Of a stretch of DNA of 64,000 nt, positions 1-64,000 are shown piece after piece. The stretch spans positions 1-64,000 of the forward strand of contig NZ_NPEV01000023.1 in NCBI RefSeq assembly GCF_003258835.1. The letters are read 5' to 3'. The DNA is from Rhodobium orientis. GTDB lineage: Bacteria; Pseudomonadota; Alphaproteobacteria; Rhizobiales; Rhodobiaceae. Both the position numbers and the translations under genes were made by a program. Position 1 is the stretch's first letter. Each line of letters starts with the position of its first letter. The notes below the pieces were generated by a model. That model made no database searches, was not told where the DNA came from, and saw nothing but the letters and a program-made list of their open reading frames with translations.

Positions 1-804
1 GCCCAAAGCGAGGCTCGCGACCCCCGTAACTTTTCGCTCGCCGAATGGCAACAGGCGAAGCGCCAGGGCAAAGACCCTCGTGCCATCAAGGCAGTTCTGC
101 AGGATGCCTGGGCGATCTCCGATACGAAGGCGTCCTTCATCCATGCGCTGGAGGAGCGCGGCTACTGGCTAGCCAAAGGCGACCGCAGAAGTTTTGTTGC
201 TCTCGACATGCATGGCGAGGTCTACGCCGTTCCGACATGGATTGGCGTCAGGACGAAGGCTGTCCGCCAGCGGCTGGAGAACGAAGACGACCTGCCGGAT
301 GTGGCAACCACAAAGGCAAAGATCGCCGAGGAAATGCAGGAGGCTATGCGGCGGCATAAGGGCCAGTTGCTAAGCGATCTTCAGCCGCGCAACAGCCAAT
401 TGCACAAACAGCGCCGGGCCATGGTTCACCGCCACCGCGCCACACGACGAAAGCTGATCGAGACCATCGAGCGCCGCAAATGGGAAGAGGCCCGCACCCG
501 CCAATCTCGCTTCCGCTCTGGCCTGAAAGGGCTGTGGGATTGGGCGCGCGGCGAGGCAAAGCGCATTCAGCGACGGAACGAGGCGGAAGCAAAAGCCTGC
601 GCTCTACGGGACCGGGAAGAACTGGACGCGCTGGTCTTCGCACAACTCGCCGAACGACGGCGGCTTGTCGATATGCGGGCCGAACTTGCCCGCGACTTCA
701 CGTCGAGGTGGCGGAACATCCGCGACGATATCCGGGCCTATGACGAAATGCGTGAACACCGAGAAATTGAAAGGAAACGACGGCGGACAAGACGGTTCGG
801 TTAG
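1..804 (+). CDS. Relaxase / mobilization nuclease, C-terminal part (5' end outside window)
   Basis: The frame is open from base 1 and stops at 802-804, giving about 267 residues of the C-terminal half of a relaxase-type mobilization protein. The stretch around residues 55-85 (GYWLAKGDRRSFVALDMHG, then a PTWIGVRTK-like segment) is what I recognise from the tail of alphaproteobacterial element relaxases. The remainder is Arg/Glu-rich and predicted helical or coiled coil. The catalytic Tyr and metal-binding His motifs would lie upstream and are not visible. A relaxase nicks oriT and pilots the strand during conjugation, which fits the coupling protein at 30,259. The family call rests on the tail only. 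Confidence 0.7.
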   Translation, partial: AQSEARDPRNFSLAEWQQAKRQGKDPRAIKAVLQDAWAISDTKASFIHALEERGYWLAKGDRRSFVALDMHGEVYAVPTWIGVRTKAVRQRLENEDDLPDVATTKAKIAEEMQEAMRRHKGQLLSDLQPRNSQLHKQRRAMVHRHRATRRKLIETIERRKWEEARTRQSRFRSGLKGLWDWARGEAKRIQRRNEAEAKACALRDREELDALVFAQLAERRRLVDMRAELARDFTSRWRNIRDDIRAYDEMREHREIERKRRRTRRFG

Positions 805-1050
805 TCGATCTTGTGTCTCGTAAAAAGATGCGCACCGGGGCCGTTTGGCACTTCGGGGTGACGCATAAACCAAGCTGGCGTTGCAAACGCACTATGTGGA
901 TTGGGACTAGAATCTGCAAATCGGAAATTGCCTGTGTCGCACTCATTCCCCTAATAATTGAGCGCTGTAATCCAAGCTTAGTTATACACAGTATCCGATA
1001 TTTAATGGATTTCACTTACCACATCGGCTCTCCAGCGACGGAAAGCAACG

Positions 1051-1992
1051 ATGACAAACCAAGAATGGTCCACGCGAGCGGACTGCTACTTAAAATTTTG
1101 CAGGAACTCCAAAAATCTCTCGGACCTCAGCATGTCGGCGTATCGACAGGATTTAGATGAACTTATCCGATATGCAAATTCGTGCTCGATCCGGGAATTC
1201 TTCTGCCCAGACTCCATTTATGTCTACATCGAGTATCTCAGGGAGTCGCGAAACCTAAAGCCGTCGACCATCCGACGACGCCTTGCCTGCGTTCGGACAT
1301 TTGCCAGATGGCTTGAAAAAGAAGAGCTGATCAGCGAGTCACCATTTCCCAGAATGGACCTGAAACTCAGGGTTCCAAAGCAACTTCCGAGGGCGCTCGG
1401 CCGCGATCAAATCACGCGCATTGCCCGGCATATTCCCGACAATCCTAGCAGTGGAACACCAGCCACCCGCCATTTAGGCAGCCTGGTCGATCGAACAACG
1501 GCCCTGTCGATCAAGCTGATGCTCGCGACAGGCATTCGGGTCAGCGAACTGTCGCGTATCAATGTCGGAGATGTGTCGGCTGACGCCAAAAGTATCCGGA
1601 TTTTTGGCAAGGGGTCACGGGAACGGACCGTGTTCGTCGGAAGCAAGACCCTTGCCGATGACATTCGACGCCATATCGCCGAGCTGGACTGCGGCGACCA
1701 CAATGCCCCTCTCGTGCTCAACAATCGAGGCGGACGCCTTTCTCCCCAAACGCTCCGACTACGACTGCGCCGCCTCTCCTCCGACCTTGGCATCTCACCC
1801 CACGTAACGCCGCATCGATTTCGACACACCGCTGCCACGACGCTCATCGAGGAAGGTGTCGACATTCGTTTCGTTCAGCGGCTTCTCGGCCACTCAAGCA
1901 TTGCGACGACCGAGCTTTATACCCACGTCAACGACCGCTCACTGCGCACGGCGATCGAAACGGCCAACGCTATGGAGAAAATCGGATTCTGA
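1051..1992 (+). CDS. XerC/XerD-like tyrosine recombinase
   Basis: A 313-residue tyrosine site-specific recombinase. The N-terminal SAM-like core-binding domain covers about residues 5-95 and the catalytic domain about 110-305. All catalytic residues are present: R163 (TGIRVSEL), K187 (FGKGSRER), H255 and R258 (HRFRH), H281 (LLGHSS) and Tyr290 (TTELYTHV). The ATG at 1051 follows a purine-rich ACGGAAAG. The stop codon (1990-1992) touches the left arm of a Xer-like inverted repeat, so the enzyme sits directly beside its likely target. Upstream, 805-1050 is non-coding. The protein is closer to XerC/D than to phage integrases, and the dedicated host XerC/D would be elsewhere. I infer that it inverts the neighbouring 5.4-kb segment. 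Confidence 0.93.
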   Translation: MTNQEWSTRADCYLKFCRNSKNLSDLSMSAYRQDLDELIRYANSCSIREFFCPDSIYVYIEYLRESRNLKPSTIRRRLACVRTFARWLEKEELISESPFPRMDLKLRVPKQLPRALGRDQITRIARHIPDNPSSGTPATRHLGSLVDRTTALSIKLMLATGIRVSELSRINVGDVSADAKSIRIFGKGSRERTVFVGSKTLADDIRRHIAELDCGDHNAPLVLNNRGGRLSPQTLRLRLRRLSSDLGISPHVTPHRFRHTAATTLIEEGVDIRFVQRLLGHSSIATTELYTHVNDRSLRTAIETANAMEKIGF

Positions 1993-1996
1993 ATAT

Positions 1997-2015
1997 CGAT
2001 AACTTGGAATTATGC
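1997..2015 (+). repeat. Left copy of 19-bp inverted repeat; Xer-like recombination core
   Basis: The sequence CGATAACTTGGAATTATGC occurs here and, exactly inverted, at 7383-7401; similarity ends abruptly on both sides. It contains ATAA-CTTGGAA-TTAT, the arm-spacer-arm layout of Xer sites (dif arms end in ATAA and begin TTATG), within 11-bp arms at 1992-2002 and 2010-2020. The ATG of the following gene (2012-2014) lies inside the repeat, and GGA five bases upstream may act as a weak ribosome-binding site. Confidence 0.85.
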
Positions 2016-3973
2016 ATACGATCTCGATCATTGTGCCTCATCACAGCAATAGGGCGGCATTGGACCATTGCCTTAGGTCCATCAGAAACACCGTACCCAA
2101 AGGTACGGAGATTCTTGTGGTGGCTAATAATAGCCGGATATCAGAAACAGCAGCGGAAGCGGCCACAGAGTTCGCAAAAGTGATAAAGGTCGAAGAAAAC
2201 CTAGGGTACTCTGGAGCGGTAAATCTAGGTGCCGAAAAAGCCAGCGGTAAAATTCTAATATTTTGCGACGACGACGTTATCGTTACCCCCGGCTGGTTTG
2301 AGAACATGCTCGAGTTTCATTTGAGCTCCTCACGAATAGGCGCGACCGCTGTTAAGCTCATTAGTCCGTCTACGGGCCGCGTGGTGGATTTCGGAATAGC
2401 ATTCACGGAGTATAATGCGCCACATCTGTTTCAAGACGTGCTGCCGAGTCATCCTCTAACGCTTATCCGACGACGAGTACAAGCTGCTTGCTCCGCACTA
2501 ATGATGATAGACAAAGAGCTATTCGCCGAAGTTGGCGGGTTTTCGGTGCCTAATCAGTCTCATTATTCGGATTTAGAATTGTGTCTCAAGATAAAGCAAA
2601 AGCAAAAACAAATTTGGGTGTTGGGTGACGTAACCTGTTATCATAAAAGTAGTTATGTGACAGACGAGCGCGCTGCTTACAAAAGTGGAGAGATTAAATG
2701 TGATGCAAAGGCTGGTTTTTTTAAAGAGTTTGGCCATTTAATTGAAACCGACCTAGATAATTACTACAAACTTTTTATCAAGGCGGAAGGCCTGCAAGAT
2801 CTTATGCGCAACACCGAATTTTCTCTCGTCAGTCTAGCAAACGTGATGAACCCCAAATGGTATCATAATATTATTTCAAAATACTTCTCCATAAATTCGA
2901 TATATGATCTACCGACTTATCAACGTGATAACGCCAGTTTATCATTAATGAAATTTCTTGGTAGTAATTTTGTTCACAAAAATTCTCCATTAATATATTT
3001 TGTTGATAGATACAAAAGCCTCAAAGAAAACGCATACTGGTTTGGTAACAGAGTAAGCAATTCTGATGTAATTTTTGACAGAAATGGGAATGTTTTTCCT
3101 GTTGAAATTCTTCTAAAAGAGCAAGAATGGTCGACGGATGAGCTCTGCCGAACTTCGGCAAAATCGAATGACGAAGTTGCTGTAAAACCTACACTCCAGA
3201 AAAGTCTTGATGAGGCAAAATCTGTTCTGAAGGAATATTCAAACACAAGCGCTGGAAATGATAAAACCTTTAGAGCGTTTACCCACTTAGTAAACTCCAT
3301 CCCAGCGCTCCGAGCCCATCGAGATTACGTCGAAGCGAACGAATGGGGCTTCGGCGACCGGGCTTTTCACATGATGTGGTTAAATATAATTAACGAGCTT
3401 TCCATGAGCGAAAAACCGATCACCGCGCTCGAAATAGGTGTTTTTAGGGGCCAAATAATCTCTCTTTGGCACCTAATCGCCGATTTGCTTGGGATACAGC
3501 TGCACTCCATTGGGATTACGCCGCTTGCTGGAACGAACGAAGAAAAGGGCACAAATTCGACGGCCGGTTCTCTCAAGAAAGCGAAAAGTTTCTACCCAGA
3601 TTCCGACTATATTGATGACATACGCCGGATATTTTCAGATTTCAGATTAGATATCGACCGGAATGAATTGATACGAGGATACTCGCAGGACCCAACCGTG
3701 AAGTCTAAGATTTTAGGAAAGAAATTTGACATAATCTATATTGATGGCGATCATCGGTACAAATGCGTGAAATCAGACATTGAATATTATCAAAACCTCG
3801 TTAACGATAACGGGTACTTAATAATCGATGACGCCGGCTGCGACATGCAAGGGAACGCTTTCTGGAAGGGCATTCCATCGGTTACAAAGGCTTTGAAAGC
3901 CATCGACAGTCAACAGTTTGAAAACCTCTTCAACGTTGGACACAACCGGGTTTTTCTAAAAAGACAGTTCTAA
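2012..3973 (+). CDS. Glycosyltransferase family 2 fused to a class I methyltransferase-like domain
   Basis: A 653-residue fusion. Residues about 3-270 are a GT-A glycosyltransferase of family 2, with the SIIVPHHSN start, NLGYSGAVNLG and the metal-binding CDDDVIV motif; it resembles rhamnosyl-type transferases. A poorly recognisable linker follows. Residues about 470-640 resemble Methyltransf_24-type SAM domains (ALEIGVFRGQ, FDIIYIDGDHRY, GYLIIDDAG). I infer that it decorates a surface glycan; the acceptor is unknown. Base composition is clearly AT-richer than the flanking element, a sign of separate acquisition. The stop codon overlaps by 4 bp the stop of the convergent gene at 3970-7386. The start codon lies inside the 19-bp inverted repeat. 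Confidence 0.88.
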   Translation: MHTISIIVPHHSNRAALDHCLRSIRNTVPKGTEILVVANNSRISETAAEAATEFAKVIKVEENLGYSGAVNLGAEKASGKILIFCDDDVIVTPGWFENMLEFHLSSSRIGATAVKLISPSTGRVVDFGIAFTEYNAPHLFQDVLPSHPLTLIRRRVQAACSALMMIDKELFAEVGGFSVPNQSHYSDLELCLKIKQKQKQIWVLGDVTCYHKSSYVTDERAAYKSGEIKCDAKAGFFKEFGHLIETDLDNYYKLFIKAEGLQDLMRNTEFSLVSLANVMNPKWYHNIISKYFSINSIYDLPTYQRDNASLSLMKFLGSNFVHKNSPLIYFVDRYKSLKENAYWFGNRVSNSDVIFDRNGNVFPVEILLKEQEWSTDELCRTSAKSNDEVAVKPTLQKSLDEAKSVLKEYSNTSAGNDKTFRAFTHLVNSIPALRAHRDYVEANEWGFGDRAFHMMWLNIINELSMSEKPITALEIGVFRGQIISLWHLIADLLGIQLHSIGITPLAGTNEEKGTNSTAGSLKKAKSFYPDSDYIDDIRRIFSDFRLDIDRNELIRGYSQDPTVKSKILGKKFDIIYIDGDHRYKCVKSDIEYYQNLVNDNGYLIIDDAGCDMQGNAFWKGIPSVTKALKAIDSQQFENLFNVGHNRVFLKRQF

Positions 3974-6900
3974 GGGCATGGAAAATTTAAACGCTCCCTA
4001 GAATAGGTGCTTTGCGGTACATATTGCGAATGAAAAAGGCTGAATTCGATGTCGGCCATTGCTAATATGGTCGATACAGCTTCTCGCCTTTTGTTCCGCC
4101 TAATTAGAGATTTATCCCTCGCAAGAGACTGAGCCTGGAAGAGGCGCAAAGTGACGGCATAATCTTCAAAAAACCAATCAAACCGATCCTCGATCTCTGC
4201 GTTCTCGACCACAGAAACAAGCTCCTCGAACGCTCTGCTTAGTTCTCCGATCGCCTTTTCCTTTTCTTCGAGGATTTGCCAAATCTTTGCTCCAGCGTGA
4301 AATGCCACCCAATATACCTGTCCAAGATCGAAACGGCTGGAAATATCCTTCGCATGTGCAACGAACTCAAGTGCCTCTTCAGCAGCAAGCAGATCCTCAC
4401 CCTCCAACATAAAGATAATGGCACCCAGGATCGATAATTTGGCCTCATGAAAAGGATCTAGACTAATCTGGCAATTGAGGATTTCTCGCCTGATCAATTC
4501 GAGCGCTTCCTCCCTCTTTCCCTCTAAAATCAGAATGTGGGAATGATGCAGCTTAGCCACCGCGCGATTGGTTATTAGTTCGTGAGCTGGGAGAAACATT
4601 TCATCGAACATTGATAAAGCATTTTGCCACTCTGCCAAAAGCTGTGGAGTTTCGGCGGCAAAGCCATAATGAATATAGCCGTTATCTATATGCTGTTGGA
4701 ATTCAATGTATTGACACTTGCCAGCGCGGGCCGCCTTCATTGCGACTAAGCCGACTTTCCTTGCTTCAAGACTTCTCCTATGTCCTAGCAGCGCAGCGCA
4801 AAGGCGATTAGCAATAAGCCCAATAGCCTCTTGTTTCGAATTTTCTGTCAAAAACTGCAGGTCTTCTACCGAAGAAAACGCAGCCTTAAGTACGCGCATT
4901 GCCTTTTGATCTTGGCGCATGCCCAACAATAATGAACCAAAGCGAACACACAGCATCACGTATTCCGAGCCGGCATCCCTCAATTGTTTAGTTCTAACAT
5001 GCAATTCAGAATGGATAAGTTGGTACAATTCCGCTGCCCGTTCATACCCGAGAACGGGTCGCAATCGATACGCAGTATGATCGAATATGCGTATGACGTA
5101 GCCAGCTGAGAACCAAGAAAGAAGGCGATCAAGCTCTAAGCGTACCAAGGGTTCTATCAATGGAAGCAAGTCGGATGCATCTACTCTGCCTTGATCCAAG
5201 TGGTCAAAAAGCGTTGATATTTGTGACTTGGCTAGTCGATTGAATCTGATCTCCTGCAAGGTAAATTGAGGAAGATAAAGCATCTGCCAGCGACTGTCTC
5301 TGAAGAACACTTCCAGGTCACTGTCTACTTCTTTTGACGCTGGACGTTTTGCCCGCATGAGGCGCAGCAGAGTCTGATGGCGGAACTCGATTGCTCGACC
5401 GGCATCTTCCACAACTAGTCCAAGCTCAATGAGCCTAGAAACGTCAGGCAGCTCAATTCCTAAAGCATCGAAGGCCATACTCGGAATCAACAGGAGCTTA
5501 CTCAACAGATCAACGATGAGCCATTGCTTAGAGCTCAGTGTGTGCTCGAATGCCTCAAATCGCCGGGAAAGCAGGACGTCCAATCGGCGAGTGTTGTTGC
5601 CAGTAACTAGTGAAGCAACTTCTCGCTTGACCAGCTTGTAGTCCGAGACATAATACCCAATATTGTCATGTGATATGGCACCGCGTTGTTCAAGGAGCAA
5701 AATAAACTGCTCTACAAAGAGCGGAGTCAACTCTAGCTCTTTCAGCAATGATTCAGCCAACCCCGAGTAAATTTTCGTGAAACTCTCGAGCGCGCTGCCA
5801 TCACCAACGCGTAGACAATTGTTGAGAAATTCCCGCGCCTCAGAATTGGACAGCTCACCAAGTTCGATAGATGACACCTGCTCTGGATGAGTGCTGCCTA
5901 AGTCAAGTAACCGCCGAAGATACAGACTAGACAAAGAGCCAGGCACAACAAGATCTGTATTGAGTGCCTGCACAACAACAATCTGGTGATTACTATCGAG
6001 CAGCTTGGTCGTCAAACCGTTAAAAAACTGTATCGTTGTCGAATCTAAGCCTTGAATATCATCTAATATTATGCCCAACCGTTGCCCCGCCAGCGAAGCT
6101 AAAAAGGCATCTTCGCATTCGCGAATGTTTGCTGAAGGCGGCCAGGAAGGATCGTACAAAAGTCGGTCTATGACACGACGAGTTTCTACTTTTTCTCTCC
6201 ATGGTGCATTCAATTCGTTGTCGGCCTCGTCAGGAGCTTGGCGTGGAAGGCCATATCGTGCGGACAAGTACCTACGAAAGAACTCATCAAAGCTAGTCAT
6301 CCGGGCTAGCTCTCCACGGAGATAGATAATGCGATATCCCAGTTTGTAGAGACGGTTCCTTAACTCATAGAGCATTCGTGACTTTCCACTTCCACTCCGA
6401 CCGTAGACGGTGTGCAAGATCGGCCTATCGCGGAAAGAAACGATACGCTCAAACTTTCTCAGGCTCGAAATGTAAGAATTACCAACCAGCGGTGAACGAA
6501 AAAGTGAACTAACGGAGACCGAAGACGGTAGATAACAACACGAAACGTTACGACCCGCGCCATTGACCGTCCAGCGTGGCAGTTGAATTTTCTTACCGGC
6601 AGCAAAGGTGCGAAAATGCACGCGTCGCCGGATTACCTCGCCAGCAGAAAGCGTCACTTCAAATGAATAATCATTCTTTTCAATTTGCTCGTCGAGAAGC
6701 TCGAAATGGCGCAAAATCGTATTACTTGCAAATCGAACGATGACTCTCTCAACGCGGTGGTGCGTTGAATTGTAGAGGTAGAAGTCAAGAGCGAAGGTTT
6801 CCAAGACGTTCAGCAGCCCAATTTCGTCGCATCGCTTGTCAGAATCTTCGAATAAGGACTCACTCATGCCACGGTCCGTTAGATAAGTTTCCGGATCGCG

Positions 6901-7386
6901 AGTGAGTCTTGAGGTGACGGCAACATTTCCTGCATATCGTGCTCGACGAGAAGTAAAAGTAGGAAAGAACTCCCTCAACAATGAAGGGAAACGTAATATG
7001 ATCGCTTCCAGGCTGTCATCATGAAAAATTCGGACTCTAATGTTTGTTTGGTCCTCGAACGACGCGAGATGCTCAATTGCGTTAGAGTTGATCCGGCTAT
7101 ACGAGAAGAAGAGTATTTCGGACAAATTGTCGGCAACCGCCATGACAAGTGAAGGGCTAAGTGTTCTTATTGACAGCGGAGCGCTGTGGTTTTTTGCCTC
7201 TGCAGCAACATCCCTACGGTCCAAGCGGAAGAAATCTCTACCCCTATCCCAGGAATGAGGCGTCTTAACCCAACGCCCCCCCTCCATCTTTTGAAGAATC
7301 TGGGAAACGAGTTCTTCGAAATATAGCCCGTCTCGACCGGCGGTGTTTACGAACCTCTGCCAATGCTCTTCTTTAAGATGGCGCAT
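3970..7386 (-). CDS. Mrr-like nuclease / STAND ATPase (Avs-like antiviral candidate)
   Basis: A 1,138-residue protein in three parts. Residues 20-140 form an Mrr-like PD-(D/E)XK nuclease: FEELVSQIL, WDRGRDFF with D51, and E63/K65 in AAEAKN. A central STAND-type ATPase has Walker A GRSGSGKS (about 329-336) and Walker B IILDDIQGLD (about 439-448). The C-terminal 600 residues are helical, TPR-like repeats. Nuclease-STAND-repeat order is that of Avs antiviral sensors, which cut DNA after their repeats bind a phage protein; this copy is shorter than most Avs proteins. Its ATG (7384-7386) lies inside the right 19-bp repeat. Composition is AT-richer than the element core. Specific Avs subtype and target cannot be told from sequence alone. 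Confidence 0.8.
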   Translation of the reverse strand: MRHLKEEHWQRFVNTAGRDGLYFEELVSQILQKMEGGRWVKTPHSWDRGRDFFRLDRRDVAAEAKNHSAPLSIRTLSPSLVMAVADNLSEILFFSYSRINSNAIEHLASFEDQTNIRVRIFHDDSLEAIILRFPSLLREFFPTFTSRRARYAGNVAVTSRLTRDPETYLTDRGMSESLFEDSDKRCDEIGLLNVLETFALDFYLYNSTHHRVERVIVRFASNTILRHFELLDEQIEKNDYSFEVTLSAGEVIRRRVHFRTFAAGKKIQLPRWTVNGAGRNVSCCYLPSSVSVSSLFRSPLVGNSYISSLRKFERIVSFRDRPILHTVYGRSGSGKSRMLYELRNRLYKLGYRIIYLRGELARMTSFDEFFRRYLSARYGLPRQAPDEADNELNAPWREKVETRRVIDRLLYDPSWPPSANIRECEDAFLASLAGQRLGIILDDIQGLDSTTIQFFNGLTTKLLDSNHQIVVVQALNTDLVVPGSLSSLYLRRLLDLGSTHPEQVSSIELGELSNSEAREFLNNCLRVGDGSALESFTKIYSGLAESLLKELELTPLFVEQFILLLEQRGAISHDNIGYYVSDYKLVKREVASLVTGNNTRRLDVLLSRRFEAFEHTLSSKQWLIVDLLSKLLLIPSMAFDALGIELPDVSRLIELGLVVEDAGRAIEFRHQTLLRLMRAKRPASKEVDSDLEVFFRDSRWQMLYLPQFTLQEIRFNRLAKSQISTLFDHLDQGRVDASDLLPLIEPLVRLELDRLLSWFSAGYVIRIFDHTAYRLRPVLGYERAAELYQLIHSELHVRTKQLRDAGSEYVMLCVRFGSLLLGMRQDQKAMRVLKAAFSSVEDLQFLTENSKQEAIGLIANRLCAALLGHRRSLEARKVGLVAMKAARAGKCQYIEFQQHIDNGYIHYGFAAETPQLLAEWQNALSMFDEMFLPAHELITNRAVAKLHHSHILILEGKREEALELIRREILNCQISLDPFHEAKLSILGAIIFMLEGEDLLAAEEALEFVAHAKDISSRFDLGQVYWVAFHAGAKIWQILEEKEKAIGELSRAFEELVSVVENAEIEDRFDWFFEDYAVTLRLFQAQSLARDKSLIRRNKRREAVSTILAMADIEFSLFHSQYVPQSTYSRERLNFPCP

Positions 7387-7401
7387 AATTCCAAGTTATC
7401 G
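7383..7401 (-). repeat. Right copy of 19-bp inverted repeat; Xer-like recombination core
   Basis: Exact reverse complement of 1997-2015. Read on the minus strand it gives CGATAACTTGGAATTATGC, followed directly by the second codon of the STAND gene. Both genes in the 5.4-kb segment therefore share the last 15 bases before their ATG, the ATG itself and the next base. Outer flanks differ between the two copies. On the minus strand TTCACA lies 17 bp upstream of GATAAC in the repeat, a possible weak promoter that would give a nearly leaderless transcript; the left copy lacks that -35. Confidence 0.85.
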
Positions 7402-7551
7402 TTTGTTGATATGCATTTGTGAAATCGGCACGTGGCCGGAAGGTACGGTTAGCACAAGTTGAGACAAATCGCGATGCCTGACACGCGCCTCTCTGTGCGG
7501 AAAACGGTGGCGCTACGCTTTCGAGTGGTTGGGCGCGGCTTTGCGCGCAAA

Positions 7552-7585
7552 CGCCCGGCGGTCTTGCCGCCGGGCGCTTTTTTTT
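7552..7585 (+). terminator. Rho-independent terminator, rightward
   Basis: A GC-rich hairpin (CGCCCGGCGG, loop TCTTG, CCGCCGGGCG) is followed by a run of eight T on the plus strand. No plus-strand gene ends nearby, and both neighbours are transcribed leftward. It would end a rightward transcript that starts at or before the tyrosine recombinase and crosses the 5.4-kb segment. Confidence 0.8.
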
Positions 7586-7599
7586 GGCGTTACCGGACG

Positions 7600-9318
7600 C
7601 TATGCAGCTTTGAAGCGCTTTTTTAGGTCCTTACCGCGCTCTACGGCGTCGATGCCGCTGCGCTTGGTGTATCCGCTCATGGGAAACGCCATGTAGCGCG
7701 GCTGCCAGTCGGGCGTATGCGGCTTGCGGGTGCCGTCGATGTGATCGCGGATGATCTTCTTTTGCACCTTCGCCGTTGAGGTGACGTGAGCATCGGCGGT
7801 GGCCTTTCCGGCGACTTCCTTCACAGCGGCGTTGATCGCTTCCTTGTCCTTCCACAGATCGAAAAAGGTGTCATCCGGCGTCCAGTGCGCGGCCATATCG
7901 GTTGACCGGAGAATGCCGAGCGCTTCGACGAGCGCGCTGCCACTCGACAGGGTTTCGGCGACGACGAACGTCAGGATGCGCCGGACGCTGTCGTCGTCGA
8001 GGTCCACGAGCTTAGCAAAGACGGACACAAGATCATGCGACCGACCGTAGTCGTGCTGGCGGTAGACGAGCGTGTCGCTGTCGTCCTGTTCGATACCAAG
8101 CAATTGCCGCACCGCCTCGCGTTCGGCAGCGGATGCCGCCTCAGCCGTGCTGGCGGCGAGGCTTTCGCCAATGGCCTCGCTGTTCGCCTTTTGCGGTTCG
8201 GCGCAGACCGTCCATAGGGCCGATCCGGCAATGATCTGCGCCGTGGCCACCCGAAGCGCAAGCGCGGGATCGCTCAGGAGATCGAGCCGCACGGCGGCAT
8301 GGCGGTGCAGGTCGAGATAGTTCTGCATGGCCTTGGTGAGTTCGGGCCGTTCGCAAGCCTGCTCGTCGGTGTTGTCTGCTTCCGCCTTGTCGCGGCGCTT
8401 GGCTTCCTTCTCGGTTATGTAGCCCTCGTGGACCGTGATCTCGCCGTCCTTGGCGATCTGGATATAGACGCGGCCTCCGTCCTTCTTTGTCGCCTTGCGG
8501 TACTCCCAACTGGCGAAGAACGCGCCGACTTCCGTGATTTCCACATCCTGCCAGCCCTTGGCGAGGATGTCGTCTTTGAGCTTGGCAATGGCCTCGTTCT
8601 GCAAAGACCAGAAGGCGTCCGTGTCGTCGAAATACCGCTCGTCACCGAAGAGATCGGCAACGATCGCGCCGACATACTCTTCGATCTCGAACAAGGCGTT
8701 CTCGACCGGGATTTGCTGGCCGCCGAAGAGCCACTGGCGCAGCGCGTAGCCGTGCGGCGCGTATGCGTCCTCGTCCTTGAACAGCGCCCACCAGTCCTGT
8801 TGCTGGCGCTTTGTGGCAAGGGTCATCGTCCGCAGCGTCTCGGCTCCGATGTCGCCCCTGCGAAAGGCGGTCAGGATCGGCCCGATGATGTTGGCAATGG
8901 CCAAGCGTTGTTTGACGAGCCGCTCGGTCACGCCGAACTCGCTGGCAATGTCGGCAACGTCCTTGCCTTCCCCTACCAGCGCGGCGAAGGCCTTGTACTG
9001 GTCGATCTCGTCCATCGGCAGGCGGGCGACATTTTCCGCAAGCGAGGCCTCAATGGCTTTCGCATCGTCGCCGTCCTCCATGACGATGCAGGGCACGGGC
9101 TGTGCCTCGGCTTCCTCGGCCAGTTTGGTCAAGGCGTGATAGCGGCGCTGTCCCGCGACGATCTCAAAGCCTTCGCAGTTGGGCCGCACCAGAAGCGGCT
9201 GCAACAGGCCGAGCGAGCGGATGCTCGGCACGAGATCGGCGACATCCTTGCCGCCCTTCTTGCGGACGTTGACCTTGGCGGGTTTCAGTTGGTCGAGGGT
9301 CAAATGGGTGAGTTTCAT
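7600..9318 (-). CDS. ParB/Srx-fold nuclease-domain protein (ParB-like, element-borne)
   Basis: A 572-residue ParB/RepB/Spo0J-family protein. The N-terminal half has the family motifs: LGLLQPLLVRP, GFEIVAGQRRYHAL, the box II-like SLAENVARLPMDEIDQY, then a helix-turn-helix (VADIASEFGVTERLVKQRLA). The C-terminal 350 residues are not assignable. The ATG at 9318 has an AGGAG seven bases upstream, which decides against an in-frame ATG 42 bases earlier. It lies 62 bp after ardC in the same direction, a pairing frequent on alphaproteobacterial plasmids and integrative elements. There is no adjacent ParA, so a role in partition is less sure than a regulatory or CTPase role in the element. Confidence 0.85.
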   Translation of the reverse strand: MKLTHLTLDQLKPAKVNVRKKGGKDVADLVPSIRSLGLLQPLLVRPNCEGFEIVAGQRRYHALTKLAEEAEAQPVPCIVMEDGDDAKAIEASLAENVARLPMDEIDQYKAFAALVGEGKDVADIASEFGVTERLVKQRLAIANIIGPILTAFRRGDIGAETLRTMTLATKRQQQDWWALFKDEDAYAPHGYALRQWLFGGQQIPVENALFEIEEYVGAIVADLFGDERYFDDTDAFWSLQNEAIAKLKDDILAKGWQDVEITEVGAFFASWEYRKATKKDGGRVYIQIAKDGEITVHEGYITEKEAKRRDKAEADNTDEQACERPELTKAMQNYLDLHRHAAVRLDLLSDPALALRVATAQIIAGSALWTVCAEPQKANSEAIGESLAASTAEAASAAEREAVRQLLGIEQDDSDTLVYRQHDYGRSHDLVSVFAKLVDLDDDSVRRILTFVVAETLSSGSALVEALGILRSTDMAAHWTPDDTFFDLWKDKEAINAAVKEVAGKATADAHVTSTAKVQKKIIRDHIDGTRKPHTPDWQPRYMAFPMSGYTKRSGIDAVERGKDLKKRFKAA

Positions 9319-9380
9319 GGGGTTTCTCCTTATTGCTTTGGGTTGAAATGAACGGTGCACAAGCGCACCCGTGAACGGCC

Positions 9381-10310
9381 CTAGCGGGGCCGCTCTGGGG
9401 CAGGCTCGGATGCTTTGCGGGGTTCGGTTTGCAAGCCGTGCAGGAACTCGGCGGCTTTCGCGGCTTGTGCTGCCGCCTTGAAGACATACTTCTTGTCGTT
9501 CCGGAGCGCGGTCAGCCAGCCCTTGATGTAGAGGGCATGGTCGTCACGCGGCGTCTGCACGATGCCGATGGCCGAACACAGGAAGGCTGCACCAAGCTCG
9601 GCGACCAGTTCCTCGAATGCGTACTTGTCCCGCTCGGCCCCGGTTTTTGCCTTGTCGCGGTCAAGGCGGTGCGCCGCTCCCGTCCAGTGGGTCAGCTCGT
9701 GCAGCAGCGTTGCGTAGTAGTTCTCCGTGGCGCTTGCCTGTTTGGTCTCCACAAAGGCCTTGGTGTCCGGGATTTGAATGAAATCCTCCACCCGGTGGTA
9801 GAACGCCTTGGCGCCGCCGTGACGGATATCGGCTCCGGTATTGGCGCAGAAGTGGTCCGCCGCTTGGATGCGGGTCACAAGGTCGATATCGCTACGGTTG
9901 ACGAGGTTGGCGCGGTCGTATCCGTCAACCTGATCGGCATTGAAAACGGTATAGGTCTTGAGCATGGGAACGGCGCGTTCTTCCGTTTCGCCGCTGTCGG
10001 TCTGCTCTTCCCGGAGCAGCGTCTTATAGAAGATGATCGGGCTTCCCTTTTCGCCCTTGCGTACGCTCGCGCCGCGCTCCTTCCACTGGTTGAAGGTCGC
10101 CCAATGGCTGGACGAAAAACCCTTGTCCTGCTGGTCGAACCAGAGGGAGGGGATATTGATGCCCTGGTATCGATGTTCGGTGATCGGGTTGAGCGGCAGT
10201 CCTTGCGCTGCCAGTGCCGCAAAGGGCGGCTGGTAGTCGGCAAGGTCTACCGTCTCCAGAACGGCAATGATCTTGCTGGTGACCTCCTGATAGATATCTT
10301 TCTTGGCCAT
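9381..10310 (-). CDS. ArdC-like antirestriction protein (ssDNA-binding domain plus zincin metallopeptidase)
   Basis: A 309-residue protein. The N-terminal half is the ArdC-type ssDNA-binding domain (INIPSLWFDQQ, ASVRKGEKGSPIIFYK). The C-terminal half is a zincin-like peptidase with the HELTHWTGA metal-binding motif and downstream EELVAELGAAFLC. ArdC proteins protect incoming single-stranded DNA from host restriction during conjugation. The start at 10310 is preceded by GAGGA. It heads the minus-strand ardC-parB pair, and two terminator-like hairpins lie upstream. Confidence 0.87.
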   Translation of the reverse strand: MAKKDIYQEVTSKIIAVLETVDLADYQPPFAALAAQGLPLNPITEHRYQGINIPSLWFDQQDKGFSSSHWATFNQWKERGASVRKGEKGSPIIFYKTLLREEQTDSGETEERAVPMLKTYTVFNADQVDGYDRANLVNRSDIDLVTRIQAADHFCANTGADIRHGGAKAFYHRVEDFIQIPDTKAFVETKQASATENYYATLLHELTHWTGAAHRLDRDKAKTGAERDKYAFEELVAELGAAFLCSAIGIVQTPRDDHALYIKGWLTALRNDKKYVFKAAAQAAKAAEFLHGLQTEPRKASEPAPERPR

Positions 10311-10417
10311 GGTGTCCTCGCTTGGGGTCTGGGGTTCAAATCCGGCGAAGCTCTCAGGAGAGAAAACCCGCCGCGCATGAACCCTTGGCCAGCGCCGAGC
10401 GTCCGAAATCCCGGAAA

Positions 10418-10452
10418 CAAAAAAGCCGCCGCCGGAGAACCGACGGCGGCGA
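10418..10452 (-). terminator. Terminator-like hairpin in the ardC leader
   Basis: On the minus strand a stem of GCCGCCG pairs with CGGCGGC and is followed by TTTTTTG. It lies about 110 bp upstream of the ardC start in the sense direction, so it could be an attenuator or the end of an upstream transcript. Confidence 0.55.
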
Positions 10453-10646
10453 CCGCAACGGACGCTATGACCGCAAGCAGGGCGCCCCAAAGCCTTGCCG
10501 CTTGCGGCGCCGAAGGCGGTCCGGGCCACACGGGAGGCACATGGTGCCGAATGGAGCGGGCCAGCCCGGACCAAGGCTATTGGATCAGGCGACCCTGCGG
10601 CGGTGTAAGCTGGCAGATGGGGTCCAAGCGCGTGCAACGCGCGAGC

Positions 10647-10677
10647 AAAAAACAAGTGGCGGCGACCTGCCGCCGCG
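10647..10677 (-). terminator. Second terminator-like hairpin upstream of ardC
   Basis: On the minus strand GGCGGC-AGGTC-GCCGCC is followed after a short gap by TTGTTTTTTG. It repeats the arrangement at 10418-10452 about 200 bp further upstream. Confidence 0.5.
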
Positions 10678-10857
10678 TCTCTTCCTGTCCGGGATCGTCA
10701 CCCGCATGGGCCGAAACCGCCCGCCGGCGTGCCGAAGGGCGGGTTCGGTGGAGCGAAGCGCAATAGAGCCCGCAAGACAGCCAAACACCGTGAATGTAGG
10801 GCTTTCTGGGTATGAATTTGGATCTTAGTCCGAAATCATCACCATTTTCGGGTATTT

Positions 10858-11080
10858 ATGGGTAAGTTATTGGATATGACCTTCCGCATCGACACGTTGG
10901 CCACCACCCCGGAAATCTTCGCTCTCATTGCCGAGATCGACGAATTCAAGGCCGCGTTGCGAGCGATCGGAACGCTGGCGCCACGTGGCGACCATCGAAA
11001 GCATCAGCTCTTCCACTCGCATCGAGGGCGCGAGGCTCAGTGACAGCGACGTGGAGCCGTTGCTCTCCAATTTGGATATC
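10858..11080 (+). pseudogene. Fic-family protein, frameshifted N-terminal remnant
   Basis: The first frame (ATG at 10858 or 10876) reads MTFRIDTLATTPEIFALIAE and on to IGTLAP, the typical start of a Fic-family protein. The match then moves to another frame (VATIESISSSTRIEGARL, SDSDVEPLLSNLDI), which is the conserved segment preceding the Fic core. The HPFxxGNGR catalytic motif is absent, and similarity stops near 11080. The gene is therefore both frameshifted and truncated, a decayed toxin or AMPylase gene left in the defence region. Confidence 0.75.
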
Positions 11081-11162
11081 CGCCCGGTGTGCTATCTCTT
11101 GGGGGGGTCGAGAACGAGATGCTCCAAGCAGAGCATTTGTTGCGCAAACTCAAAGCCTGAAA

Positions 11163-11189
11163 TGGGCGGAGAGCCCACATTCGCTGCGC
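11163..11189 (+). repeat. Short degenerate repeat, copy 1
   Basis: A 27-base stretch beginning TGGGCGGAGA and ending TTCGCTGCGC matches 17974-18000 with three mismatches. Both copies lie in gene-free scars beside recombinases or broken genes, in the same orientation. Origin unknown; perhaps debris of a common mobile element. Confidence 0.55.
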
Positions 11190-11468
11190 ACGGGGCCGAC
11201 GACCGCTTCGCCGGACAAAACTTGCTTCCGGCATCGTAGAGGCCAATGACTGCAAGCGGCCCAGAGCTTACACAGACTTCCGGTAAACCGGGTAGGAATT
11301 GAGCGTTTGCTTCGGTTGTGGCAAACGGCTACTTCGAAGCTCAGAAGCCGGTTGTCTACTAAAAGTAAGCATCCGGCGCCACAGCGGACCTTCTGGCCTT
11401 GACGCGCGTGGTCGCCTAAATTCTGCACGCGGCTGGGACAAAATTTAGAACATGGTAAGAAGCCCGGT

Positions 11469-14400
11469 ATGAATACCAGTCTTACTAAAGTCGGCCATTG
11501 GATCTCCGATAAGCTCATCCAAATAGCGGAAGCGTTGCGCCTGAGATTCGCTTCGCCCGTGGGGCCAGCGAAATTCGTCGATCTCGCCCCAACCGATGAG
11601 GCTGACCAAGGAGGGGTGTATTCGGCTGCATTGAAGTTCGCGACCGACAGTCCGGACGTATCTAACATCGCGCTCACCGGGCCTTATGGCTCTGGCAAGA
11701 GCAGCATCATCCGATCGTTCTTGAAGTCCTATCCCCGCCAAGCCCTGCACATCTCTCTCGCCGCCTTCTTACCGGAAGCAGGCGATGAGCGACGCACGGT
11801 GACCAAACAGGAGATTGAGCGGAGTATCCTCCAGCAACTGCTCTATGGCGCAGATGCAAACAAACTGCCGCTCTCGCGTTTCAAGCGTATCCAATCGCCA
11901 GGATTTTGGTCGATTTTCCTATCACTCTACATTCTTACTGGGTTGCTCGCTCTCTGGCATGTATTCCATAATCGTGCAGCGATTTTTGAGGGTTCATATT
12001 TCGAACCCTTCGATCTCACGAACTGGCTCGATATCTCCGTAGCCGCTTTCGCGCTGATCTTTCTCTGGTCTGCGATTCATCACTTCTACGTCGCCAGCTT
12101 CGGCGTGTCACTTAAAAGCATTTCGCTGAAGGACATCGAGATACGGCCGTCGTCGGACGACCAGGATTCGATCCTTAATCGTCACCTGGACGAGATAGTC
12201 TACTTCTTCCAGTCGACGCGTTACGATCTCGTTATCGTGGAGGATCTCGATCGCTTCGAGGATTCCGACATCTTCGTCACCCTTCGCGAGATCAACAGTC
12301 TCGTGAACGGCAATGTGGGTGTGAGACGCCAGGTCAGATTCCTCTACGCGCTACGCGACGACATGTTCGTCAACACTGACCGGACCAAGTTCTTCGAATT
12401 TATCATCCCCGTCATCCCGATTATTAACAGCTCTAACTCGATTGACATGGTGCTCGCGCAGGGCAAGCGGCTGGAACTGGACGGAAGGCTCGATCAGCAG
12501 TTTCTGCGCGAAGTGTCTCGTTACCTAAGCGATCTCCGGCTGATCCACAACATCTTCAACGAGTACGCAATCTATGTCGCAAATTTGGAAACCGATGGCG
12601 AGAACGTACTCGACGCCACGAAGCTTCTCTCCGTGCTGATCTATAAGAATGTCTATCCTAGGGATTTCGAACGGCTCCATCGCGGCGAAGGTCATCTTGC
12701 CAAAATTTTAGGGCGCAAAGACGAGCTCATCGCTGCGCGTGAACGGAGCTATCGATCCGAGATCGCCGAACTCGAACGCGATGTCGAAAGGACCGAACAG
12801 GAGATCGCGAAGAATTTGAGAGAACTCAAACGCATTTATGCGATGGCCCTTCTCGAAAAGATGCCGCCCAATATCGCAGGGTTAAGCCTGCCGGGACAGT
12901 CCTATGTAACGCCCGCTAAATTATCCGAGCACAAAGATTTCGAACAATTCATTACGGCGCCAGCCCTTTACTACAACACTCTTAATGGTGGACAGCGTCA
13001 GTTCCAGGATGCTGCCTTCCAAAAAAGTGTCGATCCCGAAGCAAGTTATGCCGAACGGGCGCGAAGCATCGAGCACAAGGCCGACGAGCATAAGAAGGCT
13101 GCGCATCGGAGGATCGCCCATCTGAGAAGTGAGGTCAAAGCGATCCGGACTTGCAAGTTCAATGTCTTGCTGCGGTCCAGTACGCAAGAAGTCGAAGGCC
13201 TTTTCGAAAATCTCGGCGACGGCGGTGAACTCGCCCGGTTCCTGCTCTTAGAGGGCTATCTCGATGATAGCTACTACCAGTATACGTCCTTGTTCCATTC
13301 TGGACGGCTTTCGCCAAACGACAACAAGTTCCTGATACAAATAAGGGCTTTCCTCACTCCTGAGCCCCTTTTCCCAATCGACAACCCGAGTGAAGTCATC
13401 GCGGGAATGAGGGAGGATGATTTTGGCCTCGATTATGCGCTGAACGTCCGGCTCGTCGACGCGCTCCTGGAGAGCGAGGAGCACAAGGGGCGGCTCGGGA
13501 AGGTCTTCACATATCTTTCGAACGAGTTTCCAAACCAGCAGGAATTCTTCGAAGCCTATTACGCGACGGGATCGCACGTTGGCGAGTTTTTGAGGCAGCT
13601 CGTTGACGCTTGGCGCAACTTCGTACCCGCGGCCATTGAGAGCTCCTCCGCGGTCTTGCATATCGCGAGGCTCATCGAACATCTTCCGCCGGCCATGCTG
13701 GCTCGCGAGCGCGAGGAACACCCCGAGCTACGGACATTCGCGGCCGGCAACCTCCGGGACATTCTCGACCTCTTGGAGGGGGTTGATCCGGTCAAGCTTG
13801 AAGAGTTGTGTATCGAGACGAAGGACCTTGCTGCGATCGATGGATATCCGAACGTCGTTCGTAAACTGTACGAGCTCGGCCATTATCGCCTGAGCGAAGC
13901 GAACTTAGGCTACATTTTCGGCTCAATCCTCGGAGAAGATACCGGCCCGGCCTTGCGTAAGCGATATTACTCGAGGGTGCGAAACTCCGGAGCCGAACCC
14001 CTCCTCGACCGGGTGGAAAGCGATTTCGAAGCGTACTTCGCGAACGTACTGCAGGATATGGACGATGACGATGAGGAGGATATCGACGCAATACTGGCTG
14101 TGATGTCCCGCGATGAACTCAATGCCGAAGAGATAGAAACCTTCGTCCTGCGCCAAACGAAACTTTTGCCATCGCTCGAAGAAGTACCCGAGCGGTATCG
14201 GGCCATTGTGGTCCGCGGGGCCCAGATCGCTCCCACTTGGTCTAATTGCCTCGCTTATTTCCGATCAGAGACTTTCGATAGCGACGCTCTTATCACCTTC
14301 CTTGATGATGACGAGGTCCGCGCCACTCTTCTGGAAACGCCGATTCCGGTAACAAAAGAAACATTTCCTCTCCGTCAATTCCTGATCGAAGCAGATGATC

Positions 14401-15074
14401 TTGAAGATGAGGCATATCGCGCATATGCGCGGGCCCTACCCAAACAATTCGAGAAATTTCCCGAATCTTTAAGCGCTCGAAAGCGTCGGATACTTATCGA
14501 TGAGCGGCGTGTCACGTTCAATGCCCAGAATTTGGCTGCGCTCGACGGCGAGGTCGACCTTCAAACGGTATTCGTCGCCCAGAACATCGCCTCCTATCTT
14601 CGCGACCCCAGCTCTTTCTCGATCGACGATGACTTCCGCGAGCGATTGCTTGCCACCGATATCACGAACGGCGAGAAGCGTGCTATCATTGATTTGATGG
14701 ACTTGAGCGGTCTTCCCGGCCTTCCCGAGCGTGCCGGCATTGTCGGGCCGATCCTGTTGCGGACAAATGGCGCTCTGCCTTCACTCACACCTGACATCGT
14801 CAAGGCAATTATCGTGAACGCTAAGCCATTAAGCACACGGGTCCAGTTACTCAATCTCCTCCACGAAACGCTCGATAAGAACGATGTTCGTGAGGTCTTG
14901 GGAGAGCTTCCTTACCCATATTCGAAAATCCAAACCGGATATGCACGCCCCACGCTCAAGAGAACGAATGAAAACAGCGAACTTGTGAGTTGGTTGGATG
15001 AGCGCGACATCATCTCTTCGGTAGGAAAGCCGTTCTGGTCGAACGATATCATGGTTAATCTATATCGGTCATAA
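11469..15074 (+). CDS. YobI-like membrane-anchored P-loop NTPase (defence candidate)
   Basis: A 1,201-residue protein. Walker A is GPYGSGKSS at about 71-79 and Walker B is LVIVEDLDRFED near 254-265. Two hydrophobic segments (about 145-167 and 188-210) lie between them, the KAP/YobI layout that fixes the ATPase at the membrane. A coiled coil follows at about 430-470. The remaining 700 residues are helical and not assignable. YobI-like NTPases are found in defence islands, and KAP-type ATPases are parts of systems such as Qat; the trigger and effector for this one are unknown. It stands alone, with no plus-strand gene closely following, and its codon use resembles the element. It could be a single-gene abortive system. 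Confidence 0.78.
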   Translation: MNTSLTKVGHWISDKLIQIAEALRLRFASPVGPAKFVDLAPTDEADQGGVYSAALKFATDSPDVSNIALTGPYGSGKSSIIRSFLKSYPRQALHISLAAFLPEAGDERRTVTKQEIERSILQQLLYGADANKLPLSRFKRIQSPGFWSIFLSLYILTGLLALWHVFHNRAAIFEGSYFEPFDLTNWLDISVAAFALIFLWSAIHHFYVASFGVSLKSISLKDIEIRPSSDDQDSILNRHLDEIVYFFQSTRYDLVIVEDLDRFEDSDIFVTLREINSLVNGNVGVRRQVRFLYALRDDMFVNTDRTKFFEFIIPVIPIINSSNSIDMVLAQGKRLELDGRLDQQFLREVSRYLSDLRLIHNIFNEYAIYVANLETDGENVLDATKLLSVLIYKNVYPRDFERLHRGEGHLAKILGRKDELIAARERSYRSEIAELERDVERTEQEIAKNLRELKRIYAMALLEKMPPNIAGLSLPGQSYVTPAKLSEHKDFEQFITAPALYYNTLNGGQRQFQDAAFQKSVDPEASYAERARSIEHKADEHKKAAHRRIAHLRSEVKAIRTCKFNVLLRSSTQEVEGLFENLGDGGELARFLLLEGYLDDSYYQYTSLFHSGRLSPNDNKFLIQIRAFLTPEPLFPIDNPSEVIAGMREDDFGLDYALNVRLVDALLESEEHKGRLGKVFTYLSNEFPNQQEFFEAYYATGSHVGEFLRQLVDAWRNFVPAAIESSSAVLHIARLIEHLPPAMLAREREEHPELRTFAAGNLRDILDLLEGVDPVKLEELCIETKDLAAIDGYPNVVRKLYELGHYRLSEANLGYIFGSILGEDTGPALRKRYYSRVRNSGAEPLLDRVESDFEAYFANVLQDMDDDDEEDIDAILAVMSRDELNAEEIETFVLRQTKLLPSLEEVPERYRAIVVRGAQIAPTWSNCLAYFRSETFDSDALITFLDDDEVRATLLETPIPVTKETFPLRQFLIEADDLEDEAYRAYARALPKQFEKFPESLSARKRRILIDERRVTFNAQNLAALDGEVDLQTVFVAQNIASYLRDPSSFSIDDDFRERLLATDITNGEKRAIIDLMDLSGLPGLPERAGIVGPILLRTNGALPSLTPDIVKAIIVNAKPLSTRVQLLNLLHETLDKNDVREVLGELPYPYSKIQTGYARPTLKRTNENSELVSWLDERDIISSVGKPFWSNDIMVNLYRS

Positions 15075-15747
15075 CGTGATCACCCATGCCTTCGACTCTT
15101 TCGCGCGCCCTCTTGCACCCGCGTTTCGACATTCGGCGGATGCATGTGCTGGGGCTGATAGCCGATCGGCCGCTTTTGGATGTTCGCGACAATGGTCAGA
15201 ACGTCCTAAATGGGGCGGGTGCGGAAGTTGGATCTGCTTCGCGTCAGCCCAGCCGGGGTATCCAACAGGGGGCGGCCTTTGAGCCCCCTTTGGCAAGATC
15301 GCGTGTAGTACACGCACATCTTGCGGAAGCGCAGTTCCCCGTTCCAATTCCGGTACGGCGCGTGACGGACAATGTCGGTTTCAGATCAGGTGGTTTCAAT
15401 TCGAGGTTCAGGTGCGTTTCACGACGTTCGGCTTTTCACGTTATTTCGTTGAATGAAAGGGCGTCGGTTTCCGGACCGCGATGTCACGAAGGTCTGATCG
15501 ATCGTCTATCTAATTTCTGTCGGACGATTTGATTTCGTCGTTTATTTATTTAACTGGCCAATGTTTTTCTGTACGATGTTTGTGCCGGGTTGTTTTGGCC
15601 CGGTGCGGTCTGGAAACCCGCTTGCACGCATATCGGCTCTACGGGCCGGATCGCGTCGATATAAGGCTTTGCTCGAATAAGGCGCACGTTGCGTGCAACG
15701 GTTTTCAGGATCCGGCTCACCAGCTTTTTGCCGAAAGGAATTTTGTT
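15075..15747. other. Gene-free region with a nested palindrome
   Basis: No convincing gene in 673 bp on either strand. A short GC hairpin (GGGGGC and GCCCCC, 15268-15288) might end the NTPase transcript, although its T run is only three bases. A long nested palindrome follows at 15293-15324. The T-rich stretch 15530-15600 probably holds the promoter of the next small gene. Confidence 0.5.
15293..15324. repeat. Nested palindrome, possible protein-binding site
   Basis: Outer arms GCAAGAT/ATCTTGC enclose inner arms GCGTGTA/TACACGC around a single G, with only three unpaired bases. There is no T run after it, so it is not a standard terminator. Candidate roles are a binding site for the element's ParB-like protein or a recombination or replication site. 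Confidence 0.5.
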
Positions 15748-15921
15748 ATGACCAATCCGGAGATTTTGAAACTGATCGACCAGGCCATGGAGGATGCGGC
15801 CAGGGCGATGGGGCAACTGGGACGCGCCCGGTTTCTCATCGACCAGGATATCGAGAACGAAAAGGCCGCCGAACAGCTTGGGCTGACGACATTGGCCGGG
15901 CTGCCCGTGGACGAGAGATAA
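15748..15921 (+). CDS. Small hypothetical protein, 57 aa
   Basis: The ATG at 15748 is preceded by GAAAGGAA. The 57-residue product is acidic, with an amphipathic helical look (LKLIDQAMEDAARAMGQLG, then IENEKAAEQLGL) and no membrane segment. I do not recognise the family. It converges with the coupled pair at 15947-17076. The clear ribosome-binding site and ordinary composition support a real gene. Confidence 0.6.
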   Translation: MTNPEILKLIDQAMEDAARAMGQLGRARFLIDQDIENEKAAEQLGLTTLAGLPVDER

Positions 15922-15946
15922 GAGACAGACCGGAGGTCCGCCGGGA

Positions 15947-16699
15947 TCATCCGAGACCGGGTACGGAAGGCTCGGGCATCGGCATGTCTGCAAGCTCGTC
16001 GTCCAGATCGATGTTCGGTTCGGCGTTGGTGGCGGCGGTGCGCTTGGCGTCGTTTTCGAAGTCGATGCCTTTAGCATGGACTTTCACCGCATCCGGCGCA
16101 TGGTCGCGCAGGTATTGGCGCCGTTCTTCGAACTCCGCTTGCGTCATCTTTCCGCTATCGAGTAGCTCCTGCGCCTCGTCGAGGTCGGACTGGAATTCGA
16201 TGAGTTTTTCACGCTCTTGGAGGAGCCGTTCCCGTTCTTCCATCGCATCGCGGTAGCTTTCCCATCGCGGCCGATCATCGTCGATGTCGTCGGGCGAGAT
16301 CGTTTCCGCATCCAGTTCCCTGCCGAACTCGTCGAACACCCGCGTGCCGTCTTCCGTCTTGAAGACACGGCGTCCGTCTTCCAGCACATGCGCATGTGAC
16401 AACATCCGCTCGATATGGGCTTCGACGTTTTCCAGCCGTTCGTTGTTGTCCCGCAGGGCTTCGTAGGTCGCCTCGTGATAGATGTTGAGTTCCGACTGAA
16501 ACAGCTCGGCCTGCTCGGCGGTGATGATCGTCGTCGCGAGGTCGATGAACTCGGACTCGCTTTGGTCGACCTGCTCCTCCCTCTGTCGGCGGTCCCGGTC
16601 CTTCTGCTCGCGAAGCTGCCACAGGACACGGCGGTGCGCCTCTTCATTCGCGCCCCTTCGAAAACTCCGTCCCAATGCTCCTGCGACGACCAGTTCCAT
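15947..16699 (-). CDS. Hypothetical coiled-coil protein of the mobile element
   Basis: A 250-residue, strongly charged protein. Glu/Arg-rich coiled coils lie at about residues 15-110 and 145-205, and the middle has a VFKTEDGTRVFDEFGREL segment. It has no signal peptide or known domain. The ATG at 16699 overlaps the TGA of the upstream gene (TGATG), so translation is coupled; a GTG one codon earlier is less likely. Similar coiled-coil proteins occur in alphaproteobacterial integrative elements, but I cannot give a function. Confidence 0.7.
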   Translation of the reverse strand: MELVVAGALGRSFRRGANEEAHRRVLWQLREQKDRDRRQREEQVDQSESEFIDLATTIITAEQAELFQSELNIYHEATYEALRDNNERLENVEAHIERMLSHAHVLEDGRRVFKTEDGTRVFDEFGRELDAETISPDDIDDDRPRWESYRDAMEERERLLQEREKLIEFQSDLDEAQELLDSGKMTQAEFEERRQYLRDHAPDAVKVHAKGIDFENDAKRTAATNAEPNIDLDDELADMPMPEPSVPGLG

Positions 16700-17076
16700 C
16701 ACTCACCGCACTTTCTCTTGATCAGAACCGCCAGCAAGGTGGCCGGATAGCGGTCGGCATATTTGCGGAATGCCGCCTCCACAGTGTCCATCGTTGCCGT
16801 GTTGTCGGTGTAGAACCAGCCATAGATGCAGTTCATGCCGCTGGTGTCGTTACCGCCTTTTGCGGCGGTATCCTTGCGGAACCGGGCATAGGCCAAGCCT
16901 TCGACGATCCCGGCAACATAGCTGAAGCGTTCGCGCAACGGCATCTTTTCCATGACGAGCCCCGCCGTCATCGGCGAACCCGCATTGTCGCTGGCGAACG
17001 CCGTATTGATGCCGAGAACAAGTGCCCCGGCGACCGCAAGTTTCTTGATCGTATTGGCATGAGGAACACCGCTCAT
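16699..17076 (-). CDS. Exported small protein, Rap1a/Tai-like
   Basis: A 125-residue protein with a signal peptide (IKKLAVAGALVLGINTAFAS). The mature part has two Cys, one in GMNCIYGWFY and one in the C-terminal KRKCGE. Size, signal peptide, cysteines and the end pattern (ADRYPATLLAVLIKRKCGE) recall Rap1a/Tai-type small periplasmic proteins, some of which are immunity proteins. Start chosen at 17076 because it places the signal peptide at the N-terminus. Its TGA overlaps the ATG of the coiled-coil gene. The family call is tentative. Confidence 0.6.
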   Translation of the reverse strand: MSGVPHANTIKKLAVAGALVLGINTAFASDNAGSPMTAGLVMEKMPLRERFSYVAGIVEGLAYARFRKDTAAKGGNDTSGMNCIYGWFYTDNTATMDTVEAAFRKYADRYPATLLAVLIKRKCGE

Positions 17077-17244
17077 AACCGACCGATTTTGCGGATATTT
17101 GAAGTTGATCTTCGAAATTTGGTAAAATTGAAGAATATCAAGGGATAAGCGGCAAAGATGCCGCGGTTCCCCCAACTACGCGGAAAGGGTCGATTGTGTG
17201 ACGGGAGGAGGAAAGCGAGAAGTCACTTAACACACTGATATTAA

Positions 17245-17817
17245 ATGAAAAGAATAGCATACATGCGTGTGTCCACCAGCGAGCAGCGACCGGACCGTCA
17301 AATTGACGGTCTCAAGGGATATTATGACGAACTGCATCTGGAGACATTGTCGGCTATCAGCAAACGCCGTCCGGTCTACACGCAGATTATGCGGCGCCTT
17401 CGGCGCGGCGACGTGTTCGTGATCTGGGATTTGGACCGGGCTTACCGGTCGACGCAGGACGCGCTGAACGAGATCGATAAGCTCAACAAGCGCGGAATCG
17501 GCATTCACATTGCCAGCATGAGCATCGACACCACGTCTCCCTTCGGCAGGCTGCTCTATATCTTCATCAGCGCTTTGGCCGAGTTCGAACGCGATCTCCT
17601 TTCCCAACGGACGAAGGAAGGTCTTGCAGCCGCTCGCAAACGCGGCAAGCGGCTTGGTCGGCCGCCGATCCTGAGCAAGCGACAATTGCGCAATGCAGCG
17701 CGGCGGCTGGCAAACACTGGCGAGAGCTACGAGACCGTTGGAAAGCGCTACGGCGTTTCGGGTTGGACGCTCTCACGAGCTATAACGCGGGAAGGTGTGG
17801 GGGTCTCCAGGCAATAG
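17245..17817 (+). CDS. Small serine recombinase (resolvase/invertase family)
   Basis: A 190-residue recombinase. The resolvase domain starts at YMRVSTSEQ with catalytic Ser10. It continues through the arginine motif region (VIWDLDRAYRS) and the dimer helix (ALAEFERDLLSQRTKEGLAAAR, shortened here). A C-terminal helix-turn-helix (about 150-185, ending GWTLSRAITREG) follows. Size and layout match Tn3 resolvases and Hin/Gin invertases. There is no strong ribosome-binding site before 17245. No transposase is adjacent, so it may resolve element multimers or be a leftover of a transposon. Confidence 0.9.
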   Translation: MKRIAYMRVSTSEQRPDRQIDGLKGYYDELHLETLSAISKRRPVYTQIMRRLRRGDVFVIWDLDRAYRSTQDALNEIDKLNKRGIGIHIASMSIDTTSPFGRLLYIFISALAEFERDLLSQRTKEGLAAARKRGKRLGRPPILSKRQLRNAARRLANTGESYETVGKRYGVSGWTLSRAITREGVGVSRQ

Positions 17818-18205
17818 ACGGAAGGGGGAAGGCTGACTGCGCAGACGCACTTCAAATGTCCTCCGGTTAATCGAATGCTGACGTCCCGCTCAAGCCGGAA
17901 CCAAACGCTCCGTGCCAATCTGGTTGCGGAAACTCGAGCCGGACAGTCTTCGCATTGCGCCGAGCATCACAATTGGGCGGAGAACCGACTTTCGCTGCGC
18001 TTCGTTCAAATGACCGGAATGGGGCCGAGAGAAGACTGGCTGCATTCTGATTGTCAGGTGGGTTAGCTGCCGCTCAAGGCTTCCATTCTGACGGGTATTC
18101 ATCGGACGCATGGAGAAGTAGCCAAATAGACTTCGGGCAATTCAGGCGTCGCATGAATTTCGTCTTCGTTAACCACATATTGCCCTCAATGCATTCAGGA
18201 TATTT
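17818..18205. other. Gene-free scar with a degenerate repeat
   Basis: No supportable gene in 388 bp. It contains copy 2 of the 27-base repeat also seen at 11163-11189. The short open frames have no start signals and biased translations. This looks like decayed mobile DNA between the resolvase and the SIR2-HerA operon. Confidence 0.5.
17974..18000 (+). repeat. Short degenerate repeat, copy 2
   Basis: Begins TGGGCGGAGA and ends TTCGCTGCGC; 24 of 27 bases match 11163-11189. Lies in a gene-free scar downstream of the small serine recombinase. Confidence 0.55.
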
Positions 18206-18418
18206 CTATCCAACCCTAGAGTACCCGTAGGCATTCTTAATATATGAACTCAGGAAACGTCCTTTTGAACCAGCCTGCATGAGCTGGTCGTACATATTTT
18301 CGGGTACGCCATAGTATTGGTAGATCGTTCCACTCAGGAATTCGACTTCCAGAATTTGTGATGGCGCATCGTACCCGATGGAAGCAATATTTGATGACGC
18401 GACGGAGTATCTCTCCAT
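18206..18418 (-). CDS. KTSC-domain small protein, third gene of the SIR2-HerA operon
   Basis: A 70-residue KTSC-domain protein: SSNIASIGYDAPSQILEVEF, then YQYYGVPENMYDQLM and GRFLSSYIKNAY, which nearly spans the known domain. KTSC domains occur at the C-terminus of some lysyl-tRNA synthetases and as free small proteins in mobile elements; their function is unclear. An excellent AGGAGG precedes the ATG, and the gene follows herA after 9 bp, so all three genes should be co-transcribed. Whether it takes part in defence is an open inference. Confidence 0.85.
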   Translation of the reverse strand: MERYSVASSNIASIGYDAPSQILEVEFLSGTIYQYYGVPENMYDQLMQAGSKGRFLSSYIKNAYGYSRVG

Positions 18419-18427
18419 GAATTCCTC

Positions 18428-20263
18428 CTAATCTCCCTCTGATTCGTCATCGACAGGTTGACGCTGAATCTCGATGGTATTGATGACTGCCCGAGCACGC
18501 TGGGCGCGCCACGAGGCTACAACCCGATCGTACCCTTCCTCTCGGCGAGGTATCGACCACCGTTCGCTAACCTTGGGATCACTGCTTCTGGGTTGATGCT
18601 CTTTGGCCGGCAGGGTGATCCGGCAGCGCATTGGAAGCTTTGCGGCCTCTCCCATGATAATGGCCTCGCCAGTTCTCAGAACGGGTAGCACGTCAAGCAG
18701 GCTAACAAGTCCATCAGGCAATGTGCCCTGCACCCTTGCCCGATCTTGAGGATTGGAAAGACGCAAGGCGAAGTAGGTCCCGCACTGGGAGAGGATCGTC
18801 TCGTCGACCTCCGAAGGCCGCTGACTGATGACCATTGCACCTACGCCGTATTTTCTGCCTTCCTTGGCGATCTTTTGCACTGTCTGGGAAGCTAACCCGT
18901 TCGCGCTGCTGGACAGATATCGATGTGCTTCCTCCATCACGACTAAAAGCGGGCGCTCAGCGCCGCCTTCCGATTTCTCTCTGCTCCAGAACATCGACTC
19001 GTAAACGACTTTGAGAATTGAGCCCACTAGCCGTTCAAGAACGAGGCTGGGAACACCCGAAAGATCAAGGATTGTGATCGGCTTGGGACCGCCGATCCAT
19101 CCGGCCAATAGCTCATCAAGGTCCTTGTTGATTGTACCGTCGAGTTCGGGTTCCCAGTTGCCTGGGTGGAGGAGAAAATTGTAGCGCCGATCAAGCAGCA
19201 AAGAACGAAGCTGGTTGAGCTGCCTACGGATGCCGATGGCCTGTTGGTTCAAAAACGGACCTTGGGCTCGCATTGCGTGAGGCTTGTAAGTCGGAGCGAC
19301 GAGCTGGTCTGCATCGCCTGGATTTTGCAGCGTGGGCTGGTCGCGGTTCGGCCCCTCAAACGTCGCAACTTCGAAATTGATAAGATCATACCAGAGCTGC
19401 TTGAGACTGAACGGGAGAGGCGTATCGACTGTGATCGAGCTTTCAAGAACACCTGGAAAGCTCTGAGCCGTGTGCGAAGCGACCTTGAGCTGGAAAATCT
19501 TGTCAGTGAATGCGGTCTCGCGCGCACCATCAACGCCACCCGTAAGAAAGTCGAGCAAATCGGATGCGTCCAACGCCCAATAGGGCATCAGCAGTTCCTG
19601 TTCACCGGCTTGTGGATCGACCGAAAAAATAGTGGCGATATCGGAGAGTGCAGCCGAATACTCGCCGTGTATGTCGAGCATGAGAATGCGAGCGCTTGGG
19701 TAAGCTTCCACCCCTTCTTCTGAGCTAGAAATTGAGCGCAATAGGCTCGCGATAGTTGTCGATTTGCCCGAACCCGTTGAGCCCAAGATCGCCGAATGAC
19801 GAGTGACCAACTCGTTCAAGGCAAGTTTGGCGGGGATGCTCTCGGCGCTGGACAAGGAACCGATGACAACCTGACCCCGTTCGCTCGCGCCGTATATCTT
19901 GGCGAGGCTGCTCTCGGTTGTGATGTGCACGCCATCCCCGACATTGGGATATTGGCTGATACCTCGCTCGAAGACTCCGCTTATCGCCTCTCCGACAAGC
20001 TGCACTTCAATCCATCGGCCAGTGTCGGCTTCGGGGACAACGCCAGTCTGAGGTGCGGCCTTGGCCCCCACGCCTGACACGACCCCGTACAGTTCCTGAT
20101 ATCCCTGCGGAATCCTGACGAAGCTGCCAACCTGTCCGATCCGGTAGGCCCGCCCCTCGATCATTGAGAGACCTGACGCGACAGACTGAGCGAGATGAAC
20201 GCTTACAGCAGAACCGGAAACCGATGCGACGCTGCCCAGATATGTAGGGTCGCGACTAAGCAC
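18428..20263 (-). CDS. herA: HerA-like ATPase of a SIR2-HerA anti-phage system
   Basis: A 611-residue HerA/FtsK-family ATPase. An N-terminal HAS-barrel-like region (1-140) is followed by Walker A GSTGSGKST (161-169) and Walker B LLVVMEEAH (439-447). A late arginine-rich ISQRPSEVDETILSQC segment is typical of HerA. The ATG overlaps the end of the SIR2 gene by 8 bp. In known SIR2-HerA (Nezha) systems the two proteins form a large complex that degrades DNA and depletes NAD+ on phage infection. No NurA partner is present, which supports the defence type over the DNA-repair type. Confidence 0.93.
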   Translation of the reverse strand: MLSRDPTYLGSVASVSGSAVSVHLAQSVASGLSMIEGRAYRIGQVGSFVRIPQGYQELYGVVSGVGAKAAPQTGVVPEADTGRWIEVQLVGEAISGVFERGISQYPNVGDGVHITTESSLAKIYGASERGQVVIGSLSSAESIPAKLALNELVTRHSAILGSTGSGKSTTIASLLRSISSSEEGVEAYPSARILMLDIHGEYSAALSDIATIFSVDPQAGEQELLMPYWALDASDLLDFLTGGVDGARETAFTDKIFQLKVASHTAQSFPGVLESSITVDTPLPFSLKQLWYDLINFEVATFEGPNRDQPTLQNPGDADQLVAPTYKPHAMRAQGPFLNQQAIGIRRQLNQLRSLLLDRRYNFLLHPGNWEPELDGTINKDLDELLAGWIGGPKPITILDLSGVPSLVLERLVGSILKVVYESMFWSREKSEGGAERPLLVVMEEAHRYLSSSANGLASQTVQKIAKEGRKYGVGAMVISQRPSEVDETILSQCGTYFALRLSNPQDRARVQGTLPDGLVSLLDVLPVLRTGEAIIMGEAAKLPMRCRITLPAKEHQPRSSDPKVSERWSIPRREEGYDRVVASWRAQRARAVINTIEIQRQPVDDESEGD

Positions 20264-21500
20264 TTTCGGTACCAGCCGCTAGCAGTGCTTCAGTTTCTTT
20301 GGCGTCATCTCCCGCACTTACCGCGGGTCTTGAAAGAATGTCCGTCGCCTGAGCCAAGGCGAAAAAGCGTGCAAGTCGGGCAAAATCTCCTAAAACGAAC
20401 TGCCCATCACCTCCTGCGTCCGACTGCCAGAATGTTCGGCGAATGCTTTTCCATTCTTCCGTCGGGGGCTCTCCGGGCCTCCACTTGCCTTTTATGCCGA
20501 AGATCACAGCCCCATCTCGCGCATATACACTCAGGTTCGGCCTACGAAGAGCAAGTTTGACCGCCAGCTCCTCTTCCTCAAGGGGTTTGAACTGAAACGC
20601 CAGCACTGCGGTATGCGTGTTCGAAGATAGCGCTTCGTCCAACACCGCGCATATATGTGCATCGAAGAATGAGAAGCCCGAGCAGATCAGGATTGTGTCC
20701 GGCGTCGTTAGAAAATCCCGTAAGCGCTCGAACAAAGCGGAATATGGCTGCCGCGCAATCTGCTCGTACTTGAGATGATCGGGATAGATGAGCTGTGTAG
20801 CTTCGCGACTACCTGTTCTGATAATCGCATCCGGCTTCACCTCCCAACCGAGTGAGCCATGTATCTTCCACATCCGCGACCATCGAGGTGGCAGTGAATC
20901 ATCCGAAATGCTAGTGGGATCGAAGAACGGCTTGTGCGAGCCCGTGAAGCCATCAAAGTAAGGCAATCTCGCGCGCTCGAATGCCTCTTCAAGCAATAGA
21001 TCGTAGTTCGGCGTAAATATCTCGATCGGATGGTCACGCTGGGTTCCGCCAATCCAGGCAACCAGTTCCGTGAAAGCGTTCGGTTCTTCTGGAAGCGAAC
21101 TCGCAACAATCGCTCCGATCTTTTGGCATATCCGCTGAGCAAGCCCTTCATACGCAGTGCCGTTGAGTCCGTGAACCTCGGCGGCTCCGATCGCCTGTGA
21201 CAAACGTCTGACGCGTGTGAGAATTATTTCGATGTTGGGATTGTCGCCCAGCTCAGGCAAAAGTTTTTCTATGGCCTCTCGATCCTCCGCAGCCAAGTCG
21301 CCAACTACAATTTTGGTTAGACGGGCAACATCGGGAATGAGTGGGTCTCCGACCGCATCAAGCTTGCCTTCGGCGTTCACCCGAACGGAAACGGGTGCGC
21401 CAGCACCCAAAAGTAGGCCTATTCGCTTCTTCCCTTGCGACAATATCTGTCGCAAATCGGCCATAAAGCGGTCTGGATTGTGTATTGTCGTATCGGTCAT
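20256..21500 (-). CDS. SIR2-domain NADase effector of a SIR2-HerA anti-phage system
   Basis: A 414-residue SIR2 protein. NAD-binding motifs are visible: GAGAPVS (32-38), TPNYD (163-167) and the catalytic His in WKIHGSLGW (about 214). Residues about 250-330 complete the SIR2 domain, and the C-terminal 90 residues are unassigned. The ATG at 21500 follows AGGAACGAG; a longer in-frame extension upstream has no protein-like features. It overlaps herA by 8 bp. SIR2 effectors of this type hydrolyse NAD+ and stop infected cells. This operon is complete and all visible catalytic residues are intact. Confidence 0.93.
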   Translation of the reverse strand: MTDTTIHNPDRFMADLRQILSQGKKRIGLLLGAGAPVSVRVNAEGKLDAVGDPLIPDVARLTKIVVGDLAAEDREAIEKLLPELGDNPNIEIILTRVRRLSQAIGAAEVHGLNGTAYEGLAQRICQKIGAIVASSLPEEPNAFTELVAWIGGTQRDHPIEIFTPNYDLLLEEAFERARLPYFDGFTGSHKPFFDPTSISDDSLPPRWSRMWKIHGSLGWEVKPDAIIRTGSREATQLIYPDHLKYEQIARQPYSALFERLRDFLTTPDTILICSGFSFFDAHICAVLDEALSSNTHTAVLAFQFKPLEEEELAVKLALRRPNLSVYARDGAVIFGIKGKWRPGEPPTEEWKSIRRTFWQSDAGGDGQFVLGDFARLARFFALAQATDILSRPAVSAGDDAKETEALLAAGTESA

Positions 21501-21847
21501 TGGCGGCTCGTTCCTATAGCGCCATTGCCCGCTTCTCCGAGCGACAACAGCTAAATGTCCCTTTCTGACATCGGTGAAAGAAGATGTGAATGCCCAAATA
21601 AAGGGCATCGAGTTGTGGAGCTTGCTGGCGGTTGAGCGAACGACGAGGTCGGTGATCATCACTCCCGATAGAAGAATATCCAGAATGTCCAACATTGCAG
21701 CTCTGCTGGTAGAAAGAAACTGATGTCTGCTTCCGAGCTCCTGACGCTTGGGTTCCAACGACCGGGATATGGCGCGAAGCGGTCATTGACGAAGGAGAGT
21801 AACAAAGACAGGAATGAGCCAAATTCTGCCATCCGAGATAGGCAACC
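21501..21847. other. Intergenic region upstream of the SIR2-HerA operon
   Basis: In 347 bp I see no gene. It must carry the leftward promoter for SIR2-herA-KTSC, since the next gene upstream on that strand (21848-22858) ends about 350 bp before the SIR2 start. I find no clear -35/-10 pair. Confidence 0.45.
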
Positions 21848-22858
21848 TCACGCCCTCGCAGGAAACGGCGCGACTGGATATCGGCGCATCGCGGCTGCGA
21901 GGTGGCGGTCGGGGAGAGCGACGGTCGAGAGGGCGATGGAGCGGACCGGCTGCATTTTGCGCTTGAAGGCGTCGAGGTCGGCGGTCTCGGAGCCACCGAG
22001 GCACATTTCCGGGATGTTGGCGTTAGAGAGTTGCTCGGCCATCGATAGGATGCCGTATTCGGCATTGCCGGGGTGGCGGAGATAGGCGCGGACGAGCGAC
22101 ATGGCGGTGGTTCCCACTTGCTCCCAGAGCCAGAAGCCGATCGGAGCATCGTCGCTGTCGTAGGAGATGGTTCCGCCGATATCGAGGTCGGTCCGGTCCA
22201 TGAGATTGAGGACCGAGTGGGTTGGCCCGGTGAGATCGTCGTGGCTGAAGTCGCTGTCGCCGCGGCTGTCGGCCCATTGCTCTATGATGCGGAGAATGTC
22301 GTCCCGGTTCTGGTCAAGATCGATCGGTTCCGCCCGGTATCCGGCCCGGATTGCGCGGTTGATATGGCCGCGAAAGGAGACGAAGGGTTTGCCCTCCCGC
22401 TCGACGATACGCTTCGGGCTGACGACGTGGACGGGATAAGCCCAGTCCAGGACCTTTTCCTGGTGGGGTTCCTTTGCCCCCATCGTCCGAAGTCGAGAGG
22501 CCAGTGCCTGGTCCTTGGCGGAGAAGCGGGCAAGTTCCAGCCTGCCGGATGGTAGGGAGAGCGGGTCGTCGACGGCTTTTGCCAGCAGTCCGGCCGGATC
22601 GCGCCCCATCGGCGGGAACAGCAACAGGATATCGTCCCGATTGGGATGGCGGGCGACCAGCATCATGGTCTCGTCGTCACCATACGCCCAAAGCCCCTTG
22701 CGGCCCGTCATCGCATAGTAGGCTGCGGATCGACTGAACGGGTCGTCCCGTTGTACGTTCCGCAAAATGGACGACAGGACGGGCAAGTGCTCCGGTCCGA
22801 TCTTGGTCAGGTGCGGGGCATTGGTCCGTTCCGCATATATCGGAGCCAGGCTAGTCAT
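21848..22858 (-). CDS. DUF2156 / phosphatidylglycerol lysyltransferase C-terminal-like protein
   Basis: A 336-residue protein resembling the soluble GNAT-like domain of MprF (DUF2156), which uses aminoacyl-tRNA or acyl donors. Segments seen include FVSFRGHINRAIRAGYRAE, SYDSDDAPIGFWLWEQVG and MSLVRAYLRHPGNAEYG. The membrane flippase domain of MprF is absent, so it should be cytoplasmic. The ATG at 22858 overlaps the end of the regulator gene by 8 bp, so the pair is co-translated. Substrate unknown. Confidence 0.7.
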   Translation of the reverse strand: MTSLAPIYAERTNAPHLTKIGPEHLPVLSSILRNVQRDDPFSRSAAYYAMTGRKGLWAYGDDETMMLVARHPNRDDILLLFPPMGRDPAGLLAKAVDDPLSLPSGRLELARFSAKDQALASRLRTMGAKEPHQEKVLDWAYPVHVVSPKRIVEREGKPFVSFRGHINRAIRAGYRAEPIDLDQNRDDILRIIEQWADSRGDSDFSHDDLTGPTHSVLNLMDRTDLDIGGTISYDSDDAPIGFWLWEQVGTTAMSLVRAYLRHPGNAEYGILSMAEQLSNANIPEMCLGGSETADLDAFKRKMQPVRSIALSTVALPDRHLAAAMRRYPVAPFPARA

Positions 22859-23525
22859 CGCCGAGAGCTCCGGTATCGACGGGCCTGGCGATGTCCCACA
22901 AGGCGTTGAAGGCCGCTGTCTGGCTTTGCGCAAAGAGCGCGTGTCGAATGATTAAAATCTGATTGTTGGCGAGGTCCTTCAGCGCAATCTTGTCGCCGTA
23001 AATTTGGAACGGGCTCCTGCCGAAGTAGTCGGCCTTGATCCAGCGGTACCATTCGCGCGGCGCGACGAGGTTCGTATCGCCTTCCCTCAGGAGGATGCGC
23101 TCGGTGATACCCACATCCCGCAGCCGCTCGATATGGCGCTTCAGGAGCGCGAAGCGTTCTCCGGCGCTTTCGTCGAGTTCGGTGACGCCTGCACAAAGAA
23201 CCTCGCCGCCGCGTCTTTTCAGCGTGTGATAGATGTCATCATGGACACGGAGATTGGCGTCCTCGCCCTTGACGATCTGGACGATCTTCTCTTCGCGCCG
23301 ACGAACGCCGTCGCCCTCCAGGAACTCTGTCCCGGCCTGTTCGAGAGCACGGCGGATTTTCTTCAGCGATTGAAGGCTGACGGCCTGTCTGCCGCCTTCC
23401 AGGATACTGACAGTGGATGCGGCAACGCCTGCGAGCTCTGCCAGTTCGGTCTGACCAACTTCGAGCAACGCGCGGGCGGCACGGCATTGGGCGGGTGTGA
23501 GGATATCTGTATTTTCAAATGTCAT
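22851..23525 (-). CDS. XRE-family regulator with a TrmB/PLD-like sensor domain
   Basis: A 224-residue protein. The N-terminal XRE helix-turn-helix covers about residues 8-65 (TELAELAGVAASTVSILEGG). The C-terminal part (about 85-215) matches the degenerate phospholipase-D-like ligand domain of TrmB-type regulators (TNLVAPREWYRWIKADYFG, then QIYGDKIALKDL). It probably regulates itself and the DUF2156 gene that overlaps its end. It faces the divergent gene at 23672 across an AT-rich 146-bp promoter region. Confidence 0.8.
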   Translation of the reverse strand: MTFENTDILTPAQCRAARALLEVGQTELAELAGVAASTVSILEGGRQAVSLQSLKKIRRALEQAGTEFLEGDGVRRREEKIVQIVKGEDANLRVHDDIYHTLKRRGGEVLCAGVTELDESAGERFALLKRHIERLRDVGITERILLREGDTNLVAPREWYRWIKADYFGRSPFQIYGDKIALKDLANNQILIIRHALFAQSQTAAFNALWDIARPVDTGALGDD

Positions 23526-23671
23526 ATCGTATCAAAAAGAAATATACTGAAAAACTAAGTTATAATCTTGCAAAAGTCAAATATATTCACTGAATTTAAC
23601 GATTAATTAACAAATTATGTCTAATAATCCCCGCATTGTTTGTGGGAATTCATTTAACAAAGGGGATTACA

Positions 23672-24079
23672 ATGACCAAAACATACGAAACTTTATGGGA
23701 TCGTTTTCTCAATCGCCTGCCGGCGAGCGCGGCCAACGATGCCATCCGCACTTTGAAACGGGGCGGTACTTTCAAAGACGTCGACTTCTTCACACTGAAG
23801 GAGGCCGAACAACGGGTCGATGACTACCGATACAACGCGAAGCAGGCGATCGTCACCTACAAGGCGTGGAAGCTGAAGAAGGCGGTTCGCGGGCTGTTCG
23901 GTGTCTTCGACGACCGGGAAGGCACACATCTTCGAGCCCATGCCCGGGCGATGACCTCGATCTATCTCGATGCCCGGCGCGACCATGCCGATCTGACGCA
24001 TCTCTTGATGCGCTCCGTCAGCGACGATGCCGCGGCAAACGGCAACCCTTCGAAGGAAGGAGGCCGCCATGACACGTAA
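23672..24079 (+). CDS. Hypothetical protein, divergent from the XRE regulator
   Basis: A 135-residue basic protein without a membrane segment or a domain I know. The N-terminus (YETLWDRFLNRLPASAAND) and the helical Lys-rich middle look like a real protein. The ATG at 23672 follows AAAGGGGA. Its end overlaps the start of the next regulator by 11 bp, so the two are coupled. Function unknown. Confidence 0.65.
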   Translation: MTKTYETLWDRFLNRLPASAANDAIRTLKRGGTFKDVDFFTLKEAEQRVDDYRYNAKQAIVTYKAWKLKKAVRGLFGVFDDREGTHLRAHARAMTSIYLDARRDHADLTHLLMRSVSDDAAANGNPSKEGGRHDT

Positions 24080-24443
24080 GACAACCGAGTTCGATCGCTT
24101 GCTCGGACACCGCATTCGCAAGGCCCGGCTGCTCCGTGGCTTGACGCAAGAGGAATTGGGCAGGATTGCCGGGGTGAGCTCTCAACAAATCCAGAAGAAC
24201 GAGAGAGGGGAGAACCGCATATCGGCGGAGCGGCTGAACCGCATCAGCAAGCAGCTAAACATGCCGGCCGGCTTCTTCTTCGACGAACGACCAGAGGGGG
24301 ACAAGGACGACACGTTCTATCCCTCCGGCAAAACGCTGCAGCTTGCCGCCGAAATTTACGGCTTACCGGATGCACGGATCGCCAAATCGGTTGGGCGGCT
24401 CGTCGCAGCGATCAATACGGCGTGGGAGACGAAAAACGCTTAG
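24069..24443 (+). CDS. XRE-family transcriptional regulator
   Basis: A 124-residue regulator with a classic helix-turn-helix at about residues 12-66 (GLTQEELGRIAGVSSQQIQK). A short C-terminal helical region follows. AAGGAGG precedes the ATG at 24069. It is translationally coupled to the hypothetical gene before it and is probably an autorepressor of that small operon. A hairpin at about 24472-24503 follows but lacks a T run. Confidence 0.85.
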   Translation: MTRKTTEFDRLLGHRIRKARLLRGLTQEELGRIAGVSSQQIQKNERGENRISAERLNRISKQLNMPAGFFFDERPEGDKDDTFYPSGKTLQLAAEIYGLPDARIAKSVGRLVAAINTAWETKNA

Positions 24444-24620
24444 CCGCGCCGCGTATCAGATCGGTTTAGTCAGGGCCGTCCGCTTATGCCGGGACGGCCC
24501 TGGCTTCTCGCCTCCACGCTCAACCCAAGGGTGATTGGCCGAAACCGAATATATATTGAACGGTTTTACGGCTCAGCTATCCTCAACGTGAAGTGCGAGT
24601 AAGATCGTACCTTCCCCACG

Positions 24621-24662
24621 GAGGCCGTTGTCGTAGAAAGCAGCGGCCTCTTTCTTTGTTTT
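24621..24662 (+). terminator. Terminator before parDE
   Basis: GAGGCCG and CGGCCTC form a stem around a 16-base loop, followed by TTTCTTTGTTTT. The T run abuts the -35 box of the parDE promoter, so the upstream operon is cleanly separated from the toxin-antitoxin pair. Confidence 0.7.
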
Positions 24663-24702
24663 GACAGTATTTGCCAATATCTGCCATACTGAAGGTATGG
24701 AG
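24661..24702 (+). promoter_or_regulatory. parDE promoter with overlapping operator
   Basis: TTGACA (24661-24666) lies 18 bp from CATACT (24685-24690). The -10 box is part of an inverted repeat CCATAC-N5-GTATGG, which is the expected place for ParD or ParDE autorepression. Confidence 0.65.
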
Positions 24703-24708
24703 AAGTCG

Positions 24709-24948
24709 ATGGCCACCATGAATGTTTCCCTGCCGGACCCGATGAAGGATTGGGTCGAGGCGCAGGCAAGATCCGGGCGCTACAGCAATTCAAGCGACTA
24801 TGTCCGCGACCTGATCCGCAAGGACCAGGAACGCGCGGAAAAGATTGCCCGGATGCAGGCGCTCGTCGACGAGGGGCTCGAAAGCGGTGCCGGCTCTCGC
24901 TCCATGGCCGACCTGCTGCGGACGGCACAGGCCGAGGCCAAGCGGTAG
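24709..24948 (+). CDS. parD: ParD-family antitoxin
   Basis: A 79-residue antitoxin. The N-terminal ribbon-helix-helix (MNVSLPDPMKDWVEAQ, then SGRYSNSSDYVRDLIRKD) binds DNA, and the charged C-terminal helix wraps the toxin. Of three nearby ATG codons, 24709 is placed best behind GGAG (24699-24702). The gene lies 6 bp before the toxin gene and directly behind an operator-bearing promoter. It should stabilise the element in the host. Confidence 0.9.
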   Translation: MATMNVSLPDPMKDWVEAQARSGRYSNSSDYVRDLIRKDQERAEKIARMQALVDEGLESGAGSRSMADLLRTAQAEAKR

Positions 24949-24954
24949 GCGGGC

Positions 24955-25248
24955 GTGGGCTATCGTCTGACGCAAAAGGCCGAAGAAGACATCATCCGTA
25001 TCTACCGCGAAGGCGTGATCCTGTTCGGAGCCAATCAGGCCGAACGCTATCACTTCGAACTCGAAGCCCTGTTCCAGCTCATTGCCGACAATCCGAAGCT
25101 CGCCCGCGAGCGCACCGAGATTTCCCCTCCGGTCCGCATCCACCCCCACAAGGCGCATCTGATCGTCTATCTCGTCGAGGACAACGGTAACGTTCTGATC
25201 GTCCGCGTACGCCACGGCCACGAGGATTGGGAGAGTGATCCGGTTTGA
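24955..25248 (+). CDS. parE: ParE-family toxin
   Basis: A 97-residue RelE/ParE-fold toxin starting with GTG at 24955. Typical features are the N-terminal YRLTQKAEEDIIRIY, the ERYHFELEALFQLIADNP helix and the C-terminal RIHPHKAHLIVY and VRVRHGHEDW strands. ParE toxins poison DNA gyrase; RelE-type mRNA cleavage is the alternative. It follows its antitoxin after 6 bp and converges with the ankyrin-like gene. Confidence 0.9.
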   Translation: MGYRLTQKAEEDIIRIYREGVILFGANQAERYHFELEALFQLIADNPKLARERTEISPPVRIHPHKAHLIVYLVEDNGNVLIVRVRHGHEDWESDPV

Positions 25249-25315
25249 AAATGACTCGTCACCGTGCCGCAACGTTCAAATTGTAGGGTCGGAAGCTGGC
25301 TGTTGTCGGCGATGG

Positions 25316-25732
25316 TCACTCCGGTCTAAACGGAATGATCGGACCGCTATCGCCGACGTCGAGCGCAATCATTTCCGTGCGGAAAGTTCGCTCGAATACC
25401 GCCCGAAAGATCGCTTCGTTTTGCGTGTAGACGCACATGTCGATCGCCCTGCGGCCAAACTTATCCTCCAATTCGATCCTGGTGACAGGGTGTTTGGCAA
25501 TCCGTTCGACGATGGTCGCGTTTTGCCGAAAGATGGCAATATGAAGCGCCGTCAGGCCGGCAAACGGGTCTTGCAGGTTAATTTGATCGGGATCGCTTTC
25601 GATGATGTCCGACGCCTGCGTCGTTCGGTCGTAGTAGACGGCGGAGATCAGGGATAGCTTGGCCGTGCGTTCACCGCTGTCGGAGAAAATGGATCGCCGG
25701 ATCGGGGAAACCGGACGAGGCGCGAGGCTCAC
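25316..25732 (-). CDS. Ankyrin-repeat-like small protein
   Basis: A 138-residue protein with an ankyrin-type pattern in the middle (NLQDPFAGLTALHIAIFRQN, then the repeat continuing to DKFGRRAIDMCVYTQNEAIF). These give about two to three repeats for protein binding. It has no signal or membrane segment. Its ATG overlaps the stop of the upstream 358-residue gene by 4 bp (ATGA), so the two proteins are made together and may form a complex. Role unknown. Confidence 0.75.
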   Translation of the reverse strand: MSLAPRPVSPIRRSIFSDSGERTAKLSLISAVYYDRTTQASDIIESDPDQINLQDPFAGLTALHIAIFRQNATIVERIAKHPVTRIELEDKFGRRAIDMCVYTQNEAIFRAVFERTFRTEMIALDVGDSGPIIPFRPE

Positions 25733-26805
25733 AGCATTTCTCCGATGACGAGAGGGTTGTCGATCAGCCTGTCGAGTTGTGGATCGATGTTCAGATCGGG
25801 TTTGATGAAGTGCACGTGGGGATCACGCAGGAAATTTCGCGGCTTTCGATGGTAGACCTGCTCGGTGCCGTAGACGAGATCGACGCGGTTTTTCGTCCAG
25901 GGGAGCGGCGAGACATTGATCTGGCTGGTCCCGCGCAAGAACACATCGGAAGCGATCTGCTCGGCAAATTCCGTCCGCATTTGGTCGAGGTGTTCACCAC
26001 TCAGGCTTTTCCATTCATCGCGCAGATAGCGAATGCCGACATCGGCGTAGATTTCGATTCCATTGATGTTCGCGACGTTATAGGCGGCCTTGTCCTTGAT
26101 GATGATCGAGTGAAGTTTCGGCACGCGGGTGAGGCACTCGCGCAAGAAGACGTGGATGGTGTTGGACGAGGCAATGCCGACGCCCTCATAAAAACTCTTG
26201 ATGTCGAGGGTTTCGAATTCAGGTGGGAACAGCGCACCCATTGGCACTTCCGCAGCGTGGTAGTAGTGCGCGTCCGTGCGTTTCAGGATCAGAAAGCTAC
26301 GCTGGGCGATATAGCGCTTGATCTCGTTTCCGCGATTTTTTCGCCATTGCTCCGGTACGATGAGTTTGCCTTCCAGCTCCTCGCGCACGCGGTTGGACGG
26401 CAAATAGCTATGGGCATCATTTTCGGGAGCGCACAAATAGACCCCTTCGAACTCGCCAAGGAGTGACTCGTCCCATTCCTCCAGATCGGCCATGCTGAAC
26501 AGGTGGAAATAGTAGTCCCGCGCCGAAACGCCGACTTCGGAGAAGATCGCCTCCGGCTTTAGCGACAATCGGAACTCGGGATCGTGTGTTTCGAGCCAGC
26601 CGACCAGAACATCCAGTAGGACGTCGCCAAGTTCTCCGTCCCGCAAGCGATTGAGATTGTTCCGGGCAAAATCCGCGCCGCGATAGTCTGATATGGCATT
26701 AGCCATCGCCGACCAGGTTTCGTATTTTGGCAGCAGGTCCAGAACGCGATGCAGGATGCGACGGTAGGCGTAGCTGTCGTACTTGGAGTCCTTTGGTCGC
26801 GCCAT
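25729..26805 (-). CDS. Hypothetical protein coupled to an ankyrin-like partner
   Basis: A 358-residue cytoplasmic protein I do not recognise. The N-terminal 80 residues are basic and helical (YAYRRILHRVLDLLPKYETW, then FARNNLNRLRDG) and could bind DNA. The remainder is mixed alpha/beta with no obvious catalytic motif. The start at 26805 lies directly behind a TGTAAC-N6-GTTACA palindrome, so expression is likely repressed at this site, perhaps by the protein itself. Its end overlaps the ankyrin-like gene. Position next to parDE suggests another maintenance or defence module. Confidence 0.65.
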   Translation of the reverse strand: MARPKDSKYDSYAYRRILHRVLDLLPKYETWSAMANAISDYRGADFARNNLNRLRDGELGDVLLDVLVGWLETHDPEFRLSLKPEAIFSEVGVSARDYYFHLFSMADLEEWDESLLGEFEGVYLCAPENDAHSYLPSNRVREELEGKLIVPEQWRKNRGNEIKRYIAQRSFLILKRTDAHYYHAAEVPMGALFPPEFETLDIKSFYEGVGIASSNTIHVFLRECLTRVPKLHSIIIKDKAAYNVANINGIEIYADVGIRYLRDEWKSLSGEHLDQMRTEFAEQIASDVFLRGTSQINVSPLPWTKNRVDLVYGTEQVYHRKPRNFLRDPHVHFIKPDLNIDPQLDRLIDNPLVIGEML

Positions 26806-26808
26806 TCT

Positions 26809-26826
26809 TGTAACACCGCCGTTACA
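26809..26826. promoter_or_regulatory. Palindromic operator between divergent genes
   Basis: TGTAAC-ACCGCC-GTTACA, perfect 6-bp arms, lies three bases before the ATG of the 358-residue gene and about 55 bp before the SprT-like gene. A bound dimer would block translation initiation or transcription of the leftward gene and might also affect the rightward one. Confidence 0.6.
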
Positions 26827-26882
26827 GACTTCCCCAAACGCAAATGATCTTTTCGCCGAGACTGATTTCGGTGGAAGCGATC

Positions 26883-27710
26883 ATGAACGCGAAAGTAGAA
26901 AATCCAAACTCGCAGATTCCCGCGCGGCCAGGCAAGGAGCGGCGTTTCAATTCCGATACCGGACTGAAACTGATCGTACGATCCAATTCGCGGGGCAGCG
27001 AGGAAGCAACGAACCGCCACCTACCGCCGACGCTGGAGGCGAGCGCGGAAGTCTACTACGCCTTCAGTTATTTCAATGACGCGCTGTTCGGCGGCAAGCT
27101 TCCCGACGTTCTGATCAGCTACACGCGCCAAAAGAACGTCCTCGGACATTTTTTTCCCAAACGCTTCGAGCGCTCGGACGGAACGCTCTGCCACGAGGTG
27201 GCGCTGAACCCGCTTTTCCTTGGGCTCCGCCCGCTCCGGGATTCGCTTTCGACCCTCGTTCACGAGCAATACCATGTCTGGCGGCATGACTTCGGTCCGC
27301 TGAACCGACGCGGCGGGCGCGGTTCCAACGGCTACCACGACCAGGTCTGGGCCGAGAAGATGGAGAGCATCGGCCTTTCCCCATCGGACACCGGGCTGCC
27401 GGGTGGCAAGAAGACCGGTCACCGGATGAGCCACGTCATCATCGACGGCAGCCCGTTCGACATCGCCTGGCGCGCGCTCCTCGACACCGGCTTTCAGATC
27501 AACTGGCACGACCGGGTGAACCTCACCGGCCTCCACGCGGGTGGTGACGATGATGGCGACCAGCCGGACCCCCAGAAGAAAGACCGCATCAAGTTCAGCT
27601 GCCCCGAATGCGGATTGAACGCCTGGGCGAAGCCCTCGGCGCTCCTCGAATGCGCCGACTGCGAGCGGCTGATGCTGGCCGCTGGAAGCAGTCTCCCCGT
27701 TGCCCGATAA
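26883..27710 (+). CDS. SprT-like zinc metalloprotease
   Basis: A 275-residue SprT-family protein. The protease core includes YYAFSYFNDALFGGKLPD and the zinc motif HEQYHVWRHDFG (HExxH). A C-terminal zinc ribbon (CPECG and CADC) is typical of the family. The ATG at 26883 is preceded by GGTGGAAG; an ATG 39 bases upstream has no such signal. SprT/Spartan proteins act on DNA-protein crosslinks. Element-borne copies are common near conjugation genes, where they could remove relaxase-DNA adducts; that role is inferred. Confidence 0.88.
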   Translation: MNAKVENPNSQIPARPGKERRFNSDTGLKLIVRSNSRGSEEATNRHLPPTLEASAEVYYAFSYFNDALFGGKLPDVLISYTRQKNVLGHFFPKRFERSDGTLCHEVALNPLFLGLRPLRDSLSTLVHEQYHVWRHDFGPLNRRGGRGSNGYHDQVWAEKMESIGLSPSDTGLPGGKKTGHRMSHVIIDGSPFDIAWRALLDTGFQINWHDRVNLTGLHAGGDDDGDQPDPQKKDRIKFSCPECGLNAWAKPSALLECADCERLMLAAGSSLPVAR

Positions 27711-27731
27711 GCCGACCGGAAAGGACAGACC

Positions 27732-28973
27732 ATGGCTGCAAAATCCGACACGCCCGATAAACCGATCCGCCTGCCGAAGCGCAAGAAGCAGCCCTTCGTC
27801 AAGGTGACGCTGTTGGCGCTTGCCGCCTCGTCGGGCGGGATGCTGATGATGGCGGTTCCGAACCTCATCAGCGGAACGGGGATCGTTGCCTTTTCGAAGG
27901 CGGCGCTGCTTGCGGCAAGCGCGACGGCGGTCGCCTATGGCATCAACCGGATGGCCGTGGAACGCGGCGCACCGCTTGCGACCATCGGCTATGTCAGTGC
28001 GGGCATCGTCAGTGTCGGGTCCATCCTGGTGGTCGGTGGCGGCCTCTTTGCCGGAACCTATGCGGGGCTCACCTTCAAGGATGTCGCCGAACTACAGCTT
28101 CAGGAATATGGCACGGAGCTTTCCCACTATGTGGGCAACCGCTCGCGCGCGGCCCAGCAGGCCGGACGGGTCGCGCCGGCCGTTCGCGCCGTCGCCCAAG
28201 ACCTGGATCAGAAACGGGCCTGCGAGTTGCGCTCGTCCTGTGTGTCGGGGCGCGGCAATGGTGGCCGCGGTCCGGTGGCGCGGGCCCTTGAAGACAAGGC
28301 CGGTCGCGCATCGGCGATCGTCCATCAGTTGGATGCCGGCGAAAAGGCCCGCCGGGATGCGCTCGCAGAACTGAACCGGCTGCTTGGCGCCTATCAGGAT
28401 GTGATCGGCGATAGCGGTAGGGAAATCTGGGACCGCCGCACCGCTCTGCAGAAGATCGATGCGGAGATTCAGCAGGCCGCCACCGAACTCGATGAGGCGG
28501 TTCCGGTCGCCCTGATCACCGCCTACGGCAAAGAACTTCAGCTGGGGACGGAGATCGCAGGTCGTCCGGTCGTCACAAGGCGACTCAACGCCATCCTCGA
28601 CAAGCATGGTCAGAGCCTTAAGGCGGTCGCGTCAACGGTCAAGCGCAGCAGTAATGAGCCGCCGAGCTTTCCAAGGCGCACCGGCGTCTCGGACACCTTC
28701 CGCTATCTCGGCCATTTTGCGCCGATCGCGGCGATTACCGCCGTCGCGGAACTGGTCTTTCCGCTCGCGCTCTGGCTCTACACGCTGCTCGCGCTTCTGT
28801 GGGCCCGGTACAAGATCGCCCCGCCCGAGCCGGCGGCCCCCGCCGAAGACGACGATAGCGCTCTCTTTGACGACGGCCTGATCCGCAACCGCGACGACGG
28901 CGACAATGTCACGCCGCTCGCGCCACCCCGTCGGCGGTCGCGCAGCCGCCGCGACAATCAGCACCGCCGCTAG
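27732..28973 (+). CDS. Membrane protein of the conjugation operon, unknown family
   Basis: A 413-residue protein. Three hydrophobic segments lie in the first 115 residues, followed by a long soluble helical part (about 120-325). Another one or two membrane segments (about 335-370) precede an Arg-rich tail. The first gene of a coupled series leading to the VirD4-like gene, so it may be part of the transfer apparatus or mating-pair envelope. I know no named family. Confidence 0.7.
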   Translation: MAAKSDTPDKPIRLPKRKKQPFVKVTLLALAASSGGMLMMAVPNLISGTGIVAFSKAALLAASATAVAYGINRMAVERGAPLATIGYVSAGIVSVGSILVVGGGLFAGTYAGLTFKDVAELQLQEYGTELSHYVGNRSRAAQQAGRVAPAVRAVAQDLDQKRACELRSSCVSGRGNGGRGPVARALEDKAGRASAIVHQLDAGEKARRDALAELNRLLGAYQDVIGDSGREIWDRRTALQKIDAEIQQAATELDEAVPVALITAYGKELQLGTEIAGRPVVTRRLNAILDKHGQSLKAVASTVKRSSNEPPSFPRRTGVSDTFRYLGHFAPIAAITAVAELVFPLALWLYTLLALLWARYKIAPPEPAAPAEDDDSALFDDGLIRNRDDGDNVTPLAPPRRRSRSRRDNQHRR

Positions 28974-28987
28974 GGGAGGAGACCAAA

Positions 28988-29524
28988 ATGTTCCAGGACA
29001 CGGGCGGTTTGCCGATTGCCGGCGGGGCATTGATGGCGATGGTGCTCTATGGAGGCGTGAGCCTCTTCGTCACCGGGCCGGTGATTGCTGAGCGGACTAT
29101 CGAGAAGTCCAACTGGGCGGCGCGGTGTGATGGCTTCATCCGGGCCGAGATCAAGGCGGACGAGCCGGAGGCGCCGCACATCCCGAAACTCGGTTGCAAC
29201 GCCATCTTCGGCCTCTATGGCCGGGCGGGGCAAGAGTATTGCCGCGTGCACGGGCATCACTTCGACAACAACATCCTGACGCAGACGCTGGAGGCGGCGC
29301 AGAAGGCCAAGCGGGCGGCCCGCAAGAAGCGCATGGACTACGCGGCCGCGCACGCGGGATCGCGTTGCGACTGCGCGGTAACGATGACGCTGGAAAAGCG
29401 CCGCACCGACTTCGCGCTCTACGCCGGAACACTCCGGCTTGTCGTTCCCCGGTCGGTGAAGGCGCTGCAGAGCGAGCTCAAATCCGCGCTCAACTCTCCT
29501 GAGTGCGCCGCGAAGGGGAGCTAA
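28988..29524 (+). CDS. Membrane-anchored hypothetical protein
   Basis: A 178-residue protein with one N-terminal membrane segment (ALMAMVLYGGVSLFVTGPVI). The soluble part has several Cys (ARCDGF, KLGCNAIF, EYCRVH, SRCDCAV, SPECA), suggesting disulfides in the periplasm. GGGGAGGAG precedes its start, 14 bp after the previous gene. Family unknown. Confidence 0.68.
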   Translation: MFQDTGGLPIAGGALMAMVLYGGVSLFVTGPVIAERTIEKSNWAARCDGFIRAEIKADEPEAPHIPKLGCNAIFGLYGRAGQEYCRVHGHHFDNNILTQTLEAAQKAKRAARKKRMDYAAAHAGSRCDCAVTMTLEKRRTDFALYAGTLRLVVPRSVKALQSELKSALNSPECAAKGS

Positions 29525-29528
29525 GACG

Positions 29529-29906
29529 ATGATCTTCGGCTTTGTCGACGTGGATGCGGAGAATGCGAGCGTCAACACACACCGGGACTCCTATCTCCTG
29601 GAAACCCTGACGGTGGTTTCGGTGCGGCGCCCGTTCCTGGCGGGTGGGCTCCTGTTCGGCGGCGGCTTCATGGGCTTTGCCGGCGTCTTCGGCGACCTGC
29701 TTCATACCGGAGAGATCGCGACGGTCTTTGGCTGCGCGGCACTGGCGCTCGCCGCCGGGTGGCAGACGGGACAGTTGAAGCTCCTGTCACGCGATTTGCG
29801 TGGCTCGGAACTCTCTGGCGTGGTCTGGGGCCGCTACGCCGATCTCAACCGCGTGCGCGGCGAAATCGTCCGTGCCATCGGCGTACATCGGAGGGCCGCG
29901 TCATGA
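29529..29906 (+). CDS. Small inner-membrane protein
   Basis: A 125-residue protein with two hydrophobic segments (about 37-56 and 63-80) and basic loops. It starts 4 bp after the previous gene and its TGA overlaps the next ATG (ATGA). It belongs to the coupled membrane-protein series upstream of the T4CP gene. Function unknown. Confidence 0.68.
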   Translation: MIFGFVDVDAENASVNTHRDSYLLETLTVVSVRRPFLAGGLLFGGGFMGFAGVFGDLLHTGEIATVFGCAALALAAGWQTGQLKLLSRDLRGSELSGVVWGRYADLNRVRGEIVRAIGVHRRAAS

Positions 29907-30259
29907 TCCGGTCCCGCCCCACAAGAGTCCCCGAGCCCACTGCAAAGCCGGCCTCGGCGGCGTTTCGCCGGCAGGTCGGGGCGATCGTTAGGATCAACGT
30001 CAAGTTCCTCGGCGCTTTCCTCTTCGGCTTCATCGCCTGGGTCATGTGGCCGGAGGACGGGTACACGTGGTGGCAGTTCCGGCTGTTCAGCGTCATCACG
30101 GGGTTTGGCGCGTTCCTCACCCTGATCGATGCGATCAAGGCGGCATTGAATCTGCAAGAACGCGAAGGCGTGCTGACCGAACTCGACCGTATCGGCGGTA
30201 AGCCGAAAGGCTCTGCGCTTGCCGATGACGACGCCCAAAGACGGGCGGGGATGCGCTGA
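29903..30259 (+). CDS. Small membrane protein preceding the coupling protein
   Basis: A 118-residue protein with two membrane segments (about 32-48 and 60-80). It overlaps the previous gene by 4 bp and shares one base with the ATG of the coupling-protein gene (TGATG). The VirD4-like protein after it has no obvious transmembrane anchor of its own. This small protein could supply one, as a separated TraG/VirD4 membrane part; that is inference. Confidence 0.68.
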   Translation: MIRSRPTRVPEPTAKPASAAFRRQVGAIVRINVKFLGAFLFGFIAWVMWPEDGYTWWQFRLFSVITGFGAFLTLIDAIKAALNLQEREGVLTELDRIGGKPKGSALADDDAQRRAGMR

Positions 30260-31668
30260 TGGCCCAGATCGTCCGCCGCATCATCGGGCTGAGCCATGAC
30301 AGCCAGCCGATCTACGCCCCGAAGCACGCGCACTCACTGCTTCTGTCCGCCGCCGGCGGGGGCAAGACCACCTGCGGGGCCGTGCCGTGGCTGCAGTCGC
30401 TGATCGCCGATCATGCCCGCGCCATCGTGATCGCGGATTCCAAGGAAGGCGAGATCGCCGCACAGTGTGCGGGGATGTGCGTCAAACATGGCCGCAAAGT
30501 CGCGATTGTCGACGATTTCGGGGTGCTCGGGCTCGACAATCCGCACCGTATCTCGCTCAACCGCTTTGGCGCCGTCATTGCCTCCCACGTCAAGGAAAAC
30601 GGCGAGCTGATTTTCTCCACCGAGAACGCGACGCAGGCCCTCATCGAGGAGCCGCCACGGGACCAGAGAAACGCCTATTGGAGGGACTGTCCCCGCAGCC
30701 TGATCGAGTTCGCGCTCTCTACGCTGCTCGTGCGCAACCCGCGGCTTGCGACGCCCGGCGGCGTCTGGTCGCTGCTCTCCGACCCAGAGATGCTTCTCGC
30801 CATGGCCAGGATCGAGGCCGAGGAAGGCGACGAAGCGCTACAGGCGCTCGCCCGTGACGTCATCGGCATGGGCGCGAACGAAGAGCACTTCCCCCAGCAC
30901 AGGACCGCCGCCCTCAAATCCGTCCGCATCTATGGTGCGGGAAGCGCGCTCCACACGGTCGGCGTTGCGGCAACCCATTCCCATGAACGGCTGCTGCGCG
31001 AGAAGTTCGTCATTTTCCTCGCCGGTCCCGTTCGCCACATGGAGCGGCTTGGTGCCGACTACGCCCTGCAACTGCAATCCTTCGTGGAGGTGGTGCTGTC
31101 GGGCAATGCCCCTCCGGTGAGCTTCATCCTCGACGAGTTCACCAACGCGCCCTTGAAGGCGCTCATCTCGCAACTGACCACCATGCGCGGCTATGGCGGC
31201 ACCTGCCATCTGATTGCCCAGTCGCGCTCCGAGATCGAACGCAAATACGGCGACAAGGAAACCGCCACCATCGACGAGAACGCCGTCATCAAGCAGTGGT
31301 TCGGTTTCTCCTCGATCAAGGAAGCGGAACACGTCTCCCGCGCCATGGGCGAAGCGCTCGCCGTCTCCCGGTCGATCGGGGTGAATTCCGACCGGGATGC
31401 GTTCTCCGGCACCATCAATATCTCGAAGGAGCGCCTGTTCACGCCCGACGAACTGATGCGCCTGCCAACCGACGAGCAGATCATCCACGTCAAGGATGTC
31501 GGCTGGATACACGCCAAAAAGATCGGCCAGCACCAGATCGCGCCCTACTGCTTCGATCTCCAGCGGAACCCGCTCGAAGGCGGCATTTTGCCGGCCGACC
31601 CGAAGATCACGCTCGATCCGACGCCTCAGAACACCGACCCGGAAGACGATGGGGGAGACATGTCATGA
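30259..31668 (+). CDS. VirD4/TraG-type coupling protein ATPase
   Basis: A 469-residue coupling-protein ATPase. Walker A is SAAGGGKTT (about 30-38) and the Walker B-like segment is VSFILDEFTNAPL. TGIRC-like signature parts and SQSRSEIERKYG-like motif surroundings (HLIAQSRSEIERKYG) are those of TraG/VirD4. It lacks the usual N-terminal membrane helices, starting almost directly with the ATPase. Coupling proteins hand the relaxase-DNA complex to the secretion channel. No VirB channel genes are in this window, so the element may borrow a channel or carry it to the left. Confidence 0.88.
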   Translation: MAQIVRRIIGLSHDSQPIYAPKHAHSLLLSAAGGGKTTCGAVPWLQSLIADHARAIVIADSKEGEIAAQCAGMCVKHGRKVAIVDDFGVLGLDNPHRISLNRFGAVIASHVKENGELIFSTENATQALIEEPPRDQRNAYWRDCPRSLIEFALSTLLVRNPRLATPGGVWSLLSDPEMLLAMARIEAEEGDEALQALARDVIGMGANEEHFPQHRTAALKSVRIYGAGSALHTVGVAATHSHERLLREKFVIFLAGPVRHMERLGADYALQLQSFVEVVLSGNAPPVSFILDEFTNAPLKALISQLTTMRGYGGTCHLIAQSRSEIERKYGDKETATIDENAVIKQWFGFSSIKEAEHVSRAMGEALAVSRSIGVNSDRDAFSGTINISKERLFTPDELMRLPTDEQIIHVKDVGWIHAKKIGQHQIAPYCFDLQRNPLEGGILPADPKITLDPTPQNTDPEDDGGDMS

Positions 31669-31934
31669 AGACTACGCGCCTGAGCGGTCCTTCGTTCTTC
31701 CTCTGGATCGTCGTGCCGATCCTGATGATTGGCATCTACCAACTCTACGGCCTGCCACATGTCATCTGGTCCTACGAGTGGCGTCCGACCGGACCGAACA
31801 GCTACGCGGACTTCTCAAAACGCCACTACACGCGATGCACCTATCTCGGCCCTTACGGTGCGATCACCGAATATCCGACTGACGGCACATGCGACTGGCT
31901 CCGCTTCGCCCACAAAGCGGAGGGAAAGCGATGA
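31665..31934 (+). CDS. Small membrane-anchored protein
   Basis: An 89-residue protein with one membrane segment (FFLWIVVPILMIGIYQLYG) and a short periplasmic tail with two Cys (RCTYLG, GTCDWL). Overlaps the coupling-protein gene by 4 bp (ATGA). Unknown family; part of the same operon. Confidence 0.68.
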   Translation: MKTTRLSGPSFFLWIVVPILMIGIYQLYGLPHVIWSYEWRPTGPNSYADFSKRHYTRCTYLGPYGAITEYPTDGTCDWLRFAHKAEGKR

Positions 31935-31951
31935 GCGCTCAAGTCGTCCGC

Positions 31952-32239
31952 TCAGTGCATCGAGAGCGGCGCGACGTAATCGCGCGGCGGCAGGTTCTGC
32001 TGATCGATGACCTGCATGCGCACCATGCCCTTCAATACGCGCAGCACCGTCGCTTCGTCGACCGAACCACTCGATATCTGCTGGTCGCAGCTTTCTTTCG
32101 ATTGCAGACGCAGATCGAAGGTCGAGACCTCACGCCAGAATTCCTCATAGCCCAGCGGTTCGAGCCAATCGCGCACATCCTGTTGATCTTCAAAATAACA
32201 CATCTGGAAAGTCTGCCGGATTTGCCGCTCGACATGCAA
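31952..32239 (-). CDS. Small hypothetical protein, antisense within the transfer operon
   Basis: On the minus strand a 95-residue frame reads like a genuine acidic, aromatic-rich protein (CYFEDQQDVRDWLEPLGYEE, then FWREVSTFDLRLQSKE). The start is uncertain: TTG at 32239 or ATG at 32203. A competing plus-strand frame (31931-32275) has a better GGAGGG start signal and neat overlaps with both neighbours, but its translation is His/Arg/Leu-rich like an antisense shadow. I favour the minus frame slightly. Confidence 0.45.
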   Translation of the reverse strand: MHVERQIRQTFQMCYFEDQQDVRDWLEPLGYEEFWREVSTFDLRLQSKESCDQQISSGSVDEATVLRVLKGMVRMQVIDQQNLPPRDYVAPLSMH

Positions 32240-32265
32240 ATTGCACCGGCAAAGCGAGGCTCACC

Positions 32266-32745
32266 ATGGCTTTGACGCTGAGCGAGGAATTGCGCCGCAC
32301 CTTCGACCGGGTGGCCTTACGCCATGAGGCGCACGGCATCCAGTCGCCTCATCAATGGCGGCGCGCCGATGACCTCATGCAGCGTTGCGACAAGGCAGTC
32401 GCGAGGGAAGAACATCTGTTCCGGACCAACTATGCGACCCGTGTCGAGGTCGCCCGGCGCCGGATCATCAACGAGGCCGGCGCACCCAAGAGAACCCTGC
32501 GGCACCCTTGGGCCATCCATGACCGCTTCTCACCGGCCGATACGCTTCGGCAGGCCGAACGGGAAGTCAGGGCCGCCCATCACGCCCGGCTCGACAAAAT
32601 CCGTGACTTCGAGGCCCGCGAGCTCGGCAAGATCGTCAAGCAGTCGATGCGCGAAAACAATCTTCGCGGTGACCTGCGTCTCGCCTTCCGGCGTTCAACG
32701 AACCGCCGCTCCGGCAAAGACCGACGCAAAGGTCCGGCGCGATGA
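32266..32745 (+). CDS. Hypothetical helical basic protein
   Basis: A 159-residue, very basic, all-helical protein (TFDRVALRHEAHGIQSPHQW, then RTNYATRVEVARRRIINEAG) with an Arg/Lys-rich tail suggesting nucleic-acid binding. It has no membrane segment. It lies in the element operon downstream of the coupling protein. Unknown family. Confidence 0.6.
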   Translation: MALTLSEELRRTFDRVALRHEAHGIQSPHQWRRADDLMQRCDKAVAREEHLFRTNYATRVEVARRRIINEAGAPKRTLRHPWAIHDRFSPADTLRQAEREVRAAHHARLDKIRDFEARELGKIVKQSMRENNLRGDLRLAFRRSTNRRSGKDRRKGPAR

Positions 32746-32785
32746 CCCAAGCTTACGGAAAATAAAACGCAACAATCTTGCGCCG

Positions 32786-32814
32786 GTTTTGCTTGGCAAT
32801 ACTAGGAATATAAT
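32786..32814 (+). promoter_or_regulatory. Probable promoter for the 32,863-36,028 gene group
   Basis: A perfect TATAAT (32809-32814) lies in an AT-rich gap 49 bp before the GTG start. The -35 is weak (GTTTTG at 17 bp spacing). Confidence 0.4.
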
Positions 32815-32862
32815 CATACTATGTTCGCTAAATGTTCTCAAACAACGAAAGGAGAGAGAACC

Positions 32863-33549
32863 GTGAATTACTTCTATGATCCGAAAGAAAACGAACGCGT
32901 GGCAAGCGCCCGCGAGAGCTTCTCAGGCCGCTTGCTGACCGACCGCCAGTTCGACGAGGCGATGGCGATCACCGGCATCATCGAGCGGGAAATCGTCAAG
33001 TCGGGCGCCTTCAAGGATAAGCTCGGCGACTATTCCTATGCCTTTGCCCGCTCCGAACGGTTCGATACGGCCAAGGCCGAGACGGTCCTGCGCGATCTGT
33101 TCAAGGAGCGCACCGGGCAGAGCATGAACGACATGCGCAAGGAGTTCGCCGAGCGCGCGGAAAAGCTCACCGACGAGCAAAGGCAGGGTGCGTACCAATA
33201 CGCCGTCGATATCGGCGTCATGGTGGAGAACGGCGACAAGCTGAGCTTCAACCGCGCCTTTGCCCATCAGTCCCAGACCCTCGGCCAGGAACTCAGCATC
33301 ACCGATGCTTACGCCAAGTCGCTGATGATCGAGGAGTTCCGTGCCGTGGAAAACGCCGAACTCTTCGAGTGGGGCAAGGAACTCGACGAGCGCTTCTACC
33401 GCCCGCAGATCGAGGCGGAAAAGGCCGAACGGGAGGCCCAGCGCAGTCAGGAGAAATCTCGCAGCCGTTCGTCCGACCGAGGTGGGACGGAAACGCGGAG
33501 CACTGCCCGCACATCTTCCCGCCCGCGTGGTCCGGAGATGCGCCGATGA
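32863..33549 (+). CDS. Hypothetical coiled-coil protein of the element
   Basis: A 228-residue protein. Start chosen as GTG at 32863 because AAAGGAGA precedes it; an in-frame ATG at 32821 has no such signal. Mainly helical, charged (LLTDRQFDEAMAITGIIERE, then RKEFAERAEKLTDEQRQGAY), with an Arg/Ser-rich disordered tail. The pattern recalls cytoplasmic accessory proteins of conjugative elements, but I cannot name it. Its stop overlaps the next ATG. Confidence 0.7.
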   Translation: MNYFYDPKENERVASARESFSGRLLTDRQFDEAMAITGIIEREIVKSGAFKDKLGDYSYAFARSERFDTAKAETVLRDLFKERTGQSMNDMRKEFAERAEKLTDEQRQGAYQYAVDIGVMVENGDKLSFNRAFAHQSQTLGQELSITDAYAKSLMIEEFRAVENAELFEWGKELDERFYRPQIEAEKAEREAQRSQEKSRSRSSDRGGTETRSTARTSSRPRGPEMRR

Positions 33550-33983
33550 GTACCTTCAGCCTCGGATACAAGATCAGACGGGCCGAGCTTTGCTACACCG
33601 ACGATTTGATGGTGCAGGAGCTTGATCTCGACTGGTTTTGTATCCCGGTCGATCTGGCTGACAACCTTGCCCTTGCCTACAAACGCTATCTCGCGGCGTG
33701 CGGCCTATTCAATGAGGTTCTTCCCGATAGTCGCGACGACATCCGTGCAAGGAGCGATCGGGATCACATCGAGTTTCTGCATGAGCGCGATGGCATTTCG
33801 TTCAAGATCGGTCGCTTTGAATTGGGACCGGCCCTCAAGTTCTTGCATCTCGAAACCGGCTTTCCGCACGACGTGTGCGCCCGCTGGTGCATGATGATGG
33901 AGTTCATCATCTGGCAGGACGAGGAAAGCAAGCGAAAGAAACGGCTGGAGTGGGAGGCGGAAACGGAGGATGCCGATGCGTAG
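33546..33983 (+). CDS. Hypothetical protein of the element
   Basis: A 145-residue acidic soluble protein (LGYKIRRAELCYTDDLMVQE, then FCIPVDLADNLALAYKRYLA). No domain I recognise. Overlaps the preceding gene by 4 bp (ATGA) and the following by 8 bp, so translation is coupled along the group. Confidence 0.66.
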   Translation: MSTFSLGYKIRRAELCYTDDLMVQELDLDWFCIPVDLADNLALAYKRYLAACGLFNEVLPDSRDDIRARSDRDHIEFLHERDGISFKIGRFELGPALKFLHLETGFPHDVCARWCMMMEFIIWQDEESKRKKRLEWEAETEDADA

Positions 33984-34335
33984 CGTTTCTTCCAGCGAAC
34001 GGACCGACACCGTCACGTCGGAATCCGAAACGTCAAACCGGCCCGTTCTGGCCCTCGACGTGGCGCTCTACGAGCATATGCTCGCCGACAGCGATCTCAC
34101 CGAGGACCAGAAGCGTGAGTTCCTCGAGACCCTCTGGTCGATCATCGTCGGCTTCGTCGATCTCGGCTTCGGGATCGATCCGGTCGGGCTCGCCTGTGGG
34201 CAGAATCCCGAAACCTCGTGCGGTCAAACCTCCGAGTCCGCTACCCTTGAAGCAGAAACCAATACCGGAAAAGCAACGCAACACCTGCGGGCCGAAGAAA
34301 AGGCGTCTGCGCGGAAAGGGAGGAGCCATGAATGA
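33976..34335 (+). CDS. Small acidic hypothetical protein preceding the recombinase
   Basis: A 119-residue acidic protein. Residues 30-75 contain ALYEHMLADSDLTEDQKREF and an LWSIIVGFVDLGFG helix. ATG 33976 is preferred over 33970 because GGAGG lies six bases upstream. Proteins of this size and motif often come just before large serine recombinases in alphaproteobacterial elements; a recombination-directionality role is possible but not shown. Overlaps the recombinase start by 8 bp. Confidence 0.6.
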   Translation: MRSVSSSERTDTVTSESETSNRPVLALDVALYEHMLADSDLTEDQKREFLETLWSIIVGFVDLGFGIDPVGLACGQNPETSCGQTSESATLEAETNTGKATQHLRAEEKASARKGRSHE

Positions 34336-36028
34336 GTTCTATGGGCGGAACAGACAGGAAAAAGACGGTTGGCCGCTGAAAGCGATCCTGTACTGTCGAA
34401 TTTCCTCTGTCGCCCAAGCCAAGAAAGGGGACGGCCTTGCGTCCCAGGAAACAAGGTGCCGCGAATATGCGGCCTACAAGGGTTATGATGTCGTCAAGAC
34501 GGTCTTCGACCGTGCGCAGTCCGGCGGGCTTCTGGACCGTCCCGGCATCAAGGAATTGCTGCAATTCCTGAAGCGCGAAAAGCATGCTGAGCAATATGTC
34601 GTCGTCTTCGACGATATCTCCCGGCTTGCTCGTGACATCCGAATTCATCTCGACCTGCGCGATGCGATTTTCGCCACCGGCGCGCGGATCGATTGCCCGT
34701 CGGTCGAGTTCCGCCAGGACTCAGATGGCCTTTATGTCGAAGGCATGCAGGCACTTGGCGCAGAGTATTTCCGCCGAAAGAACGCCGAACAAACCAAACA
34801 CAGAATGCGCGCCCGCGCCATGAACGGCTATTGGCCGTTCCACGCGCCACCCGGCTACAAATTCAAGAAGGTCGCCGGGCACGGCAATCTGCTGGTGCGC
34901 GACGAACCGATGGCCTCAATCATTCAGGAGGGGCTTGAAGGGTTTGCCTCGGGACGAATCGAGACCCAGGGCGAGCTGAAGCGTTTTCTGGAATCCCGGC
35001 CCGATTTCATGGCGGGTAGGAAAAACCGCGAGCTGCGCTACGAAGACGTGATCCGCTTTCTGACCCGGCCCCATTATGCCGGCTACATCGAAAAGCCGGA
35101 ATGGGGCGTCAGCCTGCGCAAGGGCCATCACAAAGGCCTGATCGCACTCGAGCAGTATGACCTCATTCAAACCCGTATCAGGGACGCCGCCAAAGCGCCG
35201 GCACGCAAGGACATCAATACCGATTTCCCCTTGCGCGGTTTCGTTGTCTGCGGCGATTGCGGCAAGCCGCTTACGGCGTGCTGGTCGAAGTCGAAGACCG
35301 GCAAGAAGCACCCCTATTATCTCTGCTTCAACAAGACCTGCGACAGCCATCGCAAATCGATTCCGCGCGACCGATTGGAAGCCGATTTCGAGACCCTCCT
35401 CAAACACCTGACGCCGAGCGAGCGGACGTTTCAGATTGCCCGCGCAATGTTCAAGCAGGCCTGGGATATGCGGCTGGCGCAGGCCAAGCAAGCAACGACG
35501 GCATTGAAATCGGAAATCGTGAAACGTGACCGGCAGATCGAGCAATTGCTGGACCGAATTGTCGATGCGACGTCGACGGCATCAATCTCGGCCTACGAAC
35601 GGCGGGTCGCCAAGCTTGAAAGGGACAAGCTGCTGACGTCCGAGAAGCTCGCCCAAAAGCCCGGTCCGCAGCGCCCCTTCGACGAAATGTTCGAACTCGC
35701 CTGCGAATTCCTGTCAAGCCCTTGGAATATTTGGGAAAGGGGCCCCATCAACGGGCGCAGGATGGTGCTGAAACTGGCTTTTGCCGAGCGTCCTGCATAT
35801 GACCGGAACCAGGGATTTCGAACCCCAAAAACCACCTTACCATTCAAACTGTTAGGAGATATCCATATGGGAAAATGTGAAATGGCGGAGACGGTGGGAT
35901 TCGAACCCACGATACGCGGTTCAGCGTATACTCCCTTAGCAGGGGAGCGCCTTCAGCCACTCGGCCACGTCTCCGGTTCGCCGAGATATGCCCGAGCGCC
36001 AAGCACAATGCAAGACATTGACCGGTGA
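34328..36028 (+). CDS. Large serine recombinase (element integrase) running into tRNA-Ser
   Basis: A 566-residue large serine recombinase. The resolvase domain starts ILYCRISSVAQ with catalytic Ser26; arginine-rich DDISRLARD belongs to the active-site region. A recombinase domain (about 165-300) is followed by a zinc ribbon (VVCGDCGKPL, then CFNKTC) and a coiled coil (about 385-440). The family-like end is RTPKTTLPFKLLGD. The open frame then continues antisense through the whole tRNA-Ser gene and stops at 36026-36028, so the last roughly 48 residues are coded by chromosomal target DNA. This marks the enzyme as the integrase and the tRNA as its attachment site. RBS: GGAGG before 34328. Confidence 0.93.
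   Translation: MNEFYGRNRQEKDGWPLKAILYCRISSVAQAKKGDGLASQETRCREYAAYKGYDVVKTVFDRAQSGGLLDRPGIKELLQFLKREKHAEQYVVVFDDISRLARDIRIHLDLRDAIFATGARIDCPSVEFRQDSDGLYVEGMQALGAEYFRRKNAEQTKHRMRARAMNGYWPFHAPPGYKFKKVAGHGNLLVRDEPMASIIQEGLEGFASGRIETQGELKRFLESRPDFMAGRKNRELRYEDVIRFLTRPHYAGYIEKPEWGVSLRKGHHKGLIALEQYDLIQTRIRDAAKAPARKDINTDFPLRGFVVCGDCGKPLTACWSKSKTGKKHPYYLCFNKTCDSHRKSIPRDRLEADFETLLKHLTPSERTFQIARAMFKQAWDMRLAQAKQATTALKSEIVKRDRQIEQLLDRIVDATSTASISAYERRVAKLERDKLLTSEKLAQKPGPQRPFDEMFELACEFLSSPWNIWERGPINGRRMVLKLAFAERPAYDRNQGFRTPKTTLPFKLLGDIHMGKCEMAETVGFEPTIRGSAYTPLAGERLQPLGHVSGSPRYARAPSTMQDIDR
35883..35974 (-). tRNA. tRNA-Ser(GCU)
   Basis: On the minus strand the acceptor stem GGAGACG/CGTCTCC, D arm GCCGAGTGGCTGAAGGC, anticodon stem-loop CTCCC-CTGCTAA-GGGAG (anticodon GCT), long class II variable arm and T arm GTGGG-TTCGAAT-CCCAC are all present. 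Discriminator G and an encoded CCA follow. Its 3' end faces the mobile element, the usual arrangement for integration. Fully overlapped antisense by the recombinase frame. Confidence 0.97.
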
Positions 36029-36473
36029 GGGCGTTTTAGGACCCCCGTTTTTTTGTACCGATCCCTTTGATTTGGCGCGGACGGGTTAGGTTTCCCGCCA
36101 ATGGGGGCATGCGTCGGGCACGATCCGTCCGTGCCAGTCGCCATCGCCATCCATCCGCGTCGGCCGCCGTCGCGTTGGTTTTCATCGACGGTCTCGATCG
36201 GTTCGCTTCTGATGCAATGCCGAAGGCCCCGGCCTGCCTCCGTTCAAACCCTCGTACGCCGGCAAAGCCGCGAGCGTGCCGACCGCGTGCCGCACGGTAG
36301 CGGTCACTGGCTGTTTCTGCCCGCGGCCGCGGGCGTCATTTGAACGCAGGCCATCGCTCTTGGTCGACCCGGCACCGCTCCCCAGATAAGCCACATGCGG
36401 GCAATTGTTGCGAATCGCGTACTATTTCGCGTTGCAGGGTGTTCGGCCGGCCATAAAAAGGGGGCGAGAGATC
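36029..36473. other. Intergenic region at the element-chromosome border
   Basis: No supportable gene in 445 bp; the short open frames are Arg/Pro-rich with no start signals. It should hold the leftward tRNA-Ser promoter and the rightward promoter of the ABC exporter operon. A rough run of T at 36047-36055 is not preceded by a stable hairpin. Confidence 0.5.
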
Positions 36474-37547
36474 ATGAAGAAGCCGGGGTTTGCCGTCGGG
36501 CTCCTCGTTGTCATCGTCGGCGGCGCGCTCGCCTTCGTCGGCTGGAACTACCTGCAACGGGACGAGGTGCCGGACGGATTCGCCGCCTCCAATGGCCGCA
36601 TCGAGGCGGTGGAGATCGACATCGCTACCAAGACCGCCGGCCGGGTGGAGGAGATCTCCGTCAATGACGGCGATTTCGTCACAGCGGGCGAGACCGTCGC
36701 GCAGATGGAGACCGCATCACTGAAGGCCCGGCTGCGCGAGGCCGAGGCGGCCCTGAAACAGGCGCGGATCGGGGTGGAGACGGCAAAAAGCCTCGTCGTC
36801 CAGCGCCAGGCAGAGAACGCGGCGGCAAAGGCGACGGTCGCCCAGCGCCAGGCCGAGCTCGATGCCGCCACCAAGCAGTTGACCCGCACCGAAGAGCTGG
36901 CGACGCGCGGCACCGCGACCCTGCAGAAGCGCGACGACGACCGCGCCAGCTTTGAGGGCGCCAGGGCCGCCGTCAGCGCCGCCGAGGCAACGCTCGCCGG
37001 CACCGACGCCGCGATCGGCTATGCGAGGGCCCAGGTGGTCTCCGCGGAGGCCCAGGTCGAGGCCGGAACGGCGACGCTCGACCGCATCCGCACGGACCTT
37101 GCCGATACCACCCTGACGGCGCCGCGCGACGGCCGCGTCCAGTACCGCGTCGCCCAGCCGGGCGAGGTGATCGCGGCCGGCGGCACCGTCGTCAACATCG
37201 TCGACCTTGCCGACGTCTACATGACCTTCTTCCTGCCGACCTCCGAGGCCGGCCGCATCGCCATCGGCGCCGAAGCCCGCATCGTGCTGGACGCGGCGCC
37301 GCAATACATCATTCCGGCCGAAATCTCCTATGTCGCCGACGTCGCCCAGTTCACGCCGAAGACGGTCGAAACGGAGGAGGAGCGCCAGAAGCTGACCTTT
37401 CGCGTCAAGGCCAAGGTCGATGCCGCGACCCTGCAGAAGTACATCCGCTTCGTGAAGACCGGGCTGCCCGGCATGGCCTATGTGCGGCTCGACCGGCAAG
37501 CGGAGTGGCCGGAGCATCTGGCCGTCAGGCTGCCCGATGTCCGGTAA
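36474..37547 (+). CDS. yhiI: HlyD-family periplasmic adaptor (YhiI-like)
   Basis: A 357-residue membrane-fusion protein. One N-terminal membrane anchor ([19 protein letters not shown]), a split lipoyl domain (about 38-75 and 215-260), a long Ala/Glu-rich coiled-coil hairpin (80-215) and a beta-barrel end. It bridges the inner-membrane ABC transporter to an outer-membrane channel. The ATG at 36474 lies behind GGGGGCGAGAG. It overlaps the next ABC gene by 11 bp. First gene of a yhiI-rbbA-yhhJ operon. Confidence 0.9.
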
Positions 37548-40305
37548 AAGCCCACCGCCCGGGGCAGGCGAGGGGCCGGAGCCCATCGCCCGGCTGAGGG
37601 GCGTCGGCCTGCGCTACGGCAGGACGGTGGCGCTGGACGCCGTCGACCTCGACATTCCGGCGGGAACGATGACCGGGCTCATCGGCCCGGACGGCGTCGG
37701 CAAGTCGAGCCTCCTGGCGCTCGTCTCCGGCGCCCGCGCGCTGCAGACGGGAACGCTCAGCGTCCTCGGCGGCGACATGGCCTCGATCCGCCACCGCCAC
37801 GAGGTCTGCCCGCGCATCGCCTATATGCCCCAGGGGCTCGGCAAGAACCTCTATGCGACGCTGTCGGTGTTCGAGAACATCGACTTCTTCGCGCGTCTCT
37901 TCGGCCACGACCGCGAGGAGCGCCTGCGCCGCATCGACGAGCTGACCGAGGCGACGGGCCTGAAGCCCTTCCTCGACCGGCCGGCGGGAAAGCTCTCCGG
38001 CGGCATGAAGCAGAAGCTCGGCCTGTGCTGCGCGCTCATTCACGATCCGGACCTGCTGATCCTCGACGAGCCGACGACCGGCGTCGATCCGCTGTCGCGG
38101 CGCCAGTTCTGGGCGCTGATCGACGACATCCGCCGCGGCCGGCCGGGCATGACCGTCGTCGTCGCCACGGCGTATATGGAGGAGGCGGAGCGGTTCGACT
38201 GGCTGGTCGCGCTCGATGCCGGCGCCGTACTGGCCACCGGCACGCCGGAGGGCATCCGCGAGCGCACCGGCACAAAGACGCTGGAAGCCGCCTTCATCGC
38301 CCTTCTTCCCGAGGAAAAGCGCGCCGCGCACTCGCCGGTGGTGATGCCGCCGCGGCCCGAAGGCGCCGGCGACGCGATCGCCATCGAGGCGCGCGGCCTG
38401 ACACGCCGCTTCGGCGACTTCACCGCCGTCAACGATGTCAGCCTCAGCATCACGCGCGGCGAGATCTTCGGCTTCCTCGGCTCCAACGGCTGCGGCAAGA
38501 CGACGACCATGAAGATGCTGACCGGGCTGTTGCCGCCGAGCGAGGGCGAGGCCTGGCTGTTCGGCCACCCGGTGGAGGCGGACGACATGGCGACCCGCCG
38601 GCGCGTCGGCTATATGTCCCAGGCCTTCTCGCTCTACACAGAACTGACGGTGCGCCAGAACCTCGACCTGCACGCCCGCCTGTTCCGGGTCCCGGCGGCG
38701 GAGACCCCGGCCCGCGTCGCCGAAATGCTCGAACGCTTCGACCTTGCCGAATTCGCCGATGCGCTGCCGGACAGCCTGCCGCTCGGCCATCGCCAGCGCC
38801 TGTCGCTGGCCGTCGCCATGGTCCACAAGCCGGAAATGCTGATCCTCGACGAGCCGACGTCGGGCGTCGATCCGGTCGCCCGCGACGGCTTCTGGCGGAT
38901 TCTGGGCGAACTCTCGCGCCGCGACGGCGTCACCATCTTCGTCTCCACACACTTCATGAACGAGGCGGAGCGCTGCGACCGCATCTCCCTGATGCATGCC
39001 GGCACGGTGCTGGTTACCGATACGCCGGAAGCGATCGTCGAACGCCGCAACGCCAGGGACCTTGAGGCCGCCTTCATCGCCTATCTGGAGGAAGCCTCCG
39101 GCGAGGAGCCGGCGGCAGGCGAGGTCCCGGCCGTGCCCCTGCAGGAGACGGCCGGCGCGACGGCCGCCGCCCAGCGCCGCTTCGACCTGCGCCGTCTCGC
39201 CAGCTATGCCCGGCGCGAGCGACTGGAACTGCGGCGCGACCCGGTCCGCTTGATGCTGGCGGTCCTCGGCAGCGTCATCCTGATGTTCGTCATGGGTTAC
39301 GGCATCACGCTCGACGTGGAGGACCTGACCTTTGCCGTCCTCGACCGCGACGATACCACACTCAGCCGCGACTACGCCCTCAACATCTCCGGCTCGCGCT
39401 ATTTCATCGAAAAGCCGCCGCTTGCCAGCCATGCCGACCTCGACAGGCGCATGCGGGCCGGCGAGATCGCGCTTGCCGTGGAAATCCCGCCGAATTTCGC
39501 CCGCGATGTCGCCCGCGGCAAATCCGTGGAGGTGGCCGTCTGGATCGACGGCGCCATGCCGCAACGGGCCGAAACGGTGAAGGGCTATGTGGAAGGCATG
39601 CACGGCACCTGGCTGCTCGCCAAGGCCCGCGAGATGGGGCGCGGCGCGGCGGCCGAGCCGGCGATCACCATCAACACCCGTTACCGCTATAACCCGGATG
39701 TGGAGAGCCTCGTTGCCATGGTGCCGGCGGTGATCCCTATCCTCCTGCTGATGATCCCGGCGATGCTCACGGCACTCAGCGTCGTGCGCGAAAAGGAACT
39801 CGGCTCGATCACCAATTTCTACGTCACGCCGACGACGCGGCTGGAATTCCTGCTCGGCAAGCAACTCCCCTATGTCGCGCTCGGCTTCGGATCGTTCCTG
39901 CTTCTGGCGTTTTTTGCCGTGACCGTGTTCGGCGTCCCGGTGAAGGGCAGTTTCCTGGCGCTTGCCGCCGGCGCGCTTCTCTACATCGGCGCGGCGACCG
40001 CCCTCGGGCTTCTGGTGTCCGCCTTCATGAAAAGCCAGATCGCCGCCATTTTCGGAACGGCGGTGATCACCATGATCCCGGCCGTGCAGTTTTCCGGCAT
40101 GATCAACCCGGTCTCTTCGCTAAGCGGGGCGGGCAGGGTGATCGGCGAGGTGTTCCCGGCATCCCACTTCATCCTCATTGCCCGCGGCACCTTTTCCAAG
40201 GCGCTCGGCTTTGCCGATCTGGCCCAGCCCTTCCTGTTCCTCATCCTGACCGTACCGGTGCTGCTTGCGCTGGCGGCGGCGGCGCTGACCAAGCAGGAGC
40301 GCTGA
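37537..40305 (+). CDS. rbbA: RbbA-type ABC transporter: two ATPase domains fused to a permease
   Basis: A 922-residue fusion. ABC domain 1 (about 15-235) has Walker [10 protein letters not shown], signature LSGGMKQK and Walker [16 protein letters not shown] domain 2 (about 285-510) has GSNGCGKTT and [11 protein letters not shown], with a degenerate signature ([11 protein letters not shown]). Residues about 555-922 are an ABC-2 permease with six membrane helices and a large periplasmic loop. The E. coli relative is named ribosome-associated ATPase RbbA, but the operon with HlyD and YhhJ points to export. Substrate unknown; drugs or lipophilic compounds are likely. Confidence 0.92.
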
Positions 40306-40307
40306 CC

Positions 40308-41429
40308 ATGCGATTTGCCAACGTCCTCCACCTCGGCATCAAGGAACTGCGCAGCCTTGCCCGCGATCCGATCATGCTGGTGCTGATCGTCTACGCCTTC
40401 TCGTTTTCCGTCTACACCGCGGCAACGGCGATGAAGGAGACCCTGCACCGCGCGCCTATCGCCATCGTCGACGAGGACAACTCGCCGCTCGCGGCCCGTA
40501 TCGCCGGCGCCTTCTATCCGCCCGACTTCCTGCCGCCGGAAATGATCAAGCCGCAGGAACTCGACCGCCGCATGGATATCGGCCTCGACACCTTCGCCCT
40601 CGACATCCCTCCCGATTTCCAGCGCGACCTCCTCGCCGGCAAGAAGCCGACCATCATGCTCTCGGTCGACGCAACGCGCATGACGCAGGCCTTCACCGGC
40701 AACGCGGTGATCCAGAACATCGTCACGGGCGAAGTGAACGCCTTTCTCAAGCGCTACCGCGACGTCCCCGATACGACCGTCAATCTGGTCACCCGGGCCC
40801 GCTTCAATCCGACGCTGGACAACGAGCGGTTCCTCGGCGTCATGCATGTCATCGACAATGTGACGCTGCTGGCGATCATCCTGACCGGCGCGGCGCTGAT
40901 CCGCGAGCGCGAGCACGGCACCATCGAGCATCTCCTCGTCATGCCGGTAACGCCCCTGGAGATCATGACCAGCAAGGTCTGGGCGATGGGGCTCGTCGTC
41001 CTCGTTGCCTGCTATTTCGCCATCCTCGTCATTGTCCAGGGTATTCTGCGGGTGCCGGTGGAGGGCTCGATGCCGCTGTTCCTGCTCGGCACGGCCCTGC
41101 ACCTCTTCGCCACCACCTCGCTCGGCATATTCCTCGGCACGGTGGCGCGCTCCATGCCCCAGTTCGGGCTTTTGATGCTGTTGATCCTTTTGCCGCTGCA
41201 GATGCTCTCCGGCAGCACGACGCCGCGCGAGAGCATGCCGGAATTCGTGCAGATGATCATGATGGGGGCGCCGAACACCCATTTCGTCATCATCGCCCAG
41301 GCGGTGCTGTTCCGCGGCGCCGACGGCTCGGTGATCTGGCCGCAACTGCTGGCCCTTGCGGCGATCGGGACGGCACTGTTCCTGTTCGCGCTCGCCCGCT
41401 TCCGCAAGGCCATCGTGACGATGGCCTGA
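40308..41429 (+). CDS. yhhJ: ABC-2 type permease (YhhJ-like)
   Basis: A 373-residue permease. One N-terminal helix (about 20-40), a periplasmic loop of about 130 residues, then five membrane helices (about 185-370), including the conserved AALIREREHGTIEHLLVMPV cytoplasmic segment. It is the second permease of the exporter and starts 2 bp after rbbA. It ends before a bidirectional terminator shared with the convergent PQQ enzyme gene. Confidence 0.92.
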   Translation: MRFANVLHLGIKELRSLARDPIMLVLIVYAFSFSVYTAATAMKETLHRAPIAIVDEDNSPLAARIAGAFYPPDFLPPEMIKPQELDRRMDIGLDTFALDIPPDFQRDLLAGKKPTIMLSVDATRMTQAFTGNAVIQNIVTGEVNAFLKRYRDVPDTTVNLVTRARFNPTLDNERFLGVMHVIDNVTLLAIILTGAALIREREHGTIEHLLVMPVTPLEIMTSKVWAMGLVVLVACYFAILVIVQGILRVPVEGSMPLFLLGTALHLFATTSLGIFLGTVARSMPQFGLLMLLILLPLQMLSGSTTPRESMPEFVQMIMMGAPNTHFVIIAQAVLFRGADGSVIWPQLLALAAIGTALFLFALARFRKAIVTMA

Positions 41430-41440
41430 GCGGGGGAGGG

Positions 41441-41502
41441 CAAAAGCAAACGGCCCGCACGAAACGACCGATATCGTTCTTCCGTGCGGGCCGCGGTTTT
41501 CC
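41441..41502. terminator. Bidirectional terminator between yhhJ and the PQQ enzyme gene
   Basis: CGGCCCGCACG pairs with CGTGCGGGCCG around a 21-base loop that itself contains AACGACCGATATCGTT. A-rich CAAAAGCAAA on the left and TTTT on the right allow termination from both sides. Confidence 0.85.
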
Positions 41503-41520
41503 GCTGGCAGTGCCGTTGGG

Positions 41521-43830
41521 TCAGTCGCCCTTCGGCAGGGCGTAGGCGATGACGTAGTCGCCGATCGGCGTTTCCATGAAGTGGTGGCCGCCGGCCATGA
41601 TCATCACGTATTCCCGGCCGTCCTGTTCGTAGACGATCGGGTTGGCCTGGCCGCCGGCCGGCAGCACGTCGCTCCAGACCACCTTGCCGGTCTTGATGTC
41701 GATGGCGCGGAACAGATTGTCGGTCGCCGCGCCGATGAAGACGAGGCCGCCCGCGGTGACGACCGGGCCGCCATTGTTCGGCGTGCCGATCTTGAACGGC
41801 AGCATGCTGGAGATGCCGAACGGGCCGTTGCGCCGTGCCGTGCCGATGGGCTCGTCCCACAGCGTCTTGCCGGTGGCGAGGTCGATCGCCTGGATGCCGC
41901 CATAGGGCGGCTTGGTGCAGGGCACGCCCGTGAACGGCACGCGCCAGCCGGCATTGACCTCGATGGCGTAGGGCGAGCCGGTCTGCGGGTCGCCGTCGCC
42001 TTCCGCATTGCTGCCGGAGCTCTGCTCCTGGTCCTCGTAGATCGGGCGCAGGTTGCGCTTGTCGGCCTCGTCGCGGGTCAGGAGGCGATTGTGGTTCGGG
42101 ACGTGGTTGTAGTTGGCGATGATGACGCCGCGCTTCGGATCGACGGCGATCGAGCCCCAGTCGGAGCCGCCATTGTAGCCCGGATACTGGATCCAGTGCT
42201 TGTCGACGGTCGGCGGCGTGTAGAGCCCGTCATAGGTCGCCTGGCGATACTGGATCCGGCACCAGAGCTGATCGATGGGGCTGAACCCCCACATGTCCTT
42301 TTCCGTAAGGCGCTCGCGCGGCAGCACGTGGTAGCCGGAGACCGGCTGGGTGTCGGCGAGGCTGCTCGTCTCCACGCCGCCCTTCGGCGCCTTCATCGCC
42401 TTGACCGGGAACAGCGAGTCGCCGGTTTTCCGGTTCAGCACGTAGATGTCGCCCTGCTTGGACGGCAGGATCACCGCCGGCACCTTTTCGCCGCCGACCG
42501 GCACGTCGACCAGCGTCGGCTGGGAGCCGAGGTCGTAGTCCCACAGATCGTAATGGACGGTCTGGAAGTGCCAGACCGGCTTGCCGGTGGTCACGTCCAG
42601 CGCGACCAGCGAGGTGGCGTATTCGTTCTCCGCGTCCGAGCGATTGCCGCCATAGTAGTCGACGGCGGAGTTGCCGAGCGGCAGGTAGACATAGCCGAGT
42701 TCCTCGTCGCCGACCGGCGCGGTCCACATGTTCGGCGTGCCGCGGGTGTAGGTCTCGCCCTCCGGCGGCAGGCCGGTCAGCTCCGGATTGCCGAGATCCC
42801 AGGCCCAGGCGAGCTCGCCCGTGACCGCATCGTAACCGCGGATGACGCCGGACGGCGCATTCTCCGCCTGGCCGTCCTTGACCTGCGCCCCGGTGACGAC
42901 GATGCCGCGCACGATCGCCGGCGGCGCGGTGACGGCGTACCAGCCGGGCACCTTCTCGCCGATGCCGGCCCACAGGTCGACGGAACCGTTCTCGCCGAAG
43001 TCCTCGCAGGGTTCGCCGGTCCTGGCGTCAACCGCGATCAGGCGCGCATCGAGCGTGCCCTCGATGATGCGGGTGGCGCAGGCATCGCCCTCGGCCGCAT
43101 CAGGATTGGTATAGGCGGAAACGCCCCGGCAACTCGCGCCATAGGGAATGGCGTCGGGCGAGACTTTCGGGTCGTAGCGCCACGTCTCCTTACCGGTGGC
43201 GGCGTCGAAGGCGACCATCTTGTTCATGGCCGTGCACATATAGAGCGTGCCGCCGATCTTCAGCGGCGTGTTTTCCGGCGAATACTTGCCCTTGGTCTCC
43301 TTGGTCGGCATGTCGCCGGTGCGGTAGACGAAGGCGCGCTTCAGCTTGGAGACGTTGTCCGGGGTGATCTGGTCGAGCGGCGAATAGCGCGTGGCGCCCG
43401 GACCGCCGCCATAGAACGGCCAGTCGGCGCCGGCCTCGGGAAGCGTTGCCGGTGCGCTGCGGGCAAGGCTTTGCGGGGCAGACGTCTCTTCGCTTTGCGT
43501 ATCGGAGGCGTCCTGCTGTTCCGTGCCGGTCTCACTCGCCTCTGGGGCGGCGGCATCGGTCGGCGGCGTAGCATCTTCGGTTGTCGTGTCGCCTGACGCC
43601 GGATCGACGACATCGGAGGTCGGGGCGGGGACCGGCGGGGTGTCCGCGGTCTCATCGGGCCGCATCTCAGCCGAATCCGGGCTCGACGGCGTTGCCGGTG
43701 CCTCGGACTCCTGCATCTGGGTCTGGGATTGCGGCTGTTCGGGCGTCTGCGACTTTGCCGCCCCGGCCGCGGCGCCGACGAACAGCGTGCCGGCGATCAG
43801 AATCCGGGAGATATTGGAAAGCGGTAACAT
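41521..43830 (-). CDS. gcd: PQQ-dependent glucose/quinate-type dehydrogenase, catalytic subunit
   Basis: A 769-residue quinoprotein. A signal or anchor (ISRILIAGTLFVGAAAGAA) is followed by about 95 residues of Pro/Thr/Glu-rich low complexity. An eight-bladed PQQ propeller then begins at ADWPFYGGGPGATRYSPLDQ and ends GDYVIAYALPKGD. Quinoprotein segments seen include WHFQTVHYDLWDYDLGSQP and NGGPVVTAGGLVFIGAATDN. It oxidises sugars or cyclic alcohols in the periplasm and feeds ubiquinone. The five-helix membrane domain normally fused to the N-terminus is missing and is coded by the gene just upstream. Family shown; exact substrate not. Confidence 0.88.
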   Translation of the reverse strand: MLPLSNISRILIAGTLFVGAAAGAAKSQTPEQPQSQTQMQESEAPATPSSPDSAEMRPDETADTPPVPAPTSDVVDPASGDTTTEDATPPTDAAAPEASETGTEQQDASDTQSEETSAPQSLARSAPATLPEAGADWPFYGGGPGATRYSPLDQITPDNVSKLKRAFVYRTGDMPTKETKGKYSPENTPLKIGGTLYMCTAMNKMVAFDAATGKETWRYDPKVSPDAIPYGASCRGVSAYTNPDAAEGDACATRIIEGTLDARLIAVDARTGEPCEDFGENGSVDLWAGIGEKVPGWYAVTAPPAIVRGIVVTGAQVKDGQAENAPSGVIRGYDAVTGELAWAWDLGNPELTGLPPEGETYTRGTPNMWTAPVGDEELGYVYLPLGNSAVDYYGGNRSDAENEYATSLVALDVTTGKPVWHFQTVHYDLWDYDLGSQPTLVDVPVGGEKVPAVILPSKQGDIYVLNRKTGDSLFPVKAMKAPKGGVETSSLADTQPVSGYHVLPRERLTEKDMWGFSPIDQLWCRIQYRQATYDGLYTPPTVDKHWIQYPGYNGGSDWGSIAVDPKRGVIIANYNHVPNHNRLLTRDEADKRNLRPIYEDQEQSSGSNAEGDGDPQTGSPYAIEVNAGWRVPFTGVPCTKPPYGGIQAIDLATGKTLWDEPIGTARRNGPFGISSMLPFKIGTPNNGGPVVTAGGLVFIGAATDNLFRAIDIKTGKVVWSDVLPAGGQANPIVYEQDGREYVMIMAGGHHFMETPIGDYVIAYALPKGD

Positions 43831-43881
43831 GGGTCACCTTTCAGGTCGGTCGTTCGGTTCGGATTGTTTTTTGCGGTCGCG

Positions 43882-44280
43882 TCAGAGCGTGGTCTCGGCC
43901 GGCGGCTGGTAGGGCCTGCGGATGAGCGCCGGGATCGTCAGCAGGACGAGCACCAGCAGCACCGTCGGGGCGATGATGCGGGGAACCTGCGCCCACCAGT
44001 CGGTCCCGACCTCCCAGAACGCCCACAGCACCGTGCCGCACCACACGGCGGCGTAGATCCACACGCCGGTGATCGACAAACGGAACAGGAAATAAGCGGA
44101 AAGGAGGAGGCCGATACCGGCAACGACGTAGTACCAGGAGCCGCCGAGGCTGGCGAGCCAGATGCCGCCGATGAGGAGGATCGCGCCGCAAAGGGCAAGG
44201 ACGGCGCCCAGGACGATGGTCGCCCATTTCGCCACCGGCGATGGCTTTCGATAGACGTGGATGTGGGGATCGTGGGTCAT
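43882..44280 (-). CDS. Separate membrane domain of the PQQ dehydrogenase
   Basis: A 132-residue protein with four to five membrane helices (ATIVLGAVLALCGAILLIGG, SWYYVVAGIGLLLSAYFLF, WIYAAVWCGTVLWAFWEVG, IIAPTVLLVLVLLTIPAL). This matches the N-terminal membrane domain of membrane-bound glucose dehydrogenase, including GGSWYYVVAGIGLL and LWAFWEVGTDWWAQVPR. The PQQ catalytic gene follows 51 bp downstream in the same direction, so the enzyme appears split in two. The ATG at 44280 follows GGGAGAG. It should hold ubiquinone and the catalytic partner at the membrane. Confidence 0.85.
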   Translation of the reverse strand: MTHDPHIHVYRKPSPVAKWATIVLGAVLALCGAILLIGGIWLASLGGSWYYVVAGIGLLLSAYFLFRLSITGVWIYAAVWCGTVLWAFWEVGTDWWAQVPRIIAPTVLLVLVLLTIPALIRRPYQPPAETTL

Positions 44281-44496
44281 GGGGCTCTCCCGCCTCTGAT
44301 TATTGGGAGGAGCGCTTCGCAGGAATGAGTCGGACGACCAAGCAAGAGCGCTCTTGCGAGGGCCAACGCGCCCGACCGGGCAATGTTCCTGAAGAAAATG
44401 TGAATTGTCTGTAACGTTTGACCGTCTCTGGACGGCATCGGGCCGGCGCAAGCGTTGGCGTCGGCCCGGCTTGATGCGCGAAGGTCATGCCCGCGA

Positions 44497-44745
44497 TCAG
44501 CTATCGGCGTCGCTCTTGCGGTTGCCCTTGCCGAGGTCGCGGCGGGCGCGCGTTTCCTTGTCGAGCTTCTCGAAGGATTCGATGACGCCGTCGGTCTCGG
44601 TCTTCACGTCGGGCTGGCTGTGGCGCTGGTTGCGCACGCTTTCCTGGTCGTTGCCCTGGAGCTGGTTGTTGCCCATGCGCTCGTTGGCAAGATCGGTCTC
44701 GCTGATCGTCTCGGTCCGGTCGGACTTTTTGGCCTGTTCGCTCAT
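44497..44745 (-). CDS. Small hydrophilic hypothetical protein
   Basis: An 82-residue, strongly polar protein rich in Asp, Glu, Lys, Gln and Asn (TETISETDLANERMGNNQLQ), probably disordered. CAGGAGGAGG precedes the ATG at 44745. Such small hydrophilic proteins are often stress-related, but no family is recognised. It stands alone among envelope and stress genes. Confidence 0.65.
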   Translation of the reverse strand: MSEQAKKSDRTETISETDLANERMGNNQLQGNDQESVRNQRHSQPDVKTETDGVIESFEKLDKETRARRDLGKGNRKSDADS

Positions 44746-44837
44746 GTGAACCTCCTCCTGATTGCCCGGCCGCATGTCGTGCCGGCTTCGGGGGAAAAAC
44801 GAGCCGACGCCGAAATCGTTCCTCGGGAGACGGGCGG

Positions 44838-45353
44838 CTATTCGTCGGTGGTCTTCCTGGAGCGCCGGCCCTTGAACTTCAGGCGCACCTCGAGACGGCG
44901 CAACAGCATGACCACGATCGCGCCGGCAATACAGGCCAGAAAGGCAAGGGCAAAGAGGCCGAGCCCTGAGGCGAGCCCGATGCAGGCCGCAAGCCACATG
45001 CCGGCGCCGGTCGTCACGCCGTGCACCTCGCCCTTATGGAAGATGATGAAGCCGGCGGCCAGAAACGCGACGCCGGAGGTGATCGCTTCGACGAGGCGCA
45101 GCGGATCGGTGCGCATGGTGTCGCCGGAAAACAGCGGCAACTGAACGATCTCGACCGTGATCATCGCAAAGGTGGCGCTGGCGATGGCCACCAGGAGGTG
45201 GGTCCTGAGCCCGGCCGGCCGATCGTGCCATTCGCGCTCGAACCCGATAACGGCTGCAAGGGCTGCGGCAACGACGAGACGCACCACCATTTCGACCGGC
45301 GGAATGGCCGAGGCAAAGCCGTTGCTCAATATGGCCGGGATGGTATCGATCAC
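44838..45353 (-). CDS. MgtC/SapB-family membrane protein
   Basis: A 171-residue MgtC-family protein with five membrane helices. Conserved segments are VIGFEREWHDRPAGLRTHLL and GVAFLAAGFIIFHKG, then VHGVTTGAGMWLAACIGLA. It begins with GTG. The short type without the C-terminal regulatory domain of MgtC; relatives influence magnesium or membrane-potential homeostasis. Position among small stress genes fits. Confidence 0.88.
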   Translation of the reverse strand: MIDTIPAILSNGFASAIPPVEMVVRLVVAAALAAVIGFEREWHDRPAGLRTHLLVAIASATFAMITVEIVQLPLFSGDTMRTDPLRLVEAITSGVAFLAAGFIIFHKGEVHGVTTGAGMWLAACIGLASGLGLFALAFLACIAGAIVVMLLRRLEVRLKFKGRRSRKTTDE

Positions 45354-45377
45354 ATCGCGCGCTCCGTCGTTTGGACG

Positions 45378-45836
45378 TCAGCGGCCTTCTTTGCTCTCAA
45401 TATCTCCGATCAGCGCCTTCATTTCGGCAATCTCGCGCCGTTGGGTCTCGATGATGCCGTCGGCGAGCTCACGCACCCGCGGATCGGAAATGTTCGCCCG
45501 CTCGCTGGTCAGTATGGCGATGGAGTGGTGCGGAATCATCGCCTTCATCCAGCTAACATCGGCCACAGTGTCCTGGCTGCGCACCAGATAGAGCGCGCCG
45601 GCAAAAACAACGATCGCCGCGACGACGATGCCTATGTTGATCCCTGTGTTCGGATACATGCCGCGCATGAAGCCGAGCATGACGATGGCCATCGCCGCCC
45701 CCATCACCAGCGCCATATAGGCCCGCGTCTCGCTCCAGAACACGTGGTCGAGGGCGTAGGTGTTGAGATACATGAGCACCAGCATGACCGCTGTCGACGT
45801 GGCGATCATAGCGGCGAAACGCAGATACTTGGTCAT
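45378..45836 (-). CDS. DUF305-domain membrane protein
   Basis: A 152-residue protein. Three membrane helices (about 6-25, 35-55, 65-82) are followed by a soluble DUF305 end with the hallmark MIPHHSIAILTSERANI and GIIETQRREIAEMK. The HH pair suggests metal binding. ATG 45836 is chosen to place the first helix at the N-terminus. It lies just upstream of MgtC in the same direction (24 bp), so the two may be an operon. Confidence 0.85.
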   Translation of the reverse strand: MTKYLRFAAMIATSTAVMLVLMYLNTYALDHVFWSETRAYMALVMGAAMAIVMLGFMRGMYPNTGINIGIVVAAIVVFAGALYLVRSQDTVADVSWMKAMIPHHSIAILTSERANISDPRVRELADGIIETQRREIAEMKALIGDIESKEGR

Positions 45837-45992
45837 GTCGGGCATTCCTGCGCGGGGAAGGACTGTGGCGAGGAGAGGCGTTGCTTTGGAGACCAAAAGC
45901 CCGCCCCGCCGGGTGAAGCCAGGGGCCGACGGGTCGCTGCGATGACGGACCGGCGCCGCCGGGTGCTCACGGCATGCACGCCGGCCGCAGCG

Positions 45993-46253
45993 TCATCGGG
46001 CGCCGCGATGGGCGTGCATGTGGTCTGACGATCTGTGGTGGTCGTCCTCGTCTCTGTCGGATTGCAGGTAGGGCGCAATGCGCCAGGCCAGCGGCGGCGT
46101 TGCGGCGATCGCCACGATGATACCGATCGGCAGCAGATAGGCGGCAAACGCCTCCAGCGCCGGAACGCTGTGGAGAAGGACGACGGCGATCCCGACCAAC
46201 ACCGCATTCACGGCCAGCGCCAGTGCGAGCGTCAGATAGGTGTGTTGTCTCAT
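45993..46253 (-). CDS. Small two-helix membrane protein
   Basis: An 86-residue protein with two membrane segments (LALALAVNAVLVGIAVVLL and LLPIGIIVAIAATPPLAWRI) and a His/Asp-rich tail (DEDDHHRSSDHMHAHRG) that may bind metal. AAAGGAA precedes the ATG. Probably in one transcription unit with the DUF305 and MgtC genes. Family unknown. Confidence 0.65.
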   Translation of the reverse strand: MRQHTYLTLALALAVNAVLVGIAVVLLHSVPALEAFAAYLLPIGIIVAIAATPPLAWRIAPYLQSDRDEDDHHRSSDHMHAHRGAR

Positions 46254-46405
46254 CTCGGATTCCTTTCGTCTTCCGGCTGTCTCCCTGGGTCAACGCAACA
46301 AAGTTAACGGCGGTTCCGCCAAAACCCGGAACAAATGCCGGGCAACGCCCGTTTTCCCGCTGAATTGTTTGGTGAATACCGCCTTGCAAAGGGAGGGAAA
46401 ACAAC

Positions 46406-47239
46406 ATGAGAACGGCACAAGCCCGCCAGCCCGGCTACGAATATTCGATGGATCCGCTGCCCGACTACCGGCCCCGTTACGCCGGGGCAGGCCGGCTTAA
46501 GGAAAAGGTGGCGCTGGTCACCGGCGGCGATTCCGGCATCGGACGCGCGGTCGCGGTGCTCTTTGCCCGCGAAGGCGCAAGGCTCGCGCTGTCCTACAAG
46601 GACGAGCGGCGCGACGCGGAGGAAACCCGCAAGCTGGTGGAAAAGGAGGGGTCGACGGCAATCCTCCTTCGCGGCGACGTCGGCGACAAGGCTTGCTGCG
46701 AGCGGATCGTGGAAGAAACCGTGGAGACCTATGGCCGCCTCGACGTGGTCATCGGCAACGCCGCCGAGCAGCACGCCCGCGAGCACGTTGAAGATATCTC
46801 CGAGGAGCAACTGCGCCGGACGTTCGATACCAACATCTTCGGCAATTTCTTCCTCGTCCAGGCGGCGCTGCCGTATCTGGCAGAAGGCTCCTCGATCATC
46901 CTGACCACCTCCGTCACCGCCTATCGCGGCCAGGACCTTCTTCTCGACTACGCCTCGACCAAGGGTGCGATCCTGTCCCTGGTGCGCGGCCTTGCGTCCA
47001 AGCTTGCCGACCGCGGCATCCGGGTCAACGGCGTTGCCCCCGGGCCGATCTGGACGCCGCTGATCCCGGCCTCCTTCCCGCCGGAAAAGGTGGAGACCTT
47101 CGGCCAGAACACGCCACTCGGCCGCCCCGGCCAGCCCAACGAGGTGGCGCCGGCCTACCTGTTCCTCGCCTGCGAGGACGGCAGCTACATGAGCGGCCAG
47201 GTGCTGCATCCGAACGGCGGCGAGCCGGTTTCCAGCTAG
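46406..47239 (+). CDS. SDR-family oxidoreductase (YghA/YdaD-like)
   Basis: A 277-residue short-chain dehydrogenase. The N-terminal extension with MDPLPDYRPRYAG is typical of the YghA group. The NAD(P)-binding motif is TGGDSGIGRAVA, the Asn motif IGNAAEQHA, catalytic YASTK near residue 192, and VAPGPIWTPLIP. Members are often induced in general stress. GGGAGG precedes it. It is transcribed away from the membrane-protein group. Confidence 0.92.
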   Translation: MRTAQARQPGYEYSMDPLPDYRPRYAGAGRLKEKVALVTGGDSGIGRAVAVLFAREGARLALSYKDERRDAEETRKLVEKEGSTAILLRGDVGDKACCERIVEETVETYGRLDVVIGNAAEQHAREHVEDISEEQLRRTFDTNIFGNFFLVQAALPYLAEGSSIILTTSVTAYRGQDLLLDYASTKGAILSLVRGLASKLADRGIRVNGVAPGPIWTPLIPASFPPEKVETFGQNTPLGRPGQPNEVAPAYLFLACEDGSYMSGQVLHPNGGEPVSS

Positions 47240-47412
47240 CCATGGCGGGTCCGAAAAGCGCGATTTGAACCGAGGACGGCGGCATCCGACGAGTGCCGCC
47301 GCCACGCATTCAGGTTTGACAATCCGGCAAAAATCATTGAACCAGCGCTGATGCGCGGTTTCCCGTCACACGGGGATTTCGCCGCAGGCATGATGAGAAG
47401 CGGGACGAATAC

Positions 47413-49578
47413 ATGAGCGAACGGATCGATATCGGCGGCCTCCAGGTGGCGCCGGAGCTGCACGCCTTTATCGAGAACGAGGCCCTGCCGGAAACGGGCG
47501 TTGCACCGGAAAAATTCTGGCAGGGACTGGTCGGCCTCGTCCGCGACTTCGCCCCGCAGAACCGCGAACTCCTCGAGGTTCGCGAGCGCTTGCAGGCCGA
47601 GATCGACGCCTGGCACACCGGCGGCCGCGGCAAGGAGCACGACGCGGCCGCCTACAAGACCTTCCTGGAAGAGATCGGCTACCTGAAGCCGGAAGGCGCG
47701 CCGTTCTCGGTCGAGACGGCCGACACCGACAGCGAGATCGCCGAGGTCGCCGGCCCGCAGCTCGTCGTGCCGGTGATGAACGCCCGTTATGCGCTGAACG
47801 CCGCCAACTCCCGCTGGGGCAGCCTCTACGACGCGCTCTACGGCACCGACGCCATCCCCGGCGAGATAGGCTCCGGCTACGACCCAGAGCGCGGCACCGA
47901 GGTCATCGCCTGGGCCAAGAGTTTTTTGGACGACGCCGCATCGCTTGCAAAAGGCTCCCACAAGGACGCCACTGGCTACCGGGTGGAGGGCGGCGCCCTC
48001 GTCGTTACGACGCCCGGCGGCGAGACCGGCCTCAAGGCGCCGGAAAAATTCGCCGGCCACCGGGGCGATGCCGCGTCTCCCGATGCGATTCTCCTCAAGA
48101 ACAACGGCCTCCACATCGAGATCGCCATCGACCGCGGCCACCCGATCGGCAAGGACGATCCGGCGGGCGTTGCCGACATCGTCTTGGAGGCCGCGCTCTC
48201 CACCATCATGGACTGCGAGGATTCGGTCGCCGCCGTCGATGCCGAGGACAAGGCCGTCGCCTATCGCAACTGGCTCGGCCTGATGCGCGGCGATCTCGTC
48301 GACACATTTGAGAAGGGCGGCAGGACCGTCGAGCGCAAGCTCAATCCGGACCGGTCCTATGTGGCGCCGGACGGCGGCGAGGTGCGCCTGCAGGGCCGCA
48401 GCCTGATGCTGGTGCGCAATGTCGGACACCTGATGACGACTCCGGCCGTCGTCGATGCGGACGGCGCGGAGATCCCGGAAGGCCTCCTCGACGGGGTGAT
48501 GACGACGCTGATCGCCATGCACGACCTGAACAAGTCGCCCGATGCGGCGATGCGCAATTCGCGCCGCGGCTCGGTCTATATCGTCAAGCCGAAGATGCAC
48601 GGCGCCGACGAGGTTGCATTCGCCTGCGCGTGCTTCGCGCGCATCGAGGAGGTGCTCGGCCTGCCGGCGAACACGATCAAGGTCGGCATCATGGACGAGG
48701 AGCGCCGCACCACGGTCAATCTGATGGAGTGCATCCGCGCGGCGAAGGACCGGGTGTTCTTCATCAACACCGGCTTCCTCGACCGCACCGGCGACGAGAT
48801 GCACACCTCCATGGAAGCCGGCCCCATGATCCGCAAGGGCGAGATGAAGGCCTCGACCTGGATTTCCGCCTATGAGGACTGGAACGTCGATGTCGGGCTC
48901 ACCTGCGGCCTGCGCGGCAAGGCCCAGATCGGCAAGGGCATGTGGGCGATGCCGGATCTGATGGCGGCGATGCTGGAGCAGAAGGTCGGCCACCCGAAGG
49001 CCGGTGCCAACACCGCCTGGGTGCCGTCGCCGACGGCCGCCACCCTGCACGCCACCCACTATCACCGCATCGACGTTGCCGCCCGCCAGGAGGAAATCGC
49101 CACGGGCGGGCGCCGGGCAACGCTCGACGACCTCCTCACCATCCCGCTCGCCGACCGGCCGAACTGGTCCGACGATGAGATCAAGGCCGAACTCGACAAC
49201 AACGCGCAAGGCATTCTCGGCTATGTGGTGCGCTGGATCGACCAGGGCGTCGGCTGTTCCAAGGTGCCGGACATCCACGATGTCGGCCTGATGGAGGACC
49301 GGGCGACCCTGCGCATTTCCAGCCAGCACATGGCCAACTGGCTGCACCACGGCGTCGTCGACAAGGACAAGGTGCTGGAGACCATGAAGCGGATGGCCGA
49401 GGTCGTCGACCGGCAGAACGCCGGCGATCCGGCCTATGAGGCGATGGCGCCGGGCTTCGACGGCGTCGCCTTCAAGGCGGCCTGCGACCTCGTCTTCAAG
49501 GGACGCGAGCAGCCGTCCGGCTACACCGAGCCGATTCTCCACGCCCGCCGCCGCGAGAAGAAGGCCGAACAGGGCTGA
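47413..49578 (+). CDS. glcB: Malate synthase G
   Basis: A 721-residue malate synthase G, full family length. It condenses glyoxylate with acetyl-CoA to malate. Seen are [20 protein letters not shown], the catalytic region [46 protein letters not shown] and the late [18 protein letters not shown]. The isoform G includes the extra beta domain missing in isoform A. A GlcG-like gene follows 56 bp later, suggesting growth on glycolate or glyoxylate. Confidence 0.97.
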
Positions 49579-49634
49579 ACCGTCCGAACGCGATCGAACA
49601 TCCGGACGCCGATCCGGGGAGGGGAGAATGAAAA

Positions 49635-50054
49635 ATGCAGACCATCAAACGGCTGTCGCACGCCGAGGCCCAGATCCTCATCGCCGGTGCGCGGGACAAG
49701 GCCATGCAGATCGGCGTGCCGATGTGCATTTCCATTGTCGACGAGAGCGGTAACCTGATCGCCTTTGAGCGCATGGACGGCGGCAAGGTCCATTCCATCC
49801 AGCTCTCCATGGACAAGGCCTTCACGGCGGCGTCCGCAAGGAAGGCGACGCACGAATACAACGCCGCCTGCACGCCGGGCAGCCTCGTCTTCGGCATCCA
49901 TACCGCCCTCGGCGGCCGCATCTCCGTGGTCGGCGGCGGTTTTCCGGTCGTCGTCGACGGCGAGGTGGTCGGCGGCATCGGCCTCTCCTCCGGCACGCCC
50001 CAGCAGGACATGGAATGCGCCGAGGCCGGCCTGGCCGCGTTCGCGTCGGCTTAG
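49635..50054 (+). CDS. GlcG/HbpS-family protein
   Basis: A 139-residue GlcG-type protein (HbpS/PduO-C fold): SHAEAQILIAGARDKAMQIG, CISIVDESGNLIAFERMDG and GGFPVVVDGEVVGGIGLSSG. Members bind heme or small ligands, and glcG lies next to glcB in many genomes. It is likely co-transcribed with glcB. Its true role in glycolate metabolism is not known. Confidence 0.9.
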   Translation: MQTIKRLSHAEAQILIAGARDKAMQIGVPMCISIVDESGNLIAFERMDGGKVHSIQLSMDKAFTAASARKATHEYNAACTPGSLVFGIHTALGGRISVVGGGFPVVVDGEVVGGIGLSSGTPQQDMECAEAGLAAFASA

Positions 50055-50092
50055 GGCGGGACGCCTGGAATCAGACCCGAACGATCTGTCTG

Positions 50093-50200
50093 CGTCATCG
50101 CGAGGAGGCCGCTAGGCCGACGCGGCGATCCAGAAGCCGCTTGCTCGGAGCGCGTGGCCCCTGGATTGCCGCGCTCGCTTCGCTCACTCGCAATGACGAC
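50093..50200. repeat. Palindromic intergenic repeat element
   Basis: About 108 bp bounded by CGTCATCGCGAG and CTCGCAATGACG, nearly perfect inverted ends. The inside pairs partly as well (GGCGATCCAG against CTGGATTGCC). This sequence type, with CGCTCGCTTCGCTCACTCGC, is a common dispersed intergenic repeat in alphaproteobacteria. No coding capacity. Confidence 0.75.
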
Positions 50201-50229
50201 AATCTGACCTCATCGCAGCGCCCCGGTCT

Positions 50230-51213
50230 TCAAGCCACCCGGTCGGGCGGCTCCTTGCCGGCAAAGAAGGCATCGAGATTGTCGACGGCGCGAAAGCCCA
50301 TGGCGTCGCGCGTCTCCACCGTGGCGCTGCCGAGATGGGGTAACAGGAAGGCGTTCTCCAGCTCCCGGTAGCCGGGATGGATGTTCGGCTCGTTGTTGAA
50401 GACGTCGAGGCCCGCCGCCGCCAGCTTGCCGGATTTCAGCGCGGCGATCAGCGCCTCGTCGTCGACGACGCCGCCGCGTGCGGTGTTGACGACGATCGCC
50501 CCGTCCGGCAACAGCGCCAGCCGTTCCGCATTGAGGAGCCCGGTCGTCTCCGCGGTCAGCGGGCAATGGATCGAGAGCACGTCGCAGAGCGGCAGCATCT
50601 CCTCCAGGCTCTCGTGATAGACGGCATCGCCGGCAAGCTCCGCATCGAGCGGGCGGCGATTGTGGTAGTGGATCTCCATGTCGAAGCCGCGCGCGCGGCG
50701 CGCGGTGATCTGGCCGATGCGCCCCATGCCGACGAGGCCGAGTCGTTTGCCGGTGATTTCCGTGCCGAGATGGAAGGTCGGGCTCCAGGTGTGCCAGCGG
50801 TCGGCCCGGACCAGGCGTTCGCCTTCGCCGGCCCGCCTGGCCGCGCCGAGCATCAGGAGAATCGCGATCTCAGCCGTCGCATCGGACAGCACGTCGGGCG
50901 TGTTGGTGACGATGAGGCCGCGTTCGGCCGCCGCGGCAAGGTCGACGTGATCGACGCCGACGGAAAAGCAGGACACCATCTTCACCCGCTCCGGCAGGGC
51001 GGCGATCACCTCAGCGCTCATCTTTTCCGTCGGGCAGATGAGGAGCGCGTCGGCGTCCCGCGCCCGCCGAAGCAGCTCGTCGCGGGACAGCACGCCGTCA
51101 TCCTCGTTGAGGTCCGCGGAATAATCCCGTGCGAGCCGCGAGCGGACATTGTCGGGCAGCCTGCGGGTGACGAGAATGGCGGGAGATTTGGACGCGGGCG
51201 CGCTGGACGACAT
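50230..51213 (-). CDS. D-2-hydroxyacid dehydrogenase (glyoxylate/hydroxypyruvate reductase type)
   Basis: A 327-residue enzyme. The Rossmann motif is LGLVGMGRIGQITARR; catalytic Arg lies in NTARGGVVDDEAL, Glu in DVFNNEP and His in LLPHLGSATVETR. It resembles glycerate dehydrogenase or glyoxylate reductase, which fits the neighbouring malate synthase and GlcG genes of glyoxylate metabolism. ATG 51213 lies behind AGAGG. Confidence 0.9.
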   Translation of the reverse strand: MSSSAPASKSPAILVTRRLPDNVRSRLARDYSADLNEDDGVLSRDELLRRARDADALLICPTEKMSAEVIAALPERVKMVSCFSVGVDHVDLAAAAERGLIVTNTPDVLSDATAEIAILLMLGAARRAGEGERLVRADRWHTWSPTFHLGTEITGKRLGLVGMGRIGQITARRARGFDMEIHYHNRRPLDAELAGDAVYHESLEEMLPLCDVLSIHCPLTAETTGLLNAERLALLPDGAIVVNTARGGVVDDEALIAALKSGKLAAAGLDVFNNEPNIHPGYRELENAFLLPHLGSATVETRDAMGFRAVDNLDAFFAGKEPPDRVA

Positions 51214-51835
51214 GGTCAACCTCTTTTTCGGGATGGGCATATGGGCACTCCGGGAGCGCGGACGGCATCTTGACCGAGCCCGGCCCGGAAATCGATCCCC
51301 GCTGACGCCGCGGCAGGGCCCGGACCTGATTCCCATGCCCGGCACTGGTCGCGGGTCCGATTCCATCCCGTCGCAACCCCGATTCCTTAACGGCGGGCAA
51401 CCCGCCCGCGCCGCCCATGTTGCGATTCGGCAACAGCAAGCCTTTCCGGCCGGCCTCGAGCCGGAATTTACGCTCCGCGGGTGGTTCCTCCGTTAGGATT
51501 TTGTTAGGGAATGAGCGTCCTGAGGCATTGAATTTCCGGGGCTTTTCGCCGGAACAGGGTAAAAGCCTACGCAGAATGACGTAGGTCATCCCCCGCCTCG
51601 TGACATTCCTGCAACATAGGGGTCCAAAAGCCGTAAACCGGCCCTGTTGTGTGTTGATCGGAAAGAACGTTCAGATATGTTGACCCTGCGACTGACGCGA
51701 ATGAGCGTTGGGTGCCGTTACGCTTATAAACCGAACAGGTGGACCGCGGGCGGCAGTTTCGCGGGGAAATAGGGACAGGTTTCGGTCGACAGACATCAAC
51801 CTCTTCCCGGTAACTTTGACTTTGGAGGTCAGGAA
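51214..51835. other. Long upstream region of the porin gene
   Basis: 622 bp without a supportable gene. It includes the divergent promoters of the dehydrogenase and the porin. The porin start is preceded by TTTGGAGGTCAGGAA. No clear regulator site is seen; the length is usual for a strongly controlled outer-membrane gene. Confidence 0.5.
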
Positions 51836-53104
51836 ATGAAAATCAAAAGCCTTCTCCTCGGTGCTGCGGGCGCGCTCGCCATCACTGGGGCCCAGGCGGC
51901 GGATCTTCCGGTCGCCCCGGAGCCGGTTGACTACGTTCGTGTCTGCGACGCGTTCGGCACCGGTTTCTTCTACATCCCGGGCACCGAGACCTGCTTGCGC
52001 GTCGGCGGCCGTATCCGCGCCGACTACTATGTGTGGGGCAACGAGGTCACCTACGATCGTTCGGCCAACGCTCTTGGCTCGTTCGGCTCGTCCCGTGGCC
52101 GCAATGCCAACTACAGCTCGACCCGCGCTCGCGCCTATCTGCGTCTGGATAGCCGCACCAACACCGAGTTCGGCCTGCTGCGCACCTACGCCCAGGTTTA
52201 CTGGACCGCTGACTCCTACGGCGGCACCAACACCACCATGGACTACGGCTTCATCCAGTGGGGCGGTCTGACGGCCGGTCGTACGGACAGCTTCTTCCAG
52301 TTCTGGACTGGCGCTACCTACGAGAAGCTCGACAACTCGCTTCAGGATTCCGACACCAACGTGCTGGCCTACACCGCTGCCTTCGGCAACGGCTTCTCGG
52401 CCTCGGTCTCGATCGAAGACGGCACCTACTCGCGTATGGGCGTCCTCAATGGTCGTTGGTCGCGCTTCGTGTCCGCCACCGGCGCTATCCCGGCTGGTGT
52501 TCCGATGGACGCCTACGGCGGTCATTGGTGGCCGGATCTCGTCGCCAACCTGAACGTCAGCCAGGGCTGGGGTTCGGCTCAGGTGATGGCCGCTCTGCAC
52601 GACGTGCGTGACGGCATCGGTGGTCGTGACGACTCCGAGCTCGGCTGGGCAGTCGGCGCCGGCGTGATCTTCAACCTGCCGATGATTGCGGCTGGTGACA
52701 CGATCGCCCTGCAGGCCGCCTATGCGGACGGTGCCACCTCCTACGTGACCCCGTCGACCAACGGCTGGCGCACCGCTTATGATGCGGCCCGTCGTCTCGG
52801 CGGTGACTTCGTCACCACGGAGGCTTGGTCGATCGGTGGTGGCTTCACCCACTACTGGATGCCGAACCTGTCGTCCGGTCTGACCGTCACCTACGCCAAC
52901 ATCGACCAGTGGGATGGCATCTGCGTCGCCCCGCGTCGTGGCTGCGGCGACTTCGACGAGTGGGACATCCAGGGCAACCTCGTTTGGTCGCCGGCTTCCG
53001 GTTTCGAAATCGGCGTCGAAGTTGACTACGAGTACGTTGAGCCGGATGTGGGCGATGAGCATGACGACGTCGTCGGCCTGCTGCGCTTCCAGCGCACCTT
53101 CTAA
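51836..53104 (+). CDS. Major porin (Porin_2 / Omp2b family)
   Basis: A 422-residue outer-membrane porin. Signal peptide MKIKSLLLGAAGALAITGAQ ends before ADLPVAPEPVDYVRVCDAFG, the typical start of Hyphomicrobiales porins. The pattern of CLRVGGRIRADYYV, then LRLDSRTNTEFGLLRTYAQV, and a C-terminal aromatic (RFQRTF) marks a 16-strand trimeric barrel. Codon use is strongly biased toward a few codons, as in highly expressed genes. A strong terminator follows. Confidence 0.96.
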   Translation: MKIKSLLLGAAGALAITGAQAADLPVAPEPVDYVRVCDAFGTGFFYIPGTETCLRVGGRIRADYYVWGNEVTYDRSANALGSFGSSRGRNANYSSTRARAYLRLDSRTNTEFGLLRTYAQVYWTADSYGGTNTTMDYGFIQWGGLTAGRTDSFFQFWTGATYEKLDNSLQDSDTNVLAYTAAFGNGFSASVSIEDGTYSRMGVLNGRWSRFVSATGAIPAGVPMDAYGGHWWPDLVANLNVSQGWGSAQVMAALHDVRDGIGGRDDSELGWAVGAGVIFNLPMIAAGDTIALQAAYADGATSYVTPSTNGWRTAYDAARRLGGDFVTTEAWSIGGGFTHYWMPNLSSGLTVTYANIDQWDGICVAPRRGCGDFDEWDIQGNLVWSPASGFEIGVEVDYEYVEPDVGDEHDDVVGLLRFQRTF

Positions 53105-53128
53105 TCAGACGATCATCCGATCGTTGGG

Positions 53129-53163
53129 AACCCGGTGGAGCAATCCACCGGGTTCTTTTTTTT
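53129..53163 (+). terminator. Porin terminator
   Basis: AACCCGGTGGA-GCAA-TCCACCGGGTT, an 11-bp perfect stem, followed by CTTTTTTTT, 25 bp after the porin stop. Confidence 0.95.
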
Positions 53164-53399
53164 GCCGGTACGCCTGTTTCCTCTGCTTGCGGCTTCCAGC
53201 GCGGCGATTTGCGGGCTTTTTCAAGGCTCGCCTTCCTTGCCGGCCCTTCACCGAGTCACTAGTGTGAATTCCCGGGAATGGCGGTTTTCCGGCCCCGGCC
53301 GGACGGATGCGGTGGCAATGCCCGTGCATTCGCGGCAGCGCTCGGTGAGGCGCCAGGCCAAGGCGGTCTCGCCAGGGCGAAGAGGAGCGTGAAGAGGGA

Positions 53400-55199
53400 A
53401 TGGCAAACCCGTGGAAACTCGCCCTTGTCGGGATCGGCGCGGCGGCCCTCCTGACGGCGTTGGGCGATCTTGTCCTGCTCCGCGATGTCGAACAGGATCT
53501 GACGGCACGGGCAAAAAGTCGGCTGATGCAGGATGCCCAGGCCTGGGCCGACGTCTCCCTGTCCGGCCGTGACGCGACCCTTACCGGCACGGCCCCCAGC
53601 AAGGAAGCGCTGCTGCTCGCCCTGAAATCGGTCGACCGGGTCTGGGGCGTGCGCATCGTCATCGACAAGACGGACATCCTTCCCGGCCAGTCGCCCTATC
53701 CCCTGACCCTGACCCGCAAGGAAGACGCACTCTCCGTTTCCGGCTACGTTCCGCGCCGCGGCGCAAGGGACGGTATCCTGGAAGACGTGCGCAAGATCTT
53801 TGCCGACGAAAAACTGACCTACGATTTGCCGCTGGCAAGCGGCGCGCCACCGGGGCTCGACAATGCCGCCCGCTTCGGGCTCGATCTCCTGAAGGACATG
53901 ACGGCGGGCGAGGTGGCGATCCGCGATCGCGCGGTGACCGTGTCGGGGACGGCGGCAACGGCGGGAACCTACGAACGGCTCCTGCGCACGCTGAAGACCG
54001 AACTGCCGCTGGGCTACACCCTGGAACGGACGGACGTCCTGGCGCCGCCCGCAAAACCCTATCTCTGGTCGGCAAAAAAGACCGGCGAAGCGGTCGTTCT
54101 GGAAGGCTATGTCGGCTCGAAGGAAGAGCGGGAAGCCATTGTAAAAAAATCGGAAAGCGCTCTGAGGGGGGCGAGCCTCGACGACACGACCGGCTATGCC
54201 TCCGGGGCGCCGGACGGTTTTGACGGCTTCGTCGCCTTTGCGCTCGATCGGCTCTCGGTGCTTGACCACGGAACGGTGTCGCTGACGGATACGACGCTCT
54301 CCATATCGGGCGAGGCGAAGACAATTCCCGAGCACGAGGCGCTTCTGAAAGCGTTGACGTCGGAACTGCCGGACGGCCTGACGCTCGGTACGGTCGACCT
54401 CCTGCGCCCGCTGCCGCCGCTGCCGGAAAGCGATGCTGACCTTGCCGAGGTGCCGCCGGCGACCTGGATCGCCCGGCGCACGAAAGACACGCTCATCCTT
54501 GCCGGCGCGATTCCCGATGCCGCAACCAAGGAGCCTCTGGGCGAACTGGTGTCGCAGCGCTTCGGCGCCGTGCCGGTGATCGACCGCCAGCGTCCCGGTG
54601 AGGGCATGCCGGAGCGATTCCTGGACGCGGCCGGCGCCGGCCTCAATGCCCTTGCGCGGCTCGGCGAGGGGCAGATCGAGATTCGCGCGGACGAATTGAC
54701 GCTGTCCGGCGCCGCCTACCACGCGGCCGCGGCAGAAAGCGTTCGCGACCGGCTCCTGTCGGAGTTGCCTGCCGGCTTTTCCGGGAATTTCAATGACTTG
54801 CGCATTCGCGCGCCGGGCACGCCCGTGTCCGCCTCAAGATGCCAGCAGCTCTTTTCCAGCATCCTGAGGGGCAACAGGATCCGTTTCGAGACCGGCAGCA
54901 CGCGAATAGACCGTGACAGCTTCGGCATCCTCGATCATCTTGTTTTCGTTGCCCAGCGCTGCCCACAGAGCCGGGTCGTCATCGAAGGCCACACCGATTC
55001 CGACGGCAGCGAGGCGGACAATTTGCGTTTGTCCGATTGGCGCGCGGCTGCGGTCGTCGACTATCTCGTCCGTGCCGGCGTCGACGCCGACCGTCTGGAG
55101 GCCGTCGGCTTCGGGGAGGACCGTCCGGTCGCCTCAAACGACACGGAAGAGGGCAAGGCGCTCAACCGCCGCATCGAATTTCGCATCGTTCCGGAATAG
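53400..55199 (+). CDS. OmpA-family protein with BON-like repeats
   Basis: A 599-residue envelope protein. An N-terminal anchor (LALVGIGAAALLTALGDLVL) is followed by four or so BON-like units of about 75-130 residues with alternating VSLSGRDATLTGTAPSKEAL-type patterns. A C-terminal OmpA domain (about 490-599) contains VVIEGHTDSDGSEADNLRLS and peptidoglycan-binding LNRRIEFRI. GAAGAGGGA precedes the ATG. First gene of a three-gene envelope operon. It should tie membrane and cell wall together. Confidence 0.85.
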   Translation: MANPWKLALVGIGAAALLTALGDLVLLRDVEQDLTARAKSRLMQDAQAWADVSLSGRDATLTGTAPSKEALLLALKSVDRVWGVRIVIDKTDILPGQSPYPLTLTRKEDALSVSGYVPRRGARDGILEDVRKIFADEKLTYDLPLASGAPPGLDNAARFGLDLLKDMTAGEVAIRDRAVTVSGTAATAGTYERLLRTLKTELPLGYTLERTDVLAPPAKPYLWSAKKTGEAVVLEGYVGSKEEREAIVKKSESALRGASLDDTTGYASGAPDGFDGFVAFALDRLSVLDHGTVSLTDTTLSISGEAKTIPEHEALLKALTSELPDGLTLGTVDLLRPLPPLPESDADLAEVPPATWIARRTKDTLILAGAIPDAATKEPLGELVSQRFGAVPVIDRQRPGEGMPERFLDAAGAGLNALARLGEGQIEIRADELTLSGAAYHAAAAESVRDRLLSELPAGFSGNFNDLRIRAPGTPVSASRCQQLFSSILRGNRIRFETGSTRIDRDSFGILDHLVFVAQRCPQSRVVIEGHTDSDGSEADNLRLSDWRAAAVVDYLVRAGVDADRLEAVGFGEDRPVASNDTEEGKALNRRIEFRIVPE

Positions 55200-55209
55200 G
55201 GGGAGGCCC

Positions 55210-55311
55210 ATGTGGTACATGATCACCCATCATTGGTTGCTTTTGTTCTTCGCACTTGTCGTCGGCACCGGTATCGGCTGGTGGCTCTGCCGCCCGCAAA
55301 GCGATAGCTGA
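55210..55311 (+). CDS. 33-residue membrane microprotein
   Basis: ATG at 55210 is preceded by GGGGGAGG, 10 bp after the OmpA gene stop. The 33-residue product is a single membrane helix (WLLLFFALVVGTGIGWWLC) with a short polar tail. Its start and helix resemble the N-terminus of the next protein. In an operon between two envelope proteins, so it may be a small partner. Confidence 0.65.
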   Translation: MWYMITHHWLLLFFALVVGTGIGWWLCRPQSDS

Positions 55312-55326
55312 GCGAGGGAGGCAGGC

Positions 55327-56223
55327 ATGACCTGGTACAATGTCCAACTTTTCCTGTTGATGCTGGTGGCCGTCTTCATCGGCCTTTTCATCGGCTGCCG
55401 CCTGCGCGCCTGGTGGGAACCGCAGGATGCTGAGCGCCGCGGCGTCTTCAAGGGACTGTCGAGCGCCTTTTCCGGTGGCGCGGCCAAGATCAGCGCCGGC
55501 GCCGAAACGGTCAGGGAAAAGGCTGCCGAGACGGCGGCTGACGCCAAGACGGGCGCAAAGAGCGCGGTCGCCACCGCCAAGACCAAGGCGGCGGACGCCA
55601 AGGCCGACGCCGAAAAGGCAAAGGCCGACGCCGAAAAGAAGGCGAATGCGGCGGCAGACAAGGCCAAGGCTGACGCCAGGAAGGCGAAGGACGATGCCGC
55701 CAAAAAGGCCAAGGCGGCGGCCGATGCCACCAAAAAGAAGGCGGCGGATGCCAGGGACAAGGTCAGTGCGGCCGCCAAATCGGTGGCCGGAAAGGTCAAG
55801 GACGAGGCCCAGGCGGTCGCCAAATCCGCCAGGACGGAAGTCAAGGACCTGAGCGACGAAGAGGCGGCGGAGCGGCTCGCGGCGCTGCCGGACGACGCAA
55901 CGCCGGAACAAAAGGCCGACGCGGTCGGCGCCCGTCCGGCCGGGCTGGTGTCTCCGGACGCTGGCGGTGCCGACGACCTGAAGCGGATTCGCGGCATCGG
56001 CAAGGTCAACGAGAAGAAGCTCAACGACGTCGGGATTTACCACTTCCGCCAGATCGCCGCGTGGACCGCGCCGGAAGTGCGCTGGGTCGGCACATTCCTC
56101 GCCTTTGCCGGCCGCATCGAGCGCGAAGACTGGATCGGCCAGGCCAAGGTGCTGGCGGAAGGCGGCGACACCGCCTTTTCCAAGCGGGTCGACGACGGCG
56201 ACGTGCCGTCCAGCAAGGGCTGA
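55327..56223 (+). CDS. Membrane-anchored Lys/Ala-rich protein with a helix-hairpin-helix domain
   Basis: A 298-residue protein. An N-terminal membrane helix (LFLLMLVAVFIGLFIGCRL) is followed by about 130 residues of Ala/Lys/Asp-rich repeats (units such as KAKADAEKKANAAADKAKAD), likely a rigid helix like histone-tail or TolA-like spacers. A helix-hairpin-helix domain (about 215-275, LKRIRGIGKVNEKKLNDVGI) ends it. HhH domains bind DNA in other families, but this type is also found on membrane proteins. Third gene of the OmpA operon. Confidence 0.8.
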   Translation: MTWYNVQLFLLMLVAVFIGLFIGCRLRAWWEPQDAERRGVFKGLSSAFSGGAAKISAGAETVREKAAETAADAKTGAKSAVATAKTKAADAKADAEKAKADAEKKANAAADKAKADARKAKDDAAKKAKAAADATKKKAADARDKVSAAAKSVAGKVKDEAQAVAKSARTEVKDLSDEEAAERLAALPDDATPEQKADAVGARPAGLVSPDAGGADDLKRIRGIGKVNEKKLNDVGIYHFRQIAAWTAPEVRWVGTFLAFAGRIEREDWIGQAKVLAEGGDTAFSKRVDDGDVPSSKG

Positions 56224-56254
56224 TCGGCCAACGGAAACTTTCTTCGCCGGTGCC

Positions 56255-57229
56255 TCAGGGCGCCGGCGGCTCTGTCGCGCCGGTCCCTTCGCGGTCGCAT
56301 TCGCTGAGGAAATCGGCGATCCGCGCGACCACCGCGTCTTCCCACAACACCGGCGCATGGCCCTGCCGCGGCACCGTGAGGACGTCGAGATCGCTGCGCC
56401 GGGCGCCCATTTCCGCGACCGTCTCGGCCGAAAGGATGTCGGACAGCACGCCGCGGATGACCATCAGCGGGACCCCGGCAAGCGCATCGAACAGCTCCCA
56501 GGCGGTCGGCTGCGGCTTGTCGAAGGAGATGTCGGCAAAGGTTGCGCCGAGCTGCGGATCGAAGGCGAAGGCCGGCTTGCCGTCGACATCGGCGTAGATC
56601 TGCAGCGCGAACCGCATCCAGTCCTCGTCGCCGAAATCGGGAAAGAACGCCTCGAGCTGGCGCTTCTGGCCGGCGGCCGCGGCCTCCCAGGTCGATGGCA
56701 CCCATGGCGAGACGATGTAGTCGGATATCCGCTTCAGGCCGGCCGTCTCGATCGCCGGCCCCACATCGTTGAGAATGAGACCGGCGAGGCGTGCCGGATG
56801 GCCGAGGGCGATCAAAGTGCCGACGAGGCCACCGCGCGAGGTGCCGAGGATGACGGCCCGCTCGATCCCGAGGCTGTCGAGCCCCTTGACGACGTCCTCG
56901 GCCTCGACGGGCGGGGCATAGTTGCGGGCATCGGCATCGGAGGCGGAGACGCCGCGGCCTCGCAGGTCCAGCGTAACAACCCGGCGGGCATCTTTGCCGC
57001 GCCCGGACAGCGCCCGGGCGAGCGCATGGAAGTCCCTGGAATTGCGGGTTAACCCCGGCAGGCAGAGAAGGGGGAGGGCGTTGCCGCTATCCGCGTCCGG
57101 TGCCGGCCGGTAGTCGCGTCCTCCGAGCGCCAGCCCGTCGGCACTCTCGTAACGGACCGGCGTCCAGCCGGTGGCCAGATCCTGGCGCAGGCGTTCGAAA
57201 AGCGCTTTGCGGTCGTCACCCGTCACCGT
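56255..57229 (-). CDS. Alpha/beta hydrolase
   Basis: A 324-residue alpha/beta hydrolase. The oxyanion region is LCLPGLTRNSRDFHALARAL, the nucleophile elbow GTSRGG, and the catalytic His lies in VPRQGHAPVLWE. The ATG-free start is read as GTG at 57229 because the family begins near here; a longer frame upstream overlaps the next gene. Substrate unknown. It lies downstream of the lytic transglycosylase gene in the same direction. Confidence 0.85.
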   Translation of the reverse strand, partial: TVTGDDRKALFERLRQDLATGWTPVRYESADGLALGGRDYRPAPDADSGNALPLLCLPGLTRNSRDFHALARALSGRGKDARRVVTLDLRGRGVSASDADARNYAPPVEAEDVVKGLDSLGIERAVILGTSRGGLVGTLIALGHPARLAGLILNDVGPAIETAGLKRISDYIVSPWVPSTWEAAAAGQKRQLEAFFPDFGDEDWMRFALQIYADVDGKPAFAFDPQLGATFADISFDKPQPTAWELFDALAGVPLMVIRGVLSDILSAETVAEMGARRSDLDVLTVPRQGHAPVLWEDAVVARIADFLSECDREGTGATEPPAP

Positions 57230-57273
57230 TACCCCCGTCGTCGGCGTTCTTCCCGCGCGGGCAACGGTCGTTG

Positions 57274-59514
57274 TCAGCCGCCGCGCCGCAAATCCTTTTC
57301 TATCTGCAGGCCTGAGCCGTTCAGCCGCGTGCGATACACCTGCAGGTTTTCGGTAATACGTTGAACATAGTTCCGCGTCTCCGTAAACGGGATACGCTCT
57401 ATCCAGTCCACCGCATCGACCTTGGCCGACCGCGGATCGCCGAACCGGCTGACCCATTCGTCGACGCGCCGGCTGCCGGCGTTGTAGCCGGCAAAGGTCA
57501 TGATGTAGGAGCCGTCGAACCGGCCGACGAGCTCGCCGAGATGGGCCGCGCCGAGGGTCGCGTTGTAGGCGGCATCCTGCGTCAGCCGGCTCTTGGAATA
57601 GGGCAGGCCGTTGCGCCGCGCCGTTGCCTTGGCGGTCGACGGCAGGAGTTGCAGGAGCCCACGCGCGCCGGCATGGCTGACCGCACCGGGATCGAACGCG
57701 CTTTCCTGGCGGGCAACGGCATAGACCAGCGGTTTTTCAACGCCGTTCTTGATCTTCGTCTTGGCCGGGATCGCCTTCATCGGAAAGGCGATGGACGCGG
57801 CCTCGGGCCAGCGATTGGCGGCCTGCTTGCCGACGATCAGCGCGTAGCGGTGCTTGCCGTAGTCCTCGGCAAGGTCGGTCAGCAGCGCCGCCTGGGCCGC
57901 ATTCGGCAGGGTGTCGGAAAGCTGCATGAAGAGCGGCAGCGTCAGGTCGACATGGCCGGCATCGGCCATCGCCTTGATCGCGCGGACCAGTTCGTTGCGG
58001 GAAAATGCCGTGCGGTCGTCTGCGGTCGCGGTCGGCGGATGGCCGAGGCCGAGCGACGACTTGCCGAGCCGCGCCCGGGCAAGCTGGCCGTAAAAGGCGG
58101 AAGGGAATGCCGCGGCGCGCTCGAACGCCTTCCTGGCGGCGTCCTTGTTGCCGAGGTCTTCCTCGGCGCGGCCGAGCCAGTAATAGCCGCGCGAGCGGGT
58201 GATCGGCGTCTCGCCGATCTCAAGGATCTTCTTGAAGTGCGGGCGGGCAAGCCCCGGCTTCTTCAGGAAGCGCAGCGCATACCAGCCGGCATGGAATTCC
58301 GCCTCGGCGCGCTTTGCCGGGCTTTCCGCGCTGTGCCGGGACGCCACCTTGTAGGCAAGGTCCGGCTTGCCGAGTTCCAGGAGCTTGCGCGAGACGATCT
58401 TGCGCTCCACCCACCAGGCGTCCGGATCGATCAGCGCCTGAGGGTCGCGCGGCGCATCGGCGAGCAGCGTGCCGGCGTCGGTCCAATGGTCTTTCCGGCG
58501 CAGATACTGGGCCCGCGCATAGAGAAAGCTCGGATCGCGCTGCAGGCTCTTCGGCACCGCCTTCAGGAGCGTTCCCGCATTGCGCTGGCGGCGGATGACG
58601 GCGCTGCGCGCCTTGACGAGGGCACGCTCCGAACTGCTGAGGCGGCTGGCAAGCCGCTCCGCCTCGGTGACGCGGTCGTGGTAGAGCATGGCGTCGGCGC
58701 GCACCTTGTGGTCGGCCCGGTTGAGGAGCCGGCCGAACTCGCGAAGGATGGTCGCCTGCTGCTTTTTCGACATCCGCTTGCGCCGCCAGACGTCGCGGAT
58801 CAGCCGGCGGGCATCGTCGCGGCGCCCGAGCTTGCGGTGGGCGCGGGCGAGCGCGATGGTGCCGTCCGTGGAGACCGGCCAGGCCCGGCCGAAGACGGAA
58901 AGCACCTTGGCCGGTGCCGGGTCCTCGCGCAAAAGCGCCGCTTCGGCGCGGATCTTCAGCAGCCGGCTATCCGGCCAGCCCGGCGCACTCGCCGCAAACC
59001 GGGTGATGAAGGCGCTCGGCACCTCGCGGCCGCCGGAACGGGCGATCTGCCATTCCAGGATCTTGCGGTCGAGCGAATTGCGGCCCATGCCGTTGTGGAT
59101 GGCGATGGCGTCCCGCACGCGCCCCTTGCGCAGGGCCGCAAGGCCGGCCTTCAGCGACCCCTTCGCCGCGGGGACCTGGTCGGCCGCGTTCTGGCCGACG
59201 GTTGCGGCCAGCGGCAAGGCCGTCTCCGTTGCCGGCGGCGGGGCAGGCGCGGGGGAATGGGAGATGGCAGGCGGCGCCGGTTTCGGCTGCGGCACGGGCG
59301 CGCCGGCCGGCACTGTGCTTGAAATTGTTGCCGCGATCGGGTCCCGCGCGGGCTTCGGCCGCGGCACGGAGATGCGGATCAGCGCAGAGGCGCCCGCCGG
59401 GGCGACCTCGATCTTCGGCCGCGGTCCGGCACGGACAGTCGCGCCCAGCGGCAAGGCGACGAGGGTTGCCAGCACGAGTGCTGCGACCGCACGGGATTGC
59501 CGACCGGTTGTCAT
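57274..59514 (-). CDS. Soluble lytic transglycosylase (SLT family)
   Basis: A 746-residue periplasmic murein hydrolase. Signal peptide (AVAALVLATLVALPLGATVR), a Pro-rich linker, then a superhelical U domain (about 105-540). The catalytic SLT domain (about 570-730) has the Glu in ARQESAFDPGAVS, then GARGLLQLLPSTAK and AGYNAGSRRVDEW. It cuts peptidoglycan to 1,6-anhydromuropeptides. ATG 59514 is chosen for the signal peptide; 59532 is also possible. Family is of E. coli Slt70 type. Confidence 0.9.
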   Translation of the reverse strand: MTTGRQSRAVAALVLATLVALPLGATVRAGPRPKIEVAPAGASALIRISVPRPKPARDPIAATISSTVPAGAPVPQPKPAPPAISHSPAPAPPPATETALPLAATVGQNAADQVPAAKGSLKAGLAALRKGRVRDAIAIHNGMGRNSLDRKILEWQIARSGGREVPSAFITRFAASAPGWPDSRLLKIRAEAALLREDPAPAKVLSVFGRAWPVSTDGTIALARAHRKLGRRDDARRLIRDVWRRKRMSKKQQATILREFGRLLNRADHKVRADAMLYHDRVTEAERLASRLSSSERALVKARSAVIRRQRNAGTLLKAVPKSLQRDPSFLYARAQYLRRKDHWTDAGTLLADAPRDPQALIDPDAWWVERKIVSRKLLELGKPDLAYKVASRHSAESPAKRAEAEFHAGWYALRFLKKPGLARPHFKKILEIGETPITRSRGYYWLGRAEEDLGNKDAARKAFERAAAFPSAFYGQLARARLGKSSLGLGHPPTATADDRTAFSRNELVRAIKAMADAGHVDLTLPLFMQLSDTLPNAAQAALLTDLAEDYGKHRYALIVGKQAANRWPEAASIAFPMKAIPAKTKIKNGVEKPLVYAVARQESAFDPGAVSHAGARGLLQLLPSTAKATARRNGLPYSKSRLTQDAAYNATLGAAHLGELVGRFDGSYIMTFAGYNAGSRRVDEWVSRFGDPRSAKVDAVDWIERIPFTETRNYVQRITENLQVYRTRLNGSGLQIEKDLRRGG

Positions 59515-59819
59515 CGACGTCACGTTCCCCATTCCAATAATGCCGGTACCGCCCAAAACCAAAACGCGGCCGGAAACCTGCCGGTTCCGGTCGCGCAACG
59601 CGTGCGTGAAACGAAAGAATCCTGCCGCAACAGGATGAACGAAGAATTGCGGCATTAGTTTGAATCGCGCCCGCGTAGGCAGACGGTTCGGATAGACGGC
59701 ATGCGATGACTACGGCTTGCCGCCGGCCGGCTTGCGGTCTATGGTCCGCCGCATTTGGAGGATGGCCGGGCACTGCCGTTTTGCGCCGGCCGCAACAGGC
59801 GTTGAAAGGCGATAGAAAG
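59515..59819. other. Intergenic region between the transglycosylase and dapA
   Basis: About 305 bp between divergent genes with no supportable gene. It should hold both promoters. The dapA ribosome-binding site is GAAAGGCGATAGAAAG. Confidence 0.5.
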
Positions 59820-60698
59820 ATGTTCAAGGGTTCGATCACCGCGCTCGTGACACCGATGAAGGGTGGCGCGGTGGACGAAAAGGCGTTCCAGGATCTGATC
59901 GAATGGCAGATCGCGGAAGGCACCAACGGGCTCGTTCCTGTGGGAACGACGGGTGAATCGCCGACCTTGAGCCACGCCGAGCACAAACGCGTGGTCGAGC
60001 TCGCCATCGAGACGGCCAAGGGCCGGGTGCCAGTGATCGCCGGCGCCGGCTCCAACAACACGGCCGAGGCCATCGATCTCGCCAGGCACGCCGAAAGCGC
60101 CGGCGCCGACGCCGTGCTGGTGGTCACGCCCTATTACAACAAGCCGAGCCAGGAGGGCCTTTACCGGCACTTCATGGCCGTCGATGCCGCTATCGGCATC
60201 CCGATCATCATCTACAACATCCCGCCGCGCTCGGTCGTCGACATGTCGGTGGAGACGATGGCCCGGCTTTACACCGATGGCCGCAACATCAAGGGCGTGA
60301 AGGATGCGACCGCCAATCTCGGCCGGGTCAGCGACCAGCGCCGTGTGCTCGGCACGGATTTCATCCAGCTTTCCGGCGAGGACCCGACCGCGCTCGGCTT
60401 CAACGCCCATGGCGGCCAGGGCTGCATCTCGGTGTCGTCGAACGTTGCCCCGCGGCTCTGCGCGCAGTTCCAGGAGGCGACGCTCACCGGCGATTTCGCA
60501 GGTGCGCTGACGCTCCAGGATCGGCTGATGCCGCTTCATCGGGCGCTGTTCCTTGAACCGAGCCCGGGCGGGGCCAAATATGGCCTGTCGCTGCTCGGCA
60601 AATGCGAGAACGAGCTGCGCCTGCCGGTAACGCCGATCTCCACGGTGGCCGAAAAGGCCGTCGCCGAGGCGATGCAGCACGCCGGCATCCTCAACTAG
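59820..60698 (+). CDS. dapA: 4-hydroxy-tetrahydrodipicolinate synthase
   Basis: A 292-residue DapA of standard length. It condenses pyruvate with aspartate semialdehyde in lysine and diaminopimelate synthesis. Catalytic motifs are [10 protein letters not shown], the Tyr in [16 protein letters not shown] and the Schiff-base Lys in [19 protein letters not shown] is also present. It supplies the diaminopimelate of peptidoglycan. Followed by palindromic repeats and smpB. Confidence 0.97.
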
Positions 60699-60699
60699 C

Positions 60700-60744
60700 G
60701 CGTATTCCCGAAAAGTGGGAACCGGTTTTCGGACGAGAATACGC
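60700..60744. repeat. RIME-like palindromic repeat
   Basis: GCGTATTC and GAATACGC frame a 29-base inside with TTCCCGAAAAGTGGGAACCG. This is a well-known intergenic repeat type of Rhizobiales. A degenerate relative lies at 63541-63615. Confidence 0.75.
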
Positions 60745-60760
60745 GAAGAAACAACCGATT

Positions 60761-60800
60761 AGAGCCTTTCGCGTGAGCCATTGATCACGCGAAAGGCTCT
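60761..60800. repeat. Perfect 16-bp stem hairpin
   Basis: AGAGCCTTTCGCGTGA pairs fully with TCACGCGAAAGGCTCT across an 8-base loop. There is no T run, so it is more likely an intergenic palindromic repeat, perhaps an mRNA-stabilising structure between dapA and smpB, than a terminator. Confidence 0.75.
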
Positions 60801-60827
60801 AAATCGCGCTAATACCGGAGTTCCGGC

Positions 60828-61301
60828 ATGGCCGCCGACAAACCGGCTCCCGGCAAGCTTGTTGCCGAGAACCGAAAGGCACGATTCAACTACGAGATCA
60901 TGGAGACCTTCGAGGCCGGCATTTCCCTGACCGGCACGGAGGTGAAGTCGTTGCGGCTTGGCAAGAGCAACATCGCCGAATCCTATGCCACCGAGCAGAA
61001 CGGCGAGATCTTCCTGATCAACGCGCACATTCCGGAATACTTGCAGGCCAACCGGTTCAACCATGAACCGCGACGCCTGCGCCGGCTGTTGCTGCACAGA
61101 AAAGAGATCAACAAGCTGATCGGCGCCATTCAGCGCGAAGGCATGACGTTGATCCCGCTGAAGCTCTATTTCAACCAGCGCGGCATCGCCAAGCTGCTGC
61201 TCGGGCTGGCCAAGGGCAAGAAGGTCCACGACAAGCGCGAGACCGAGAAAAAGCGCGACTGGGAACGGGAAAAAGGCCGGCTTCTGCGCGAAAAAGGCTG
61301 A
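60828..61301 (+). CDS. smpB: SsrA-binding protein
   Basis: A 157-residue SmpB with the beta-barrel core ([40 protein letters not shown]) and the C-terminal basic tail ([15 protein letters not shown]). It carries tmRNA to stalled ribosomes. Downstream of dapA as in many Hyphomicrobiales. It converges tail to tail with the uracil-DNA glycosylase gene 10 bp later. Confidence 0.97.
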
Positions 61302-61310
61302 GTGCGGCTG

Positions 61311-61949
61311 TTATCCGGCGTCGATCTCGGCACGAACATCGGCAAAGACCGAGCGGAACATCTCTTCCGTCAGCCGGCCGGTGTTCGTGTTGTAGCGCGA
61401 GCAGTGATAGCTGTCGAAAAGGGTGAACCGGCCGATGTCGTGCCGCGCGCCATGGCCGAACGGATGGGCGGCACGGCGCTCCCCCAGCGTCGTTAGCATC
61501 GTGTCATGGGCGATCCGGCCGAGCGCCAGCACCGCCTTCAGCCGCGGCATCGCCTCAAGGGTCGCGATCAGGAACGGCCGGCATTCCCTGATCTCCGGAC
61601 CGGTCGGCTTGTTTTCCGGCGGCACGCAGCGCACCGCATTGGTGATCGCGGCCCCGACGAGCGTCAGGCCGTCGTCGGGCCGCGCTTCGTAGGACCCTGT
61701 TGCAAAGCCGAAATCGATCATCGTGGCAAAGAGGAGATCGCCGGCATAGTCGCCGGTGAACGGCCGGCCCGTGCAGTTGGCGCCGCGAAGGCCGGGCGCC
61801 AGCCCGACGACGAGGAATTCCGCGTCCCGGTCACCGAACGTCGGCACCGGCGCGTTGAACCAGTCCGGCTCGCGCGTCCGCCAGGTGTTTCGGAAATCGA
61901 CCAGCCGCGGACAGCGCGGACAGTCGCGATCGGGATCGATGGCAGGCAT
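61311..61949 (-). CDS. Family 5 uracil-DNA glycosylase
   Basis: A 212-residue glycosylase. The active-site motif GLAPGLRGANCTGRPFTGDY is that of family 5 (UdgB), not family 4. Cys in DCPRCPRL near the N-terminus and others suit an iron-sulfur cluster; the second motif is SYHCSRYNTNTGRLT. It removes uracil and other deaminated bases from DNA. The ATG at 61949 starts just before the first Cys pair. Confidence 0.9.
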   Translation of the reverse strand: MPAIDPDRDCPRCPRLVDFRNTWRTREPDWFNAPVPTFGDRDAEFLVVGLAPGLRGANCTGRPFTGDYAGDLLFATMIDFGFATGSYEARPDDGLTLVGAAITNAVRCVPPENKPTGPEIRECRPFLIATLEAMPRLKAVLALGRIAHDTMLTTLGERRAAHPFGHGARHDIGRFTLFDSYHCSRYNTNTGRLTEEMFRSVFADVRAEIDAG

Positions 61950-62092
61950 GGCAGCTCTTGGTCGGGTGGCGTCGCGGACGGGAAAAGGCGCGGGGGAGAA
62001 GGGTATCCCAACGCCCGGGGCGATTGAACCGGCCGGCGGGCCGTGCGCCGGATCGTCAACAGGAAAGCGCCCCGGCAACGGAACCTACAACG

Positions 62093-62130
62093 AAAAACGG
62101 CGCCGAAAGCCATCGGCGCCGCGTTTCATG
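62093..62130 (-). terminator. Terminator of the NYN gene
   Basis: On the minus strand GGCGCCGATGGCTTTCGGCGCC forms a stem (GGCGCCG/CGGCGCC) followed by GTTTTTCG, directly after the NYN gene stop. Confidence 0.8.
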
Positions 62131-62153
62131 CAAAGAGGTCGGGGCGTTCGGGC

Positions 62154-62744
62154 TCAGTAGTCCTCGAACTCGTCCTCTTCCTCGACGCGCGGGGTGCGGT
62201 CGCGCTGCGGCCGGTCGGCCGGGTCGCGTCCGACTTCCTTGATGAGGTCGGCAAGGTCGATGAAATGGTCGGCCTGGCGCCTCAGATCGTCGGCGATCAT
62301 CGGCGGCTGGGTCACCAGCGTGGACACGACGCTCACCTTGCGGCCGCGCCGCTGCACCGTCTCGACCAGCGAGCGGAAATCGCCGTCGCCGGAGAACAGC
62401 ACGATGTGATCGATGTGCTCGGAGAGCTCCATGACATCGACGGCAAGTTCGATGTCCATGTTTCCCTTGATCTTTCGACGGCCCGAGGAATCGAAAAATT
62501 CCTTCACCGGCTTGGTCACGACCTTGTAGCCGTTGTAATCGAGCCAATCGATCAGGGGGCGGATCGAGGAGTATTCCTGGTCCTCTATGAGCGCGGTATA
62601 ATAATACGCTCGCAGGAGATACCCCTTCTTCTGAAATGCTGCCAGCAGTTTCTTGTAGTCGATATCGAACGAGAGCGACTTGGCGGTGGCATACAAGTTT
62701 GCCCCGTCAATAAAGAGGGCTATCTTTTCGCGCGGGTCGAACAT
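62154..62744 (-). CDS. NYN-domain (LabA-like) protein
   Basis: A 196-residue NYN/PIN-fold protein. Conserved acidic segments are IALFIDGANLYATAKSL, MDIELAVDVMELSEHIDH and VLFSGDGDFRSLVETVQRRG, as in LabA/DUF88 proteins with a metal-binding nuclease site. The C-terminal tail is acidic. Linked to rpoZ, smpB and dapA in many Hyphomicrobiales. Substrate is probably RNA. Confidence 0.92.
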   Translation of the reverse strand: MFDPREKIALFIDGANLYATAKSLSFDIDYKKLLAAFQKKGYLLRAYYYTALIEDQEYSSIRPLIDWLDYNGYKVVTKPVKEFFDSSGRRKIKGNMDIELAVDVMELSEHIDHIVLFSGDGDFRSLVETVQRRGRKVSVVSTLVTQPPMIADDLRRQADHFIDLADLIKEVGRDPADRPQRDRTPRVEEEDEFEDY

Positions 62745-63132
62745 GAACTGGTCTTTCTGGTTTTTGTTATCCGAACGGTATGTTGAATCAGATCAATCGC
62801 CACACTCATCGCGAGTGCCCTCGATTTTCCTAAGACGTTTTTTCTATCGTCAAATTTGCCTAGGAGCTCGGAATTTTAAACGGCATGTTGAATTGGCCGC
62901 ATCTACCACAATCACACGTGATGACAACGCAATGTCGCTCTCGATCTGAAACGATTCCATGATATTGTCTTGCTAGCATGAATTTTCCAGTGCTTGTAGA
63001 AAATAAATCGTATATTTTCACGAACAATTGTTGGCGAATTTTAAGGGAAGAAACGCACCTGGCAAACCTTGCATTTTCGGGGGTTCCGTCTTATGGGTGC
63101 GGTTGAAATCCAAAAAACCTGGAGAAGTTTAG
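62745..63132. other. AT-rich divergent promoter region of rpoZ
   Basis: 388 bp without a gene between NYN and rpoZ, AT-rich compared with both. A possible rpoZ promoter is TTGCAT (63069-63074), 17 bp, TATGGG (63092-63097). GGAGAAG before the rpoZ start is the ribosome-binding site. Confidence 0.5.
63069..63097 (+). promoter_or_regulatory. Possible rpoZ promoter
   Basis: TTGCAT-N17-TATGGG, 35 bp before the rpoZ ATG. Moderate match to the alphaproteobacterial housekeeping consensus. Confidence 0.35.
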
Positions 63133-63543
63133 ATGGCGCGCGTCACCGTCGAGGATTGCATCGACAAGGTGGATAACAGGTTCGAGCTCGTCTTGCTCGC
63201 CGCCCACCGGGCCCGCATGGTTTCCAGCGGCGCACCGCTGACCGTCGATCGGGACAACGACAAGAACCCGGTCGTGGCGCTCCGCGAGATCGCCGAAGAG
63301 ACGGTCAGCCCGGAGGATCTGAAGGAAGACTTCATCCATTCGCTGCAGAAATATGTCGAGGTCGACGAGCCGGAGCCGGAAGCGGTTCCGATGATCGCCT
63401 CCCAGCCGAACCCCGATGCGCCGGCCGAGGCCTCGCAGTCGTCCGAGGACGATGGGGAGATCACCTTCGACCGCATGTCGGAGGAGGAGCTGCTGCGCGG
63501 TCTGGAAGGTCTCGTTCCGCCCGACAAGAGCGACGACGTCTAG
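63133..63543 (+). CDS. rpoZ: RNA polymerase omega subunit
   Basis: A 136-residue omega subunit: [20 protein letters not shown], then [20 protein letters not shown] and [15 protein letters not shown]. The C-terminal acidic extension (about 80-136) is typical for alphaproteobacteria. It supports assembly of RNA polymerase and contributes to the ppGpp response; the ppGpp synthase gene rsh follows 231 bp later. Confidence 0.97.
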
Positions 63544-63774
63544 GGCGTCGTCCCGAACCGGCGGTCCGCGGCGACGACACCGGCAACCGGTTGTCGGACG
63601 AGGATCCGCGCGCATGGCGCAGGAGCGCGGCGGCCGATGTCGCCGGCGGCTGCGCCAGGACTTTGACAAGCCGCGGCGGGAACACGATATTCAGCGGTGG
63701 CAGGCAATCGTGCCGGCCACCGCTTTTGATTCCGGCAAGGCCCGGAACGCCGTCAGGATGCGTATCGACCGGCC
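63544..63774. other. Intergenic region with a degenerate RIME-like repeat
   Basis: 231 bp between rpoZ and rsh. The part 63541-63615 includes ACCGGTTGTCGGACGAGGAT, related to ACCGGTTTTCGGACGAGAAT of the 60700 repeat. No gene. Confidence 0.5.
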
Positions 63775-64000
63775 ATGATGCGGCAGTATGAACTCGTCGA
63801 ACGGGTAACGAACTACAATCCGAACGCCAACGAGGCGCTGCTCAACAAGGCCTATGTCTATGCCATGCGCAAGCACGGCACCCAGAAGCGGGCCTCGGGC
63901 GACCCGTATTTCTCCCATCCCCTGGAAGTCGCCGCGATCCTCACCGACATGCGGCTCGACGACGCCACGGTTTGCGTCGGCCTGCTGCACGACACCATCG
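63775..64000 (+). CDS. rsh: RelA/SpoT-family ppGpp synthetase/hydrolase, N-terminal part
   Basis: The first 75 residues of Rsh, cut by the window end. YELVERVTNYNPNANEALLN is followed by the HD hydrolase domain: YAMRKHGTQKRASGDPYFSH, PLEVAAILTDMRLDD and CVGLLHDTI. ATG at 63775 or 63778. The bifunctional enzyme makes and breaks ppGpp in the stringent response. Adjacency with rpoZ is typical. Confidence 0.95.
   Translation, partial: MMRQYELVERVTNYNPNANEALLNKAYVYAMRKHGTQKRASGDPYFSHPLEVAAILTDMRLDDATVCVGLLHDTI

What the first reader, a model, noticed from the sequence alone, without database searches (positions are those of the whole stretch)
1051..7585. Possible invertible switch: a Xer-like recombinase toggling a glycosyltransferase and an Avs-like STAND nuclease
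Seen: the exact 19-mer CGATAACTTGGAATTATGC occurs at 1997-2015 and inverted at 7383-7401, bounding a 5.4-kb AT-rich segment with two convergent genes. Both ATG codons lie inside the repeats, so inversion would keep both genes intact and only exchange their upstream contexts. A complete tyrosine recombinase ends at the left repeat. The repeat has the ATAA-spacer-TTAT layout of Xer sites. A rightward terminator (7552) stands beyond the segment with no plus-strand gene of its own; it fits a transcript that starts with the recombinase and crosses the segment, sense for one gene and antisense for the other. Inferred: cells alternate between surface-glycan change and intracellular nuclease defence.
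Basis: partly seen in the sequence, partly recalled or inferred. Interest (0 to 1): 0.93.

Follow-up and report, generated by a model that had tools for sequence, protein, structure and literature searches.

The report
Xer-like switch flipping paired immune genes
A recombinase gene sits beside a DNA segment with two opposed genes, an enzyme and an immune-type protein; in relatives from three bacterial phyla the same layout recurs, the segment is caught flipped between two strains, and whole gene pairs are swapped in and out at the same sites, so bacteria seem to carry an undescribed family of flip-switches for two-gene, defence-like modules.

Summary
An exact 19-bp inverted repeat bounds two convergent genes (GT2-methyltransferase, STAND ATPase), and both ATGs lie inside the repeats. 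The repeat has no other copy in the genome. It is not a shared start context. Across 397 genomes of the order, inverted site pairs occurred in 8 genomes, all recombinase carriers. I collected 30 such segments from Pseudomonadota, Campylobacterota and Bacillota. Each has identical sites within a pair, two convergent gene sets with starts at the sites, and the recombinase next door.

Inversion has happened in nature. Two Aliarcobacter cryaerophilus plasmids with the same recombinase and near-identical flanks (99.8-99.9%) carry the segment in opposite orientations, with breakpoints inside the 16-bp site. Cargo is also exchanged at the sites, and the same enzyme/partner pairs recur across phyla. 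The partner is most often a STAND ATPase; one segment holds a ThsA/TIR (Thoeris-like) pair.

Best explanation: a site-specific inversion switch that swaps the two genes of an immune-type module between two expression contexts, and that can exchange modules. The expression effect is inferred, and exclusive toggling is unproven. No description was found in the open literature searched.

The parts
1051..1992 (+). Xer-like tyrosine recombinase (313 aa), probable invertase; stop codon 6 nt before ATAA of the left site
   Evidence: Pfam Phage_integrase E 5.7e-37; closest to XerC/XerD models but far below their cut-offs; catalytic R163, K187, H255, R258, H281, Y290 invariant in 13 homologs; tree
1997..2015 (+). 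left (recombinase-proximal) recombination site, ATAA-CTTGGAA-TTAT core; contains ATG of gene 1
2012..3973 (+). gene 1, enzyme: GT2 glycosyltransferase fused to a Methyltransf_24 domain (653 aa)
   Evidence: Pfam Glycos_transf_2 E 4.1e-20, Methyltransf_24 E 3.3e-08
3970..7386 (-). gene 2, partner: STAND-type AAA_16 ATPase (1138 aa)
   Evidence: Pfam AAA_16 E 1e-08, nSTAND6 weak
7060..7329 (-). N-terminal Mrr-like PD-(D/E)XK nuclease domain of gene 2 (tentative)
   Evidence: Mrr_cat E 0.0029, below cut-off; FE..DRGRD..AEAK motif aligns with Mrr-STAND partners of L014, L015, L024
7383..7401 (-). right (distal) recombination site, inverted identical copy; contains ATG of gene 2
7552..7585 (+). intrinsic-terminator-like hairpin plus T run; optional, not conserved in the family

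Best explanation
This is one member of a family of site-specific inversion switches. A Xer-like tyrosine recombinase recombines two identical, inverted ATAA-N7-TTAT sites that flank a segment with two convergent genes or gene sets. Because each gene starts inside or just after a site, inversion leaves both genes intact but exchanges their upstream contexts. One context is the recombinase side (read-through from the recombinase gene in D-type loci such as this one, or the recombinase promoter region in U-type loci). The other is the outer side. The two genes form one module: an enzyme and an immune-type partner, usually a STAND ATPase. The switch therefore probably sets which partner, or what ratio of partners, a cell makes. 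Cassettes can also be exchanged at the sites. Shown: the architecture, its conservation, one natural inversion, and cargo exchange with boundaries at the sites. Inferred: that this recombinase is the catalyst, that inversion happens in this organism, the expression effect, and the defence role.
For: Inversion: L197 versus L198, flanks 99.8-99.9% identical and collinear, segment 99.9% identical and inverted, breakpoints in the 16-bp site, recombinase protein the same accession. Site/recombinase co-occurrence 8 of 8, hypergeometric P about 1e-14. 30 segments, spacers identical within every pair, 53 of 60 arms with a start codon within 30 nt of ATAA and 21 with ATG exactly at +13. Cargo swap at the sites: G301/G218, A. 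cryaerophilus/A. faecis, S. salivarius plasmids. Same pairs across phyla: ligase+STAND, SHMT+STAND, GNAT+MT. ThsA E 2.7e-97 with a TIR partner. Flanks outside the U-proximal and D-distal sites are AT-rich and promoter-like compared with the other side (P 0.002-0.045). Homologous pairs occur in both orientations.
Against: No reads or second strain for the window itself. Only one clean same-species inversion; the other same-species loci seen (P. inhibens, S. salivarius) keep one orientation. No expression data. In streptococci both outer flanks carry -10-like elements next to the site, so both genes may be transcribed in either state. The window's own distal flank has no clear promoter. In Thoeris both genes are thought to be needed together (from memory), which argues against a strict either/or switch. 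Inversion could in principle be made by host XerCD.
Confidence: 0.78

Rival explanations
1. Integron-like capture platform: the recombinase and its adjacent site acquire and exchange convergent two-gene cassettes, and inversion is a by-product of having inverted identical sites rather than the regulated function.
For: Cargo replaced with boundaries at the sites while recombinase and flanks stay 91-98% identical; same pairs move between phyla; in two-segment loci the U and D spacers differ, as independent docking sites would need.
Against: Two inverted sites with the recombinase outside cannot excise a circle; no tandem cassette arrays were seen; start codon placement in both arms is what an inversion switch needs. 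Homologous recombination in the flanks could also replace cargo.
Confidence: 0.35
2. Fossil or static architecture: the repeats are conserved because they hold translation start signals, and inversion is now rare or absent.
For: Repeats overlap start codons, and in Bacillota also ribosome-binding sites; several same-species plasmids keep one orientation.
Against: Natural inversion between A. cryaerophilus strains; repeats extend outward beyond the start codon (GTTACG) and both spacers of a pair are always identical although spacers differ between loci; recombinase catalytic residues invariant.
Confidence: 0.1
3. Strict bistable toggle between two independent strategies (surface glycan change or nuclease defence).
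For: Enzymes of possible surface chemistry (GT, D-Ala ligase-like, carbamoyltransferase) against STAND effectors; U-distal flanks lack promoter-like sequence.
Against: Partners are conserved as pairs across phyla and include a ThsA/TIR pair, so they look like one system; D-distal sites have promoter-like flanks, so both genes may be expressed.
Confidence: 0.2
4. Chance inverted repeat beside an unrelated phage or plasmid integrase.
For: Nothing found.
Confidence: 0.01

Closest known systems
Ureaplasma mba/UU376 and UU172/UU171 inversion loci (PMC3047005)
   Same: Short inverted repeats, inversion alternates expression of two oppositely oriented genes
   Different: Surface antigens with a shared N-terminal part rather than whole genes starting in the site; recombinase not encoded beside the segment as far as the passages read show; no exchangeable enzyme/STAND pairs
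Phage Mu G segment (Gin) and related Hin/Pin systems (from memory); PinQ inversion in E. coli (PMC12529663)
   Same: Whole-gene segment inverted next to its recombinase, outer context decides expression; PinQ links inversion to phage resistance
   Different: Serine recombinases; tail-fibre or adhesin genes; not swappable immune modules
Pneumococcal cod locus hsdS inversions by PsrA (PMC4948785, PMC7096588)
   Same: Tyrosine recombinase and inverted repeats in a defence-type locus
   Different: Inverts among hsdS specificity genes of one methyltransferase system; here two complete, different genes change places
Integrons
   Same: Tyrosine recombinase platform next to its site, gene start abutting the site, exchangeable cargo
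   Different: Inverted pair of identical sites, two-gene convergent cassettes, no arrays; recombinase far below the integron-integrase model cut-off
XerC/XerD at dif
   Same: Protein family and general site layout (inverted arms around a short centre)
   Different: Separate clade from chromosomal XerD in the tree; 7-nt instead of 6-nt centre; local inverted pair

Membership tests
Site-specific DNA inversion switch (phase-variation inverton) | Identical inverted sites flanking a segment, recombinase gene adjacent | tested here: met
Site-specific DNA inversion switch (phase-variation inverton) | Both orientations exist in close relatives or one population | tested here: met
   L197 versus L198, for a relative and not for the window itself; contig ends in G681 are suggestive
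Site-specific DNA inversion switch (phase-variation inverton) | Orientation changes expression | not testable with these tools
   only promoter-like composition differences
XerC/XerD housekeeping recombinase | Passes the curated equivalog cut-off | tested here: not met
   202 bits against a cut-off of 335 for XerC, 194 against 330 for XerD
Integron integrase/integron | IntI model cut-off and attI/attC cassette array | tested here: not met
   110 bits against a cut-off of 265; no arrays seen around 30 segments
Avs (anti-phage STAND) | Match to Avs profiles | tested here: not met
   no PADLOC hit for the window protein
STAND NTPase | P-loop STAND/AAA_16 domain with C-terminal repeats | tested here: inconclusive
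   AAA_16 above cut-off and a GRSGSGKS P-loop in the sequence; nSTAND6 only weak, and the C-terminal part of the window protein has no Pfam repeat match
Thoeris (for L192 only) | ThsA (SIR2-STALD) with a TIR ThsB | tested here: inconclusive
   ThsA E 2.7e-97; TIR partner only weakly ThsB (3e-07)

The most novel reading that the evidence does not exclude
A widespread plug-and-play platform that stores two-gene immune modules in split, convergent form between inverted sites that double as translation starts. A dedicated Xer-like recombinase flips each module to reset which half is made, or in what ratio, and exchanges modules. Different 7-nt spacers act as addresses, so that two modules beside one recombinase flip independently.
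Probability: 0.4. Interest if true: 0.94.

Novelty: new variant of a known kind. Interest (0 to 1): 0.86.

Why it matters
DNA inversion is best known for surface antigens, flagella, pili and restriction specificity. Here it is tied to STAND-type and Thoeris-like modules in three phyla, on chromosomes, plasmids and a prophage-like contig. That makes testable whether bacteria hedge the cost of immunity by flipping parts of it. The recurrent enzyme/STAND pairs also nominate unknown two-gene defence systems, and the sites with matched spacers may give new orthogonal recombination tools.

Tried and rejected
Chance repeat: rejected. Shared start context: rejected. Genome scan with single-sequence peptide patterns and exact 19-mer scan of genome contigs: no hits. 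Genus G301 and its family searched for near relatives: only known carriers. G432: two contigs end in the same 99 bp of segment DNA, which at first looked like both orientations, but neither flank leads to the other segment end, so a repeat of 99 bp or more explains it equally well. G681: one contig ends exactly 141 bp after the point where the two flanks diverge, a common assembler k-mer size, as mixed orientations would give; suggestive only, since assembler and reads are unknown. Terminator as a family feature: rejected. Viral-contig scans for the sites: the other 17 of 18 and all 3 of 3 contigs had no matching inverted pair. Structure of the STAND N-terminus: pLDDT 33, useless; a deeper alignment was not accepted by the tool. 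PADLOC for most partners: no or weak hits. No paper describing the system among ten searches; preprints and most subscription papers are not in the library.

Full report
What was claimed and what is there. All of this is in the sequence. The repeat has no other copy in the window at up to 3 mismatches (0 expected) or in the rest of the 5.19-Mb genome at up to 2 mismatches. The segment has 46% G+C against 57% around it. The recombinase has the Phage_integrase and SAM-like domains and is nearest to XerC/XerD, but at 202 and 194 bits it falls far short of the curated cut-offs of 335 and 330. Gene 1 is a GT2 glycosyltransferase with a C-terminal methyltransferase domain; gene 2 is an AAA_16/STAND ATPase with a tentative Mrr-like nuclease domain.

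The same architecture is a family. In 397 genomes of the order, 11 carry a homologous recombinase at E 1e-45 or better. The site GATAACNNGNAATTAT occurs in both orientations in 8 genomes, and all 8 are carriers (hypergeometric P about 1e-14). Wider sequence around homologs from this order, the class, the phylum, plasmids and phage records shows the same thing again and again: an inverted pair of identical ATAA-N7-TTAT sites, 1.6-7 kb apart, next to the recombinase, around two convergent genes or gene sets. I collected 30 segments. In 53 of 60 arms a start codon with a long open frame lies within 30 nt of ATAA, and in 21 it is an ATG at exactly +13, as in both arms of the window. In Bacillota the repeats grow to 26-39 bp and take in a ribosome-binding site in the plasmid loci. 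In a tree of 43 recombinases the members with site pairs are spread over the whole tree, the window groups with L019 (99/93), and two chromosomal XerD proteins stand apart.

Two positions. A segment can begin at the recombinase stop codon (D type, as in the window; in L018, L084 and L089 the recombinase's own stop overlaps the site) or lie upstream of the recombinase start (U type). L020, L022 and L024 have both. The 7-nt centre is identical within each pair but differs between the U and D pair of the same locus in all three, and in L023, where the D segment shows only one site. If this recombinase needs matching centres, as Cre and other tyrosine recombinases do (from memory), the centre works as an address that keeps two segments independent. 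This is inference.

Inversion has happened. Plasmids pACRY43158 (L197) and pM830MA (L198) of two Aliarcobacter cryaerophilus strains list the same recombinase protein accession. Their flanks are 99.9% and 99.8% identical and collinear (L197 7974-8961 = L198 1-988; 12380-16886 = 4406-8909), while the segment is 99.9% identical and inverted (8942-12399 = 4425-969), with breakpoints inside the 16-bp site. This is direct evidence for a relative, not for the window. Among more distant members, the ligase/STAND pair is found with the ligase next to the recombinase in L018, L019, L024-U and L198 and with the STAND gene there in L197 and L200. In the draft genome G681 one contig ends exactly 141 bp after the point where two flank contigs diverge, as mixed orientations would give in an assembly graph; I treat this as suggestive only.

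Cargo is exchanged at the sites. G301 and G218 (same genus) are 97% identical over the recombinase and its two nearest sites and unrelated immediately beyond them on both sides, at equal site spacers. A. faecis shares 97.8% and 91% identical flanks with A. cryaerophilus up to the sites but has a GNAT/methyltransferase pair in place of STAND/ligase. Four plasmids of S. salivarius/S. equinus examined carry three different pairs at one place. Whether the recombinase does this, or homologous recombination in the flanks, is open.

What the pairs are. Gene 1 is usually an enzyme: GT2 or GT4, D-Ala-D-Ala-ligase-like ATP-grasp, carbamoyltransferase, PLP aminotransferase, SHMT-like, PEP mutase-methyltransferase, sulfotransferase, spermidine synthase, polyprenyl synthase. 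Gene 2 is most often a STAND ATPase, with Mrr, alpha/beta-hydrolase or SIR2 N-termini in some; otherwise a pentapeptide-repeat or unknown protein. Pairs stay together across phyla: ligase+STAND (Alphaproteobacteria, Campylobacterota, Bacillota), SHMT+STAND (Alphaproteobacteria, Streptococcus), GNAT-like+methyltransferase (Aliarcobacter, Streptococcus). L192 holds a SIR2 protein that matches ThsA at E 2.7e-97 and a TIR protein. So the two genes look like halves of one module. That speaks against two unrelated strategies and leaves room for a switch of ratio rather than a strict toggle.

Which side is driven. In the Pseudomonadota set and the prophage member L127, the 110 bp outside U-proximal and D-distal sites are more AT-rich and score higher for sigma-70-like hexamers than the opposite sides (U proximal vs U distal: AT P 0.002, score P 0.045; D distal vs D proximal: P 0.0055 and 0.0048). 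The STAND or pentapeptide gene is on that side in 12 of 15 segments (P 0.035; this count was made after seeing the data). D-proximal genes follow the recombinase stop directly and would be read with it. In streptococci both flanks have -10-like elements. The window's own distal flank shows no clear promoter. Expression is therefore inferred, not shown.

How it most likely works. The recombinase pairs the two inverted sites, exchanges strands in the common centre and turns the segment over. Translation starts travel with the genes, and the promoters or read-through stay outside. Each flip thus trades the expression contexts of enzyme and partner. Steps shown: layout, conservation, one natural inversion, cargo exchange. 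Steps inferred: catalyst, rate, expression outcome, defence function.

Known or new. Inversion switches with tyrosine recombinases are known. [quoted passage not shown] As far as I can tell, none has exchangeable two-gene immune-type modules, start codons built into the sites in both arms, and spacer-coded double segments. Ten literature searches found no description; preprints were not available. I rate it a new variant of a known kind, with a fair chance that it deserves a class of its own.

Noticed in passing
L017, L029, L033, L035, L036, L037 (about 100 bp upstream of the recombinase, locus position ~9885): A nested subfamily of the recombinase on Roseobacter-group plasmids has one palindromic site (GATAA...CCATTATCGTTAC) instead of a pair, and lies beside large defence clusters (Qat, TIR, SMC/nuclease genes); possibly a different use of the same enzyme.
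   Followed up: partly
L014:2900-9766: IS21-type genes sit between the N- and C-terminal halves of the STAND partner of a carbamoyltransferase, so this cassette is probably disabled.
   Followed up: no
L022:10662-12793: The two convergent genes share a 164-aa stretch at 99% identity (inverted duplication inside the segment), perhaps a recombination scar.
   Followed up: no
L094:8274, L095:6146, L097:8113: Solitary perfect or near-perfect sites followed by an ATG in genomes without a detected recombinase; may be remnants.
   Followed up: no
L127:9989-12515: A 1.6-kb segment (methyltransferase plus small membrane protein) with its recombinase lies between phage structural-type genes of a prophage-like contig.
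   Followed up: partly
window 7600-15074: ParB-like gene, ArdC-like zinc peptidase gene region and a YobI-type ATPase beside the switch suggest a plasmid or integrative element; only the ATPase region (from about 11,200) matched known plasmids at 82-88% (Roseovarius, Paracoccus, Mameliella).
   Followed up: no
L198:1937-4407: The STAND gene intact in L197 is split into two frames in L198, the inverted plasmid.
   Followed up: no
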